A stretch of DNA of 50,110 nucleotides. Origin: a bacterium (GTDB lineage Bacteria; Verrucomicrobiota; Kiritimatiellia; CAIVKH01). Shown piece by piece: positions 1-50,110 of this stretch (the first letter of the stretch is position 1; each line of letters starts with the position of its first letter). Made by a program: the position numbers and the translations under genes. The DNA lies in the NCBI GenBank assembly GCA_030432155.1, contig JAUIHQ010000003.1:1-50110 (forward strand). The letters are read 5' to 3'. The notes under the pieces are model-generated. The model was not told the origin of the DNA. It ran no database searches and was given only the letters and a program-made list of their open reading frames with translations.

Positions 1-1
1 T

Positions 2-1981
2 CTCCCGCCCAACCCTCACCCCGCGATCAACGGACCTGCGACCAACTACCTGGTGCCGACCGACAACCCCTACATCGGCATCACCAACTTCTACGGCCAG
101 CCGGTCGATCCGGCCGAGGTTCGCACCGAGTTTTACGCCACCGGACTTCGCAATCCCTACCGCTTCACCTTCGACCCGGTCAACGGGGAGCTGCTTTGCG
201 CCGATGTCGGCCAGGGTTCCTGGGAAGAGGTGAACCTTATCACCAATGGGGGGAATTACGGCTGGGCGCAGCGGGAAGGGTTTGTCGCCTACAGCGGCGG
301 TACCCAGCCCGCATCCCTTTACACATCCCCCCTCCTCGCCTACCCGCACACCTGGAACACCAGTGTCCCGGCGTCGTTTCGCGGCAATTCCATCACCGGA
401 GGACGGGTCTACTACGGCACCAATATGCCCGCGCTGAACGGCCACTACATCTTTGCCGATTATGTATCCGGCAACATCTGGTCGATGACCCATGACGGGG
501 TTACCAACACGCTGTTCCAGCATTTGTTCAATGAGGGCGGTCCCATCACGTTCGGAGCGGATCCGCGAAACGGAGATATTCTCTTCGGCCGCATCAGCTC
601 CCTGACCGTCCGCCGTATCATCCAGTCGACGGAACCGACCAACGCCCTGCCGCCCACCCTCGCCGACACCGGGGTCTTCCAGGACCTGGAAACCCTCGAA
701 CCGTCGCGCGGGGTCGTCCCTTATGACCTGAACCTCCCCTTCTGGTCGGACAACGCGATCAAATCCCGCTGGTTCAACGCGCCCGGCACCAATCTTCTCA
801 TCACCTTCTCGCCCGATGCGCCCTGGGTCTTCCCCACCGGCATGATCTGGGTGAAGCACTTCGAGCTGGAACTGACCAACGGCGATCCCGCCTCGGCCCG
901 GCGCCTCGAAACCCGATTGCTGGTGAAAAACGGAACCACACCCGGCGGATATGGGGTGACCTACCGCTGGACCGATCCCCCGACCAACGCCGTACTCGTA
1001 CCCGAGGACGGCATGAACGAGGAAATCCTCATCGATGAAAGCGGCATCATCCGCACCCAGGTCTGGCGGTATCCGTCCCGCGGCGAATGCCTGGTCTGCC
1101 ATCAGACCGGCGCCGGATTCGGTCTCGGGTTTAACACGCCCCAGCTCAACCGCCCCTATCCGCACGCCGGCCTGACCACGAACCAGCTCACCGCCCTCGC
1201 CGATGCGGGCTATCTCGACACCCCGGTGGGCGACCCCTCCGCGCTTCGGCGTCTCGCACATGCCACCAACAGCGCCTACAGCCTCGAATATCGTGTCCGC
1301 TCATACCTGCAGGCCAACTGCGCACAATGCCACCGCCCCGGCGGATCCGGCATCGGCGCCATGGATGCCCGGATCTATCCTTCACTGCCCGAGGCCGGCC
1401 TGATCGATGCCGCGGTGAATGACGACTTCGGGAATCCGGCCTACCGGATCATCGTCCGTGGAGCTCCGACCAATTCCATGCTGCTTCACCGGATCAGCTT
1501 CCGCGGACCGGGCCAAATGCCGCCGCTGGCCAGCAACCTGATCGACACCCAGAATGTCGCGCTGGTCACGGCATGGATTCAATCCATTGCCGGCGACCTC
1601 ACGTTTGAAGAGTGGCAGGTGCTTCATTTCGGCAGCAGCGGCCATCCCGATGCGGCGGCCCATGCCGATCCCGATGAAGACGGCAATGACAATTCCACCG
1701 AATACCTGACCGGCACCCAGCCTACCAACAGCATGGACCGGTGGACCTTCGGTATCGGAACCGGGGCCGAGCCTCCGGCCGTCCGGTTTGAGCGAACCGC
1801 GAATACCGGGTTCGAAGTGGAGACGACGGAATCGCTGACCGATCCGCAGTGGCAGCGGGTGGATGATCCGGCCAACGCACCGATATTCAGCGCATCCGAC
1901 GAGATGGTCACCCTTCCGGTCACCGCGGGAACCAACAACGTAGAAGCCGGCCACTACCGGGCCCGGATCTACGACCCCTGA
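2..1981 (+). CDS. Secreted PQQ-type sugar dehydrogenase / dihaem cytochrome c fusion (5' end outside window)
   Basis: The frame is open to the left window edge, so the GTG at 53 in the ORF track is not the real start; the gene is a 3' fragment. The first ~190 residues look like the last blades of a glucose/sorbosone dehydrogenase beta-propeller (TGLRNPYRFTFDP, NGGNYGW). A region then follows that resembles the SO_2930/HNE_0200 family ('LPFWSDNAIKSRW') and carries two haem c sites, CLVCH near residue 346 and CAQCH near 423 of the listed ORF. The C-terminal ~60 residues form the beta module shared with other secreted proteins here and end in HYRARIYDP. The likely role is periplasmic or extracellular oxidation of a sugar or polyol with electrons passed to haem. 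Substrate and cofactor are inferred. The stop lies 4 bp from the convergent permease gene. Confidence 0.8.
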   Translation, partial: LPPNPHPAINGPATNYLVPTDNPYIGITNFYGQPVDPAEVRTEFYATGLRNPYRFTFDPVNGELLCADVGQGSWEEVNLITNGGNYGWAQREGFVAYSGGTQPASLYTSPLLAYPHTWNTSVPASFRGNSITGGRVYYGTNMPALNGHYIFADYVSGNIWSMTHDGVTNTLFQHLFNEGGPITFGADPRNGDILFGRISSLTVRRIIQSTEPTNALPPTLADTGVFQDLETLEPSRGVVPYDLNLPFWSDNAIKSRWFNAPGTNLLITFSPDAPWVFPTGMIWVKHFELELTNGDPASARRLETRLLVKNGTTPGGYGVTYRWTDPPTNAVLVPEDGMNEEILIDESGIIRTQVWRYPSRGECLVCHQTGAGFGLGFNTPQLNRPYPHAGLTTNQLTALADAGYLDTPVGDPSALRRLAHATNSAYSLEYRVRSYLQANCAQCHRPGGSGIGAMDARIYPSLPEAGLIDAAVNDDFGNPAYRIIVRGAPTNSMLLHRISFRGPGQMPPLASNLIDTQNVALVTAWIQSIAGDLTFEEWQVLHFGSSGHPDAAAHADPDEDGNDNSTEYLTGTQPTNSMDRWTFGIGTGAEPPAVRFERTANTGFEVETTESLTDPQWQRVDDPANAPIFSASDEMVTLPVTAGTNNVEAGHYRARIYDP

Positions 1982-1985
1982 CGGA

Positions 1986-3212
1986 TCATCCGGCGGAGAG
2001 GATCAGCGGGGGAACCAGCCAACCGCCGGCCAGCCACGCCAGCGCCAGGATGGCGGCCACAAAAAGGAAGCCGACGCCGCTTTCGTCACCATGATCATGG
2101 TGGTGATGCATTTCGTTTCCGCCAAGCCGCGTCCAGAGCAAGAAGCCGGCGGTCACGATCAGAAACAAGGCATTCAACACGAGCGTGAGATCCAGGGCGA
2201 AAAATGTGCGTTCCGTCATGCTGCGAACATGATCCGTATCCGGCAGAAGACCGGCGGCGGCAAATCCGTAATGCATCGCCACCGCGGTCACGACCAGGGA
2301 AACCAGCATCACGGCGAGGATGTAGAGAGCCATTTTCCAGCCGTAGTACGAGGCATGAATTCTCAGCACCGGAAACACCACGAGATCGCTGAAGATGAAG
2401 GCCATCACCCCGGCAAAGCTGACCCCGTTGCCGAACAGCACCGCAGCCAGCGGAATGTTGCCCATGGAACCGATAAACGTGAAGAACGCTGCTACCGGTC
2501 CAACGACGGCCTGAACCACGACATGCCAGAAGGAAAGCGGACCCTCTCCCGAACCGACAAACAGGGCCCTGAAAAACGAGGGGGGAATAAACGTTGCAAT
2601 GATCCCGGCCACCGTAAACCCGACGGTCACGTCCTTCCAGACCATGCCCCATTCCATCCCATAGGTTCGGGCCACCCGCAGCCACCCCGTCCGGCTTCGG
2701 ATCAACGTCCGCCAATCCGGCTCGTCATCATCCCCGTGACCATGCTCCTTTCGACGTGCATGCTCCCTTGCCTTCCTGATCAGGCCTTCCGGCTTTCGAA
2801 GGCGGACGAGGAGCCACATGCAAAGAATGAGGAGCAAGCCCCCCGCATATTCCCCGACGACGAACTGCCAGGAAAGGAAGACCGCGATGACGATACCGAG
2901 CTCAACCACGAGATTGGTTGACGCGAGGAGAAAAGCCAGGGAGGGAATCAGGCCGGCCCCCTTGGTGAACAGCGACCGGGTGGTGGACAGGGCGGCAAAC
3001 GAACAGGAGCTCGAAAGAAATCCGAAAAAGGCAGCCAGCCCCACACTGCCCGCACCCGCCCGGCCCATTGCCTTTTTCATTCGAGAACGGGTCACAAACA
3101 CCTGAATCATGCTGCTGATCAGATATCCGAGGGCAAACGCCCAGAAGGCGGTCCAGAAAAGTCCCACGGATGTTGCCGCAGAAGACTGCCAGCGCTCGAG
3201 GAAGCCATCCAT
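1986..3212 (-). CDS. DUF318 / ArsP-type permease with His/Asp-rich loops
   Basis: Integral membrane protein of about 408 residues with roughly ten hydrophobic segments. It carries the family signature FLSSSCSFAAL followed by a long polar-poor stretch (LAFLLASTNLVVELGIVIAV), matching the DUF318/ArsP_1 permeases (E. coli YraQ, ArsP). I prefer the ATG at 3212 (MDGFLERWQ) over the ORF-track start at 3389, because the intervening 59 residues are not family-like. Two loops are metal-ligand rich: HARRKEHGHGDDDEPDW in the central loop and MHHHHDHGD before the last helix. ArsP members export organoarsenicals and other members are of unknown substrate; a metal or metalloid substrate here is inference. 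There is no clear Shine-Dalgarno sequence, but a possible promoter lies directly upstream (3223-3250). Confidence 0.8.
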   Translation of the reverse strand: MDGFLERWQSSAATSVGLFWTAFWAFALGYLISSMIQVFVTRSRMKKAMGRAGAGSVGLAAFFGFLSSSCSFAALSTTRSLFTKGAGLIPSLAFLLASTNLVVELGIVIAVFLSWQFVVGEYAGGLLLILCMWLLVRLRKPEGLIRKAREHARRKEHGHGDDDEPDWRTLIRSRTGWLRVARTYGMEWGMVWKDVTVGFTVAGIIATFIPPSFFRALFVGSGEGPLSFWHVVVQAVVGPVAAFFTFIGSMGNIPLAAVLFGNGVSFAGVMAFIFSDLVVFPVLRIHASYYGWKMALYILAVMLVSLVVTAVAMHYGFAAAGLLPDTDHVRSMTERTFFALDLTLVLNALFLIVTAGFLLWTRLGGNEMHHHHDHGDESGVGFLFVAAILALAWLAGGWLVPPLILSAG

Positions 3213-3222
3213 CACACAGGCA

Positions 3223-3250
3223 AGACTACCAAAAGACGGCAAGCAATCAA
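3223..3250 (-). promoter_or_regulatory. Candidate promoter of the DUF318 permease
   Basis: On the minus strand TTGATT (3250-3245), a 16-bp spacer and TAGTCT (3228-3223) precede the ATG at 3212 by 10 bases. With no Shine-Dalgarno sequence present this would give a nearly leaderless message. The boxes are weak matches. Confidence 0.3.
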
Positions 3251-3371
3251 CCGGCGATCCAACCGGGCTCAATTGGATTGTCACTCCGGCCGGAATGATG
3301 AATAGTCCATATCCATACACCGGCAGACGCCGCATACAGACACAAGCAACAAGTGAATGAGGAACGCACGT

Positions 3372-3806
3372 ATGGCATCGAAGCAACACCGTTGGACCGT
3401 TATTCTTTTCCTGATCATCTCGTCATCATCGGCGTGGGCGACTGATTTCTTTGCCGGCATGCGGGTGTCTTCGCCCCTGGTCCTGAGCGGATCCGTGGGG
3501 ATCCGGGGCGGCTCGTACGGGGACGGGCTTTACCAGCCATCGGTGGAACTGGAGGCGGGCATCGGCGGCGGCCGGATCCTGGCCGGGCTCGACAATCTGG
3601 GCGACGGTTTCGGCGCGGGCGTCAAGGCGGTCTACATGCGCACATGGGGGGAGCCCATCGACGTCGATGAAGACCAGCAATATATCGGGGCGCTTCTGCT
3701 GCTGGGCTACGACCGCTTCACCGCGGAGCTGGGGGGATACCGGCTGGTGGAGGGCGATGAAGACGACGAATGGCTGAGCACCTTCGGCATCGGGTTCCGG
3801 CTGTAA
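3372..3806 (+). CDS. Small exported beta-rich protein, unknown function
   Basis: 144 residues from the ATG at 3372. This start is preferred to 3357 because GAGG lies about nine bases upstream of it. An N-terminal signal peptide is clear (basic MASKQHRW, hydrophobic VILFLIISSS, AWA cleavage site). The mature part is rich in Gly, Asp and alternating hydrophobic residues, ends in aromatic-Gly-Phe-Arg-Leu (FGIGFRL), and reads like a small outer-membrane barrel or YadA/OmpW-sized beta protein. A C-terminal hydrophobic pattern ending in L fits an outer-membrane strand. I do not recognise a family. It is transcribed divergently from the permease and its stop lies 2 bp from the convergent acidic protein gene. 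Confidence 0.6.
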   Translation: MASKQHRWTVILFLIISSSSAWATDFFAGMRVSSPLVLSGSVGIRGGSYGDGLYQPSVELEAGIGGGRILAGLDNLGDGFGAGVKAVYMRTWGEPIDVDEDQQYIGALLLLGYDRFTAELGGYRLVEGDEDDEWLSTFGIGFRL

Positions 3807-3808
3807 CC

Positions 3809-4234
3809 TTACTTCTTGGATTTCCCGGCGCTCTTGCCCGCGGCTTTTTTCGCGGGCAGCTTGCCGGAGGGTTTGGCCGGCGCTTTTTTCGCCGCTGATT
3901 TCTTGCGGGGTTTGGGGGCCGGCTCCGGTTCCTCTCCCTCCTCATCAGGGGCACGATACTCTTCCTCGCGCTCTTCAGGGGGAAGGTCGTCGGGATTTTC
4001 GGGGTCGTATTCTCCGAGCTCTTCTTCCTCGGGTTCTTCGTCGTCGTCAACCAGGTCCTCGGGGGGAATTTCCCCGTCTTCCTCGATCAATCGTTCGACT
4101 TCCTCGTCGTCCTCAAGAAGCTCGTCGAGATTCTCCACATCCTCAAAGTCGGGACAGACTTCGCACTCTTCGTATTCTTCGTCCCCGTAATAGCCGGTAT
4201 CTTCATCCGGGTCGTAACTTGGATTCCGCACCAT
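3809..4234 (-). CDS. Two-tone acidic/basic low-complexity protein
   Basis: 141 residues. The first ~100 are extremely acidic (runs such as EEPEEEELGEYD), with a single CEVC cysteine pair near residue 24. The last ~35 are Lys/Ala/Pro-rich (KKSAAKKAPAKP) and resemble the histone-H1-like tails of some bacterial DNA-binding proteins. A GGAGG Shine-Dalgarno sequence lies about nine bases before the ATG. No enzyme motif is visible. The charge pattern suggests a nucleic-acid or ribosome-associated chaperone-like protein, but this is inference. The reading frame is supported by the RBS and by convergence with the preceding gene; the high charge could also make the frame look better than it is. Confidence 0.6.
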   Translation of the reverse strand: MVRNPSYDPDEDTGYYGDEEYEECEVCPDFEDVENLDELLEDDEEVERLIEEDGEIPPEDLVDDDEEPEEEELGEYDPENPDDLPPEEREEEYRAPDEEGEEPEPAPKPRKKSAAKKAPAKPSGKLPAKKAAGKSAGKSKK

Positions 4235-4422
4235 CTCGATGCCTCCGTCTCCGTTGCGGGTTGCACTCCAGCCCGTTCATCGGCGCTTCCCATCCGCACC
4301 AGCAGGCTGTTGTCATGTTCTAGTGAAGCTGTTGCTCACCGCAATAAAAAATCACACCGTGCAGACGTTTTTTTCAAGGCCTTTCTCCGGGGCCTCGACC
4401 CGGAGATATCGCGGGGAGCTTG

Positions 4423-4462
4423 ACCGGAAAAGGGGCGGGCTCGGAAAGGCACGTCTTCCGAG
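4423..4462 (-). terminator. Weak hairpin downstream of the HNH gene
   Basis: On the minus strand the sequence CTCGGAA, a nine-base loop and TTCCGAG (4462-4440) forms a 7-bp stem beginning 11 bases after the HNH stop, followed after a C-rich stretch by four Ts. It is a poor intrinsic terminator but the only hairpin in a suitable place. Confidence 0.25.
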
Positions 4463-4473
4463 TATGTCCCGTC

Positions 4474-5085
4474 CTACGTATCCTCGCCCAGCTCGACGTT
4501 CCAGTATGCGAAGTCGAGGAAGTGGCTCCAGGTGTGATGGGGCTTCTTGGTGAACTGAATCTCCATGAACGGGCGCCATCGCGGCTTCTTGGGCTTCCGC
4601 ACAAGATGCATGTTCGCCTCTTCGGGCGTGCGGTTGGCTTTCCGGGCATTGCAGGGGATGCAGGAGCAGACCACATTCGTCCACGTGGTCAGGCCCCCGC
4701 GCTGGCGGGGGACGACGTGATCGATGTTGAGGTCGCTGCGGTCGAATTTGCGGTTGCAGTACTGGCAGGTGTTCTTGTCGCGTGCGAACACGTTCTGCCG
4801 GGTGAACTTCACATCCTTGTTCGGCATCCGGTCGAAGAACATCAACAGGATGATACGGGGAACCCGGATCCGGATGGAAACGGTATGGACAACATCCTCC
4901 GGATCGATCCGGTCCTGGGGCACGTCGCACCACTCGGCGAAGGAATAGGTATTGAACCCGGTATCCTCGTGACACACGACCTGGGCATGCCCGGTATAGA
5001 GAAGGGCAAAGGCCCGGTCGACCGTGCAGACGTTCACCGCCTGCCAGAGCCGGTTCAGCACAAGAACATGTTGGTCCAGCGACAT
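4474..5085 (-). CDS. HNH endonuclease family protein
   Basis: 203 residues. The C-terminal half carries a classical HNH nuclease domain. It begins with a zinc-binding pair (CQYCNRKF, near residue 109), continues with LNIDHVVPRQRGG containing the catalytic Asp-His, then NVVCSCIPCNARKANRTPEEA with the second Cys pair and the Asn/His-type metal site. The N-terminal ~95 residues (NRLWQAVNVCTVDRAFALLYTGHAQVV) match the widespread stand-alone HNH proteins of environmental bacteria. Their exact role is unknown; they are not linked to restriction modification here. A GGGGAGAG Shine-Dalgarno sequence lies eight bases before the ATG. The gene diverges from the histidine kinase operon across a 169-bp spacer that holds a TTGACA-like box on this strand (5172-5167). 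Confidence 0.9.
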   Translation of the reverse strand: MSLDQHVLVLNRLWQAVNVCTVDRAFALLYTGHAQVVCHEDTGFNTYSFAEWCDVPQDRIDPEDVVHTVSIRIRVPRIILLMFFDRMPNKDVKFTRQNVFARDKNTCQYCNRKFDRSDLNIDHVVPRQRGGLTTWTNVVCSCIPCNARKANRTPEEANMHLVRKPKKPRWRPFMEIQFTKKPHHTWSHFLDFAYWNVELGEDT

Positions 5086-5254
5086 TGCAGTCTCTCCCCG
5101 CCGCCCGCTCCGCCGGACAGCGGCATCGTCAAAAGGTATCGGAAGCTATCCGATCCGTGAATACGTTGTCAACGTTGTGCGCGTTTGGTTTATGTAAGAT
5201 GACCGCGATCCGGCCGCGTGACATTCTGTCCCACATCGGGTACAGTGGAGCGAG

Positions 5255-6451
5255 ATGAAGTCCGCCTTTCTGGAAAAACTGATCGAACGCCTGGACAAGC
5301 TCGATGCCGGCAGCCTGCAGTCTCACTTCCTTCATCTCGCAGCGGAGAAGGGGCTGCTGGAGACGATCTTTCATGCCATCCAGGAGGGCATCATCGTCCT
5401 CGATGAGCACGGCCGCATTTCCTTCGCCAACCGCGCGGCGGAGAAGCTTCTCGGGTTCGAGGCGGAGAAGGTCGAAGGCCAGTCGATCAGCCGGTACCTG
5501 CGGGAGGTGGACTGGGACCTGATCATGGACCTCGACGAGGGCGAGTGGTCACGGCTGGTCAGCCGTGAAATCGAAATCACCTACCCGATCCACCGGTACC
5601 TTGATTTTTACATCGTGCCGATCGCCCCGGAAACAGAAGCGGAAAGGGGGGCGGTGGTGATCCTTCGCGATGTGACCCGTGAACGGCTGAACGAAAGCCG
5701 CACCATCGAATCGGAACGGCTCAACGCCATCACCCTGCTGGCCGCCGGGGTCGCGCACGAGATCGGGAATCCCCTCAACTCCCTGACCATTCATCTTCAG
5801 CTTCTCGAACGCGAAATCCGCGATCCGTCGCCGGACCCGGAGGAGTCGCTGTCCGAGCTGCTCGGCGTGGCCCAGCGGGAGGTGGAGCGGCTCGACCGGA
5901 TCATCACCCAGTTTCTCAAGGCGCTCCGCCCCACCCAGCCCGGCTTCGAAAAGGCCGCCGTTCCGGAGATTGTCGAGGACACCCTCCAGTTTCTCCGTCA
6001 CGAGCTCGAAGACCGGGATATTATCGTCGAGACCGATGTGGAAGACGACCTGCCCCTCGCGCTGGTGGATCGGAACCAGATCAAGCAGGCCTGTTTCAAC
6101 ATCATTCGCAACGCGATGCAGGTCATGACCCACGGCGGGCTGCTGAAGATCATGATCGGACGAAACGACCGGTTTGTCTTCCTTTCGTTCAAGGACTCCG
6201 GACCCGGCATCCCGCCCGACGACCTCGGAAGTATTTTCGAACCGTACTACACGACCAAGTCCGAGGGCTCGGGACTGGGGCTGATGATTGTCCAACGGAT
6301 CATCCGCGATCACGGCGGCGAAATCGAAGTGCATAGCGAGCCGGGCCACGGCACGACCTTCACGCTCTTCCTGCCGAGGGATCAGCGTCGCATCCGCATG
6401 CTCGCCGAAGGCGGCGGCGGTTCCGTCGCGAACGGAAAGGCGGAAGCATGA
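5255..6451 (+). CDS. PAS-domain sensor histidine kinase (NtrB-like), soluble
   Basis: 398 residues without membrane segments. A PAS domain spans about 35-145 (EGIIVLDEHGRISFANRAA). The dimerisation/phosphoacceptor helix has His168 in VAHEIGNPLNSL. The HATPase domain shows an N-box (NIIRNAMQVM), G1 (DSGPGIPPDD), F-box (FEPYYTTK) and G2 (GSGLGLMIV). It phosphorylates the response regulator encoded next, whose ATG overlaps its TGA by 4 bp. The signal is presumably cytoplasmic and is sensed by the PAS domain; no cofactor ligand is evident. GGAGCGAG precedes the ATG as ribosome-binding site. Confidence 0.93.
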   Translation: MKSAFLEKLIERLDKLDAGSLQSHFLHLAAEKGLLETIFHAIQEGIIVLDEHGRISFANRAAEKLLGFEAEKVEGQSISRYLREVDWDLIMDLDEGEWSRLVSREIEITYPIHRYLDFYIVPIAPETEAERGAVVILRDVTRERLNESRTIESERLNAITLLAAGVAHEIGNPLNSLTIHLQLLEREIRDPSPDPEESLSELLGVAQREVERLDRIITQFLKALRPTQPGFEKAAVPEIVEDTLQFLRHELEDRDIIVETDVEDDLPLALVDRNQIKQACFNIIRNAMQVMTHGGLLKIMIGRNDRFVFLSFKDSGPGIPPDDLGSIFEPYYTTKSEGSGLGLMIVQRIIRDHGGEIEVHSEPGHGTTFTLFLPRDQRRIRMLAEGGGGSVANGKAEA

Positions 6452-7851
6452 AACACAAGCCCCGCATCCTGATTGTCGACGACGAAAAAAATGCGCGGGA
6501 GGGACTCGCCCGGGCGCTCAAGCGCCACTACGACGTGTCCCTCGCCGACAGCGGCAAAGCGGCGCTGGACCTGCTGGCCGAGTCGCCATTCGACCTCATG
6601 CTCAGCGATGTACGGATGCCCGGCATCGACGGCCTGACCCTTCTGCAGCGGGTTTTGGCCATTCCCCGGCACCCGGTCTGCATCATGCTCACCGCCTACG
6701 GGTCCATCGAGATGGCGGTCGAGGCGATGAAACGCGGGGCGTACGATTTCCTGACCAAGCCGATCAACCTGGACCGCCTGGACATCCTCGTCAAGCGGGC
6801 CCTCGAATCACGCACCATGGAGCAGGAAAATCGGCGCCTGCACGAGCAACTCGACGCCCGGTACGGCCTTGAGAATATCATCGGCCAGTCGGCGGGCATG
6901 CAGGAGGTGTTCGACACCATCCGCCAGGTCGCGGATTCGCGGGCCACCGTCCTCGTGCAGGGCGAAAGCGGAACCGGCAAGGAGCTGGTGGCGCACGCCA
7001 TTCACCGCCTCAGCTCCCGCTCGCGCGGTCCGTTCATCCCCGTCCACTGCGCAGCCCTCACCTCGACCCTCCTTGAAAGTGAACTGTTCGGCCATGAGCG
7101 GGGGGCGTTCACCGGGGCCTCGGAACAGCGGCAGGGCCGGTTCGAGCTGGCCGACGGGGGTACCTTGTTCCTCGATGAAATCGGAGAAATCGACGCCAAC
7201 ACCCAGGTCAAGATTCTGCGGGTGCTGGAAGAACGCCGCTTCGAGCGGGTCGGCGGCCGGGCCACCATCGATGTCGATACCCGGCTGATCGCGGCGACCA
7301 ACCGCGACCTCCGGGCCATGGTGGACGAGGGCGAATTCCGGGAAGACCTGTTCTACCGGTTGTATGTGGTGGTCATCACCATCCCGCCGCTGCGGGACCG
7401 GCGGGAGGATATCCCCCTGCTGGCCCATCACTTCATCCGTCAGTATGCCGAGGACAACCGGCGCGAAATCGAGGACATCACCCCCGACGCGATGGCCGCA
7501 CTGACCGAATACGACTGGCCCGGGAACGTCCGGGAACTGCGAAACGCCATGGAGCGCATGGTGGTGCTGGCCCGAGGCGGCAAACTGACCCTTCGCGATA
7601 TCCCGCCGGACATCCGGGGCGAGTCCGGCCGGCGCCCGACCGGCCATGGACAAGAGGACATTTCCAAGGCACACTCCATGGAGGACGCCGAACGCAGCAT
7701 GATCATCCGCGCCCTTCGGGAGAACAACAACAACCGGACCAAGGCGGCGAAACAGCTCGGCATCAGTCGCCGGACCCTGCACCGGAAACTGAACGAATAC
7801 GGCTTGCGGGCGGACGAACAGACAGGAAACGGCAACGAGAGGAGAACCTAA
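6448..7851 (+). CDS. Sigma-54-dependent response regulator (NtrC/AtoC family)
   Basis: 467 residues in the order receiver, AAA+ and Fis-type DNA-binding domain. The receiver has an acidic pocket DDE at 11-13, the phosphoacceptor Asp54 (LMLSDVRMPG) and the conserved Lys (LTKPIN). The AAA+ domain has Walker A GESGTGKE at 172-179, the sigma-54-contacting loop GAFTGA at 219-224, Walker B (GGTLFLDEIGEI) and the arginine finger region. The C-terminal helix-turn-helix is AAKQLGISRRTLHRKL. It is the partner of the kinase encoded directly upstream and should activate RNA polymerase with RpoN. I found no convincing -24/-12 promoter in the window, so its targets are unknown; the next gene is cotranscribed. 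Confidence 0.95.
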   Translation: MKHKPRILIVDDEKNAREGLARALKRHYDVSLADSGKAALDLLAESPFDLMLSDVRMPGIDGLTLLQRVLAIPRHPVCIMLTAYGSIEMAVEAMKRGAYDFLTKPINLDRLDILVKRALESRTMEQENRRLHEQLDARYGLENIIGQSAGMQEVFDTIRQVADSRATVLVQGESGTGKELVAHAIHRLSSRSRGPFIPVHCAALTSTLLESELFGHERGAFTGASEQRQGRFELADGGTLFLDEIGEIDANTQVKILRVLEERRFERVGGRATIDVDTRLIAATNRDLRAMVDEGEFREDLFYRLYVVVITIPPLRDRREDIPLLAHHFIRQYAEDNRREIEDITPDAMAALTEYDWPGNVRELRNAMERMVVLARGGKLTLRDIPPDIRGESGRRPTGHGQEDISKAHSMEDAERSMIIRALRENNNNRTKAAKQLGISRRTLHRKLNEYGLRADEQTGNGNERRT

Positions 7852-7853
7852 TC

Positions 7854-9575
7854 ATGCAACCACGCTCCATCGAATCGCGTATTCAGGATCTCGTCTACAA
7901 CGTCGATGTCGGCATCGGTCTCAAGCTGACCAAGGCGGGGATGTTCCTCCTGTTCATCTTTTTCATCATGACGATTTATACCGCCACCCAGTTCTTCGGC
8001 CTGAGGGACGCGGAGGCCATGGACTATGCGCAACTGGGCCGCAACATTGCCCAGACCGGCTCGTTCGAGACCAAGGTCATCCGTCCCGCAGCCATCTGGT
8101 TCCTCAGCGAAAAGCGCGGTGAAGAAGCCGTCAACCTGCTTCAGCACCCCGACCTCTTTCACCCGCCCCTGTATCCGCTGCTCCTTGCCGGGGGGTTCAA
8201 GGTTTTCGGATCGTCGTTTCCATCCGATGAAATCTTCAAGGCCATCCCTCCGGAGCAGTGGGTCATCACCCCGCTGAATCATACCTGTACGCTGGTCACC
8301 GCGTTTCTTCTGTTCCTGGCCGCCCGGCGTTTCTTTGATCCGCGAATCGCCATTTTCGCGGTGTCGGTGTTTGCGCTGAGCGACATCGTCTGGAACACCA
8401 GCATTTCCGGACTCAACCTGTCGCTGCTGATGATGCTGGCCACGTTCGCGTTCTATTTTCTCCTGTCCGCCCATGAACGGCTGCAGGAAGACATGCCGCT
8501 CAAGACATGGCTGATCCCGGTGGCCCTGTCCGGCCTGTTTTGCGGACTGGCCGTCCTTACCCGTTACGCCGGCGTCGTGGTGTTCCTGGCCGGGCTCATC
8601 TATCTTCTGAGCGCTGTCCGCACCCGGCCCGCGCTGGCCGCCGGGGTGTTCGGGGGTGTGTTTCTTCTCGTCATCAGTCCATGGCTGGTGAGGAACATGA
8701 TTGTCGCCGGCAATCCCTTTGCCATGGCGCTGTATGCCGCGTTCAATCCCGCCTCATCCGACATGCCATTTGCCTACGAGCAGATGTTGCATCCGGACGC
8801 AATCACCTCCCCGATGCGGGATCTCCAGATCAAGTTTCTCGTGAACCTGAAGTCGATTTTCGAACAGGACCTGTTCCTGGCGGGCGGCGGGCTGTTGACG
8901 TCCCTGTTTCTCGTGACCTATTTCTTCTCCTTTGTGCGCGACCATATCCGCCAGTTCCGGTGGGCGCTGCTGGCGGGGATCGGCGCACTGGTACTGCTCG
9001 CATCGGCATTCGGGGCCACCACGTCCCGGGCCCTGATGATCTTCATGCCCTTTATCATCCTCTACGGCCTGACGTTTTATTTCATCCTGCTCGACCGGTT
9101 GCAGATCACGATCCCCCTGGTGCGGGCCGGTATTCACGCCGCGGTGATCGCGGCCTGCGCCCTTCCGCTGGTTATGACCATCCTTCCCCCCCGGGCCGCC
9201 CTGCCCTATCCGCCGTACAACCCGGCGATGATTTCCCATGTGACGAGGATGCTGGAGCAGGACGAATTGATCTGTTCGGATATTCCGTGGGCCACGGCCT
9301 GGTATGGCGATCAACCCTCGCTGCTGTTGCCGAACCAGATCGACGACTTTTATTCCATCAACGATTTGAGGAAACGGATCAGCGGCCTGTATTTCACGAC
9401 CGTGACCCGGGATCTGCCGTTTGTGCGGTCGTTGATGACAGGCCCCTACAGCTCGTGGTACCCGATCTTCCGGGAACGGATCCCCGCGGATTTTCCGCTG
9501 AAGGAAGCGTTCTTCCTCCATCAGAAGGATCAGTTGTTCCTTACGGACCGTCCGAGATGGCTGGAGCAGCGTTGA
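7854..9575 (+). CDS. ArnT/GT39-like membrane glycosyltransferase
   Basis: 573 residues with about a dozen hydrophobic segments. After a short cytoplasmic N-terminus and the first helix comes the extracytoplasmic motif GLRDAEAMDYAQLGRNIA, matching the acidic catalytic loop of polyprenyl-phosphate-sugar-dependent GT-C enzymes (GT39, GT83, ArnT). HPPLYPLLLAG also fits the family. The C-terminal periplasmic part (about 460-573) is soluble. It would transfer a sugar from a lipid-phosphate carrier to an envelope acceptor that cannot be named. It starts 2 bp after the response regulator stop with a GAGGAG ribosome-binding site, so it belongs to the same operon and may be under its control. Its last 35 bp overlap the convergent coiled-coil gene. 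Confidence 0.85.
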   Translation: MQPRSIESRIQDLVYNVDVGIGLKLTKAGMFLLFIFFIMTIYTATQFFGLRDAEAMDYAQLGRNIAQTGSFETKVIRPAAIWFLSEKRGEEAVNLLQHPDLFHPPLYPLLLAGGFKVFGSSFPSDEIFKAIPPEQWVITPLNHTCTLVTAFLLFLAARRFFDPRIAIFAVSVFALSDIVWNTSISGLNLSLLMMLATFAFYFLLSAHERLQEDMPLKTWLIPVALSGLFCGLAVLTRYAGVVVFLAGLIYLLSAVRTRPALAAGVFGGVFLLVISPWLVRNMIVAGNPFAMALYAAFNPASSDMPFAYEQMLHPDAITSPMRDLQIKFLVNLKSIFEQDLFLAGGGLLTSLFLVTYFFSFVRDHIRQFRWALLAGIGALVLLASAFGATTSRALMIFMPFIILYGLTFYFILLDRLQITIPLVRAGIHAAVIAACALPLVMTILPPRAALPYPPYNPAMISHVTRMLEQDELICSDIPWATAWYGDQPSLLLPNQIDDFYSINDLRKRISGLYFTTVTRDLPFVRSLMTGPYSSWYPIFRERIPADFPLKEAFFLHQKDQLFLTDRPRWLEQR

Positions 9576-11400
9576 TCGGCCTCGGCTTCTGCATCTTCTT
9601 CTGACGCTCCAGCTCGCGGATACGGGCGTCGGATGTTTCGAGACGGTCGCGAAATGCCTGCAGTTCATCATGCAGCATGTTGACCTGGGCGTCGCGGTTT
9701 TCGACTTTGCGGTAGGCCGCCAGCAATTCCTGCTCGCGAGCCTCAAGCTCTTTCTCCATGTCTTTCTGGACCTGGAGAAGGCGGTTCAGCTCGTCATTCA
9801 ACTCCGATTCGCGGCCGGTGCCCTCTTCCAGGCCCGCCACCGTTTCGGACAGGGCGTCGGCATGGCGCTTCCAGTACGCAGCATTCTCCTGAGCCTTGGC
9901 CAGCTCGACTTTCATTTCCGCGGTGCGGGCTTCCAGTCCGCGCTTTGCCTCTTTCAAATCCGAGGCGAGTTTACGGTTATCCAGCTCCGCCTGCTCAAAC
10001 CTGGCCCGCCACGACGCAACCGCCTTGTCGTCGGTTTGCGCGGATTCCACCGCCTTCGACAGTTCCTTCTCCATGGCATCGATCTCTCCGGAAAGCTCGC
10101 TGACCCGGCCGACCGCATCGTCCAGCAATCCGGCCTGGGCCACGACCTCGTCCTGCAACTGTTCGAGGGCGCCGGTCAGTTGCGCCTTTTCTTCCGTCAG
10201 GGTTTCAATGTCCGCCTTGAGCCGTTTCTCCATGGCGAGGAAATCCTCGATGGTCGCCTCCCGTTCCGCGAGGCCGGCCTTGAGTTCATCCATCTCCTCG
10301 TTCAGGGCGGCGAGGCGCGCCTGTTCGGCAGCCGCCGCCGCGGTCTGCTCGGCAGCGCGGGCGGTCGCCTGTTCGGCGAGTGTCACTGCGGCATCCATTT
10401 CCTTTTTCTGTTCCTCCACCACCGTCTGCAGCGAGGTCAGGGAGCGGGACAGGGAAGCATTGTTGCGCCTCAACTCTTCGAGGTCGCCTTTCATTCGAGC
10501 CTCGGTCTGTCGATAGGTCTCGATGGTGCTGTCCCGTTCCGCGAGAGCGGCGCGGGCCTCGGCGAGTTCTTTTTTGACTGCGGCGAATTCCTCCGGGTCG
10601 GCGGTTTCGGTCTCCGCGATAAAGGTCTCCAGCGACTCAATCTCCAGATCAAGCATCCGGTTGCGTTCCGCCAGCTCCACCCGGTTGGAGGCAACCTCGG
10701 ATAGTTCGGTCCGGGCTTCCTCAAGGCGCATCATGGCGTTGGCCAGCGCGTTGGTCACCGCCTGTAGCTCCTGCTCCAGCTCCCGGCCGCGGGTCCGGGC
10801 ATCTTCGATTTCAGAGGTCATCTCCACCGCTTCCGCGGCGGTTACCTCGCGCACGCGATTGATTTCCTGCTGGAGGCGGGCCACCACGCCGGTCAGCGCC
10901 TGAAAGGGTTCGAGCTCCTCCACCTTCGCCTGAAGCCGGTCCCGTTCGGTCGCAAGCGCGGCAAGGCCGGCCTCGTATCCGTACCGGACGTCGGGGGCGC
11001 GGGCCGGCGCGGCCTCCGCGGTTTCCGGCGGCACAACATCATCCGCCGGAGCCTCGGTCACCGGTTCCGATTCCTCCGGCTCCGATTCGGGCGACGGTTC
11101 GGCTGTCTGCACGGTTCCGCCCAGAGATTCGATCTGGTTGATGCAGTAGGAAATCCGGTACTCTACAATTTCGGGATTCCAGGCGGGATACCGGCGGGCT
11201 ACCTCGCGATACAGGTCAAGCGCCTCCTGGAACAGGGTGACCGCTTCGCCTCCCCGTCCGGCCCGGGCCGCCTGCTCCGCCTTGACCACCGCGACGTAGG
11301 CGTCCACCTGCTCCGAAGGTGTCTGGGCCGCGGCGGGCAGCAGCGTAAACAGTCCGACGGCGGCAACCGCAATCGAATATCGCAGGAAGCAGCGGATCAT
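9541..11400 (-). CDS. Exported long coiled-coil protein
   Basis: 619 residues with a signal peptide (MIRCFLRYSIAVAAVGLFTL, cleavage near AAAQ). Residues ~30-90 contain a TPR-like helical pair (AVTLFQEALDLYREVARRYP). An acidic Pro/Glu-rich linker (~95-130) is followed by about 450 residues of nearly uninterrupted Glu/Ala/Leu/Arg coiled coil, ending in a basic KKMQKPRP tail. No enzyme domain is visible. The start overlaps the stop of the TPR lipoprotein gene by ATGA, so the pair is translationally coupled and probably forms an envelope-spanning or scaffold assembly. Similar TPR/coiled-coil pairs are common in PVC bacteria, but their function is unknown to me. Confidence 0.8.
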   Translation of the reverse strand: MIRCFLRYSIAVAAVGLFTLLPAAAQTPSEQVDAYVAVVKAEQAARAGRGGEAVTLFQEALDLYREVARRYPAWNPEIVEYRISYCINQIESLGGTVQTAEPSPESEPEESEPVTEAPADDVVPPETAEAAPARAPDVRYGYEAGLAALATERDRLQAKVEELEPFQALTGVVARLQQEINRVREVTAAEAVEMTSEIEDARTRGRELEQELQAVTNALANAMMRLEEARTELSEVASNRVELAERNRMLDLEIESLETFIAETETADPEEFAAVKKELAEARAALAERDSTIETYRQTEARMKGDLEELRRNNASLSRSLTSLQTVVEEQKKEMDAAVTLAEQATARAAEQTAAAAAEQARLAALNEEMDELKAGLAEREATIEDFLAMEKRLKADIETLTEEKAQLTGALEQLQDEVVAQAGLLDDAVGRVSELSGEIDAMEKELSKAVESAQTDDKAVASWRARFEQAELDNRKLASDLKEAKRGLEARTAEMKVELAKAQENAAYWKRHADALSETVAGLEEGTGRESELNDELNRLLQVQKDMEKELEAREQELLAAYRKVENRDAQVNMLHDELQAFRDRLETSDARIRELERQKKMQKPRPINAAPAISDGP

Positions 11401-12413
11401 GGCGCGTTCAGGACCGCTTCGAGTTCCGAATCCGCTTCACTGCCGAGGCGCAATGCCTTCTGATACACCTCGCGGGCCCGGTCCAGATCCGGGGATTTGG
11501 CCCCGGCCAGCACGACGGCAAGATTGTAGTGATAATCGGGGGCGTTGGGACTCAACTCCACCGCCTTTTCAAGTTCACGGATGGCCGAACGCTCCTTGCC
11601 CCGGTCATGCAACACAATGCCATAATAGTTGTGGTACTGGGCGTTGCCGGGATCCCCCTTCACCGCGCGGGAAAGGGACCGTTCAGCATCGCGCAGGTTG
11701 CCGTCATTCCACTCCAGCAATCCGTGCAGGGCCAGTCCCTGGGGAATACTGTCGTCTTCTTCCAGGGCCGCTTCCACCAGGGCTCGGGCGGGCCCGAATT
11801 CTCCCTTGGCGAACAGGCAGGCGGCGATGCCGAGGCGCGCGGAGAGGAGGCCCGGCGCGAGGTTCGCCGCGGTCCGGAACGCTTTTTCCGCCCCGCCGGT
11901 ATCCCCGGCCGCCAGCAGGCGGTTGCCGGTAGCGACGAGGCTGATGGCCTGGCTGCTGGTTTCCTCATTGCCTCCGGCGGGTTTTTTGGCCGGGCGAGCC
12001 TGCTCGGTCTCGGTGGCGGCGGGCGCGGCGCCGGCGAGAGCGTAAATCGAAGCGGTGATGCCGGCGGCTTCCTCATCCAGACGGTCGATATCCTTCTGAA
12101 TCTTTTCTTTCTCCTGGATGATGTCGTCGGAGGCGTACTTGATATCCCGGATGCGGGTACCCGCGTCATACAATTCGCGACGCAGGTCGGTGAGTTTGTC
12201 CTCCATCTCCCGGATTTGATCCTGCAGCTTCTCCCGGCCTTTTCCGAGCCGCTCCAAATCCTTCTCCAACCGGTCGATTTCCTTGCGCCCCACGGCATCC
12301 TGGGACGCGGGCATTGTCACGATGTCCTCGCCGTTCGGGGCGGTGGAGGCACATCCGGTGATGCCCAGTATAAAGATAAGGGACAGCATCAGGCTGATCA
12401 GGTGTCGTATCAT
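11397..12413 (-). CDS. TPR-repeat lipoprotein with coiled-coil N-terminus
   Basis: 338 residues. The ORF track starts it at 12809, but the ribosome-binding site GGGAG lies seven bases before the ATG at 12413 (MIRHLISLML), and directly after that start comes a lipoprotein signal peptide with lipobox ITGC. The ATG at 12419 sits too close to the same site. A coiled coil covers about 40-115 (RLEKDLERLGKGREKLQ). After an Ala/Pro linker, tetratricopeptide repeats run from about 160 to the end (NAQYHNYYGIVLHDRGKERSAIRELEKAVELSP). It is probably a periplasmic membrane-anchored interaction scaffold, coupled to the exported coiled-coil protein by a 4-bp overlap. Confidence 0.85.
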   Translation of the reverse strand: MIRHLISLMLSLIFILGITGCASTAPNGEDIVTMPASQDAVGRKEIDRLEKDLERLGKGREKLQDQIREMEDKLTDLRRELYDAGTRIRDIKYASDDIIQEKEKIQKDIDRLDEEAAGITASIYALAGAAPAATETEQARPAKKPAGGNEETSSQAISLVATGNRLLAAGDTGGAEKAFRTAANLAPGLLSARLGIAACLFAKGEFGPARALVEAALEEDDSIPQGLALHGLLEWNDGNLRDAERSLSRAVKGDPGNAQYHNYYGIVLHDRGKERSAIRELEKAVELSPNAPDYHYNLAVVLAGAKSPDLDRAREVYQKALRLGSEADSELEAVLNAP

Positions 12414-12514
12414 CGTCATTCTCCCTTTCAGGACTGCCGCGGGACGTGTTTGCCCCTGCACGCAATCGCATCCGGTATAGCGGGAGAACCGGGGGATTGC
12501 AAGCGTACGGGGAC

Positions 12515-12542
12515 TTGCCAAAGCGGCCCAAGGCTGTAGGTT
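12515..12542 (+). promoter_or_regulatory. Candidate promoter of the MATE gene
   Basis: TTGCCA (12515-12520), a 16-bp spacer and TAGGTT (12537-12542) end nine bases before the ATG at 12552. No Shine-Dalgarno sequence is present, so the transcript would have almost no leader. Confidence 0.35.
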
Positions 12543-12551
12543 GCGGCATAG

Positions 12552-13919
12552 ATGAACCTGCTTCACGACCCGATACCCGTCCTGACCCGCCGCATTGCGG
12601 TACCGGCGAGCATCGGCTTTCTGTTCAACACCCTGTTCAATGTTGTCGATACCTGGTACGCGGGCAAGGTCTCGACCGACGCCCTCGCCGCACTGGGCCT
12701 TTCGTTTCCCGCGTTCTTCCTCGTGATCGCGGTCAGCACCGGCCTGTCCACCGGCGTGTCGGCCCTGATGGCGAACGCGCATGGCGAGGGGCGGGCGGGC
12801 CAGGCTCACCGGTACGGAGCTCAGGCCATTGCGTTCGGCGTCTTCACGTCGTGGGTGATCGGGGCCGTCGGCATCTTCGGGTCCCGCCCGTTCTTTGCGT
12901 GGATGGGGGCGGAAGGCGCGCCGCTGGAACTGGCGACGGTCTACATGCAGATCATCTTCGCCGGCTCAATCTTCTTCATTCTGAATCATGTGCTGAATGC
13001 TTCGCTGCTGGCGATGGGCGACACCACCACCTACCGGAATGTGCTGATCCTTGGCGTGCTGCTGAATCTCGTATTCGATCCCTGGTTCATCTTCGGCGGC
13101 TACGGGCTGCCCGCGATGGGATTCGCCGGCATCGGCTACTCAACCGTCCTGATCCAGGCGGTCAGCCTGTTGTATATGATCCACAAGGTCCGGGCCGGGG
13201 GGAGCATGCGGGGCGCCAAACCCGCGGACTTCCGTCCCGCGTGGCGGGATCTCGTGGATATCCAGCGGCAGAGCCTCCCTGCCACCGCAAACATGCTGAC
13301 CGTCGGGATCGGCATTCTCGTCCTCACCTATTTCGTGAACCGGTTCGGCCCGAAAGCGGTGGCGGCCTACGGCATCGCCACCCGCATCGAGCAGATCATC
13401 CTCCTCCCCGGGATCGGCCTCAATTTTTCCGTCCTGACCCTGGTCGGACAGAACAACGGCGCCCGGAAATACCGGCGGGTCCGGGAAGCGGTGTGGACCG
13501 CGTTGAAGGACGGGGCCTGGCTGATGACCGCGGGGGCGATTCTGATCCTGCTCTTCGCCCGGCAGGCCATGGGCTGGTTCACCAACGACCCCGACGTCAT
13601 CCGCATCGGCGCCGAGTACCTGCGGATCGCCGCGTTCGTACTCTATGCATACATCCTGCTCTTCGTTCTCACCTCGGCGCTCCAGGGGTTGAAGCGCCCG
13701 ATGTATGCCATCTGGATGGGACTCTACCGGCAACTGCTTGCCCCGGTGCTGCTGATCCTGCTGTTCGAGCATTACACCTCGCTCGGGTTGTACGGCATCT
13801 GGTGGACGGTGCTCATCACCACCTGGTCGGCCGGCCTGTTCACGGTATGGTATGTTCGCCGCCGTCTTCCCTCGGATGAAACTTTCTCCGCCGATTCGTT
13901 TGCAAATCATGCCCGTTGA
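12552..13919 (+). CDS. MATE-family multidrug/metabolite efflux transporter
   Basis: 455 residues with twelve predicted membrane helices in two homologous halves. The N-terminal half has family-typical text (PASIGFLFNTLFNVVDTWYAG, LSTGVSALMANAHGEG). The second half repeats the pattern (ATRIEQIILLPGIGLNFSVLTLVGQNNGA). MATE proteins exchange organic cations or metabolites for Na+ or H+ across the inner membrane; the substrate is unknown. The gene diverges from the TPR lipoprotein gene across about 130 bp and is followed after 29 bp by the M29-like peptidase, so the two may be cotranscribed. Confidence 0.93.
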   Translation: MNLLHDPIPVLTRRIAVPASIGFLFNTLFNVVDTWYAGKVSTDALAALGLSFPAFFLVIAVSTGLSTGVSALMANAHGEGRAGQAHRYGAQAIAFGVFTSWVIGAVGIFGSRPFFAWMGAEGAPLELATVYMQIIFAGSIFFILNHVLNASLLAMGDTTTYRNVLILGVLLNLVFDPWFIFGGYGLPAMGFAGIGYSTVLIQAVSLLYMIHKVRAGGSMRGAKPADFRPAWRDLVDIQRQSLPATANMLTVGIGILVLTYFVNRFGPKAVAAYGIATRIEQIILLPGIGLNFSVLTLVGQNNGARKYRRVREAVWTALKDGAWLMTAGAILILLFARQAMGWFTNDPDVIRIGAEYLRIAAFVLYAYILLFVLTSALQGLKRPMYAIWMGLYRQLLAPVLLILLFEHYTSLGLYGIWWTVLITTWSAGLFTVWYVRRRLPSDETFSADSFANHAR

Positions 13920-13948
13920 TTTAGATTCGAAAAAACAAGGTGACCAAC

Positions 13949-15118
13949 ATGATAGATAAATCTTTCCCCCCATTCAGCCTCTCCCGACTCCTCAGCACCG
14001 TATTCTCGCCGGTGAAGGGCGAAACCATCGGCGTCATGATCGACCTGCCGGAACCGGAGAAGGCGGAACACCTCCGCTTCCTCGCCAATCCTGCCTTCAC
14101 GATTCAGAAGATCGCCCATGATGTCTTCTGGGAAGGCCTGAAAGACGGGGTCGCTGAAGAGCTCGGGCTCAAGCTCGGGGGTTTTTATGCCTACCGGATC
14201 ACCGGCGGCAGCAATCTCGACCTGCCGGACGAGGCGTGGACACCGAATGACGGAAAGGTATCGCTGGAAAAGGACGTGTACCCCAACCACGACATTCTTC
14301 TCTGCATTTCCACGTATTCGGCGACCGCACCCCTGACCGCTCACGCCAAAAAGATCGGCTTCCGCGGGGCCACGCTGCACGGCGTGAACAACATCATTCT
14401 CAACTCGGGACTGGCGGTGAATTACAACGAGGTCAGCATCGAGGCGGAAAAGCTGCGCGGGGCCCTGACCGGGGCGGATGCGTTCGAGATCGATTTCGAA
14501 TGCCTCGGCAAAACCTACACCCTCCGGCTGGAATGCGGCCGGCAGGAGGCACAGAAGAGTCACGGCCTGTGCCCGCCGGGCAAGCCCGACATCGCCAACC
14601 TGCCCGCCGGCGAAGTGTACTTTGTCCCGACCTCGGCATCCGGCTTATTCCCGATGCACTATGAAGAGGATCGCGATACCGTCGGACTGCAGCATGTCGA
14701 GGACGGATACGTGGTGAAGGCGGAACTGCTGAAGGGCAACCAGGAGCTCATCAACCGCCACAACGAAAAACTCAAGAACGACAAACCCACCGGCATCATC
14801 GGCGAGCTCGGATTCGGCACCCAGGAACTACCGGTATCCGGCCACGATATTCAGGATGAGAAAATCCGCGGGACGGTTCATGTCGCCACCGGGCGATCCG
14901 ACCACCTCGGGGGGCATGTGGATTCATCGAGCTTCAAGGACAAGTCTCACGCCACCCATGACGACATCCTGTTCGCCCCCTTCAAGACCCCGGAGGTCCA
15001 CGTGCCCCAGGTCCGGATGTACAAGGATGGCGAGGTGATACCGGTGCACGAAAACTTCGCCATCACCGACTACCTGAAAAAAGCCCTCGCCGGCGCCTCA
15101 CCGGTCACCGCGTCCTGA
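13949..15118 (+). CDS. M29-like metallo-aminopeptidase family protein
   Basis: 389 residues from the ATG at 13949. The strong site AAGGTGA five bases upstream decides this start over the GTG at 13940. The C-terminal half has the M29 (AmpS/aminopeptidase T) layout of metal ligands: ANLPAGEVYFVP, then GELGFGT with the first Glu, GTVHVATG with a His and GGHVDSSSF, and finally SHATHDDILF with His and Asp. The N-terminal half (ISTYSATAPLTAHAKK) also follows M29. The family removes N-terminal amino acids from peptides using a dinuclear metal site, but the deviations from canonical M29 mean that the activity and substrate are uncertain. It precedes the OvoA-like methyltransferase by 8 bp, implying a shared operon and perhaps a shared pathway. 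Confidence 0.75.
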   Translation: MIDKSFPPFSLSRLLSTVFSPVKGETIGVMIDLPEPEKAEHLRFLANPAFTIQKIAHDVFWEGLKDGVAEELGLKLGGFYAYRITGGSNLDLPDEAWTPNDGKVSLEKDVYPNHDILLCISTYSATAPLTAHAKKIGFRGATLHGVNNIILNSGLAVNYNEVSIEAEKLRGALTGADAFEIDFECLGKTYTLRLECGRQEAQKSHGLCPPGKPDIANLPAGEVYFVPTSASGLFPMHYEEDRDTVGLQHVEDGYVVKAELLKGNQELINRHNEKLKNDKPTGIIGELGFGTQELPVSGHDIQDEKIRGTVHVATGRSDHLGGHVDSSSFKDKSHATHDDILFAPFKTPEVHVPQVRMYKDGEVIPVHENFAITDYLKKALAGASPVTAS

Positions 15119-15126
15119 TCGGGCGG

Positions 15127-15885
15127 ATGATGAGCGAGGCGTTCTACGAAACCGGAGAGGCCGTCGGACAGTACCTGTTTTTCCACTACGGAAAAATCAC
15201 GGACTATATGCCCTACCCCCAGGGTCCGGTCGAAGCCTTCGGGTTTCCGGTCCGTGTCGTCACCGGGATGGTGGATTCATCCACCCTCCCCCCATCTCCC
15301 CGCGCACTCGATCTCGGCTGCGCGGTCGGCCGCACCAGTTTCGAGCTGGCGAGGTTCTGCGGGGAGGTTGTCGGCATCGATGCCTCGGCCCGCTTCATCG
15401 AAGCTGCACAGGCCATGCAACGCGAGGGGCGGCTGGAGCATGATGTCCTGATCGAAGGAGCCCGGCGGATGCAGGTGACCGCGGAAGCGCCGGTCGATGT
15501 CGACCGGACCCGGGTCGATTTCCGGGTCGGCGACGCCCAGGCCCTACCCGACGATCTCGGCGCCTTCGATCTTGTGGTTGCAGCCAACCTGATCGACCGC
15601 CTCCCCGACCCCGCAGCCTGCCTCGCCCGCATGGAGAGCCTGGTGAAACCCGGCGGGCGGCTGGTCATCACCTCGCCATACACCTGGCTGATCGACTACA
15701 CGCCGAAACAGAACTGGCTGTATTCACCGGACGGCGACACCCCCACCCGCGACATCATCGCCCGGGCACTCGGTCCGGCATTCACGCTCGAACATCACAC
15801 CGACCTCCCCTTCCTCATCCGCGAACATGCCCGCAAGTATCAATGGAGTGTGGCCGAAGGTACGAGATGGATGCGGGGAGTATAG
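15127..15885 (+). CDS. OvoA C-terminal-type methyltransferase (putative 4-mercaptohistidine N1-methyltransferase), stand-alone
   Basis: 252 residues, one class I SAM-methyltransferase domain. Motif I is ALDLGCAVGRTSFELA with the motif II acidic residue in VVGIDAS; the post-motif region has GDAQALPDDLGAFDLVVAANLIDRLPDP. The opening QYLFFHYG and the closing LPFLIREHARKYQWSVAEGT match, from memory, the C-terminal methyltransferase domain of OvoA, which N-methylates 5-thiohistidine to ovothiol. The iron-dependent sulfoxide synthase half of OvoA is absent from this gene and from the whole window, so the protein either works with partners encoded elsewhere or has another thiol/imidazole substrate. 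It lies 8 bp after the M29-like gene. Confidence 0.85.
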   Translation: MMSEAFYETGEAVGQYLFFHYGKITDYMPYPQGPVEAFGFPVRVVTGMVDSSTLPPSPRALDLGCAVGRTSFELARFCGEVVGIDASARFIEAAQAMQREGRLEHDVLIEGARRMQVTAEAPVDVDRTRVDFRVGDAQALPDDLGAFDLVVAANLIDRLPDPAACLARMESLVKPGGRLVITSPYTWLIDYTPKQNWLYSPDGDTPTRDIIARALGPAFTLEHHTDLPFLIREHARKYQWSVAEGTRWMRGV

Positions 15886-15976
15886 ATGGCGGGACATCTT
15901 GAATCATGAGGTGGCGATAAAGGTGCGTCACCCCCATTGGCGAAGCTCGGTAATCGCCTGGAATTCCTGCGGATTG

Positions 15977-16036
15977 GTGTGATTCGCGGGCCTTTTCCTT
16001 CCTTCCACAAGGGCAACCGGGAGGTTGCCCCTCCGG
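15977..16036 (+). repeat. REP-like repeat, copy 1, with hairpin GGGCAACC/GGTTGCCC
   Basis: 60-bp unit matching copy 2 at 56 of 60 positions. It ends in the perfect 8-bp inverted repeat GGGCAACC (16011-16018), loop GGGA, GGTTGCCC (16023-16030), followed by CTCCGG. The two inner mismatches to copy 2 are compensatory, which keeps the stem intact. Confidence 0.85.
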
Positions 16037-16157
16037 GAAAATCCCTCCCTCGGATGGGGGGCGTTCGGTCCATACAACGGGCACCTTACCCGACGAGGCG
16101 CGAAGCGCACCGGCCTTTCATCCTTCATACTTCATACTTCCGCTTTCGCGAAGATCC

Positions 16158-16217
16158 GTGTGATTCGTGGGCCTTTTCCTTCCTTCCACGAGGGCAAGCG
16201 GGAGCTTGCCCCTCCGG
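16158..16217 (+). repeat. REP-like repeat, copy 2, with hairpin GGGCAAGC/GCTTGCCC
   Basis: Second 60-bp unit, starting GTGTGATTCGTGGGCC. The stem GGGCAAGC (16192-16199) pairs with GCTTGCCC (16204-16211) and is followed by CTCCGG. It ends 17 bp from the sulfatase stop codon and may also act as an RNA 3'-end hairpin for either convergent gene. Confidence 0.85.
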
Positions 16218-16233
16218 TGGTGAGGAGACGTCA

Positions 16234-17655
16234 TTACCATTGGTCCGGGTCGCCGAATCCCTCTTCAATGGGAAGAACCGGCTCGCCGTTCATGTTCCAC
16301 ATCACGACGTTGAACTGGTCCTCGAGAAACAGGGGCTTCACCGCTTCCCCGGCGATCTGGTTCAGATACTCCTTCATGGATGCAACTTTTTCAGGATGAG
16401 CATCGGCGAGGTTCGTTTCTTCCGATGGATCCGCGGATAGATCATACAACTGTACGGATGCCGGCAGAAGCACCTGCCAGATCAGCTTCCAATCCCCCTG
16501 CCGCAACGCGGCGCGGAACGGCTCGATGTTGTACAGGATCTCGTTGCGGGGCGACGGCTCGCCCGCGGCGATGGTATCCCAGACATTGAGCCCGTCGAGG
16601 GGTTTGCACTTGTCGGTCGAGGCTCCGGCGAGGGCGGCGAGCGTCGGATAAAAATCGACCACATGCAGCAGACCGTCCACTTCCTGCGCCTCGATGCGTC
16701 CCGGCCAGTTGGCGAACGCGCAGACCCTGGTTCCGCCCTCGTGAAGCGACGCCTTGCCGTCGCGATACGGACCGTTGTCACAGGGGATCGTTACCTTCGA
16801 CATGTCGGCCATGACGCCGGCAAACATGGGGTTCTTCGTTCCGCCATTGTCGCTATGGAACAGAATCAGCGTGTTCTCGCGCATCCCCTTCTTCTCGAGG
16901 GCGGCCACGATCCGACCCACCTGGTCGTCGAGGCAGCTCACCATACCTGCATAGATCCGCCGGGTCGGATCGGCTATGTCGGGGAAGCGGTCAATATACT
17001 CCTGCGGCGCCTGGTACGGTGTGTGGGGCGCGTTAAAGGCAAGATAGAGATAAAGAGGTGTCGCGGGATCATGATTCTCAATCAACCGGACGGCATCGTC
17101 GCCGAACAGCTCGGTCGTGTAGCCTTCCTCTTCGAGCGGTTCATTGTTGCGGTACCAGTCGAGAACGCCGTGTTCCATGTGGGTAAAGTAATCGAGCTCC
17201 CCGATCATCGCCCCGTACTGGTAATCAAACCCGCGCTGGCGGGGCCAGTACTTGCGGTCCGCATGGCCGAGATGCCACTTGCCGATGATTGCGGTCTTGT
17301 ACCCGGCCTCGCCGAGGCACTGGGGCATCAGCCATTCCTCGGTATCCAGTCCGTACGATGAAACCGAGGGGATCACCGCGGTCTGCAGGCCGTACCGGAA
17401 GGGATAGCGCCCGGTCATCAGCGCCGCCCGGGTCGGGGTGCACATCGGCTGAACATAGAACTGTGTCAGCTTCGCCCCCTCCGCGGCCAGCCGGTCCAGG
17501 TTCGGCGTCTTGAAGTCGGTACAGCCGTTGAAACCGACATCCTTCCACCCAAGATCGTCGGCGACGATGTGGATGATATGCGGTTTCTCCCCGGCATGGA
17601 CGAGGGGGCCGACCAGCGAAACAGCGACAAGAACCAACCAACGAATGCTTCTCAT
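16234..17655 (-). CDS. Exported arylsulfatase (ARSB-like), formylglycine-type
   Basis: 473 residues from the ATG at 17655, preferred over 17685 because AGGTGG lies seven bases upstream and a signal peptide follows (MRSIRWLVLVAVSLVGPLVHA). The metal-binding Asp pair is in HIVADDLGWKDVGFNG. The formylglycine signature CTPTRAALMTGR has Cys72 as the residue converted by a sulfatase-maturating enzyme. HSDNGG supplies the further metal ligands. It hydrolyses sulfate esters, probably on host or algal polysaccharides, in the periplasm or outside; the target sugar cannot be read from the sequence. The text around the active site is closest to arylsulfatase B-type enzymes. It is monocistronic, and no maturase is visible in the window. 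Confidence 0.93.
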   Translation of the reverse strand: MRSIRWLVLVAVSLVGPLVHAGEKPHIIHIVADDLGWKDVGFNGCTDFKTPNLDRLAAEGAKLTQFYVQPMCTPTRAALMTGRYPFRYGLQTAVIPSVSSYGLDTEEWLMPQCLGEAGYKTAIIGKWHLGHADRKYWPRQRGFDYQYGAMIGELDYFTHMEHGVLDWYRNNEPLEEEGYTTELFGDDAVRLIENHDPATPLYLYLAFNAPHTPYQAPQEYIDRFPDIADPTRRIYAGMVSCLDDQVGRIVAALEKKGMRENTLILFHSDNGGTKNPMFAGVMADMSKVTIPCDNGPYRDGKASLHEGGTRVCAFANWPGRIEAQEVDGLLHVVDFYPTLAALAGASTDKCKPLDGLNVWDTIAAGEPSPRNEILYNIEPFRAALRQGDWKLIWQVLLPASVQLYDLSADPSEETNLADAHPEKVASMKEYLNQIAGEAVKPLFLEDQFNVVMWNMNGEPVLPIEEGFGDPDQW

Positions 17656-17736
17656 ACCCAAACCACCTTTCGAATCAACGGCCATCTGTATAACGGGAAC
17701 AAGGCGAAGAACATATGTGGCATTTCGGCAAAGTTC

Positions 17737-17776
17737 AAGCTGATCGGAATACGGGCGGGTTGCCCTTAATCAGCTT
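17737..17776. promoter_or_regulatory. Candidate operator of the first toxin-antitoxin pair
   Basis: Inverted half-sites AAGCTGAT (17737-17744) and ATCAGCTT (17769-17776) are 24 bp apart. The second lies between the proposed -35 and -10 boxes of vapB, where an autoregulating antitoxin would bind. Confidence 0.3.
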
Positions 17777-17788
17777 TTCGTGTATGGT
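17760..17788 (+). promoter_or_regulatory. Candidate promoter of the first toxin-antitoxin pair
   Basis: TTGCCC (17760-17765), a 17-bp spacer and TATGGT (17783-17788) end seven bases before the ATG at 17796. There is no Shine-Dalgarno sequence, so transcription would begin at or one base before the start codon. Confidence 0.45.
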
Positions 17789-17795
17789 TTCATGC

Positions 17796-18056
17796 ATGGC
17801 AACAAAAACCATATCGCTTGAACTCGATGCCTATGAGTTGTTGAAATCGGCCAAGCGGCCCGGGGAGTCCTTCTCCCAGGTCGTCCGTCGGGCCTCATTC
17901 GGCCCATCGGATGCCTCCGGCAAATCCATTCTCGAGGTTCTCCGCGAGCGCCGACCTTCCTATGGCGACACCAGCGCTGTGGCCTATCACGAGAAGCATC
18001 CGGAGAGGGACCGTCCCGCCAGCCCATCAGCCTGGGGAGAGCACCCGTCACCTTGA
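17796..18056 (+). CDS. VapB-type antitoxin
   Basis: 86 residues from the third in-frame ATG at 17796 ([20 protein letters not shown]). The ORF-track start at 17715 would add 27 unrelated residues. The N-terminal ~35 residues look like the short DNA-binding/dimerisation segment of archaeal/PVC-type VapB antitoxins ([21 protein letters not shown]). The C-terminal half is polar and presumably wraps around the toxin. Its stop overlaps the toxin start, and it would bind VapC and repress the shared promoter. Confidence 0.8.
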
Positions 18057-18451
18057 AGTTGCTGGATACATCTTTCCTGATCGACCTGCACCGGGAGTGG
18101 GCCAAAACCGGGATGGGTCCGGCCATGAGGTTTCTCCATTCGAACGATACCGAGCAGATGGGCGTGTCGACCATTAGCCGATTGGAATTTCTGGAAGGCT
18201 TCACCCGGACCGGAGAAGGCGAACTCTTCCTCGCCCCCTTCATCTCGCTGGATGTCACCCATCAAACGGCACGAATCGGAAGCCGAATTCGCCAAGGTCT
18301 GCGGAAGGACGGTATGATGATCGGAGACTTCGACATCCTGATCGCCGCAACCGCGCTGGAGCACGGCATTGTATTGGTCACAGGCGATACCGGCCATTAC
18401 CATCGGATCCGGGATCTGGAACTGGAAGCGTACCGGGAACTCGAAGCCTGA
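18053..18451 (+). CDS. VapC-type PIN-domain toxin ribonuclease
   Basis: 132 residues starting at a TTG (18053) embedded in the TTGA overlap with the antitoxin stop, so translation is coupled. The PIN acidic residues are all present: Asp5 ([10 protein letters not shown]), Glu in [11 protein letters not shown], Asp in [11 protein letters not shown] and Asp in [14 protein letters not shown] toxins cleave RNA, often tRNA or rRNA, with Mg2+. The rare TTG start should keep toxin yield below antitoxin yield. A GGGGAG sequence some 13 bases upstream is a poor ribosome-binding site. Confidence 0.9.
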
Positions 18452-18508
18452 CGCTCTCATACCAATTACAAATACGCATCGGTATACATGCGCCAGACGC
18501 TTGGTTTC

Positions 18509-18560
18509 AGGTTTCAGTGTTCAGGTGTCAGGAGGGCCTGAAACCTGACACCCGAAACCT
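18509..18560. repeat. Imperfect 24-bp inverted repeat between convergent genes
   Basis: AGGTTTCAGTGTTCAGGTG... (18509-18532) pairs with its partner at 18537-18560 at 19 of 24 positions across a 4-base loop. The arms are themselves built from repeated TTCAGGT/GTTTCAG words. It lies between the vapC stop and the PP-loop gene stop, and may serve as a bidirectional terminator or be a dispersed repeat. Confidence 0.55.
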
Positions 18561-18632
18561 ATTGAGGAAGACCGAAACAATACCGATACGTTCTTCCGAC
18601 TGGTATCCGTATCGAGCAGGGATGGCCGTGTA

Positions 18633-19793
18633 TTACCGGAAGCGTGAAAACAGGCGATCCCGCAGGCGACGTGGTACTGGTGTAGAAGGCGGCGGGACGG
18701 GAATCCGGGCCAGGGCTTCGGGGTTGACCTTTCGGGCGAGGTCGCAAAGCTCCTCGGTGTAGCTTCGTTCCGGTGCATACCGCTTGAGGTTGAGCCCGCC
18801 AAAACAGGATGGCGGCATGGCGGCGAGGTCAAAGCCGGGCGGGAACGTCGCAAAGGCATCCAGCTTGCCCGTCAGCCACAGCGGCGCCATGACCTTCTGG
18901 CATTTGCGGCACACCCCGCAGTTGAGGTAGGCGCCCGGTTGCTGGAAACACACGCGCAGATGCTGCTGAACCACCGGCCAGTCGGCCACGGCCAGGATTT
19001 TTTCGATCCGCGAGGCTTCGCACCCATGGTGAAGAAACGTCAGGTTCTCGGTGGAGGCCAGGGCATCGGTATACGGATTCGAGCCGATGGGGGGATTCAG
19101 AAGGGAGTACCGATTGGTCGAAGGAATGATCAGGCGGCGCAAACCATGTTGCAGGAACAGGCCGACCGCCTGAATCGCGGCGCCGTGAAAGGTGATCCAG
19201 GATACATGGGGTTCGACCAGCGCCCGGACATTGGTGCGGCACCGCAGGAGCTTGACCGATTGCGTGGCCAGCGCCGCTTCATTGCCGGCGGCGGCTTCCT
19301 CGTAAAACCGGGGATCCTCCAGCGGGATATCGAACCCGTGAACAAACAATCCGTACCCGATGCGGTGATTGGCCACCGGTTCGGTTTCCGGCCGGTGATG
19401 CCACAGGGTGTGGAACGAATCCACCCCTCCGGTGAAACAAGCCGCGACCGCTTCCGCCGGGGTGACGGCTTCTTCGTAGCCGGCAGCATGCAGGGCGACC
19501 ATGCTCAGTTTATCAGGGAACCAAAGATGGAAATACTTTTGGATCTGGCGCGCGCCGTAATGAAATGCCGGCGAAAGCGGGGCATCCACCGTGACCGACT
19601 CCCCCAGGGCCATGGCGAGAAAGAGAGCCGCCATCACCGGGGCTTCCATACGGTCGGAGATCCACCCGGCATAGGCATCGGGCACGGAGAAACTCAGGTC
19701 CTCCGGAGCAAGACCCGCGGTCTCGAATTCAATCCGATATCGGCATTCCGTCCATGCGTGCGACGTGCAACATTCTCCAGGATAAATTCGCAT
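18633..19793 (-). CDS. QueC-like PP-loop ATP pyrophosphatase, unknown substrate
   Basis: 386 residues, soluble. The ATP-binding PP-loop is ACFTGGVDSFHTLW (Thr-Gly-Gly-Val-Asp-Ser at 121-126), a variant of SGGxDS. Near the C-terminus Cys282, Cys292, Cys295 and Cys298 (NCGVCRKC) have spacing very close to the zinc site of QueC, the 7-cyano-7-deazaguanine synthase. An extra ~115-residue N-terminal region and the degenerate loop set it apart from true QueC. Such proteins adenylate a carboxylate or similar group before amidation or thiolation; the actual substrate here is unknown. It is flanked by repeats, is not in an operon, and has no clear ribosome-binding site. Other queuosine genes are absent. 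Confidence 0.7.
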   Translation of the reverse strand: MRIYPGECCTSHAWTECRYRIEFETAGLAPEDLSFSVPDAYAGWISDRMEAPVMAALFLAMALGESVTVDAPLSPAFHYGARQIQKYFHLWFPDKLSMVALHAAGYEEAVTPAEAVAACFTGGVDSFHTLWHHRPETEPVANHRIGYGLFVHGFDIPLEDPRFYEEAAAGNEAALATQSVKLLRCRTNVRALVEPHVSWITFHGAAIQAVGLFLQHGLRRLIIPSTNRYSLLNPPIGSNPYTDALASTENLTFLHHGCEASRIEKILAVADWPVVQQHLRVCFQQPGAYLNCGVCRKCQKVMAPLWLTGKLDAFATFPPGFDLAAMPPSCFGGLNLKRYAPERSYTEELCDLARKVNPEALARIPVPPPSTPVPRRLRDRLFSRFR

Positions 19794-19819
19794 GACAAGA
19801 AATGATCCGAAGGAGTTCC

Positions 19820-19973
19820 CGTCATGACCCGAATGCCACTAGCTTAAGCTGATTTCCCATCGTAATCGTAATCATGCTCCATCATCCTAATCCCTCAACG
19901 TTGGAGGATTAAGATCAAGATTACGATGGGGACTGCTGTGCTCCCTTAAGCTAGTACCATTCCGTCATGACCC
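19820..19973. mobile_element. 132-bp MITE-like element (19831-19962) with 11-bp target duplication
   Basis: The element is bounded by terminal inverted repeats GAATGCCACTAGCTTAAG (19831-19848) and the complement of GAATGGTACTAGCTTAAG (19945-19962), 16 of 18 identical. It is flanked on both sides by the direct repeat CGTCATGACCC (19820-19830 and 19963-19973), containing the palindrome GTCATGAC. Internally CCCATCGTAATC (19856-19867) pairs perfectly with 19919-19930, so most of the element can fold into one long hairpin closed by CCTC/GAGG. It encodes nothing. The structure fits a non-autonomous transposable element; no matching transposase is in the window. Confidence 0.75.
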
Positions 19974-20171
19974 CTTCGGGGAGACATGAGCAACCGCCCA
20001 CCGAAACCCCGCCGAGAGCCTCCTTTTCACGGCCCAGAACGTGGCATAACGATGGCACGGGATCAAGTACGACGGCTCCCGCCATCAGATAAGGGACAGG
20101 CATAGGTGGCAAGTGGTGGTTGATGTCAGGGTACATCCCGAATCAGGTCGAAGGTGAACGCATCTGTGCGG

Positions 20172-20220
20172 TTTTCCAATCATTGGAAAATGCCCGGGGC
20201 GATGTTTCCAATGATTGGAA
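20172..20220. repeat. Paired TTCCAAT(C/G)ATTGGAA palindromes
   Basis: TTTTCCAATCATTGGAAAA (20172-20190) is a perfect 9+1+9 palindrome. TTCCAATGATTGGAA (20206-20220) is the reverse complement of its core. The two are separated by a GC-rich 15-base middle, so each can fold alone or they can pair with each other as one large hairpin. It resembles the small palindromic intergenic elements found in many copies in PVC genomes; copy number cannot be judged here. Confidence 0.7.
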
Positions 20221-20398
20221 TCGCGGAGATCTGGCGGGCGAACACACAGAACGGCCATCAGGGTTTCCCCTACCTAAAGTATCGTACCTGCCTGACCCCG
20301 CTCACCCCTTGTCGGTCTGAGCTCAATTCTGTCATCGTCGGGGGCATGGAAACCCAAATGGTATCTGTGTTCGGGCTCCGTACCGGGGAGGCCGGGTC

Positions 20399-20926
20399 AT
20401 GAAGCGGTTTGTTTCAACCCTGGTTCCGGTCATGGCGCTCTACATGTGGCTGACCGCCGGCTCCGGCGATGTATTCGGCTTGTGGGCAGCATCGGAGCTG
20501 GTGCTCGGGGCGGTCCTGAGCGTGATCACGGCCTGGCTGACCGCCCTTCACGTCGGTTCCGCCGGCGTCACCCTGCCGGTGAACCCGCTGCGCTGGATCC
20601 TTTTCGCCCTCTACCTGATCGGACCGTTTCTGTTGGAAATGGCCAAGGCCAACCTCGATGTGGCCTACCGGGTCATCACCGGCCGGATCAACCCCGGCAT
20701 CGTCCGGGTAAACTCGGGCATGAAGACGGCGGGATCGACCACCGCCCTCGCCAACTCGATCACCCTGACCCCCGGCACCCTGACCGTGGGGGTTGATGAG
20801 GAAACCAACGACCTTTTCATCCACAAGATCAACCTCACCGAGGAGGAAGCAGCCCGGTCGGCATGGGACAGCAGAGACCTGTTCGGCTTCAACCTCCCCG
20901 CCATGATCCGGAGGTTCTCGGAATGA
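20399..20926 (+). CDS. mbhA: MbhA: MrpE/MnhE-like antiporter subunit
   Basis: 175 residues. Two or three N-terminal membrane helices (VLGAVLSVITAWLTAL, WILFALYLIGPFLLEMAKANLDVAYRVI) precede a soluble C-terminal domain with the family text TALANSITLTPGTLTVGVD. Subunit E of Mrp antiporters is structural and required for the assembled cation/proton exchanger. GGGGAGG seven bases upstream is a strong ribosome-binding site. This is the first gene of a 14-gene operon; its stop overlaps the next start by ATGA. Gene symbols in this operon are assigned by order and family resemblance to the Pyrococcus mbh cluster. Confidence 0.92.
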   Translation: MKRFVSTLVPVMALYMWLTAGSGDVFGLWAASELVLGAVLSVITAWLTALHVGSAGVTLPVNPLRWILFALYLIGPFLLEMAKANLDVAYRVITGRINPGIVRVNSGMKTAGSTTALANSITLTPGTLTVGVDEETNDLFIHKINLTEEEAARSAWDSRDLFGFNLPAMIRRFSE

Positions 20927-21180
20927 CCGGCGCCTGGACCATCGCCCTTGTCGTGCTCGCTGTTCTGATCCTGCTGGCACTTGTCCGATTGCTCCGCGGA
21001 CCATCGGTCCCGGACCGGGTGGTCGCCCTCGACGCGGTCAACACCCTCGTTGTGGCATCCATGATCATCCTCGCGGTCGTCAAGAAACAGGTCATCTTCG
21101 TCGATGTCGCCATCGTCTATGCCCTGCTATCGTTCGTGGGCCTCCTGTTCATCGCCAAGTACCTCGGGAGGGAGATGTAA
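20923..21180 (+). CDS. mbhB: MbhB: MrpF/MnhF-like antiporter subunit
   Basis: 85 residues from the ATG at 20923 inside the 4-bp overlap with mbhA; the ORF-track start at 20863 is too early. Three membrane helices with the family signature LLRGPSVPDRVVALDAVNTL after the first helix. Subunit F is a small membrane subunit of the Mrp module. The stop overlaps the next start by one base (TAATG). Confidence 0.92.
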   Translation: MTGAWTIALVVLAVLILLALVRLLRGPSVPDRVVALDAVNTLVVASMIILAVVKKQVIFVDVAIVYALLSFVGLLFIAKYLGREM

Positions 21181-21533
21181 TGGAAGCAGTCGTCCTCATC
21201 TGCCTCGTGATCGGGCTCTTGTTTAACTCGTTGGGCATCATCGGGATCCTTCGGTTCCCCGACGTCTATACCCGCCTTCACGCCAGCACCAAGGCCACGA
21301 CCTTCGGATCGATCTTTGTCTCGCTGTCGGTCATTGTCTACGCCGCCGCCCGGTTCGCCGGCGATGGCGACCGTCCGATGCTCTCCTTGGCCCTCCACGT
21401 GCTGGTGGCGATGTTCGTGCTCGCGTTCACCAATGCCGCCGGCGCCCACGCCATCGCCCGGGCCGCCCACCGGAGCGGCACCCTGCCTTCCCCATCCGTA
21501 CGGGACGACCTCAACGAGGAGGCGGGCTCATGA
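21180..21533 (+). CDS. mbhC: MbhC: MrpG/MnhG-like antiporter subunit
   Basis: 117 residues, three membrane helices. It carries the family motif GIIGILRFPDVYTRLHASTKATTFG. Subunit G is part of the Mrp ion-translocation module. The C-terminal tail (SGTLPSPSVRDDLNEEAGS) is polar and longer than the shortest family members. Overlaps the next gene by ATGA. Confidence 0.92.
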   Translation: MEAVVLICLVIGLLFNSLGIIGILRFPDVYTRLHASTKATTFGSIFVSLSVIVYAAARFAGDGDRPMLSLALHVLVAMFVLAFTNAAGAHAIARAAHRSGTLPSPSVRDDLNEEAGS

Positions 21534-21784
21534 TGCTGGTGTTGTTCCACCTTTTGATTCTCGCCGGGCTGATCATTACCGCGGCTTCGGTTGTCTATTT
21601 CCGCGACCTTCTGGCCGCCGCCATCTCGCTGGCTGCATTCAGCCTGTTGCTCGCGCTTGAATTCTACCTGCTCCAGGCGCCCGACGTCGCCATTGCCGAA
21701 GCGGGTATCGGCGCGGGGCTGACCACCGCCATCTACATCATCGCCATCCGCGGCACGAAGCGGAAGGAGGATCCGGACGAATGA
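21530..21784 (+). CDS. mbhD: MbhD: DUF4040 / MrpA C-terminal-like subunit
   Basis: 84 residues with three helices. The text YFRDLLAAAISLAAFSLLLALEFYLLQAPDVAIAEAGIGAGL corresponds to the segment that in Mrp systems is fused to the C-terminus of MrpA and in Mbh hydrogenases is the separate subunit MbhD. The conserved APDVAIAEAxxGAG is the key signature and contains membrane-embedded acidic residues implicated in ion transfer. Overlaps its neighbours by ATGA on both sides. Confidence 0.88.
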   Translation: MMLVLFHLLILAGLIITAASVVYFRDLLAAAISLAAFSLLLALEFYLLQAPDVAIAEAGIGAGLTTAIYIIAIRGTKRKEDPDE

Positions 21785-22065
21785 GAATCATCCTCGGCCT
21801 CACCATTCTTCTGGTCCTCGGGGCGGCGTTCGTTCACATCGCTAGCGATGTGCCGTTCGGCAAACCCGCGGTCACGGACATGGACGACTATTTCATCGCC
21901 AACGGACAGGAGCAGACCGGCGCGAACAACATCGTCACCGGCGTCCTGTTCGATTATCGCGGCCTCGACACCCTGATCGAGGCCACGGTTCTGTTCACCG
22001 CGGTCCTCGGGGTCAGCGTCATGTTCCGCAAGCTCAAGGAGGGCGAACAGTATGAGAATGACTAA
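21781..22065 (+). CDS. mbhE: MbhE: MrpA/B-junction-like subunit
   Basis: 94 residues with an N-terminal helix, an extracytoplasmic loop (HIASDVPFGKPAVTDMDDYFIA) and a C-terminal helix (DYRGLDTLIEATVLFTAVLGV). The motif NNIVTGVLFDYRGLDTLIE is the same one found at the end of MrpA and in MbhE. It completes the proton/sodium module with MbhD and MbhF. It overlaps mbhF by 14 bp. Confidence 0.88.
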   Translation: MRIILGLTILLVLGAAFVHIASDVPFGKPAVTDMDDYFIANGQEQTGANNIVTGVLFDYRGLDTLIEATVLFTAVLGVSVMFRKLKEGEQYEND

Positions 22066-22519
22066 GGTCGTTCGCACCGTTGCCGATCTCCTGTACCCGT
22101 TCTGCATGATCTTCGGGCTGTACGTGGTGGCCCACGGGCACCTGACCCCCGGCGGCGGTTTCCAGGGCGGCGCGGTCATCGCCACCGCCACCGCATTGTT
22201 GATTGCGGCCCATCGTTATGACGACGTCTCGGCCCGGGTCAAATCCGCACGGATGAAGGTGTTTGAATCGGTCGGCCTGCTCGGCTTTCTGATCCTCGGC
22301 TTCTCCGCGATCATCCTCGGCCAGCCCGCGTTCCGGAACTGGATGCTCAGCCGCGGCTCGCTCTTCAACGATTCCGTCGCCTTCGGGGTCAACCCCGGCG
22401 CCCTGACCACCGGCGGCCTGATGCCGCTGATGAATCTTGCCGTGGGCCTGGAAGTGCTGGGCGCCCTGACCATTATTACATTGTATATGCTCTCGGGCAC
22501 GAAGGAGGATCCTTCATGA
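22052..22519 (+). CDS. mbhF: MbhF: MrpB/MnhB-like antiporter subunit
   Basis: 155 residues with four helices and the subunit B signature LYVVAHGHLTPGGGFQGGAVIATA. GGAGGG eight bases before the ATG at 22052 supports this start over the internal ATG at 22058, even though it creates a 14-bp overlap. In Mrp complexes subunit B lies next to subunit A and contributes to the Na+ path. Overlaps the next gene by ATGA. Confidence 0.92.
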   Translation: MRMTKVVRTVADLLYPFCMIFGLYVVAHGHLTPGGGFQGGAVIATATALLIAAHRYDDVSARVKSARMKVFESVGLLGFLILGFSAIILGQPAFRNWMLSRGSLFNDSVAFGVNPGALTTGGLMPLMNLAVGLEVLGALTIITLYMLSGTKEDPS

Positions 22520-22881
22520 ACGGCGGTTCCGTCATCATCGCCCACGCCCCGCTGTTCGCGGTGGCGGTGATCTTCCTGCTCGGGCTCTCCATCCTTTTCT
22601 TCAAGCGGAACCTGATCAAGATCCTGATGGGCATCACGCTCATCGAGGCCGCGATCAACCTGTTTCTCGTCTCCACCGGCTACCGCATGGATGCGATCGC
22701 CCCGATCTTCACCAACGCCCCGGAAGGCGCGGTCATGGCCCTGCCCACCGTGCAGGCGCTGACCCTCACCTCCATCGTCATCGGCGTGGCCTCCAGCGCG
22801 ATGATGCTGTCGTTCGTGATGCTGATCTACCGTCACTACAAGACGACCAACGTGAACCGGATCCGGGGGATGAAAGGCTGA
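22516..22881 (+). CDS. mbhG: MbhG: MrpC/MnhC (NuoK-like) subunit
   Basis: 121 residues, three helices. It shows the NuoK/MrpC pattern of a first helix ending in FFKRNLIKILMGITLIEAAINLFLVS with a conserved membrane Glu. The usual loop then carries PTVQALTLTSIVIGVASSAMML. It is homologous to complex I NuoK and forms part of the proton wire. It shares one base with the next start (TGATG). Confidence 0.92.
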   Translation: MNGGSVIIAHAPLFAVAVIFLLGLSILFFKRNLIKILMGITLIEAAINLFLVSTGYRMDAIAPIFTNAPEGAVMALPTVQALTLTSIVIGVASSAMMLSFVMLIYRHYKTTNVNRIRGMKG

Positions 22882-24452
22882 TGATGTCGACTCTCCAGCA
22901 ACACGCACCGGCCCTGCTGATCGCGATCCCGCTGTTCGCGGCGTTCTCCATGCCCCTCGTCGGGAAGAACCCCGGGTTCCGCAAGATGTGGACGATCGTG
23001 CTGATGACCCTGACCTCGCTGACCGGTCTCATGCTCGCCTGTTCGGTGTTCCGGGACGGCTCCATCGTGTATGTGTTCGGCGCGGCCGACGCCTCGCAGG
23101 CCCTGGCCGAAGGGTCCGGGTTCCCGATCCGCATCATGTTCACGATCGACGCGATGAGCGCGCTGATGACGATCATCATCGCCATCCTCGCCTTTGCGGT
23201 CACCCTCTACTCCCTCGCCGCCGACGGCGGGCACTCGGGCCTCGAGGGTTTTTATTCCCTGCTTTTCCTGATGGTGGCGGGCGCGCTGGGCATGGTGAAC
23301 ACCGGCGACCTGTTCAACTTCTTTGTCTTCCTCGAGGTTGCCTCCCTGTCCGGGGCCGCGCTCGCCGCGTTCCGTATCGACAAGGGGGTGGCGGTCGAGG
23401 CGGGCTTGAAATACGCGCTGATCAGCGGCCTCGGCGGCCTGAGCGTCCTCGTCGCCATCGGCCTCCTCTACAGCCAGTACAATGCCCTCAACATCGCCGA
23501 GCTGGCCGCGCGCATTCAGTTCACCCGGCTCGATATGATCGCCTTCGTGCTGCTGGCGGTTCCCCTCGCGATGAAATGCGGCGCGGTGCCGATGCACTTC
23601 TGGACGCCGGACACCTACGCCGCCGCACCCTCATCGGTCACTGCGTTCCTCGTGGTCACCAGCCAGGCCAGCCTGTATGCCCTGTTCCGGATCTGCTTCA
23701 CCCTGTTCGGCGATCCGGCCGCGATCAACATCGCCGTCTTCGGATGGTTCATCGTCGCACTCGGTGTCCTGTCGATGTTCGTGGGCGTGACCATGGCCAT
23801 TCCCCAGAAGGACGTGAAGCGGCTGATGGCCTACCACGCGATTTCCCAGACCGGCTACATGCTCCTCGGCGTGGGGGTGGGACTGGCGGTGCTCGGGAAT
23901 GCCAAGGCGCTCGGCGACTACGGCATGACCTCGATGAGCGGCGGTCTGTTCCACATCATCAACCATGCGATTTACAAGGGCCTGCTGTTCCTGACCGCGG
24001 GCGCGGTGTTTTACCGCATCGGCACCCGCAACCTCAACCGGATGGGCGGACTCGGGCATACCATGCCGGTCACCATGATCTGCTTCATCGCCGGCGCCCT
24101 CGCCATCGCCGGCATCCCGCCGTTCAACGGATTCGCCTCGAAGCTCCTGATCTACGAATCGGTCTTTGCCTTCAATCCCTTTATCGCGATCGTGGCCATG
24201 CTGGTGAGCATCCTTACCCTCGCCTCGTTCGTGAAGGTGTTCCACTCGATGTTCATGGGCCCCCGACAGCCGGATCACGGCGAGGTCAGGGAGGCCCCGC
24301 GTCCGATGGTCATCGGCATGGCCCTGCTCGCGGTGCTGGTCATTCTGTTCGGCCTGATTCCGACCGCGGTGGTCGAGAGCATCATACGGCCCGCCGCCGA
24401 AGCCCTGCTCGACCGGGCCGGCTACATTGCAACCGTGCTGGGAGGACCCTGA
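22881..24452 (+). CDS. mbhH: MbhH: MrpD/NuoN-like proton-conducting antiporter subunit
   Basis: 523 residues, about 14 helices. The charged residues of the ion pathway are in place: the Glu in FFVFLEVASLSG, the Lys in GLKYALISG, KCGAVPMHFWTPDTYAAAPSSVTA with Lys and His, KRLMAYHAISQTGYMLLG, and the Lys in HAIYKGLLFLTAG. It is the main antiporter-like channel driven by conformational coupling to the hydrogenase arm. ATG at 22881 or the adjacent ATG at 22884 could be the start; both follow AAAGG. It ends 1 bp before mbhI, and its C-terminal helices fall in the typical MrpD length range. Confidence 0.93.
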   Translation: MMSTLQQHAPALLIAIPLFAAFSMPLVGKNPGFRKMWTIVLMTLTSLTGLMLACSVFRDGSIVYVFGAADASQALAEGSGFPIRIMFTIDAMSALMTIIIAILAFAVTLYSLAADGGHSGLEGFYSLLFLMVAGALGMVNTGDLFNFFVFLEVASLSGAALAAFRIDKGVAVEAGLKYALISGLGGLSVLVAIGLLYSQYNALNIAELAARIQFTRLDMIAFVLLAVPLAMKCGAVPMHFWTPDTYAAAPSSVTAFLVVTSQASLYALFRICFTLFGDPAAINIAVFGWFIVALGVLSMFVGVTMAIPQKDVKRLMAYHAISQTGYMLLGVGVGLAVLGNAKALGDYGMTSMSGGLFHIINHAIYKGLLFLTAGAVFYRIGTRNLNRMGGLGHTMPVTMICFIAGALAIAGIPPFNGFASKLLIYESVFAFNPFIAIVAMLVSILTLASFVKVFHSMFMGPRQPDHGEVREAPRPMVIGMALLAVLVILFGLIPTAVVESIIRPAAEALLDRAGYIATVLGGP

Positions 24453-24453
24453 G

Positions 24454-24795
24454 ATGGATGTCACGACCACCCTGGAAACCGGATACGGCGCCTGGAGCCC
24501 GCTGGTGTGGCTGGCCGCGTTCGCGGTCACGATGGTCATCGCCCTGCTCATCCGGTCCACCGGCGAATCCCGTTACAAGAAGGATTCCAACCAGACCAAG
24601 CCCTTCATTTCCGGTAACGAAGCCCCCCAGGATGCATACCATATCCGGGCCGGCAACCTGTACTGGGGCTATCTCGAAGCATTGAAGGGTTACTACCAAA
24701 AGCTGGTTCCCCTTCACACCGGGATCATGACGGACTATGTTCTATGGATGTTCGGGGTGGTCGCGATCATGCTTCTGATAGGACTTTCGATATGA
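24454..24795 (+). CDS. mbhI: MbhI-like linker membrane subunit
   Basis: 113 residues from the ATG at 24454, which has GGGAGG eight bases upstream; the ORF-track start at 24427 lies inside mbhH. It has a first helix (PLVWLAAFAVTMVIALLI), a hydrophilic middle (QTKPFISGNEAPQDAYHIRAG) and a final helix. Length, two-helix topology and the position between the antiporter and hydrogenase genes match MbhI of Pyrococcus, which bridges the two modules with its lateral helix. Sequence similarity to archaeal MbhI was judged only by eye. Overlaps mbhJ by ATGA. Confidence 0.8.
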   Translation: MDVTTTLETGYGAWSPLVWLAAFAVTMVIALLIRSTGESRYKKDSNQTKPFISGNEAPQDAYHIRAGNLYWGYLEALKGYYQKLVPLHTGIMTDYVLWMFGVVAIMLLIGLSI

Positions 24796-25223
24796 AGTAT
24801 CCCAACTCCTTCCGCAAATCGCTGTGGACGTTCCTGTTTAACGCGGGCTCGTGCAACGGCTGTGAAATCGAGATGGTGGCCCTGCTGACCCCGCGCTACG
24901 ACGTGGAACGGTTCGGGATCAAGCTGGTGGGTTCCCCCCGCCATGCCGACCTGCTCCTCATCACCGGCCCGGTCACCCGCAAGATCGCCCCCCGCCTGCG
25001 CATGGTCTATGAACAAATGCCCGACCCCAAGGTGGTCATCAACGTCGGCGTGTGCGGTGTCTCCGGCGGCGCCTTTTACGAGTCGTACAGCCTGATCGGG
25101 CCGGTCGATGACATCATTCCCGTCGATGTCTACGTTCCGGGCTGCCCGCCCCGGCCGGAGGCGATCATTCACGCCGCGGTGAAGGCGCTGGAAAAACTGG
25201 AACGGGCCGAGGTGGCATCATGA
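24792..25223 (+). CDS. mbhJ: MbhJ: [NiFe]-hydrogenase small subunit (NuoB-like)
   Basis: 143 residues from the ATG at 24792 inside the 4-bp overlap; the ORF-track start at 24744 lies in mbhI. It binds one proximal [4Fe-4S] cluster with Cys21 and Cys24 (SCNGCEIE), Cys88 (NVGVCGVSGG) and Cys118 (VPGCPPRPEA), all conserved in NuoB and group 4 small subunits. It passes electrons from the ferredoxin-like subunit to the NiFe site and lies on the cytoplasmic face. Overlaps mbhK by ATGA. Confidence 0.95.
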   Translation: MKYPNSFRKSLWTFLFNAGSCNGCEIEMVALLTPRYDVERFGIKLVGSPRHADLLLITGPVTRKIAPRLRMVYEQMPDPKVVINVGVCGVSGGAFYESYSLIGPVDDIIPVDVYVPGCPPRPEAIIHAAVKALEKLERAEVAS

Positions 25224-25912
25224 CGACGGCAATCCTGAATTCGGAGGAAATCCTCGCCCACATTGTGAAGGTCGCGGGCGAGGAATCGATGGTCGATACC
25301 CGGGTCGCGGCCTGGCCCGAGGGCACCAAGGGCGTGATGAGCCACTCGGTGTGGATCCGGATCAAGCGAGAACGGTTCAAAGTTGCCGTGCGCTCCCTGT
25401 TCGACCTCGACTACCCCCACATGGCGGTGATCTCCGGGGCGGACCTCGGCGACGACATTGAACTCCTCTACCACTTCTACCTGTTCTACGGCCACCGGCA
25501 CAAGGAAGTGCTGGTCACCATCGCGGTATCCGTGCCCAAGACCGACCCCACAATTCCGACCATCTCCGACCTGATCCCCGGCGCCCTGATCAGCGAGCGC
25601 GAGAAGCAGGAAATGCTCGGGGTGGTCGTCACCGACATCCCCGACAGCCGCCGGATCTTCCTGCCCGAGGACTTCCCCGAGGGGGTGTATCCCTGGCGGA
25701 AGGATGAAACCGGCATTCCCGAGGACATGATCAAGCAGCTCTGGAAAGTCGGACGGCCCCAGGAGCTGCTGGAGGATCCTCCGCCTCCGAAGAAAGCGCC
25801 CGCGCCGAAGCCGGAGGAGACGCCGGCCGGGGATGCGAACGCACCCGCTCCCGAAGCGGCGAAAGAAGACCCACCGGCGGACAAGCCGGCTCAAGGAGGA
25901 GAGGGCTCATGA
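25220..25912 (+). CDS. mbhK: MbhK: NuoC-like 30-kDa subunit with Pro/Ala-rich tail
   Basis: 230 residues. The core (about 1-175) has the NuoC fold text (MAVISGADLGDDIELLYHFYL, GALISEREKQEMLGVVVTDIPDSRRIFLPEDFPEGVYPWRKDE). An added C-terminal tail (about 182-230) is rich in Pro, Ala, Glu and Lys (PPPPKKAPAPKPEE) and looks disordered; I know no such tail in archaeal MbhK. It is a soluble scaffold subunit contacting MbhL and MbhJ. Overlaps mbhL by ATGA. Confidence 0.92.
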   Translation: MTTAILNSEEILAHIVKVAGEESMVDTRVAAWPEGTKGVMSHSVWIRIKRERFKVAVRSLFDLDYPHMAVISGADLGDDIELLYHFYLFYGHRHKEVLVTIAVSVPKTDPTIPTISDLIPGALISEREKQEMLGVVVTDIPDSRRIFLPEDFPEGVYPWRKDETGIPEDMIKQLWKVGRPQELLEDPPPPKKAPAPKPEETPAGDANAPAPEAAKEDPPADKPAQGGEGS

Positions 25913-27159
25913 TTGCTTCCACCGGAAAAGACAGTGCGATCACCTCGGCCTACATGGCCCAGATCGGTCCGAGCCATCCCGCGCTCAAGGAACCGGTCAT
26001 GTTCACGTTCGAGCTGGACGGCGAACGCGTGGTCTCCGCGGATTTCGCCCCCGGCATGGCCCACCGCGGCGTGGAATGGGCCGGCACCCGGCGCAACGCC
26101 ATCCAGACCCTGTATCTCGCCGAACGAATCTGCGGCATCTGCGGCATCACCCACTCGGTATCCTATGCCCGGGCGATCGAGCAGATCGCCGGCATCGAGG
26201 TTCCGGCCCGGGCCCACTACATCCGGAGCATCGTCGGTGAGCTGGAACGCATCCACTCCCACCTGCTGTGGGCCGGCGTGGCCGCCCATGAGCTGGGGTT
26301 CGACTCCCTGTTCTTCCTGACCTGGAAGGTCCGGGAACGGGTCATGGATGTGCTGGAGTATTTGTGCGGCAACCGGGTCCACTACGGCATTATGCAGATC
26401 GGCGGGGCCAACCGGGATATCACGCCCGACCAGTACCCCACCGTGCTCGAAGCCCTCGATTACTTCGAACAGCATTTCGGCCAGCTTGCCAAACTGTTCC
26501 TCGAGGATGACAGCATCCGTATCCGCTGCCGGGACTGCGGCGTCCTGACCAAACAGGAAGCGCTGGAGCTGTGCGCGGTCGGACCGACCGCCCGGGCCTC
26601 CGGCGTAGCCAAGGATGTCCGCCAGGACCATCCCTATGCCGCCTACGCCGACGTCGAGGTCAAGGCCATCACCCCCGACCAGTTCACCGGCGAGGTGCAT
26701 GGCGACGTGTTCGACCGGATCATCGTCCGGCTCTACGAGGTCAAGCAGTCGATCGACCTGACCCGCATCTTTATCGAGAACATGCCCCCGGCCGGACCGA
26801 TCCTTGCCGAAGAGAAAATGCCCAAGCTGCTGGCCCTGATCCGCAAGGCCGAAGGCGAAGCCATCGGACGCCACGAGGCGCCGCGGGGCGAAGTGCTCCA
26901 TTACCTCAAGCTGAACAAGAACGTCCAACCCGAGGTATGGAAAGTGCGCGCGCCATCCTACAACAACTACATGCCGTGGATTCCGATGTTGGAAGGCGAA
27001 CAGATCGCGGACATTCCGATCATCGTCGCCTCCATCGATCCCTGCATCTCCTGCTGCGACCGCGTGGCCTTCGTGCGCGGGGACCGGAAGGACATAGTCA
27101 CCAAGGAAGATCTCCACCGGATGTCGGTGGCGAAACAGAGGAAGATTCAACATGGGTAA
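25909..27159 (+). CDS. mbhL: MbhL: group 4 [NiFe]-hydrogenase catalytic large subunit
   Basis: 416 residues. Both cysteine pairs that hold the NiFe site are present: Cys75 and Cys78 in ERICGICGITHS, and Cys379 and Cys382 in DPCISCCDR. This separates it from NuoD and from Mbs/Mbx-type relatives, which lack one or more of them. The supporting motifs AHRGVEWAG and ELERIHSHLLWAG are also intact. It reduces protons to H2 with electrons from ferredoxin via MbhN and MbhJ. A 31-residue tail follows Arg385, the usual position for endoproteolytic maturation; no protease or hyp gene is in the window. Overlaps mbhM by 8 bp. Confidence 0.95.
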   Translation: MIASTGKDSAITSAYMAQIGPSHPALKEPVMFTFELDGERVVSADFAPGMAHRGVEWAGTRRNAIQTLYLAERICGICGITHSVSYARAIEQIAGIEVPARAHYIRSIVGELERIHSHLLWAGVAAHELGFDSLFFLTWKVRERVMDVLEYLCGNRVHYGIMQIGGANRDITPDQYPTVLEALDYFEQHFGQLAKLFLEDDSIRIRCRDCGVLTKQEALELCAVGPTARASGVAKDVRQDHPYAAYADVEVKAITPDQFTGEVHGDVFDRIIVRLYEVKQSIDLTRIFIENMPPAGPILAEEKMPKLLALIRKAEGEAIGRHEAPRGEVLHYLKLNKNVQPEVWKVRAPSYNNYMPWIPMLEGEQIADIPIIVASIDPCISCCDRVAFVRGDRKDIVTKEDLHRMSVAKQRKIQHG

Positions 27160-28144
27160 TGTCCTCCTGATCCTGTTCGGCACGCTGGCGGTGGCCGCGT
27201 TCGGCATCATCACCGGCCTGGTGTTTCTCGGCGTGGACCGTATTCTCGTCGCCCGGATGCAGGCCCGGATCGGCCCCCCGTGGCAACAGCCGTTTTTCGA
27301 CTTCTTCAAGCTGATGTCGAAGGAAAACGTGATACCCCGCAACAGCATCCCGTGGCTGTTCAATCTCGCTCCCCTGCTCGCGCTGGCATCATCGATCGTC
27401 CTCCTCCTCTATCTGCCGATCGGCAGTTTCCCCGCCCTGCTCGCGGCCCACGGCGACCTGATCCTGATCGTGTACCTGTTGATCGTCCCTGCGCTGGCCA
27501 TGGTGGTGGGCGGCTTCGCCTCCAGTTCTCCCTACGCGACCATCGGGGCCCAGCGCGAAATGGTGACGATGATTTCCTACGAGCTTCCGTTGGCCACCAT
27601 CGCGGTGGCGTATGCGTGGAAACTCGGCCAGGCCGGGGTGGCCCATCCCTTCGCCCTCTCCTCGATCACCGCGAATCCCATATGGGGTCTCGTGGGGCCG
27701 GTCGGCCTCGCCGGCGCAGTCCTTCTACTGCTGGTGCTGATCGTGGTCACGCCGGGCGAACTCTCCCGGATTCCCTTCGACACCCCGGAAGCGGAAACCG
27801 AGCTGGCGGGCGGCTTGCTGGTGGAATATTCCGGCCGCAACTTCGCCCTGTTCTACCTCGCCCTCGGGGTGAAATCGATCGTGATGGCGGCCCTGGTCGT
27901 GGCCCTGTTCTTCCCGTGGAACGTGTCCGACTTCATCGCCTTGCCGACGGTGGCGGCCCGTATCGCCGACCTCGCGTTCTGGCTGTTGAAGATTGAAGTC
28001 GTGATCTTCTTCGCGGCCTCGCTGATCCGGATCTCGCTGGCCCGTTTGCGGATCAATCACGTGGTATCGCTGTACTGGAAATATCTCGGGGCCGTGGGCT
28101 TTCTCGCTCTCGCCCTGCTGATGATCGACGGGATGATTGCCTGA
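27152..28144 (+). CDS. mbhM: MbhM: NuoH-like membrane anchor subunit
   Basis: 330 residues, about eight helices. It carries NuoH signatures: the cytoplasmic loop RMQARIGPPWQQPFFDFFKLMSKE, GAQREMVTMISYELPL and IPFDTPEAETELAGGLLVEYSGRNFALFYL. It docks the catalytic arm to the membrane and starts the chain of charged residues leading to the antiporter subunits. Overlaps mbhL by 8 bp and is followed by mbhN after 15 bp. Confidence 0.94.
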   Translation: MGNVLLILFGTLAVAAFGIITGLVFLGVDRILVARMQARIGPPWQQPFFDFFKLMSKENVIPRNSIPWLFNLAPLLALASSIVLLLYLPIGSFPALLAAHGDLILIVYLLIVPALAMVVGGFASSSPYATIGAQREMVTMISYELPLATIAVAYAWKLGQAGVAHPFALSSITANPIWGLVGPVGLAGAVLLLLVLIVVTPGELSRIPFDTPEAETELAGGLLVEYSGRNFALFYLALGVKSIVMAALVVALFFPWNVSDFIALPTVAARIADLAFWLLKIEVVIFFAASLIRISLARLRINHVVSLYWKYLGAVGFLALALLMIDGMIA

Positions 28145-28159
28145 AAGGCGGATGATACG

Positions 28160-28561
28160 ATGAAATTGCCGATGATTCCCGAGCTGCTGAAACAGCTCAA
28201 GAAAAAGCCGGTCACCAATGCGTTCCCGGCGAAGCATCTGCCGAAATCCCTGGTCGAGTATCTTGAGGATGTCGAAGCCGGCCGGGCCCAGATCAACGCC
28301 CCGGTTCCCATCCCCCCGAACTTCAAGGGCAAGCTGAAATACACCCGCGCCACCTGCACCGGTTGCGGCATCTGCGTACGGTTCTGTCCCGCCCATGCGC
28401 TGGAGATGATCCGGAGCGAACGCAAGATCCGGGTCATGATCGGCCAGTGCATCGGCTGCGAACTCTGCACCACCACCTGCCCCGAGGGATCGCTTTCCAA
28501 AAGCGATGAATTCCTCTGCGCTGACACCGACCGTTATTCCTGCGACTGGGTGCTGAAGTAA
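28160..28561 (+). CDS. mbhN: MbhN: NuoI-like 2x[4Fe-4S] ferredoxin subunit
   Basis: 133 residues. Two [4Fe-4S] motifs are intact: Cys66-69-72-76 (CTGCGICVRFCP) and Cys97-100-103-107 (CIGCELCTTTCP). The N-terminal 60 residues wrap the membrane arm in homologues. It accepts electrons from soluble ferredoxin and hands them to MbhJ. Two extra cysteines near the C-terminus (LCAD, SCDW) are not obviously ligands. It is the last gene of the operon and is followed by a REP-like hairpin. Confidence 0.94.
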   Translation: MKLPMIPELLKQLKKKPVTNAFPAKHLPKSLVEYLEDVEAGRAQINAPVPIPPNFKGKLKYTRATCTGCGICVRFCPAHALEMIRSERKIRVMIGQCIGCELCTTTCPEGSLSKSDEFLCADTDRYSCDWVLK

Positions 28562-28581
28562 ATCCCCCGGCAACAGTCTAA

Positions 28582-28608
28582 GGGCAGGCAGGAGCCTGCC
28601 CCTCCGGG
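28582..28608 (+). repeat. REP-like hairpin, copy 3, GGGCAGGC/GCCTGCCC
   Basis: GGGCAGGC (28582-28589), loop AGGA, GCCTGCCC (28594-28601), followed by CTCCGGG. Same stem length, loop size and CTCCGG tail as the two copies at 16.0 and 16.2 kb, but with G-C replacing A-T in the stem. It lies between the convergent mbhN and HD-domain genes and may stop transcription from either side. Confidence 0.75.
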
Positions 28609-28620
28609 ATGCCCGAGGAA

Positions 28621-29400
28621 TCAGACGGTGAACTTATACTCGCCGATCAGGCGACGCTCGGTCTCGCCTTCGATTTTTGCCACGACCTCGATGTAGGGCT
28701 TGATCGTGGAGTTGTCGATTTTGTCGCGGAGCAGCTCGTCGATCTGAAAGACCCCGGCGGAGTTGACCATCCGGATCTCCAGCTTCACCGGGCGGGTTTC
28801 TCCCTTGTCCAGTTTGAGACTGTCGATGGCCCGGGCGGATACCGAATGGATATTCACCTGGCCTGATTCGAACGGAATGCGGGAACGGCCCTCGGACATG
28901 TCGGTGGCGTCGGCCACCTTCAGGCACCCGGATTCGATGGTCAGGCACCGCTCATCGGCATCGTGGGCGACGATGGCGTGAAGCACCTCGGCCACCATGA
29001 TCGTCAACTGCGGTTCTTCGTAGATCGGGGCGAGTAGCTGGCGCGCCTTGTGGTAACCGATCCACAGGCTGTACCGCTCATGCTGGTCGCGATGGACGCT
29101 GATGCCGACATCATGCAGACAGGCCGCAGTCACCACCACCACCTCGGCGTCGTCGTTGGTCATCTGATAATTCGCCACCACACTCGGCTCGACCCCGCCG
29201 GCGATCAGCAGGCGCAGGATCTTGAGGGCCGCGTTGGCCACGATGCGGATATGGATTTCGCCGTGGTCGCTGATGCCGCAGCGGTCCACCGCATTCATGT
29301 TGGCGCACTTCCAGAGCTGGCGAAGTTCGACATCCTGCTCCACCTGCTCCATCAGGCGGCGCAGCTTCTCGTTTTCCTTGACGGGTATGGTAAAGGTCAT
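28621..29400 (-). CDS. HD-domain phosphohydrolase-like protein
   Basis: 259 residues from the ATG at 29400; the ORF-track start is a TTG at 29445 with no better ribosome-binding site. HD-superfamily metal ligands are visible: the His in ISDHGEIHIRIV, the His-Asp doublet in TAACLHDVGISVHR, a His in HAIVAHD, and the Asp in LKVADATDMSEGRSR. The C-terminal ~70 residues form a separate beta-rich region (RPVKLEIRMVNSAGVFQIDELLRDKI). HD proteins hydrolyse nucleotides or cyclic nucleotides; the substrate here is unknown. Similar short HD proteins are widespread in archaea and bacteria as predicted phosphohydrolases. The gene converges on the hydrogenase operon and is not part of it. Confidence 0.85.
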   Translation of the reverse strand: MTFTIPVKENEKLRRLMEQVEQDVELRQLWKCANMNAVDRCGISDHGEIHIRIVANAALKILRLLIAGGVEPSVVANYQMTNDDAEVVVVTAACLHDVGISVHRDQHERYSLWIGYHKARQLLAPIYEEPQLTIMVAEVLHAIVAHDADERCLTIESGCLKVADATDMSEGRSRIPFESGQVNIHSVSARAIDSLKLDKGETRPVKLEIRMVNSAGVFQIDELLRDKIDNSTIKPYIEVVAKIEGETERRLIGEYKFTV

Positions 29401-29476
29401 GGGCGTATGGTGGCGGGAAGAACCAGGGATGACAATGCCAAACAACAGGGTATGATCGGGACGGCCGGAACATCAT

Positions 29477-29505
29477 TTGCAATTCAAAAACCGCCTGATT
29501 AGACT
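29477..29505 (+). promoter_or_regulatory. Candidate promoter of the CPXCG/amidase operon
   Basis: TTGCAA (29477-29482), a 17-bp spacer and TAGACT (29500-29505) end 12 bases before the ATG at 29518. There is no Shine-Dalgarno sequence and the predicted leader is only about six bases. Confidence 0.35.
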
Positions 29506-29517
29506 CTCATAATCGAC

Positions 29518-29709
29518 ATGGAAGATACCGGAACATTTCTGTGCCCGTATTGCGGGCAGCGCAACGACGTGGCGATCGACCCCGGCGGCGGCGCCGACCA
29601 GCGGTGGGTTACCGACTGCGAAGTCTGCTGCCGGCCGATCGTGGTTCGGGTTCATATGGAAGAGAATGAGAGCACGCTGATGGCGGAACGCGAGGCGGAT
29701 GCGGAATGA
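29518..29709 (+). CDS. CPXCG-motif cysteine-rich zinc-ribbon-like protein
   Basis: 63 residues. The first cysteine pair is CPYCG at residues 9-13, the second CEVCCRPI near 34-38, giving a small zinc-ribbon-like fold. This is a known short family of unknown function in Proteobacteria and PVC bacteria, named after the CPXCG motif. The acidic C-terminus EENESTLMAEREADAE is typical. The stop overlaps the amidase start by ATGA, so the two are translated together. Confidence 0.85.
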   Translation: MEDTGTFLCPYCGQRNDVAIDPGGGADQRWVTDCEVCCRPIVVRVHMEENESTLMAEREADAE

Positions 29710-30605
29710 TCCGGCGTTCCGGCCACGAAACCCGGGGCGGAACCGCCACCCTATGGCTGACCGCCCTGTTTGCCTTCGCCTGCCTGGCCGCGGCGGTTCT
29801 CGCCGAACGATCACACACGGTCAAAACCGGAGACACCCTTGATGAAATCAGCCGTGAATATGATGTCACGATCAAGGACATCGTGGAGGCCAACAGCCTC
29901 ACCAATCCCGACCGGCTGAAAGTCGGACAAACCCTGGTTATCCCCGACGGCCCCAATACACCGGCGGAATATGTCGTGCAGAACGGCGATACCCTTGGGG
30001 AAATCGCCCAGGCTCACGGGTCATCGATCGCCGCGATCTCGGTCATGAACAACATCACCGATCCCAACGATCTTTCCGTGGGCCAGACCCTCCTGATTCC
30101 GAAGAGCAACGACAGCCGGCACTACCCCCTCGACCCGAACCTGAAGGCCGAACTCGATCGCCTGAACGTCCGCAGCGGATGGCGATATATCGTGATCCAT
30201 CACAGTGCAGTCGACCAGGGTACGGTGGCCGGCATGGACCGGTATCACCGCCAGACCCGCCGCATGAAGAACGGCCTCGCATACCATTTCGTCATCGGCA
30301 ACGGCCGGGGTATACCCGACGGCAAGATCGAGGTCGGCAACCGTTGGAAGGGGCAGCTCGCGGGAGGCCACCTGGCCAGCGAATCACTGAACCAAATCAG
30401 CATCGGCATCTGCCTTGTCGGCAATTTCGACAAAACATCTCCCTCCCAGGCCCAGATGCGCAGCCTGTATGCACTTGTGCAATACCTCAACCGGCGCTGC
30501 AACCTCGCCGGGGTCAATGTGAAAACCCACCGGGAAATCAACACCCGCCCCACCCGCTGCCCCGGGAAAAACTTCCCCGTTTCCTCCCTCCGACAGAATA
30601 TCTGA
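29706..30605 (+). CDS. LysM-repeat N-acetylmuramoyl-L-alanine amidase (Amidase_2/PGRP fold)
   Basis: 299 residues. An N-terminal signal or anchor helix (LWLTALFAFACLAAAVLA) is followed by two LysM repeats, about 36-80 (HTVKTGDTLDEISREYDV) and 87-132 (YVVQNGDTLGEIAQAHG), each binding peptidoglycan sugars. The catalytic domain covers about 155-295, with zinc ligands in VIHHSA, in KTHREI and in the Cys-containing TRCPG. It should cleave the bond between MurNAc and L-Ala in the periplasm, for cell-wall remodelling or recycling. It is translationally coupled to the CPXCG gene. Confidence 0.93.
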   Translation: MIRRSGHETRGGTATLWLTALFAFACLAAAVLAERSHTVKTGDTLDEISREYDVTIKDIVEANSLTNPDRLKVGQTLVIPDGPNTPAEYVVQNGDTLGEIAQAHGSSIAAISVMNNITDPNDLSVGQTLLIPKSNDSRHYPLDPNLKAELDRLNVRSGWRYIVIHHSAVDQGTVAGMDRYHRQTRRMKNGLAYHFVIGNGRGIPDGKIEVGNRWKGQLAGGHLASESLNQISIGICLVGNFDKTSPSQAQMRSLYALVQYLNRRCNLAGVNVKTHREINTRPTRCPGKNFPVSSLRQNI

Positions 30606-30696
30606 CCCGGGCGCCGGCTCGCTCTCATCAAGGTGTAAGGAACGGGTCGCGGATCTTGGCCTCCCGTCCCGGTGTGGTGATGTCCCCTTGCCCCGA

Positions 30697-30725
30697 TTGA
30701 CACAAATTTAATGTAGGTGTATTTT
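30697..30725 (+). promoter_or_regulatory. Candidate promoter of the second toxin-antitoxin pair
   Basis: A consensus -35 TTGACA (30697-30702), a 17-bp spacer and TATTTT (30720-30725) end seven bases before the ATG at 30733. No Shine-Dalgarno sequence exists, so the mRNA should be leaderless. Confidence 0.6.
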
Positions 30726-30730
30726 ATACA
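30718..30730. promoter_or_regulatory. Palindromic operator TGTATTTTATACA over the -10 box
   Basis: A perfect 5+3+5 inverted repeat covering the proposed -10 box and the first bases before the start codon. This is the expected location for repression by the ribbon-helix-helix antitoxin encoded downstream. Confidence 0.45.
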
Positions 30731-30732
30731 TC

Positions 30733-31026
30733 ATGAAAAGGACGCAAATCCAACTCCCGGACAGCCTGCACCGGGAAGCGACCCGGGTTGCCGAGGACAA
30801 GGAGATCTCCCTGGCCGAACTGGTCCGACGAGGACTGGAATACATGATCGCGGTATCACCTGCGGGTGACCGGGAAGGGGCGGTGTGGCGGATGCCCGAG
30901 CCGGTGGACCTGGGTTCAACCGATCCGTTTGCAGCGGAGAGCTGGCGCAGCGACCTTCACATGACCGACAAGCTCGCAGCCGAGGAACGCGAGGACTACG
31001 ATACAAAGGATCATGACCGGCCATGA
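30733..31026 (+). CDS. Ribbon-helix-helix (CopG-like) antitoxin
   Basis: 97 residues. The N-terminal MKRTQIQLPDSLHREATRVAEDKEISLAELVRRGLEYMI is a typical RHH fold: a beta strand with alternating polar residues for DNA contact, then two helices. The C-terminal half is polar and probably neutralises the toxin. Its TGA overlaps the PIN gene start. It represents a different antitoxin family from the one at 17.8 kb. Autorepression through the palindrome over the promoter is inferred. Confidence 0.88.
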   Translation: MKRTQIQLPDSLHREATRVAEDKEISLAELVRRGLEYMIAVSPAGDREGAVWRMPEPVDLGSTDPFAAESWRSDLHMTDKLAAEEREDYDTKDHDRP

Positions 31027-31460
31027 TCTCCTGCGATACGAACATCCTGTTTCCGGCTCTTGACCGGTCATCGGCTCGACACAAGGCAGCCCGGACATTT
31101 CTCGAAACCTATACGACCCGTGAGGATTTCTGCGTGGCCGAACAGGTTCTGATGGAACTGTACGTTCTTCTTCGCAATCCCACCGTCTGCCGCAACCCCA
31201 TGACGGCCGGCAAAGCTGCTGCGGTTATAAAAACATTTCGGTCGAATCCTCACTGGCGTATCGTGGATGTGGTGCAGGACCCGGGAATCATGGAGTGGGT
31301 GTGGAACATGGCTGCAAACAACGACCTCGCCTATCGCCGGCTTTTCGATCTGCGGCTCGCGGCAACCCTCCTTCATCACGGTGTGACGTCCTTTGCAACC
31401 TGCAATGAAAAAGACTTTCAGGATCTGGGCTTCACCACCGTCTGGAACCCATTCGATTGA
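31023..31460 (+). CDS. PIN-domain toxin ribonuclease (VapC-like)
   Basis: 145 residues. PIN acidic positions: Asp5 (ISCDTNILFPAL), Glu in EQVLMELYVLLRNP, Asp in LFDLRLAATLLHHG, and the FATCNEKDF segment where the last acidic residue of the family lies. It belongs to the PIN group with the long VCRNPMTAGKAAAVI insertion. It should cleave RNA and be held inactive by the upstream RHH protein, with which it overlaps by ATGA. Confidence 0.9.
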   Translation: MISCDTNILFPALDRSSARHKAARTFLETYTTREDFCVAEQVLMELYVLLRNPTVCRNPMTAGKAAAVIKTFRSNPHWRIVDVVQDPGIMEWVWNMAANNDLAYRRLFDLRLAATLLHHGVTSFATCNEKDFQDLGFTTVWNPFD

Positions 31461-31604
31461 TGCCCCGGCGAATGCACCGCCTCCCGGTACGTCAACGCCA
31501 ACCCTGAACGCAACCCGGCCTGCTTCGTTGAAAACGCCCGGATATGGGCATATATGCAGGTCGATACGCATCGTTCCAAGCAACCACCGATCTCAGGCCG
31601 ACAT

Positions 31605-31630
31605 AGGGGATTCCCCTCTTAATTTTCTTT
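31605..31630 (+). terminator. Weak terminator after the second toxin-antitoxin pair
   Basis: AGGGG, loop ATT, CCCCT (31605-31617) followed by the T-rich CTTAATTTTCTTT. The stem is only 5 bp and lies about 145 bp downstream of the toxin stop. Confidence 0.3.
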
Positions 31631-31632
31631 AA

Positions 31633-31666
31633 GGATACCCACGACGGGTCATCGGGTAGGGTATCC
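31633..31666 (+). promoter_or_regulatory. 5'-leader hairpin upstream of the nine-haem cytochrome
   Basis: GGATACCC (31633-31640) pairs perfectly with GGGTATCC (31659-31666) across 18 bases, 17 bp before the cytochrome start codon. It is a candidate regulatory hairpin or operator; no riboswitch family is recognised. Confidence 0.4.
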
Positions 31667-31683
31667 GCAAACGAGATGTCCGC

Positions 31684-34500
31684 ATGACAAACCAACCGCT
31701 GATCCGGCCTCTGTACCGGTGCCTGCTTGCCGCCGCCATCCATGCCGGCGGGTCGGCCTTCCCGCTCCACGCCCAATCCAACTGGACGGTGATCGGCTGG
31801 AACAACCTTGGCATGCACTGCATGGACAGTGATTACTCGGTCTTCTCGATTCTCCCTCCGTACAATACATTCCATGCTCAGGTCATCGATGCCTCCGGCG
31901 ACCTGGTCACCGATCCCGGCGCGGCAGGGATCGGCGTCGGGTACCATGCGGTCGCCGACCTTAACGGCTCCCTGAACCGCACCTCCCGCGACAAAAGCAA
32001 TTTCTGGCAGTACGACCAGGCCCTGTTCGGCATCGATCTGCCGGAGAATACCGGCCTGCCGGTACCCGGCCCGGAGATGTTCCACATGCCCGGCACAAAC
32101 AACGAACCGCAGGGGATGCGGTTTGAAACCGGCCTGAACTGGTTCGCCGCGCACGGGGTTCCCATTGCGCCCTATGATGATAACGACAAGCCTAACCAAT
32201 ACCCGATGATGCGCCTGACGGTCACCAACAATGCGGGCCATGTGCTGGCCATGACGGATATTGTGCTGCCGGTTTCCGACGAGATGGACTGCAAGCTCTG
32301 CCATGCCTCCGGATCCGGTCCGGATGCCGAACCGACCGCAGGCTGGGTATGGGACAGCGATCCCGGGCGGGATTACCGGCTGAACATTCTGCGCATGCAT
32401 GACGAGCTGCAACTCGGTTCCTCGACCTATAGCAATGCCCTCGCCGCCCACGGGTTCCATCCCGGCGGGTTGCTTCCCACGGTAACCGAAAACGAGCGAC
32501 CGATTCTGTGCGCATCCTGTCACCTCTCGGAAGCCCTGCCGGGAAGCGGTATTGAAGGCATCCCGCCCCTGACCGAAGCCATGCACAGCCGCCATGCGGT
32601 TGTCATCGACCCGCGCAACAACATGGCGCTGGATGCGGACGCCAACCGCCAGGCCTGCTATACCTGCCATCCCGGCTCGGAAACCCGTTGCCTGCGCGGT
32701 GCCATGGGCCGGGCCGTGGCATCGGACGGGTCCATGCTGATGCAATGCCAGAGCTGCCACGGCGGGATGGCCGAGGTTGGCAGTCCCACCCGCACCGGAT
32801 GGCTCGATGAGCCGAACTGCCAGGCCTGCCATGTGGGGAGCGCAACCAACTCTTTCGGGCTCATCCGGTTTGTCGACGCTTTCACCAACGGCAGCCTGCG
32901 TGTGCCCCATGAGGACATGTTCGCCACGAATCCCGACACCCCGGCCCCCGGCCATTCATTGTACCGGTACTCCGCCGGTCATGGCGGGCTCCAATGCTCG
33001 GCCTGTCACGGCTCGACTCACGCCATTTATCCGACGGCTCTTCCGAATGACAATGTGTCCATGGCTCAGATCCAGGGCCATGCCGGAACCCTCAACGAGT
33101 GCACATCCTGCCATGCATCGATGCCGAATACCCGCAACGGAGGACCTCATGGCATGCATACCATCGGGCAGGCATGGATCAATGATCACAACGATGCCGC
33201 TCAGCAGCTCGGTGCCAATTCCTGCCGGACCTGTCACGGGCAGAATGGTGAGGGGTCGGTTCTATCGCTGGCCTTTTCGGCAAAATCCCTTACATCGGAA
33301 AAAGGCAATGTGACGTATTTCAAGGGGCAGAAGGTAACCTGCTGGGGCTGTCATAATGGTATGTTTGAGAGTGATCCAACCAGCAAAGGCGTTCCGACGG
33401 TTTCCGACGTACATGCGGTGACAACGTCCGGCATCCCGGTGGCCATCACCCTGAATGGATCCAATCTCCGCATCATCGATCAACCCCGCCGGGGACAGGT
33501 CGCCCTCGCGGGCGGCATTGCAACCTACTATCCGGATTCCGCCTTTGCCGGCGAGGACCGCTTCACATTCGCCGCCAACAACGGCTTCAACGATTCCAAT
33601 CTCGGTACGACAACCATCCGGGTTGAGCCGCATCCCGACGGGCTCGCACCGCCCGAACCCGCCGCCATCTTCGCCTTCGGGACCGCAACGAATGATGACC
33701 TGGCCTTTGTCTCCCGCCTTGGCGGCGCCTACCGCCTGGAAGCGGCGACCAGTCTGACCCAGCAGGCGTGGACCGAGGTGGTCTCCCCGGTCTGGGGCCG
33801 TACCGACGTCACCCGTGTACCCAACCAGGCCGTGTTTACCTACATGCAGATGTTCCGGGTGGTCAGCATCGATGCGCCCGCGGCCCCGACCCCTTCGACG
33901 GACCGGGCAGCGGACCCTGCATACGACGCGGGATGGCTGGACGCATCCAATGGCGGCGTCGGGTTCAGCAACTGGGTCCTCAACGTCACCGGCGGTTCCG
34001 GCGGACATTTCATCGCCGACACCAACGCTCCCGATCTCAATGCAGGCGTCCGGAGCTGGGGACTGTGGGCAAACAGCGGAAGTTTGGCCGAGGCCATTCG
34101 GTCGTTTGCGACACCCTTGAACGATGGGGATGCGGTAATCCTTCACGTCGAGAACAACTATGTCGATACCGGGAACCGGGTGGGGATCGACTTTCTGAAC
34201 GCCTCGGGCATTCCGCTGGTTCGGTGGCAATTCACCGGAGGTGATGACGTGTACCAGGTGGAGGATTTTGCCGGATTGCGCGACACCTTCATCCCCTGGT
34301 CCAACCTCGGCTGGGACGTATCCCTTCGCATCACCGGCGACAGCGACTATCTTCTCAGTTGCGGCGACCATCACATACCGGGCATTCTCGTCAGCCATGC
34401 CGACCGCCGGGTCGCCGCCATCCGGCTGTGGAACGACAACGCCGGCTCCGGATCCGATCACGACCTGTATATCAGCGACCTGATGGTCCAGACGCCGTAA
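31684..34500 (+). CDS. Secreted nine-haem c-type cytochrome with C-terminal beta domains
   Basis: 938 residues with a signal peptide (CLLAAAIHAGGSAFPLHA). A ~170-residue haem-free N-terminal domain (NNLGMHCMDSDYSVFSILPPYNT) precedes nine CXXCH haem sites between about 203 and 557: CKLCH, CASCH, CYTCH, CQSCH, CQACH, CSACH, CTSCH, CRTCH and CWGCH. Then comes a cadherin/Ig-like repeat (DQPRRGQVALAGGIATYYPD...GEDRFTFAA), the beta module shared by secreted proteins of this window (LEAATSLTQQAWTEV), and a carbohydrate-binding-like C-terminal ~170 residues. It is probably a periplasmic or surface electron carrier; partner and acceptor are unknown. No clear Shine-Dalgarno sequence; it stands alone, with no cytochrome maturation genes nearby. 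Confidence 0.9.
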   Translation: MTNQPLIRPLYRCLLAAAIHAGGSAFPLHAQSNWTVIGWNNLGMHCMDSDYSVFSILPPYNTFHAQVIDASGDLVTDPGAAGIGVGYHAVADLNGSLNRTSRDKSNFWQYDQALFGIDLPENTGLPVPGPEMFHMPGTNNEPQGMRFETGLNWFAAHGVPIAPYDDNDKPNQYPMMRLTVTNNAGHVLAMTDIVLPVSDEMDCKLCHASGSGPDAEPTAGWVWDSDPGRDYRLNILRMHDELQLGSSTYSNALAAHGFHPGGLLPTVTENERPILCASCHLSEALPGSGIEGIPPLTEAMHSRHAVVIDPRNNMALDADANRQACYTCHPGSETRCLRGAMGRAVASDGSMLMQCQSCHGGMAEVGSPTRTGWLDEPNCQACHVGSATNSFGLIRFVDAFTNGSLRVPHEDMFATNPDTPAPGHSLYRYSAGHGGLQCSACHGSTHAIYPTALPNDNVSMAQIQGHAGTLNECTSCHASMPNTRNGGPHGMHTIGQAWINDHNDAAQQLGANSCRTCHGQNGEGSVLSLAFSAKSLTSEKGNVTYFKGQKVTCWGCHNGMFESDPTSKGVPTVSDVHAVTTSGIPVAITLNGSNLRIIDQPRRGQVALAGGIATYYPDSAFAGEDRFTFAANNGFNDSNLGTTTIRVEPHPDGLAPPEPAAIFAFGTATNDDLAFVSRLGGAYRLEAATSLTQQAWTEVVSPVWGRTDVTRVPNQAVFTYMQMFRVVSIDAPAAPTPSTDRAADPAYDAGWLDASNGGVGFSNWVLNVTGGSGGHFIADTNAPDLNAGVRSWGLWANSGSLAEAIRSFATPLNDGDAVILHVENNYVDTGNRVGIDFLNASGIPLVRWQFTGGDDVYQVEDFAGLRDTFIPWSNLGWDVSLRITGDSDYLLSCGDHHIPGILVSHADRRVAAIRLWNDNAGSGSDHDLYISDLMVQTP

Positions 34501-34778
34501 TCGAATTCGGCCGCCTCCGGGAACCCTTCGTCCTCACACCCGGCATCCATCACATCCCCGCCCCGCGGACAGCACGCCGGGCAGGGCAACGTCCCGGCCG
34601 GTACAATGATTTAATATTGAGCAAAGATTCACTGCGGCAGGTCGAAGGCAGGCAGGGCGGAAACCCGGGAGCAGGGCCCTTTCGGCCTGTCCACGCGGCG
34701 CTTGACGCACAGACTCGGAAAACCCTAGGGTGGACGCCTTTACTGTGGTGGCGGACAGTCACGCCGGAGAACAGCTTT
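34501..34778. other. 278-bp leader region of the DUF2723 operon
   Basis: No coding or RNA family is recognised. The sequence holds the proposed promoter at 34702-34731 and a GGAG ribosome-binding site nine bases before 34779. The ORF-track start at 34359 runs through it only because no stop occurs in that frame. Confidence 0.5.
34702..34731 (+). promoter_or_regulatory. Candidate promoter of the DUF2723-surA-pdxA-rsmA operon
   Basis: TTGACG (34702-34707), an 18-bp spacer and TAGGGT (34726-34731). Unlike the leaderless candidates it would give a leader of about 40 bases with a proper GGAG site before the ATG at 34779. Confidence 0.35.
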
Positions 34779-37700
34779 ATGGACAAGCAACAGACCTCGG
34801 AATCCCATCGCGAAGACTCACCGGCCGCAGACGCCGGATTCTTCGACCGGCAGGACGGCCCGTTCTTCCGTACCGTGGATTGGTTGACCTTCTGGGTCGG
34901 CTTCATTGTCTCCTTCGGGGTCTATTTCCACACCCTCGCCCCCACCGTCACCCTCGAAGATTCGGGCGAGCTTGCGGTGGCGTCCGACTACCTCGGCGTC
35001 CCCCACCCCCCCGGTTATCCGATCTGGACCTTGATCACCTGGTTCTTTCAGTGGATCTTCCACTGGGTCAAATACTTCGGGACACCGGACGAGAACATCG
35101 TCATCGTGCTCAAATCGCTGAAAGCCGTCTTTACCGGCTCCCCTGAGGGCCATCCCAATCCCGCGTGGTCGGTGGGCCTGATGTCCGCCTTCTTCGGCGC
35201 CCTGTCCTGCGGCATCCTCTCCATCCTCATCAGCCGGTCCGGCGCCGACATCATCAGCAGCTACAAGACGGCGATGGACAAGATCGGGCTCAAGCTCGAG
35301 AACGTTCTCTGCTTTGCCGCCGGCGTCACCGGCGGGCTTCTGTTCGCCTTCAGCCCGGTCCTGTGGTCCCAGTCCACGATCGTGGAGGTATACAGCCTCA
35401 ACGCATTCTTCATGGCCCTGACCGTACTTCTCCTCTACCGATGGATGTGCCGGCCCAAGGAAGACAACATTCTGTACGCCGCGGCGTTTATCTTCGGTCT
35501 CGGGTTAACCAACCACCAGACCCTGGTCTTCATCGGACCGGCGATCCTTGTCGCCATGTGGTTCCGTGACCGGGCTCTGCTCCGCGACTGCCTGGCCGGC
35601 CTGTTCTGGCTGATTTCGATCTACATGTTCTACAAGGCCATCCAGATGGGGTCGCCCCAGGGAGCGGAGGCCATTCACAAGAAGCAGGCGATGTTCACCT
35701 TCGGCATCATATTCCTACTCCTTCCCGGCGGACTGTTCTTCATCGAGCGGGCGCTGTTCACCGAATGGAAACGTTTCCTGATCACCGCCGGCCTCGCGAT
35801 TCTCGGCATCTCATTTTACGCCTACCTGCCGGTCGCCTCGGAACAGAACCCGCCGATGAACTGGGGATATCCCCGGACCACCGAGGGCTTCTGGCATGCC
35901 ATCAGCCGCGGGCAGTATGAAAAAATCGACCCTATCAAGAACTTCAACGAGGTCATCCAGAGCCCGCAGAAGTACTTCACCCTCGTCAACAAGATCATCT
36001 TCAACGCCAAGGACTCGACCTCGGTCGTCGCGCAGTTCCAGTGGTATCTCAGCTTCCTCGTGCTGATCCCCGTCCTCTTCTTTGGAAAGATCAGCCGACA
36101 ATCGCGACACTGGCTCATCGTCAGCCTGATCATGTTTTTCTTCCTGACGTTCTTCTTTATTATCTTTCAATATCCCGAGCCGGATGTGCAGACCCTGTTC
36201 ATCGGCCGCGTGCAATACATCCAGGCCCACGCCATCTTCGCCATATGGATCAGCTACGGCCTGATTTTCGGCCTGAGCTGGCTGGAGTCGCGCGGCACCG
36301 GGAACCGGATGTTCACTTATGGCGCCGCCCTCGCGATCCTGCTCCTTCCCCTGATCCCGATTGCCCGCAACGCCTATGATGACAAGTTCATCCGCGATGT
36401 CGGCGGCTGCGAACAGAACGGCCATGACTTCGGCTGGCAGTTCGGGCACTGGCAGCTTCAGGGCGCGGAAGCAATCACCAACGAGATCTCGGAAGATGAG
36501 CGGGCTTCCTACCCCACCCCGGGGTATCCGCCGGTCATGGAAACCAACGCCATCTTCTTCGGCGGCACCGACCCCGGCCGGTTTGTGCCAACCTATATGA
36601 TTTATTCCGCCGACGTGCGTTCCGACGTATACCTGATCACCCAGAATGCGCTGGCCGACAACACCTACATGAATGTCATGCGCGATCTGTACGGTGATAC
36701 GATCTGGATTCCGTCCCAGCAGGACAGCAACATCGCCTTTCAGCAATACGTGTCCGACGTGCAGGCCGGCCGCATCCCCGCCGGGGCCGCGGTCAGCATC
36801 GAAGGCGGCCGGGTCAGCGTCCAGGGTGTCCAGGGCGTGATGACCATCAACGGCATTCTCGCGAAAATGATCTTCGACGCCAACAAGCACAAACATGCGT
36901 TTTACGTCGAAGAGAGTTACGTCATCCCGTGGATGTATCCCTACCTTGAACCCCACGGCCTGATCATGAAGATCAATCGCGAACCGCTGGACCAGTTGTC
37001 GCCCGAGGTGGTCGAGAACGACCGCAAGTTCTGGGACTGGTACAAGAACCGGCTGACATCAAATCCGAAATTCCATCGCGATGTCGTCGCCCGCAAAACG
37101 TTTTCCAAGCTCCGCAGCGCCATCGCCGGACTCTATGCTTCACGCCGCATGTATCCGGAAAGCGAATACGCATTCCGGCAGGCGATCAGCCTGTATCCCC
37201 TGAGCCCCGAGGCCAACTTCCGCCTCGCGGATATCTTCATGCAGCAGTTCCGGTTCAGCGATGCCCGGCAACTCATCGAGGACTTCCTGCTCGAAGACCC
37301 CGACAACTCCAAGGTCGCTTCGTTCCTCGAGCAGATCCGGGCCATGGAGCAGGCCGACAACCGGCGGCGCGAGCTGGAGGCCCAGCTCCAGAGCGGAGCC
37401 GACATCAATGTCGCGCTCGAGCTGGCGACCATCTACCGGCAGATGAACCTGAATCAGTTGTTCGAGAATCTGACCCAGCGAATTCTCGCCCAAGGCAACA
37501 TGCCGCCGGCGGTGATCCTGCAGATCGCCCAGATGTACGGTGAAGCCAACCGCATCGACCTCTACATCAACACCCTCAAGCTGTATGTGGAAAAGGAACC
37601 GGCCAACCCGCGGGTCTGGCTCGACCTGTCCGCCGCCCAGGCCGCCCGCAACCAGACCAACGAAGCCATCGCCGCCCTTCGCCGGGCCGTCGAACTCGGC

Positions 37701-37838
37701 GGGGAAGCCGTTCGCGATCTCGCCCGCAAGGACGAGCGGTTCAACAACCTCCGCAATCTTCCCGCGTTCAAGGCGCTTGTCCCGCAGATTCAGCAACCGG
37801 GCAACCTGCCGATCAATCTGCCGGGACTCAGCCTGTAA
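34779..37838 (+). CDS. DUF2723 membrane protein (TMEM260/O-mannosyltransferase-like) with TPR C-terminus
   Basis: 1019 residues from the ATG at 34779 (MDKQQTSESHRED), chosen because GGAG lies nine bases upstream and the DUF2723 text starts soon after; the ORF-track start at 34359 overlaps the previous gene. The membrane part (about 35-640) carries the DUF2723 signature TLAPTVTLEDSGELAVASDYLGVPHPPGYPIW, whose acidic pair resembles the catalytic loop of GT-C glycosyltransferases. A soluble region and tetratricopeptide repeats follow (about 770-1000, AEYAFRQAISLYPLSPEANFRLAD). It is predicted to transfer a sugar from a lipid carrier to exported proteins. It starts an operon with surA-, pdxA- and rsmA-type genes. 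Confidence 0.9.
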   Translation: MDKQQTSESHREDSPAADAGFFDRQDGPFFRTVDWLTFWVGFIVSFGVYFHTLAPTVTLEDSGELAVASDYLGVPHPPGYPIWTLITWFFQWIFHWVKYFGTPDENIVIVLKSLKAVFTGSPEGHPNPAWSVGLMSAFFGALSCGILSILISRSGADIISSYKTAMDKIGLKLENVLCFAAGVTGGLLFAFSPVLWSQSTIVEVYSLNAFFMALTVLLLYRWMCRPKEDNILYAAAFIFGLGLTNHQTLVFIGPAILVAMWFRDRALLRDCLAGLFWLISIYMFYKAIQMGSPQGAEAIHKKQAMFTFGIIFLLLPGGLFFIERALFTEWKRFLITAGLAILGISFYAYLPVASEQNPPMNWGYPRTTEGFWHAISRGQYEKIDPIKNFNEVIQSPQKYFTLVNKIIFNAKDSTSVVAQFQWYLSFLVLIPVLFFGKISRQSRHWLIVSLIMFFFLTFFFIIFQYPEPDVQTLFIGRVQYIQAHAIFAIWISYGLIFGLSWLESRGTGNRMFTYGAALAILLLPLIPIARNAYDDKFIRDVGGCEQNGHDFGWQFGHWQLQGAEAITNEISEDERASYPTPGYPPVMETNAIFFGGTDPGRFVPTYMIYSADVRSDVYLITQNALADNTYMNVMRDLYGDTIWIPSQQDSNIAFQQYVSDVQAGRIPAGAAVSIEGGRVSVQGVQGVMTINGILAKMIFDANKHKHAFYVEESYVIPWMYPYLEPHGLIMKINREPLDQLSPEVVENDRKFWDWYKNRLTSNPKFHRDVVARKTFSKLRSAIAGLYASRRMYPESEYAFRQAISLYPLSPEANFRLADIFMQQFRFSDARQLIEDFLLEDPDNSKVASFLEQIRAMEQADNRRRELEAQLQSGADINVALELATIYRQMNLNQLFENLTQRILAQGNMPPAVILQIAQMYGEANRIDLYINTLKLYVEKEPANPRVWLDLSAAQAARNQTNEAIAALRRAVELGGEAVRDLARKDERFNNLRNLPAFKALVPQIQQPGNLPINLPGLSL

Positions 37839-37840
37839 AG

Positions 37841-38851
37841 ATGAAGATCCGGCACGGCATGCGAGCAGCGGTACTTCTCGGCCTGGTCTTCGCCGGGACC
37901 GTTCACGCCCAGGATCTGACCGAGCTTCCGCTCGACGGATACGCCGCAAAGGTGAATGACGAAGTGATCACCATCGGCGATGTCGCTGCCATCACGCGCG
38001 CCGCCGATGAGCGCCTCCGCATCCTGTACGCAGGCGAGGAATTGACCCGGCAACGGGCGGCCATGTTTCGCAGCGGCCTCCGGCAGCTCATCGAGAACAA
38101 GCTGATTGCCGCCGAGTTCGACACCCTCGAGGGACAGATCCCCGACCGCATCGTCGATGACCGGATTGACCAGATCATCAAGGAACGCTTCAACAACGAT
38201 CGAGCCGCCTTCCTCGAAGCTCTCGCTACGGAGCAGCGGACGTACCAGGAGTGGAAGGATGAAGTGCGGGAACACATGATTGTCGGCCTGATGCGCCGCC
38301 AGGAAGTCATCGACAAGGTGGCGATTTCGCCCGGACAGGTACGGAGAATCTACGAAGAGGAACAAAGTCGTTACAACGTGAAGCCGCAAATCCGTCTTCG
38401 CATGATTTTCCTGCGCCACGGGGAGGATGAGGAAGAGGATAACCGCAAGCGCGAGGAATTGGTCATCGCCCGCGGCCGCCTGGTCACCGAAGATGCAATC
38501 TTCGCCGATGTCGCACGGGAATTGTCCGAAGACACGCTCGCTGAGAACGGCGGGGACTGGGGCTGGATCGAACCGACCATGCTTCGAAATGAACTCCAGG
38601 CCGTGGCCGCGGAACTGAAGGAAGGCGAGATCAGCGAGATCATCGACACCGAGGACGGTTACTACCTGATGATGATCGACGAACGGAAGGATGCCGGCCG
38701 CAAATCATTCGACACCGTTCGCGAGGAAATTGAAGAAGAACTTACCGAAAAAGAGACGGAACGGCTGTACAAGGACTGGATCGACCGACTCCGCCGCAAG
38801 TTCTACATCAAACTCTACGAAGGAATTCCCGACCCCTTTACCGAACCATGA
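37841..38851 (+). CDS. SurA-like periplasmic chaperone / parvulin peptidyl-prolyl isomerase
   Basis: 336 residues with a signal peptide (MRAAVLLGLVFAGTVHA). A SurA-N-like helical domain (about 30-180: AKVNDEVITIGDVAAITRAADERL, RQLIENKLIAAEFD) is followed by one parvulin domain (about 185-285: RLRMIFLRH, FADVARELSEDTLAENGGDWGWIEP, EGEISEIIDTEDGYYLMMID). It assists folding of outer-membrane and exported proteins. It lies 2 bp after the DUF2723 gene and overlaps pdxA by ATGA. E. coli SurA has two parvulin domains; this protein has one. Confidence 0.9.
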   Translation: MKIRHGMRAAVLLGLVFAGTVHAQDLTELPLDGYAAKVNDEVITIGDVAAITRAADERLRILYAGEELTRQRAAMFRSGLRQLIENKLIAAEFDTLEGQIPDRIVDDRIDQIIKERFNNDRAAFLEALATEQRTYQEWKDEVREHMIVGLMRRQEVIDKVAISPGQVRRIYEEEQSRYNVKPQIRLRMIFLRHGEDEEEDNRKREELVIARGRLVTEDAIFADVARELSEDTLAENGGDWGWIEPTMLRNELQAVAAELKEGEISEIIDTEDGYYLMMIDERKDAGRKSFDTVREEIEEELTEKETERLYKDWIDRLRRKFYIKLYEGIPDPFTEP

Positions 38852-39852
38852 AGCACCCGCTTCGCATCGGCATCACCGCAGGCGATATCAACGGCATCGG
38901 ACCGGAGGTAACGCTCAAGGCCCTGCACCGGGCACGATGGCCGGCGAATGTCCGCTTCGTCATTCTCGGCCACGGCCAGCAGCTTGCGGAGCAAGCCCAC
39001 CGTCTCGGCCATCGAGCGCCGCCGGAATGCCCTCTGGACCGCCCATCCGCACGCTGGCCCAAGGTAAGCTGGTGGGACCCCTGCCCGGTCACCGACCTGG
39101 TGTGGCAACCCGGCTCGGTCAGCCCCAAGGCGGCGGAAGCGGCGGCCGGATGGATCACCGAAGGCGCGAAGGCCTGCATGCGAGGCGACCTCGACGGCAT
39201 GGTGACGGCGCCGATCTGCAAGGAAGGATTCAGCAAAGCCGGGGTGCAATTTCCCGGTCACACCGAGATGCTGGCCCACATCACCCGCACGAAAAGGTAC
39301 GCGATGATGCTGTTCGGCGCCGGGTTGCGCGTGGTGATCGTGACCCGCCATGATCCCATCGCCGAGGTTCCCCGCCTCCTGACCCGCAAACTCATTCGTG
39401 ATCATATCCGCCTCACCGCCGAAGCCCTCCCCTGGCTGGGTGCGGCCCAGGCCCGGATCGCGGTCTGCGGCCTCAATCCCCATGCCGGGGAAAGCGGCAC
39501 CATCGGCCGGGAGGAGATCGACATCATCCGGCCGGCGGTCCGCAGCGTCCAGGACCAGGGGTTCGATATCGACGGCCCCCTTCCCGCCGATACGGTTTTT
39601 CATCAGGCCGTGCACGGAACCTACGATGCCGTGGTCGCGATGTACCATGACCAGGGCCTTGCTCCGCTCAAGCTCCTCGCCTTCGACCGGGGGGTCAACA
39701 TCACCCTCGGCCTGCCGATTGTCCGCACCAGCCCCGATCACGGCACGGCATTCAACATTGCCGGCAAGGGCGTAGCCGATCATCGCAGCATGCGGGAAGC
39801 GATCCGTACCGCCGTTCTGGCCGCGGGACGGCCCAACCCCTGGAAAACGTAA
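38848..39852 (+). CDS. pdxA: 4-hydroxythreonine-4-phosphate dehydrogenase
   Basis: 334 residues, full length for PdxA. Motifs: GITAGDINGIGPEVTLKAL at the N-terminus, DGMVTAPICKEGF, the metal-binding His in FPGHTEMLA, GLNPHAGESGTIGREE, and VAMYHDQGLAPLKLL with LPIVRTSPDHGTAFNIAGKG at the C-terminus. It oxidises 4-phosphohydroxy-L-threonine in the DXP-dependent pyridoxal phosphate pathway in the cytoplasm. The family text usually has GDPxGIGPE; here GDINGIGPE. The ATG lies in the ATGA overlap with the surA-like gene and the stop shares one base with rsmA. Confidence 0.95.
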   Translation: MKHPLRIGITAGDINGIGPEVTLKALHRARWPANVRFVILGHGQQLAEQAHRLGHRAPPECPLDRPSARWPKVSWWDPCPVTDLVWQPGSVSPKAAEAAAGWITEGAKACMRGDLDGMVTAPICKEGFSKAGVQFPGHTEMLAHITRTKRYAMMLFGAGLRVVIVTRHDPIAEVPRLLTRKLIRDHIRLTAEALPWLGAAQARIAVCGLNPHAGESGTIGREEIDIIRPAVRSVQDQGFDIDGPLPADTVFHQAVHGTYDAVVAMYHDQGLAPLKLLAFDRGVNITLGLPIVRTSPDHGTAFNIAGKGVADHRSMREAIRTAVLAAGRPNPWKT

Positions 39853-40718
39853 TGCCCGGCGACCTGACGCATCCCTCCCGGGTGCGGGAGATTCTGTCCC
39901 GTTGGGGCCTGCAACCCAACCGGACCCTCGGCCAGAACTTTCTTATCGATACCAACATTCGGGACATCATCATCGATGCCGCCGGTATTCGCGAAGAGGA
40001 TTGCGTGCTGGAAATCGGGCCGGGGCTCGGTGCACTGACCGAAGCGATGATCGGCCTGTGCCGGCAGGTCGTCGCGGTTGAGAAAGATCACGGCCTGTAC
40101 CGCCATCTCACCGAGATCTTCTCCGGCAGCCTCAACCTGAATCTTATCGAGGGCGACGCTCTCGGCCTGGGCATCGATACCCTGCTCCGGGATCATGACA
40201 TCTCCGTCCTTGTCTCCAATCTCCCCTATTCGGTCGGGAGCCGCATCCTCGTGGATGCCGCACTGAGCCCCCGCCGTCCCCGGTCCATCACGGTCACCGT
40301 CCAGCGGGAAGTGGCCGACCGGATGGCCGCACCCTGCGGGAGCGCCGACTACGGCATCCTCGGAATCTTCCTCCAGCTCGACTACGAGGTACACGTGCGC
40401 AAGCACATCAGCCGGACCTGCTTTTTCCCTCCCCCCGCCGTCCGGTCGTCCGTCGTCACCCTGACCCGGCGGACGGAACGGCTCCACCCTCTGCATGATG
40501 AGCACCTGTTCCGGAACCTGGTGCGATTTGCCTTCGAGCACCGGCGCAAACAGCTCATCGCGATTCTCAAGCGATGGCCGGCGGCAAGCTCAACCCCCGA
40601 GGCCATCCCCGCCATGCTTCCATCCGCGGGACTGGCACCCGACATCCGGCCCGAACGGGTATCCGTCACCGAATGGATCCGGCTGGCCAATGCCGCCGCT
40701 GAGGCCCGGGACCGGTAG
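39852..40718 (+). CDS. rsmA: 16S rRNA dimethyladenosine transferase
   Basis: 288 residues. The N-terminal signature PNRTLGQNFLID is diagnostic. SAM motif I is VLEIGPGLGALTEAM, motif II acidic VVAVEKD, and the catalytic motif IV is SNLPYSVGSRI. The C-terminal domain has CFFPPPAVRSSVVTL and the FEHRRKQL motif. It dimethylates two adjacent adenosines in helix 45 of 16S rRNA (ksgA). TAATG overlap with pdxA gives the order surA-pdxA-rsmA, as in enterobacteria. Confidence 0.96.
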   Translation: MPGDLTHPSRVREILSRWGLQPNRTLGQNFLIDTNIRDIIIDAAGIREEDCVLEIGPGLGALTEAMIGLCRQVVAVEKDHGLYRHLTEIFSGSLNLNLIEGDALGLGIDTLLRDHDISVLVSNLPYSVGSRILVDAALSPRRPRSITVTVQREVADRMAAPCGSADYGILGIFLQLDYEVHVRKHISRTCFFPPPAVRSSVVTLTRRTERLHPLHDEHLFRNLVRFAFEHRRKQLIAILKRWPAASSTPEAIPAMLPSAGLAPDIRPERVSVTEWIRLANAAAEARDR

Positions 40719-40747
40719 CCGGTCTCGTTACCATACCCACATATAGT

Positions 40748-40776
40748 TTTACATAAACCAGTCTTGGGTTTATGAT
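40748..40776 (+). promoter_or_regulatory. Strong candidate promoter of the 1359-residue secreted protein
   Basis: TTTACA (40748-40753; 5 of 6 consensus), a 17-bp spacer and TATGAT (40771-40776; 5 of 6), ending six bases before the ATG at 40783. There is no Shine-Dalgarno sequence. A perfect inverted repeat CATAAACC (40752-40759)/GGTTTATG (40767-40774) spans the region between the boxes and could be an operator. Confidence 0.6.
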
Positions 40777-40782
40777 CCCGCC

Positions 40783-43700
40783 ATGAACCACCGGATTCTG
40801 GCGCCGCTATTCGTTGTTTTCGCGATGACGGGATGGGTTCCGCCCGTTTCAGGACGGGAAATCCTGATGGTAACCGCGGCGCCGGAAACGGCATCAACAT
40901 CCCTCCTTGTCCGTATCGAGGGAACCGTTACCGACAATGAGCCGTTCGCATTGTACCGGCGGCCGGAAGGCACCATCGCCACCAACGTCACCACCGGGGG
41001 CGATGCGGGCTGGATGCTCATTGCAACCAACCTTGTACCTTCCGGAACCGCCGCCGTTCATCATGACACGAATATTATTCAAGGCGTGCTCTATGAATAC
41101 CGGGCGGAAAAGCCGGCCGTTCTTTCGAGCGAAGGTTTCGGGGTCGGCGGCCTCTCCCTCCCCGCTCCGACGTCACGCGGCGGCATGCTGCTGGTTGTGG
41201 AAGAAGGACTGACGAACGCCCTCCGGCATGAGTTGAATCAATTGGTGTCCGATCTTGTCGGTGACGGCTGGATGGTGGATGTCGCGGCAGTACCCCGGCA
41301 CAACGAAACGCCGGCCGATGCAGCCGAACGGCGCGCTCTTCTCAACAGTGTTCGCAACGCGATTTCCAATGCCTACACCGCGTCAGGCGGCAGCCTTCGT
41401 TCCGTATACCTGATCGGCAGGGTTCCCGTTCCCTACAGCCTCGCCGTCCAGGAGCCGGCGTACGCAGCCAGCCTTCCTCCCTGGCCGCCGGACGGACATC
41501 AGGAACACGCGGGCTGCTGGCCGGCCGACCAGTATTACGCGGACCTGTTCCAGGACTTTACCAATCTGAATTACCAATGGACGGACTCGACAAGAGCCTG
41601 GACCAACCAGGGAATTCCGCGGTGTTCGACGGTTCCCGGCGATGGCAAATTCGACAACTATCGGGCGGCTACCCGGCTGGACCTGCAACTCGGTCGCGTC
41701 GACTTTTCGAACCTTCCCGGATCACCGCTGCCCGAAACCGAGCGGGTGCGGCAGTACCTGGACAAGGTTCACCGCTACCGGATGGGCCAGATACCCATGA
41801 CGCGCAGCGCCGCGGTCAGTTCGCCCTATGCCTCGGTCCGCCTGACCTTCCCCTCCTGGTTTGGAACGAATGCCTATACCCTTTCCACGAACCTGCTGGA
41901 TGACATCACCGGGACCAACGGGCTCTACGGAGTGTTCGCCAACGGCGCCGGAAGTTTCACGTCCGTCGGCACGCACTACACCAGTTGGGACCTGATGAAC
42001 AGTCGGCCCAGGATATTCCTGCACATGGCGCACGGGAGCTACTTCGGTGACTGGGACTCGGAAAACAACCTGCTTCGGGCGGCCCTCGCCGGACCGGAAG
42101 GCGCCCTGGTTTCGCTCGACGCGATGGACTTCTCATATGCCAGCCCTTCCAATCCGCATTACCATGTCGCCCCGGACTGGTCGCTCTGCCACATGGCGCT
42201 TGGCGAAACGGTGGGCTACGGCGTTCGACACTCACTGAACCGGACGTTTCAGGCAACGTGGATCTATACGGCTCGCCCCAGTGCGCACTTTGCTCTCCTC
42301 GGGGATCCCTCCCTCCGCCTGTTTCCGGTTCAGCCGGTTCCGTCCTGCCGAACACGGATCAACGGAAACGATGTCATCCTGACGTGGGAACCATCACCCG
42401 ACCCGCAGGTAACCGGCTACCATATCTACGCATCCACCAACGGCCTGCAGGGATCTTATACCAAGCTCCATTCCGGCCGGATCACGACAACCTCCCTGAC
42501 CCATGCCGGGGCGATGCCCGCGACCGTCCACTACCAGGTACGGGCGGTGCGGGATGAACAAACCGGCGCCGGCACGTACGAGAATACCGCGTTGGCAGCC
42601 TTTGCCATCGAGTCCGACAGTGAACGCCCCTACATATCGATCCTTCCCGTGCAACTTCTCGCCGCCGAGGACGGCAGCGAAACCGGATGTGTCGTCATCA
42701 CCAGATCCGGCAATGCGTCGGCCGGATTGACCGTTTATCTGACCGTGAGCGGATCCGCGGATGCGTCGGATTACACCGCCGGCACGACCGATTCCATCCT
42801 GATTCCGCCGGGAACGAATGCAGCGACTCTATCCGTCACCGGCCAGGCCGATGATGTACTGGAAGGTACGGAAACTCTTACATTCGAACTCGCACCGGAT
42901 CCTGCGTATCAAGCAGGCATTTCCACACGTCAAACCATCTACATCGCTGATCATGACACCATGCCGACCGCTCCCGGCGGCATGTCCGCGGTCGAGATCA
43001 ACACCAACGCCGTCCTGACCTGGCAGGACCTGGCGACAAATGAAACACGATACGTTATTGAGCGCCGGCTGCAGACCGGGGGAACGGAGACTGTGCTGGA
43101 CAATGAAAACGCCGACCTGGTGACCGCTTTCGCGCAATCCGGCACATGGGAGGACCTCGGCTTCGAGAACGCATATGACGGAACCTGCCTGGGTATCAAG
43201 AAAGTCGATGGAGACTCTCATGTCGACTATGCCGTCGGCCGGGCCGTCACCGGCCTCCAGGACCTGGCATGGTGGCACCCCTCGGGCAGCGTTGATGGAA
43301 TTCTGACCGATTCGCAACACCTTTACATCCACCATGCGGGCGGAAGCAATGACGTCGTCATCAACATGCAGGTGAACGGCGCATCCTGGAAACCGCTCGG
43401 GCGCTATGATCTGAACACGGGCAGTTTTGTCCGGGTAGAGGGCGTCACGACATCATACCGGTGGACCATTGCCGATGCCTTGCGGATCGAACGGCCGTTT
43501 CTTCCCATCGCCGAGATACCGCCGGACACAACCAACTGGACCGACACATCCGTTCTGCCCGGCTACTCGTATCAGTACCGTGTGCGGGCCGGGTTGGCCA
43601 ACACGTCATCCCTACCGTCCGAAGCCGTCACGGTTGTCATCACCGGCGGAGGTACCAATGCGGTTCCGGTTGCCGACGCCGGAACCGTTGCCTCCGTCAC

Positions 43701-44862
43701 CGCGGACCGCCCGCTGGAGCTGAACGGAAACGCGCAGGATCCGGATGACAGTCCATTACCCCTGTCGACGACCTGGTTCTTGGTCTCGGGGCCCGGGAGC
43801 ATGACGTTCGACAACCCGGCAGCCCTGAACACCATTGCCATGGTTTCCACCAACGGGACCTATGTGATCGGCCTCTCGGCGAGCGACGGCATCAGCTCAG
43901 TCACCGATACGGTATCGGTCCTGATCCTGCCTGCCCCGATTCCCGGCCGGGGGGCATCCAACGGCACACCCTTCGAGGTGGATGCCTTCACCATCGGGCT
44001 CTGGCATCTTGACGGCTCGACAGAAGATTCCACCACCAACGGACTCGATCTATTCCTGGTGAACGGAGCAACACTTTCAAGTGGCGGGCAGGCTACGGCG
44101 TGGATGGCGGCTCCCGCCGGCGCCGCGCTCAGGGTCGATAACTTTCCCCAGGCCGTCACGGGCTCTGTTCCCGATGTGCTCACATTCGGCTCCGGCCCCG
44201 GAAGGGCGTTGAGCCTTGAGGCATGGATGTATGTGGAGGCCTGGGGATCGAACAGCGTCTCATTCACCATGTTCGGTATGGAGCAGAATTGGGATACCCA
44301 CATCAACCTTGAACAGGGCTCGTGGAGCCGTCCGGAAGGATGGATTTCGGGAAACCGGGATGTTGCCCTGGCCGATGAGGAAATCGTGGGATCGTACTGG
44401 TCGACCAACACCTGGCATCATTTCATGTTCACGTTTGACGGCACCAATACATTCACCGCCAGTCTCGACGGCGTTCGCATCGGTACATCACTGGTCAGCG
44501 AACCGAACTGGGGTCGGGGCAATCATCTCAGCCTCCAGTTCGGCAACCTTGTCGGATACATCGACGAAATCCGGCTCAGCAGCACGGTTCGTGTCTTTGA
44601 GCTGCCGGCATCCGAGACTCTTCCCGTGGATCCGCCGGTCTTTGACGGCAATACATCCGGTCTCAGCGGCGGCATGATCCGATTGGGCGCAATCACAGCG
44701 ACAGGAATCCTCTATGCGGTCGACAACCGGACAAATTTGCTGAATGGAGAGTGGACGGAAGTCACCAACGGTATCACCGGCAACGGTGCGCCCCTGGAGA
44801 TCGACATTCTTCCCGTCATGAATCAAGGCATGTATCGCATGCGGGTATGGCCGGAGCCCTGA
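40783..44862 (+). CDS. Large secreted multidomain protein with gingipain-like (C25) fold
   Basis: 1359 residues with a signal peptide (cleavage near VSG, residue 24). About 130-515 resembles a peptidase C25/gingipain scaffold: VYLIGRVPVPYS, a His-Gly motif in FLHMAHGSYFGDWDSENN, and FALLGDPSLRLFP at its end. The expected catalytic Cys after the His strand seems to be missing (ALVSLDAMDFS). Then follow fibronectin III (~520-600), Calx-beta (~608-700), FnIII plus a golvesin/Xly-like domain (~760-885), a PKD/REJ-like Ig domain (~945-1035), a LamG/concanavalin-like domain (~1060-1235) and the shared C-terminal module ending MYRMRVWPEP. It is probably a surface or matrix protein binding carbohydrate; protease activity is doubtful. 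Confidence 0.85.
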   Translation: MNHRILAPLFVVFAMTGWVPPVSGREILMVTAAPETASTSLLVRIEGTVTDNEPFALYRRPEGTIATNVTTGGDAGWMLIATNLVPSGTAAVHHDTNIIQGVLYEYRAEKPAVLSSEGFGVGGLSLPAPTSRGGMLLVVEEGLTNALRHELNQLVSDLVGDGWMVDVAAVPRHNETPADAAERRALLNSVRNAISNAYTASGGSLRSVYLIGRVPVPYSLAVQEPAYAASLPPWPPDGHQEHAGCWPADQYYADLFQDFTNLNYQWTDSTRAWTNQGIPRCSTVPGDGKFDNYRAATRLDLQLGRVDFSNLPGSPLPETERVRQYLDKVHRYRMGQIPMTRSAAVSSPYASVRLTFPSWFGTNAYTLSTNLLDDITGTNGLYGVFANGAGSFTSVGTHYTSWDLMNSRPRIFLHMAHGSYFGDWDSENNLLRAALAGPEGALVSLDAMDFSYASPSNPHYHVAPDWSLCHMALGETVGYGVRHSLNRTFQATWIYTARPSAHFALLGDPSLRLFPVQPVPSCRTRINGNDVILTWEPSPDPQVTGYHIYASTNGLQGSYTKLHSGRITTTSLTHAGAMPATVHYQVRAVRDEQTGAGTYENTALAAFAIESDSERPYISILPVQLLAAEDGSETGCVVITRSGNASAGLTVYLTVSGSADASDYTAGTTDSILIPPGTNAATLSVTGQADDVLEGTETLTFELAPDPAYQAGISTRQTIYIADHDTMPTAPGGMSAVEINTNAVLTWQDLATNETRYVIERRLQTGGTETVLDNENADLVTAFAQSGTWEDLGFENAYDGTCLGIKKVDGDSHVDYAVGRAVTGLQDLAWWHPSGSVDGILTDSQHLYIHHAGGSNDVVINMQVNGASWKPLGRYDLNTGSFVRVEGVTTSYRWTIADALRIERPFLPIAEIPPDTTNWTDTSVLPGYSYQYRVRAGLANTSSLPSEAVTVVITGGGTNAVPVADAGTVASVTADRPLELNGNAQDPDDSPLPLSTTWFLVSGPGSMTFDNPAALNTIAMVSTNGTYVIGLSASDGISSVTDTVSVLILPAPIPGRGASNGTPFEVDAFTIGLWHLDGSTEDSTTNGLDLFLVNGATLSSGGQATAWMAAPAGAALRVDNFPQAVTGSVPDVLTFGSGPGRALSLEAWMYVEAWGSNSVSFTMFGMEQNWDTHINLEQGSWSRPEGWISGNRDVALADEEIVGSYWSTNTWHHFMFTFDGTNTFTASLDGVRIGTSLVSEPNWGRGNHLSLQFGNLVGYIDEIRLSSTVRVFELPASETLPVDPPVFDGNTSGLSGGMIRLGAITATGILYAVDNRTNLLNGEWTEVTNGITGNGAPLEIDILPVMNQGMYRMRVWPEP

Positions 44863-44920
44863 ATCGCCCACGCCTACCTTAACGAATCTTCATACACAGT
44901 AACCTGCTGACCTCGAAACA

Positions 44921-44941
44921 GTTGCGACAACCACCCGCAAC
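44921..44941 (+). terminator. Small hairpin after the 1359-residue protein
   Basis: GTTGCG (44921-44926) and CGCAAC (44936-44941) form a 6-bp stem with a 9-base loop, 58 bp after the stop. No T-run follows, so termination would have to be Rho-type or the hairpin may be incidental. Confidence 0.2.
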
Positions 44942-45030
44942 GTGGAGGCATCAACCCTTTCCCGGCCAGATATCTAAGCCTATGTTCCTCAGCAAACCAG
45001 GCCCCTCGCTCAATCATACCGCCGATTCTC

Positions 45031-46806
45031 ATGAACCAATCGATTCGATACCTATTGCTTTTCCTCTTCCCGACCCTTGTCGTTCGACCCGCATTAGCGG
45101 CCGTCCCGTCGGAATATGAACTGACCGATATCACCGGATGGTCGGAGGCTCAACTGGCCACCCTCCCGTATTTCAAAAAGTTTGTGCCGGTGGATCCGGT
45201 CGGCGCCGGGACCGACTTTATCCCCGCCGCCCACAACGGGCAGGGCTTGACCGGAGGCAACCGGACATCCGGCACCACCTGGGTCCAGGGATCGGGCGCC
45301 TATGTGGCCGACGGAACACAATCGAATGTCTCGGCATGGCTGCGGTCGGGCTACTGGTTTTCCTATTCCTGGTCCTACACCTATTTTGACGGGACGGATT
45401 ATCACTTTCAGAATGGCTTCGTCACCCACAGCCCCTTCAAGGATCTCAATACGCTGGGCGATATGGTCGGCTACGCGACCGTGCCCGGTTCCGGCAGTTC
45501 TTCCGCCGGATACGCGGATCACGCGTGGATTCTTGATCCGGAAACCGGAGAGAAGACGGACATCACACCGGACGCAACACGTGCGGTTCCGAACGGCATC
45601 AATGACCATGGCGATATCACCGGCTACTGGTCGAACTCCAACGGATATCATGCCTTCCGCCGCACTGCCGATGGTGTCTTCACGGATTTCACGGTGACCA
45701 ACGGCGTCGTCACCCCCGGCGTCATCAACAATCACGGACATATCGCGGGCATGGTTACCATCTACTCCACCCCGCGACTCTACTATCCGTTCTTCAGCGA
45801 GGCCGGAACCGAAATGACCGCCCTCCCCCTGCCGTCCCAGGGATCGCCGGATACGGCATCCATTGCCGACATCAACTTTCACGACATCCTCGTCGGTGAG
45901 GCCTACCGGTCCGATTCCGCACCCCGGGTCACCAGCGCGGCCCGATGGGTGCGGGTTGACGGCTCCTGGCAGGCGGAGGACCTCAACGAGCTGCTTGCCG
46001 ACAACCTCGACTTCATCCTTGACCGGTGTATTGCGATCAATGACGCCGGATACATACTGGCGACCGGCCATCTCGACGGAGGGCCTGACAATACCTATAA
46101 CACCCATCGCCTTCTGCTGACGCCGGATGTACTCGCCAAGCCTGCAGTCACCACGCTGGCCGCCGTCGATACGACATCCACCTCGGCCGTGCTCCGGGCC
46201 GTCATCAATGCCGCCGGTCTTCCTGCGGGCTGGCACTTCGAGTATGGAACCTCCACCCTCTTTACCGCCGCATCCTCGACGACCGCGGCCACCGGTACAT
46301 GCCCGGTGGTGGCCGGTGTCACCCTGACCGGCTTGACACCGGATACCACCTACCATCTCCGTGCGGTGGCAACGAACAGCGAAGGGACGGTCATGGGCTC
46401 GAACCTTTCGTTCCGAACATCGTGGAACTGGCCCGCATGGGCGGCGGCACACCCCGGAATCTCGGCTCCCGACGATGACATGAACACCAACGGCGCTCCT
46501 GACCTTCTCGATTACGCCACCGGCAATACCCCGCACCCCGTGATGACCATCGTGAGCAACCGCATGACCTATACATTTTTCCAGGCCATCAACGCCGATG
46601 GTGTGCAGCTCGCAGTAGATATCAGCCCGGACATGGTTACATGGTACGAAAGGGCCGCCTTTTCTTCAGGTTCCTCATCCGTCACCCAGACCAACGGCAT
46701 CGAGGTTGTCACCGCGGATCCTTCCGGAAACCAACGGATGATCACCGTGTCCGGCGGATTTACCAACGGTTGTACCCACTACCGGCTGCGCACCATGCTG
46801 AAATAA
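45031..46806 (+). CDS. Secreted HAF-repeat / fibronectin III protein
   Basis: 591 residues with a signal peptide (MNQSIRYLLLFLFPTLVVRPALA). The middle (about 100-365) is a beta structure with HAF-like repeats in which phrases of the type INDHGDITGYW and INNHGHIAGM alternate with AFRRTADGVFTDF. A fibronectin III domain covers about 372-465 (TTYHLRAVATNSEGTV). A short linker with Asp/Asn-rich DDDMNTNGAPDLLDYATG recalls thrombospondin-type or dockerin-like Ca2+ loops and leads into the shared C-terminal module, ending HYRLRTMLK. The function is unknown, probably cell surface or exported. It lies 168 bp after the previous secreted protein gene. Confidence 0.85.
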   Translation: MNQSIRYLLLFLFPTLVVRPALAAVPSEYELTDITGWSEAQLATLPYFKKFVPVDPVGAGTDFIPAAHNGQGLTGGNRTSGTTWVQGSGAYVADGTQSNVSAWLRSGYWFSYSWSYTYFDGTDYHFQNGFVTHSPFKDLNTLGDMVGYATVPGSGSSSAGYADHAWILDPETGEKTDITPDATRAVPNGINDHGDITGYWSNSNGYHAFRRTADGVFTDFTVTNGVVTPGVINNHGHIAGMVTIYSTPRLYYPFFSEAGTEMTALPLPSQGSPDTASIADINFHDILVGEAYRSDSAPRVTSAARWVRVDGSWQAEDLNELLADNLDFILDRCIAINDAGYILATGHLDGGPDNTYNTHRLLLTPDVLAKPAVTTLAAVDTTSTSAVLRAVINAAGLPAGWHFEYGTSTLFTAASSTTAATGTCPVVAGVTLTGLTPDTTYHLRAVATNSEGTVMGSNLSFRTSWNWPAWAAAHPGISAPDDDMNTNGAPDLLDYATGNTPHPVMTIVSNRMTYTFFQAINADGVQLAVDISPDMVTWYERAAFSSGSSSVTQTNGIEVVTADPSGNQRMITVSGGFTNGCTHYRLRTMLK

Positions 46807-46827
46807 AGGCCTGGGTCTTTCAGGCTT
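46807..46827 (+). terminator. Weak hairpin directly after the HAF-repeat gene
   Basis: AGGCCTG (46807-46813) and CAGGCTT (46821-46827) pair with one G-U. The stem follows the TAA immediately and precedes a moderately T-rich stretch. Weak evidence for termination before cydA. Confidence 0.3.
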
Positions 46828-46983
46828 CCAACACGCATTGCTTTTCCCCGGCATTCATCTATCCTTGCTGCGGATCGGGTTGCGGCCGGAAGGTTGAAGC
46901 GAGGAGCATAGACGTATCCAAACATGGGATCCCGCCCGGTCCGGACGATGAATCGAAACGTGACCGCATGGGAGACATGTTGA

Positions 46984-48285
46984 ATGGATCATTTACTACT
47001 GGCCCGCAGCCAGATGGCCTTTGCCCTCGGGTTCCACATCATCTTCGCGTCGATCTCGATGGTGATGCCGTTCCTGATGTTTCTTGCCTACCGCGCCTAC
47101 CTGAAAACCCGCGATGATGCGGACCTGCGCCTGACCCGGGCCTGGATGAAAGGCAGCGCGATCCTGTTCGCAACCGGTGCGGTCAGCGGTACGGCCCTGA
47201 GCTTTCAGCTCGGCCTGCTGTGGCCGACCTTCATGGAGCATGCAGGCCCGATCTTCGGCATGCCGTTCTCGCTGGAAGGCGCGGCGTTTTTTCTCGAAGC
47301 CATCTTTCTCGGCCTCTTCCTGTATGGGTGGGGCCGCATTCCCGAGAAGCTTCACCTGTTTTTCGCCCTGATGGTCGGCGTGTGCGGCCTTGCCTCCGGC
47401 ATCCTCGTGATCGCGGCCAACGGCTGGATGAATGCCCCGGCCGGCTTCGACTGGGTGAACGGCCGCGCGGAAAACATCGATCCGTGGGCGGCGATGTTCA
47501 ACCGGGCCTGGCCGCTCCAGGCCCTTCACATGCTGATCGCGGCCTTCCAGGCGACCAGCATCGCCGCCATCGGACTGCATGCCGTCGGCCTGATGCTGAA
47601 ACCCGGCGCGGTATTTCACCGACGGGCCACGCAGTTCCTTGTCCCGTGCTTTGTCATCAGCTCGCTCGTCCAACCGCTGGTCGGCGACCTCAGCGCCAAA
47701 TCAGTCGCAGAACGGCAACCGGAAAAGCTGGCGGCCATGGAGGCCCACTTTCACACCGAATCACGCGCCCCCCTCCTGATCGGCGGGTGGCCGGACGAGG
47801 AAACCGAGACCGTTTCGTGGGGAATCAGGATTCCCGGCGGATTGAGCTTTCTCGCATTCGGCGATGTATCTGCCGAGGTCAAGGGCCTCGATGCGTTCCC
47901 CGAAGACGAACGCCCGCCGGTCGCCATCACCCACCTCGGCTTCCAGGTCATGGTCGGATTGGGCATGCTGATGGTGGTCATCGCCCTCGTATACCTGTAT
48001 GCCGGATGGAAGAAGATCGATCTGTTTCGCAGGCGATGGTGGCTCAAGCTCATGGTCGCCATGATACCCGCAGGATTCATTGCCCTGGAAGCGGGGTGGA
48101 TTGTCACCGAGGTGGGACGGCAGCCATGGATCATCTACCGGGTCATGAAAACCGCGGATTCGGTGACCCCGGTGACCGGTCTCGAATGGAGCTTCCTGAT
48201 CATCGTGATCCTGTATCTGACCCTGGGTGCGATATCGCTGTTTCTGCTCTGGCGGATGATGAAGCTCGAAACGGAGAGGGCCTGA
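46984..48285 (+). CDS. cydA: Cytochrome bd-type quinol oxidase subunit I
   Basis: 433 residues, about nine helices. Typical text: LLARSQMAFALGFHIIFASI with the b595/d-site His18, LQALHMLIAAFQATS with the b558 His, GFDWVNGRAENIDPW, and VGRQPWIIYRVMKT. The region between helices 5 and 6 is short, so it has the short Q-loop (CioA-like) form and not the long E. coli form. It oxidises quinol and reduces O2 to water at high affinity, protecting oxygen-sensitive enzymes. GGGAGA ribosome-binding site. cydB follows after one base. Confidence 0.95.
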   Translation: MDHLLLARSQMAFALGFHIIFASISMVMPFLMFLAYRAYLKTRDDADLRLTRAWMKGSAILFATGAVSGTALSFQLGLLWPTFMEHAGPIFGMPFSLEGAAFFLEAIFLGLFLYGWGRIPEKLHLFFALMVGVCGLASGILVIAANGWMNAPAGFDWVNGRAENIDPWAAMFNRAWPLQALHMLIAAFQATSIAAIGLHAVGLMLKPGAVFHRRATQFLVPCFVISSLVQPLVGDLSAKSVAERQPEKLAAMEAHFHTESRAPLLIGGWPDEETETVSWGIRIPGGLSFLAFGDVSAEVKGLDAFPEDERPPVAITHLGFQVMVGLGMLMVVIALVYLYAGWKKIDLFRRRWWLKLMVAMIPAGFIALEAGWIVTEVGRQPWIIYRVMKTADSVTPVTGLEWSFLIIVILYLTLGAISLFLLWRMMKLETERA

Positions 48286-48286
48286 C

Positions 48287-49297
48287 ATGGAGATCACCTT
48301 TGCATTCCTGATCGTGGCCCTCGCCGCCTATGTCCTCTTTGGCGGGGCGGATTTCGGCGGGGGACTGCTCGAGGCGTCCCTTCACCGTCACCCGAAGCTT
48401 CAGCACCGGCTTCAAGCCACCATGGGGCCGGTCTGGGAGGCCAACCATGTGTGGCTGATCGCGGTGATCGTGATCCTGTTTGTGGGATTTCCCGTGGTCT
48501 ATGCCCGGTTGCTGACCGCGCTGTTTGTCCCTGTCAGCATCGCCCTTGCCGGCATCATCCTGCGGGGGTCCTTCTTTACCTTCCGCAAGTACGACCCGGA
48601 ACCGGAGAACCGCTCCGCGCTTTACAGCGTGTTGTTTAGAGCCAGTTCCGCCCTTTCCCCGGCCATGTTCGGCTTCGCCGCCGCCGCCATCCTCCAGCCG
48701 TTCCCGGTTGCAACCGGTGATTCTCCCCTCACCTTTTCCGAACTCTATATTCAGCCGTGGCTGACCTGGATGGGCCTGTTCTGCGCGATCTTTGTGAATG
48801 CGCTCTTCGCATACCTCGCCGCGGTCTTTTTCTATGGCGAAGTCAGCCCCGCGGAAGACCGAGCCGTGATTCGGACCCGGATCATCCTGTTTTTCGCCGC
48901 GACCTTCTTTTCCGGCGGCGCGGTGCTGGCATGGGGCATGACTCACGAGCTTGTGAATCTGTCCCGCGCCTTCACCCCGCTTCACCTGCTCATCCATGCC
49001 GCGGCATTTGCCGGCATCATCTGGATGATCGTTGCGATCCGGCGGAACCGCACCTGGCAGATGCGGTTGGCCGCCGGGGTTCAAACCCTGGCCATTCTCG
49101 GCAACTGGCACCATATCCGATATCCGGTGATGCTGGCCTTCGACGACGGCACAATCCTCACGGTCCGGAACAGCGCGGCGCCGGCGGTCACCATCTTCTG
49201 GCTGAACATCGGTCTCGTTGTGGTCCTCGCCCTCGTCCTCCCCCTGCTGGTCTACCTGTACCGGGTATTTCAGGATGCCCCGGATACACAGGCCTGA
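48287..49297 (+). CDS. cydB: Cytochrome bd-type quinol oxidase subunit II
   Basis: 336 residues, about eight helices. The signature FLIVALAAYVLFGGADFGGGLLEA and MGPVWEANHVWLIAVIVILFVGFPVVYARL with the conserved acidic residues of the proton path are present. It completes the CydAB oxidase. GAGAGG precedes the ATG. No cydX or cydDC gene is visible in the window. Confidence 0.95.
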   Translation: MEITFAFLIVALAAYVLFGGADFGGGLLEASLHRHPKLQHRLQATMGPVWEANHVWLIAVIVILFVGFPVVYARLLTALFVPVSIALAGIILRGSFFTFRKYDPEPENRSALYSVLFRASSALSPAMFGFAAAAILQPFPVATGDSPLTFSELYIQPWLTWMGLFCAIFVNALFAYLAAVFFYGEVSPAEDRAVIRTRIILFFAATFFSGGAVLAWGMTHELVNLSRAFTPLHLLIHAAAFAGIIWMIVAIRRNRTWQMRLAAGVQTLAILGNWHHIRYPVMLAFDDGTILTVRNSAAPAVTIFWLNIGLVVVLALVLPLLVYLYRVFQDAPDTQA

Positions 49298-49307
49298 TAC
49301 GGTCGTC

Positions 49308-49336
49308 TTGCATATATTGCCCGCCCTTCGTACGCT
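49308..49336 (+). promoter_or_regulatory. Candidate promoter of the multihaem lipoprotein
   Basis: TTGCAT (49308-49313), a 17-bp spacer and TACGCT (49331-49336) end six bases before the ATG at 49343, with no Shine-Dalgarno sequence. The -35 box is weak. Confidence 0.35.
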
Positions 49337-49342
49337 TCAACA

Positions 49343-50110
49343 ATGACCACCCTTGATGTACGGCAGTCTCTTTCAGCGCTCTTCTTCTGTTGTGCTGTTG
49401 CCGGTTGCGGGCCCTCCCGGCCCGCCCCTCATGTCGAGCCGGTCATCGATGAGACCCTTGCCGCGGCTTCCGTGATCCCCCCGGCATCAGCCCGGGCCTG
49501 TGCGGAATGTCACGAAAGGGAATACCGGGAATGGCTGGCGTCCCAGCATGCTCACGCCAATCGCCTGGTTTCGGATGACGAGGATGCCGGGGCGTTCACC
49601 CCCGACCGCACCGTGGAGGAAGGTTCGTTCACCACCACGATGTCACACCCCGCATCCGGCGTCTTTCGCTTCATCGCCGCATTTAGCAACCAAACCCCGT
49701 CGGTTCACGATGCCGAGGCGGTCATCGGCATCACCCCGCTCCGGCAGTACCTTGTTCCCTTCCCCGGTGGAAGACTCCAGACCGTCGATGTTTCCTACGA
49801 TCCGCGAAGCAACGACTGGTTCAACGCCCAGGGCAGCGAAAATCGGCAGCCCCATGAATGGGGGTTCTGGAAAAACCGGAGCATGACCTGGAACGTCCAA
49901 TGTGCGTTCTGCCACATGACCGGATTCGAAAAGAACTACGACATCGACACCGATGCCTATGCGTCAACCTGGAAGGCCATGGGCATTTCCTGCGCCCAGT
50001 GCCACGGTGACATGACCGCCCACATGGAGAACCCCGGTGCGCCGGTGGACGCCTCGGTGACGGCATCGTCCGACATGATCATGGATAACTGCGCTTCCTG
50101 CCATGCCCGG
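49343..50110 (+). CDS. Multihaem c-type cytochrome lipoprotein (3' end outside window)
   Basis: Not in the ORF track because the frame stays open to the right edge; 256 codons are visible from the ATG at 49343. The N-terminus is a lipoprotein signal peptide with lipobox VAGC (ALFFCCAVAGCGPS). Four haem sites appear before the edge: CAECH (with the frequent context HEREYREWLASQHAHA), CAFCH, CAQCH and CASCH. It belongs to the group of outer- or inner-membrane-anchored multihaem cytochromes with a YxxWxxSxHA motif, often followed by TPRs; whether that is so here cannot be seen. Its position after cydAB may mean a joint role in respiration, but it has its own likely promoter. Confidence 0.85.
   Translation, partial: MTTLDVRQSLSALFFCCAVAGCGPSRPAPHVEPVIDETLAAASVIPPASARACAECHEREYREWLASQHAHANRLVSDDEDAGAFTPDRTVEEGSFTTTMSHPASGVFRFIAAFSNQTPSVHDAEAVIGITPLRQYLVPFPGGRLQTVDVSYDPRSNDWFNAQGSENRQPHEWGFWKNRSMTWNVQCAFCHMTGFEKNYDIDTDAYASTWKAMGISCAQCHGDMTAHMENPGAPVDASVTASSDMIMDNCASCHAR

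Follow-up and report, generated by a model that had tools for sequence, protein, structure and literature searches.

The window, i.e. the whole 50,110-nt stretch of DNA that was analysed, carries a 132-bp element with no coding capacity in the intergenic region between a gene for a 386-aa protein (18636-19793, - strand) and an mrpE-like gene (20399, + strand). The preliminary description had regarded it as a 132-bp MITE bounded by 18-bp terminal inverted repeats and flanked by a target-site duplication of 11 bp, and the coordinates, the terminal repeats matching at 16 of 18 positions and the perfect flanking repeats were all reproduced (Table 1). Including the final C of the right terminal repeat extends the flanking repeat to 12 identical bases, CCGTCATGACCC (19819-19830 and 19962-19973). 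A nested inverted repeat lies inside the ends; its two arms are 80% complementary and are composed of degenerate TCGTAA-type hexamers. The G+C content of the element is 45%, compared to 61% for the window. Neither a plasmid match nor an Rfam match was found for the element. The 386-aa ORF (18633-19793), which is without any Pfam match, has its start codon 38 bp downstream of the MITE, and the MITE may contact the promoter of this ORF.

Table 1. Features of the MITE in the window
Feature	Position	Strand	Remarks
MITE, no gene	19831..19962	.	132 bp
Left target-site duplication copy CGTCATGACCC	19820..19830	+	11 bp; 11-bp duplications are family-wide
Right target-site duplication copy CGTCATGACCC	19963..19973	+	11 bp, perfect match to the left copy
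Left terminal inverted repeat GAATGCCACTAGCTTAAG	19831..19848	+	18 nt; fits IS4-subgroup ends -AATR--------WTW- (PMC2266710)
Right terminal inverted repeat, - strand reading GAATGGTACTAGCTTAAG	19945..19962	-	18 nt
Inner arm 1, degenerate hexamers (TCGTAATCGTAATC...)	19856..19880	+	common to relatives
Inner arm 2, complementary hexamers (GGATTAAGATCAAGATTACGATGGG)	19906..19930	+	common to relatives

All 11-bp repeats lying 60-500 bp apart in the window, together with 40 simulated windows, served as the comparison set for this arrangement. The inner ends of the next best repeat pair in the window matched at 9 of 18 positions, and the best of the simulated windows reached 11 of 18, compared to 16 of 18 for the MITE. 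In line with the earlier judgement, the flanks together with the terminal repeats thus exceed what chance would give. When folded as single-stranded DNA, the MITE had a z of -6.85 relative to shuffled sequences, and none of the 200 shuffles folded as well.

In the genome to which the window belongs (3.89 Mb in 466 contigs, 86% complete), the only other copy was a near-full-length one at C401:2465-2603, which is 79% identical, decayed and devoid of its left end; the many short matches in this genome are to the hexamer arrays only. A DNA search of 346 genomes of the class revealed, in other families, a subfamily of homologous MITEs, which has in common with the window MITE an interior of inverted NTAATC/GATTAN hexamers. 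One order is kept throughout an alignment of eleven copies, namely an end, TTCC-ATC, a hexamer array, a loop, a GATTAAGATCAAGATTA-type array and an end. The members L051, L044, L053, L047, L119 and L213 have the ends of the window MITE and the same succession of array, loop and complementary array, and their 11-bp flanks are mostly preserved; they are about 72-79% identical to the window MITE, and the array lengths vary. Where both ends are present, the 11-bp flanks differ from copy to copy, as in L051 (GGGACGGGCCT), L045 (GGCACTACCCC) and L053 (AGGCCCGTACC/AGGCCCGTCTC). Relatives with the same ends thus carry different 11-bp duplications at different sites, in agreement with the MITE reading.

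The target-site duplications were further analysed in 159 elements with both ends, gathered from all loci, one of which is the window copy (via L031). The 11-bp flanks matched at 10 or more positions in 89 of the 159 elements, while mismatched (random) pairings did so in approximately 0.5%. No flank match was found in these elements at lengths of 6-9 and 13-16, and almost none at other lengths; the duplication is thus of constant length, 11 bp. A further candidate, in which the flanking repeat formed part of an extended REP-like end with GGGGTC as its terminus, was rejected, since the flanks vary from copy to copy and agree only at a length of 11 bp. From 84 distinct duplications, a symmetric target consensus, GGGTCWGACCC, was obtained, of which the window site retains only the right half, GACCC. 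The duplication in the window scored weakly against this consensus, falling within the top 4% of the window 11-mers and below the lower quartile of the family duplications. The palindrome GTCATGAC had been put forward as a possible target preference of the transposase. It lies off-centre and occurs in 1 of the 84 distinct duplications, that of the window copy; since no duplication except the window's own contains it, this idea had to be abandoned.

The motif GAATGNCRCTNNNTTAAG, which fits the ends of the window MITE, was found in 102 of the 346 genomes of the class, compared to approximately 5 hits for the reversed pattern. Among the matches listed for named genomes, the paired-end pattern was present, by the depositors' own labels, in Verrucomicrobia, Kiritimatiellaeota, Lentisphaerae, Gamma- and Betaproteobacteria, and also in Planctomycetes, Cyanobacteria and Omnitrophota. 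A simple search motif has thus been gained, consisting of the ends GAATGNCRCTNNNTTAAG, an 11-bp duplication and the target GGGTCWGACCC, by which elements of this type are found in Verrucomicrobia, Kiritimatiellaeota, Proteobacteria, Planctomycetes and Cyanobacteria.

The same ends bound insertion sequences of 1.5-1.9 kb in relatives, whose single ORF encodes an IS4-family DDE transposase (NCBIfam NF033592). Two end pairs approximately 1.6 kb apart each had perfect 11-bp duplications and enclosed one large ORF (501 and 494 aa, respectively); the two proteins scored 192 and 180 bits against NF033592, above its cut-off of 115, and also contained Pfam DDE_Tnp_1. The autonomous elements of the class (L086, L087, L242 and others) display the end motif of the window MITE and duplications of 10-11 bp, and L242 has the same CTAGCTTAAG core. 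However, L086, L087 and L242 are 1.5-1.9 kb long, contain the DDE transposase gene and have an interior unrelated to the hexamer hairpin of the MITE. In the class, there were 26 matches to the transposase, most of them enclosed by these ends, and the end motif is present in 17 (counted by eye) of the 19 transposase-bearing genomes (Fisher p 3e-8). The transposase that had been sought for these termini therefore exists between the same ends in the genomes of relatives and is of the IS4-family type, and what was an orphan repeat is now tied to a named transposase family. The autonomous elements that have their ends in common with the MITE were found in other genomes rather than in the window's own, in whose assembly (86% complete, 466 contigs) no IS4_1-type transposase was found, the sole hit being of the IS701 type. 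Therefore, the window copy has probably been stranded, or else the partner is located in the portion of the genome absent from the assembly.

An occupied and an empty site could be compared for one relative. In Sedimenticola hydrogenitrophicus SB48 (L183), a 1508-bp autonomous element is located between two copies of CCCTCTGACCC, and the corresponding site of Sedimenticola SN1189 (L142), the flanks of which are 93-95% identical to those of SB48, contains one copy of CCCTCTGACCC and no insert. This pair concerns a relative with variant ends (GAATGCTACTTAGTTAAG), not the window element. The site pair called for in the preliminary description was thus obtained for the Sedimenticola relative and not for the window copy, for which no empty site was found through the orthologues of the 386-aa gene (best orthologue, 59% identity). 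The comparison of SN1189 with SB48 at the L112 site gave no clean empty site either. In SB48, an autonomous IS4-type element lies exactly within the duplication on the right-hand side of a MITE whose ends are related (L142, 2866-3008; L183, 3993-5654), and dozens of places in the SB48 genome match such MITEs.

Members of the IS4 subgroup have ends of the form -AATR--------WTW----, duplications of 10-13 bp, a size of 1400-1650 bp and a single-ORF DDE transposase with the YREK motif Y(2)R(3)E(6)K (PMC2266710). Both ends of the window MITE agree with this form by position, and its 11-bp duplication lies within the range. The window MITE has no gene; such a transposase, with its single ORF and YREK motif, is found in the autonomous relatives, some of which, at 1.8-1.9 kb, exceed the published size. 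An alignment of four transposases showed no variation at the YREK residues or at the catalytic D, D and E, and the Y(2)R(3)E(6)K motif, like DDE, is conserved with E. coli InsG, to which the transposases of the relatives are 25% identical over 449 columns and with which they have the NF033592 match in common. The 18-bp ends of IS4 (insG) in E. coli K-12 MG1655, TAATGCCAGTCAGTTAAG and TAATGCCGATCAGTTAAG, are of this type as well and match the left end of the window MITE at 13 and 12 of 18 positions (counted by eye), and IS4 has a 12-bp flanking repeat; unlike the MITE, it is 1426 bp long and encodes its transposase. We can thus assign the feature with high confidence to the MITEs of the IS4 insertion-sequence family, the IS4 subgroup being the nearest. 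No IS4-subgroup MITE of such design was found in the part of the literature covered. The window element is real but largely ordinary, and its kind is already known.

A different branch of the IS4 family, e.g., an IS231-like one, is quite unlikely to be the source. The IS231 target is GGG(N5)CCC, which GGGTCWGACCC resembles, and the relatives' transposases are only 25% identical to E. coli InsG. The IS231 duplications of 10-12 bp would suit this source as well (PMC2266710). However, the window-type ends start with GAATG and fit -AATR--------WTW-, whereas the ends of IS231 and ISH8 start with CAT and those of IS4Sa with CA (PMC2266710).

Given an IS4-type partner, we infer that the window copy was moved by cut-and-paste, with the transposase acting in trans. 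The 18-bp ends would be the putative binding and cleavage sites of the DDE transposase supplied in trans, which would excise the 132-bp element from a donor site. The element would then be joined to staggered cuts 11 bp apart between the 386-aa gene and the mrpE-like gene, and gap repair would give rise to the two CGTCATGACCC copies. We also considered a REPIN/REP-type element moved by a Y1 (RAYT, IS200-like) single-strand transposase, the paired palindromes of which would fold as single-stranded hairpins. The strong single-strand fold of the MITE, its intergenic position and the four Y1_Tnp genes over the cut-off in the window's genome are in line with this origin. Nevertheless, Y1 elements are not known to duplicate their target, and the 11-bp duplications of the elements described here are found at a variety of sites; the genes enclosed by the same ends encode DDE transposases of the IS4 type. 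Because of these duplications and transposases, the REP/RAYT origin was set aside as very improbable. Like the window MITE, REPINs and RAYT-associated elements are short, non-autonomous, intergenic and hairpin-forming (PMC3116915); the window MITE differs in having a target duplication and in its partner, which is of the DDE type and not Y1. Even less credible is a non-mobile hairpin, whether arising by chance or serving as a structural element (a terminator or an mRNA element), beside which the flanking repeat would be a coincidence. In the intergenic regions of the class, hexamer hairpins lacking these ends are indeed common; however, the match of the flanks and the ends is far beyond that in the simulation, and homologous copies are present at unrelated sites with 11-bp duplications of their own.

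The interior of the IS4-type MITE resembles these free-standing period-6 hairpins, i.e., inverted NTAATC/GATTAN arrays, which in the genomes of the class are intergenic, mostly without IS4-type ends and often located between genes of one direction. They were seen at loci L257-L268 (genomes G048, G003, G017 and G057) and, in the window's own genome, at L003-L020. The period-6 pattern had 571 matches in G056, 330 in G024 and 102 in G048, compared to 8, 73 and 0, respectively, for the reversed pattern. No description of such hairpins was found in the part of the literature covered. The MITE may have captured a period-6 hairpin, or the hairpins may derive from MITEs. It is conceivable, but rather doubtful, that the period-6 interior is more than filler and that the free-standing NTAATC/GATTAN hairpins form a separate undescribed repeat class with a role of its own, one of which was captured by IS4-type ends and spread across families. 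The analysis sets the window MITE apart from the period-6 hairpins, which abound in some of the class's genomes.

Two other features of the window were observed. A VapB-like antitoxin ORF is followed by a PIN-domain (VapC-like) ORF at 17715-18451, and the two likely constitute a toxin-antitoxin pair. Just before the 3' end of a sulfatase gene, a 65-bp direct repeat occurs at 15972-16036 and 16153-16217, the copies being 91% identical and 181 bp apart.
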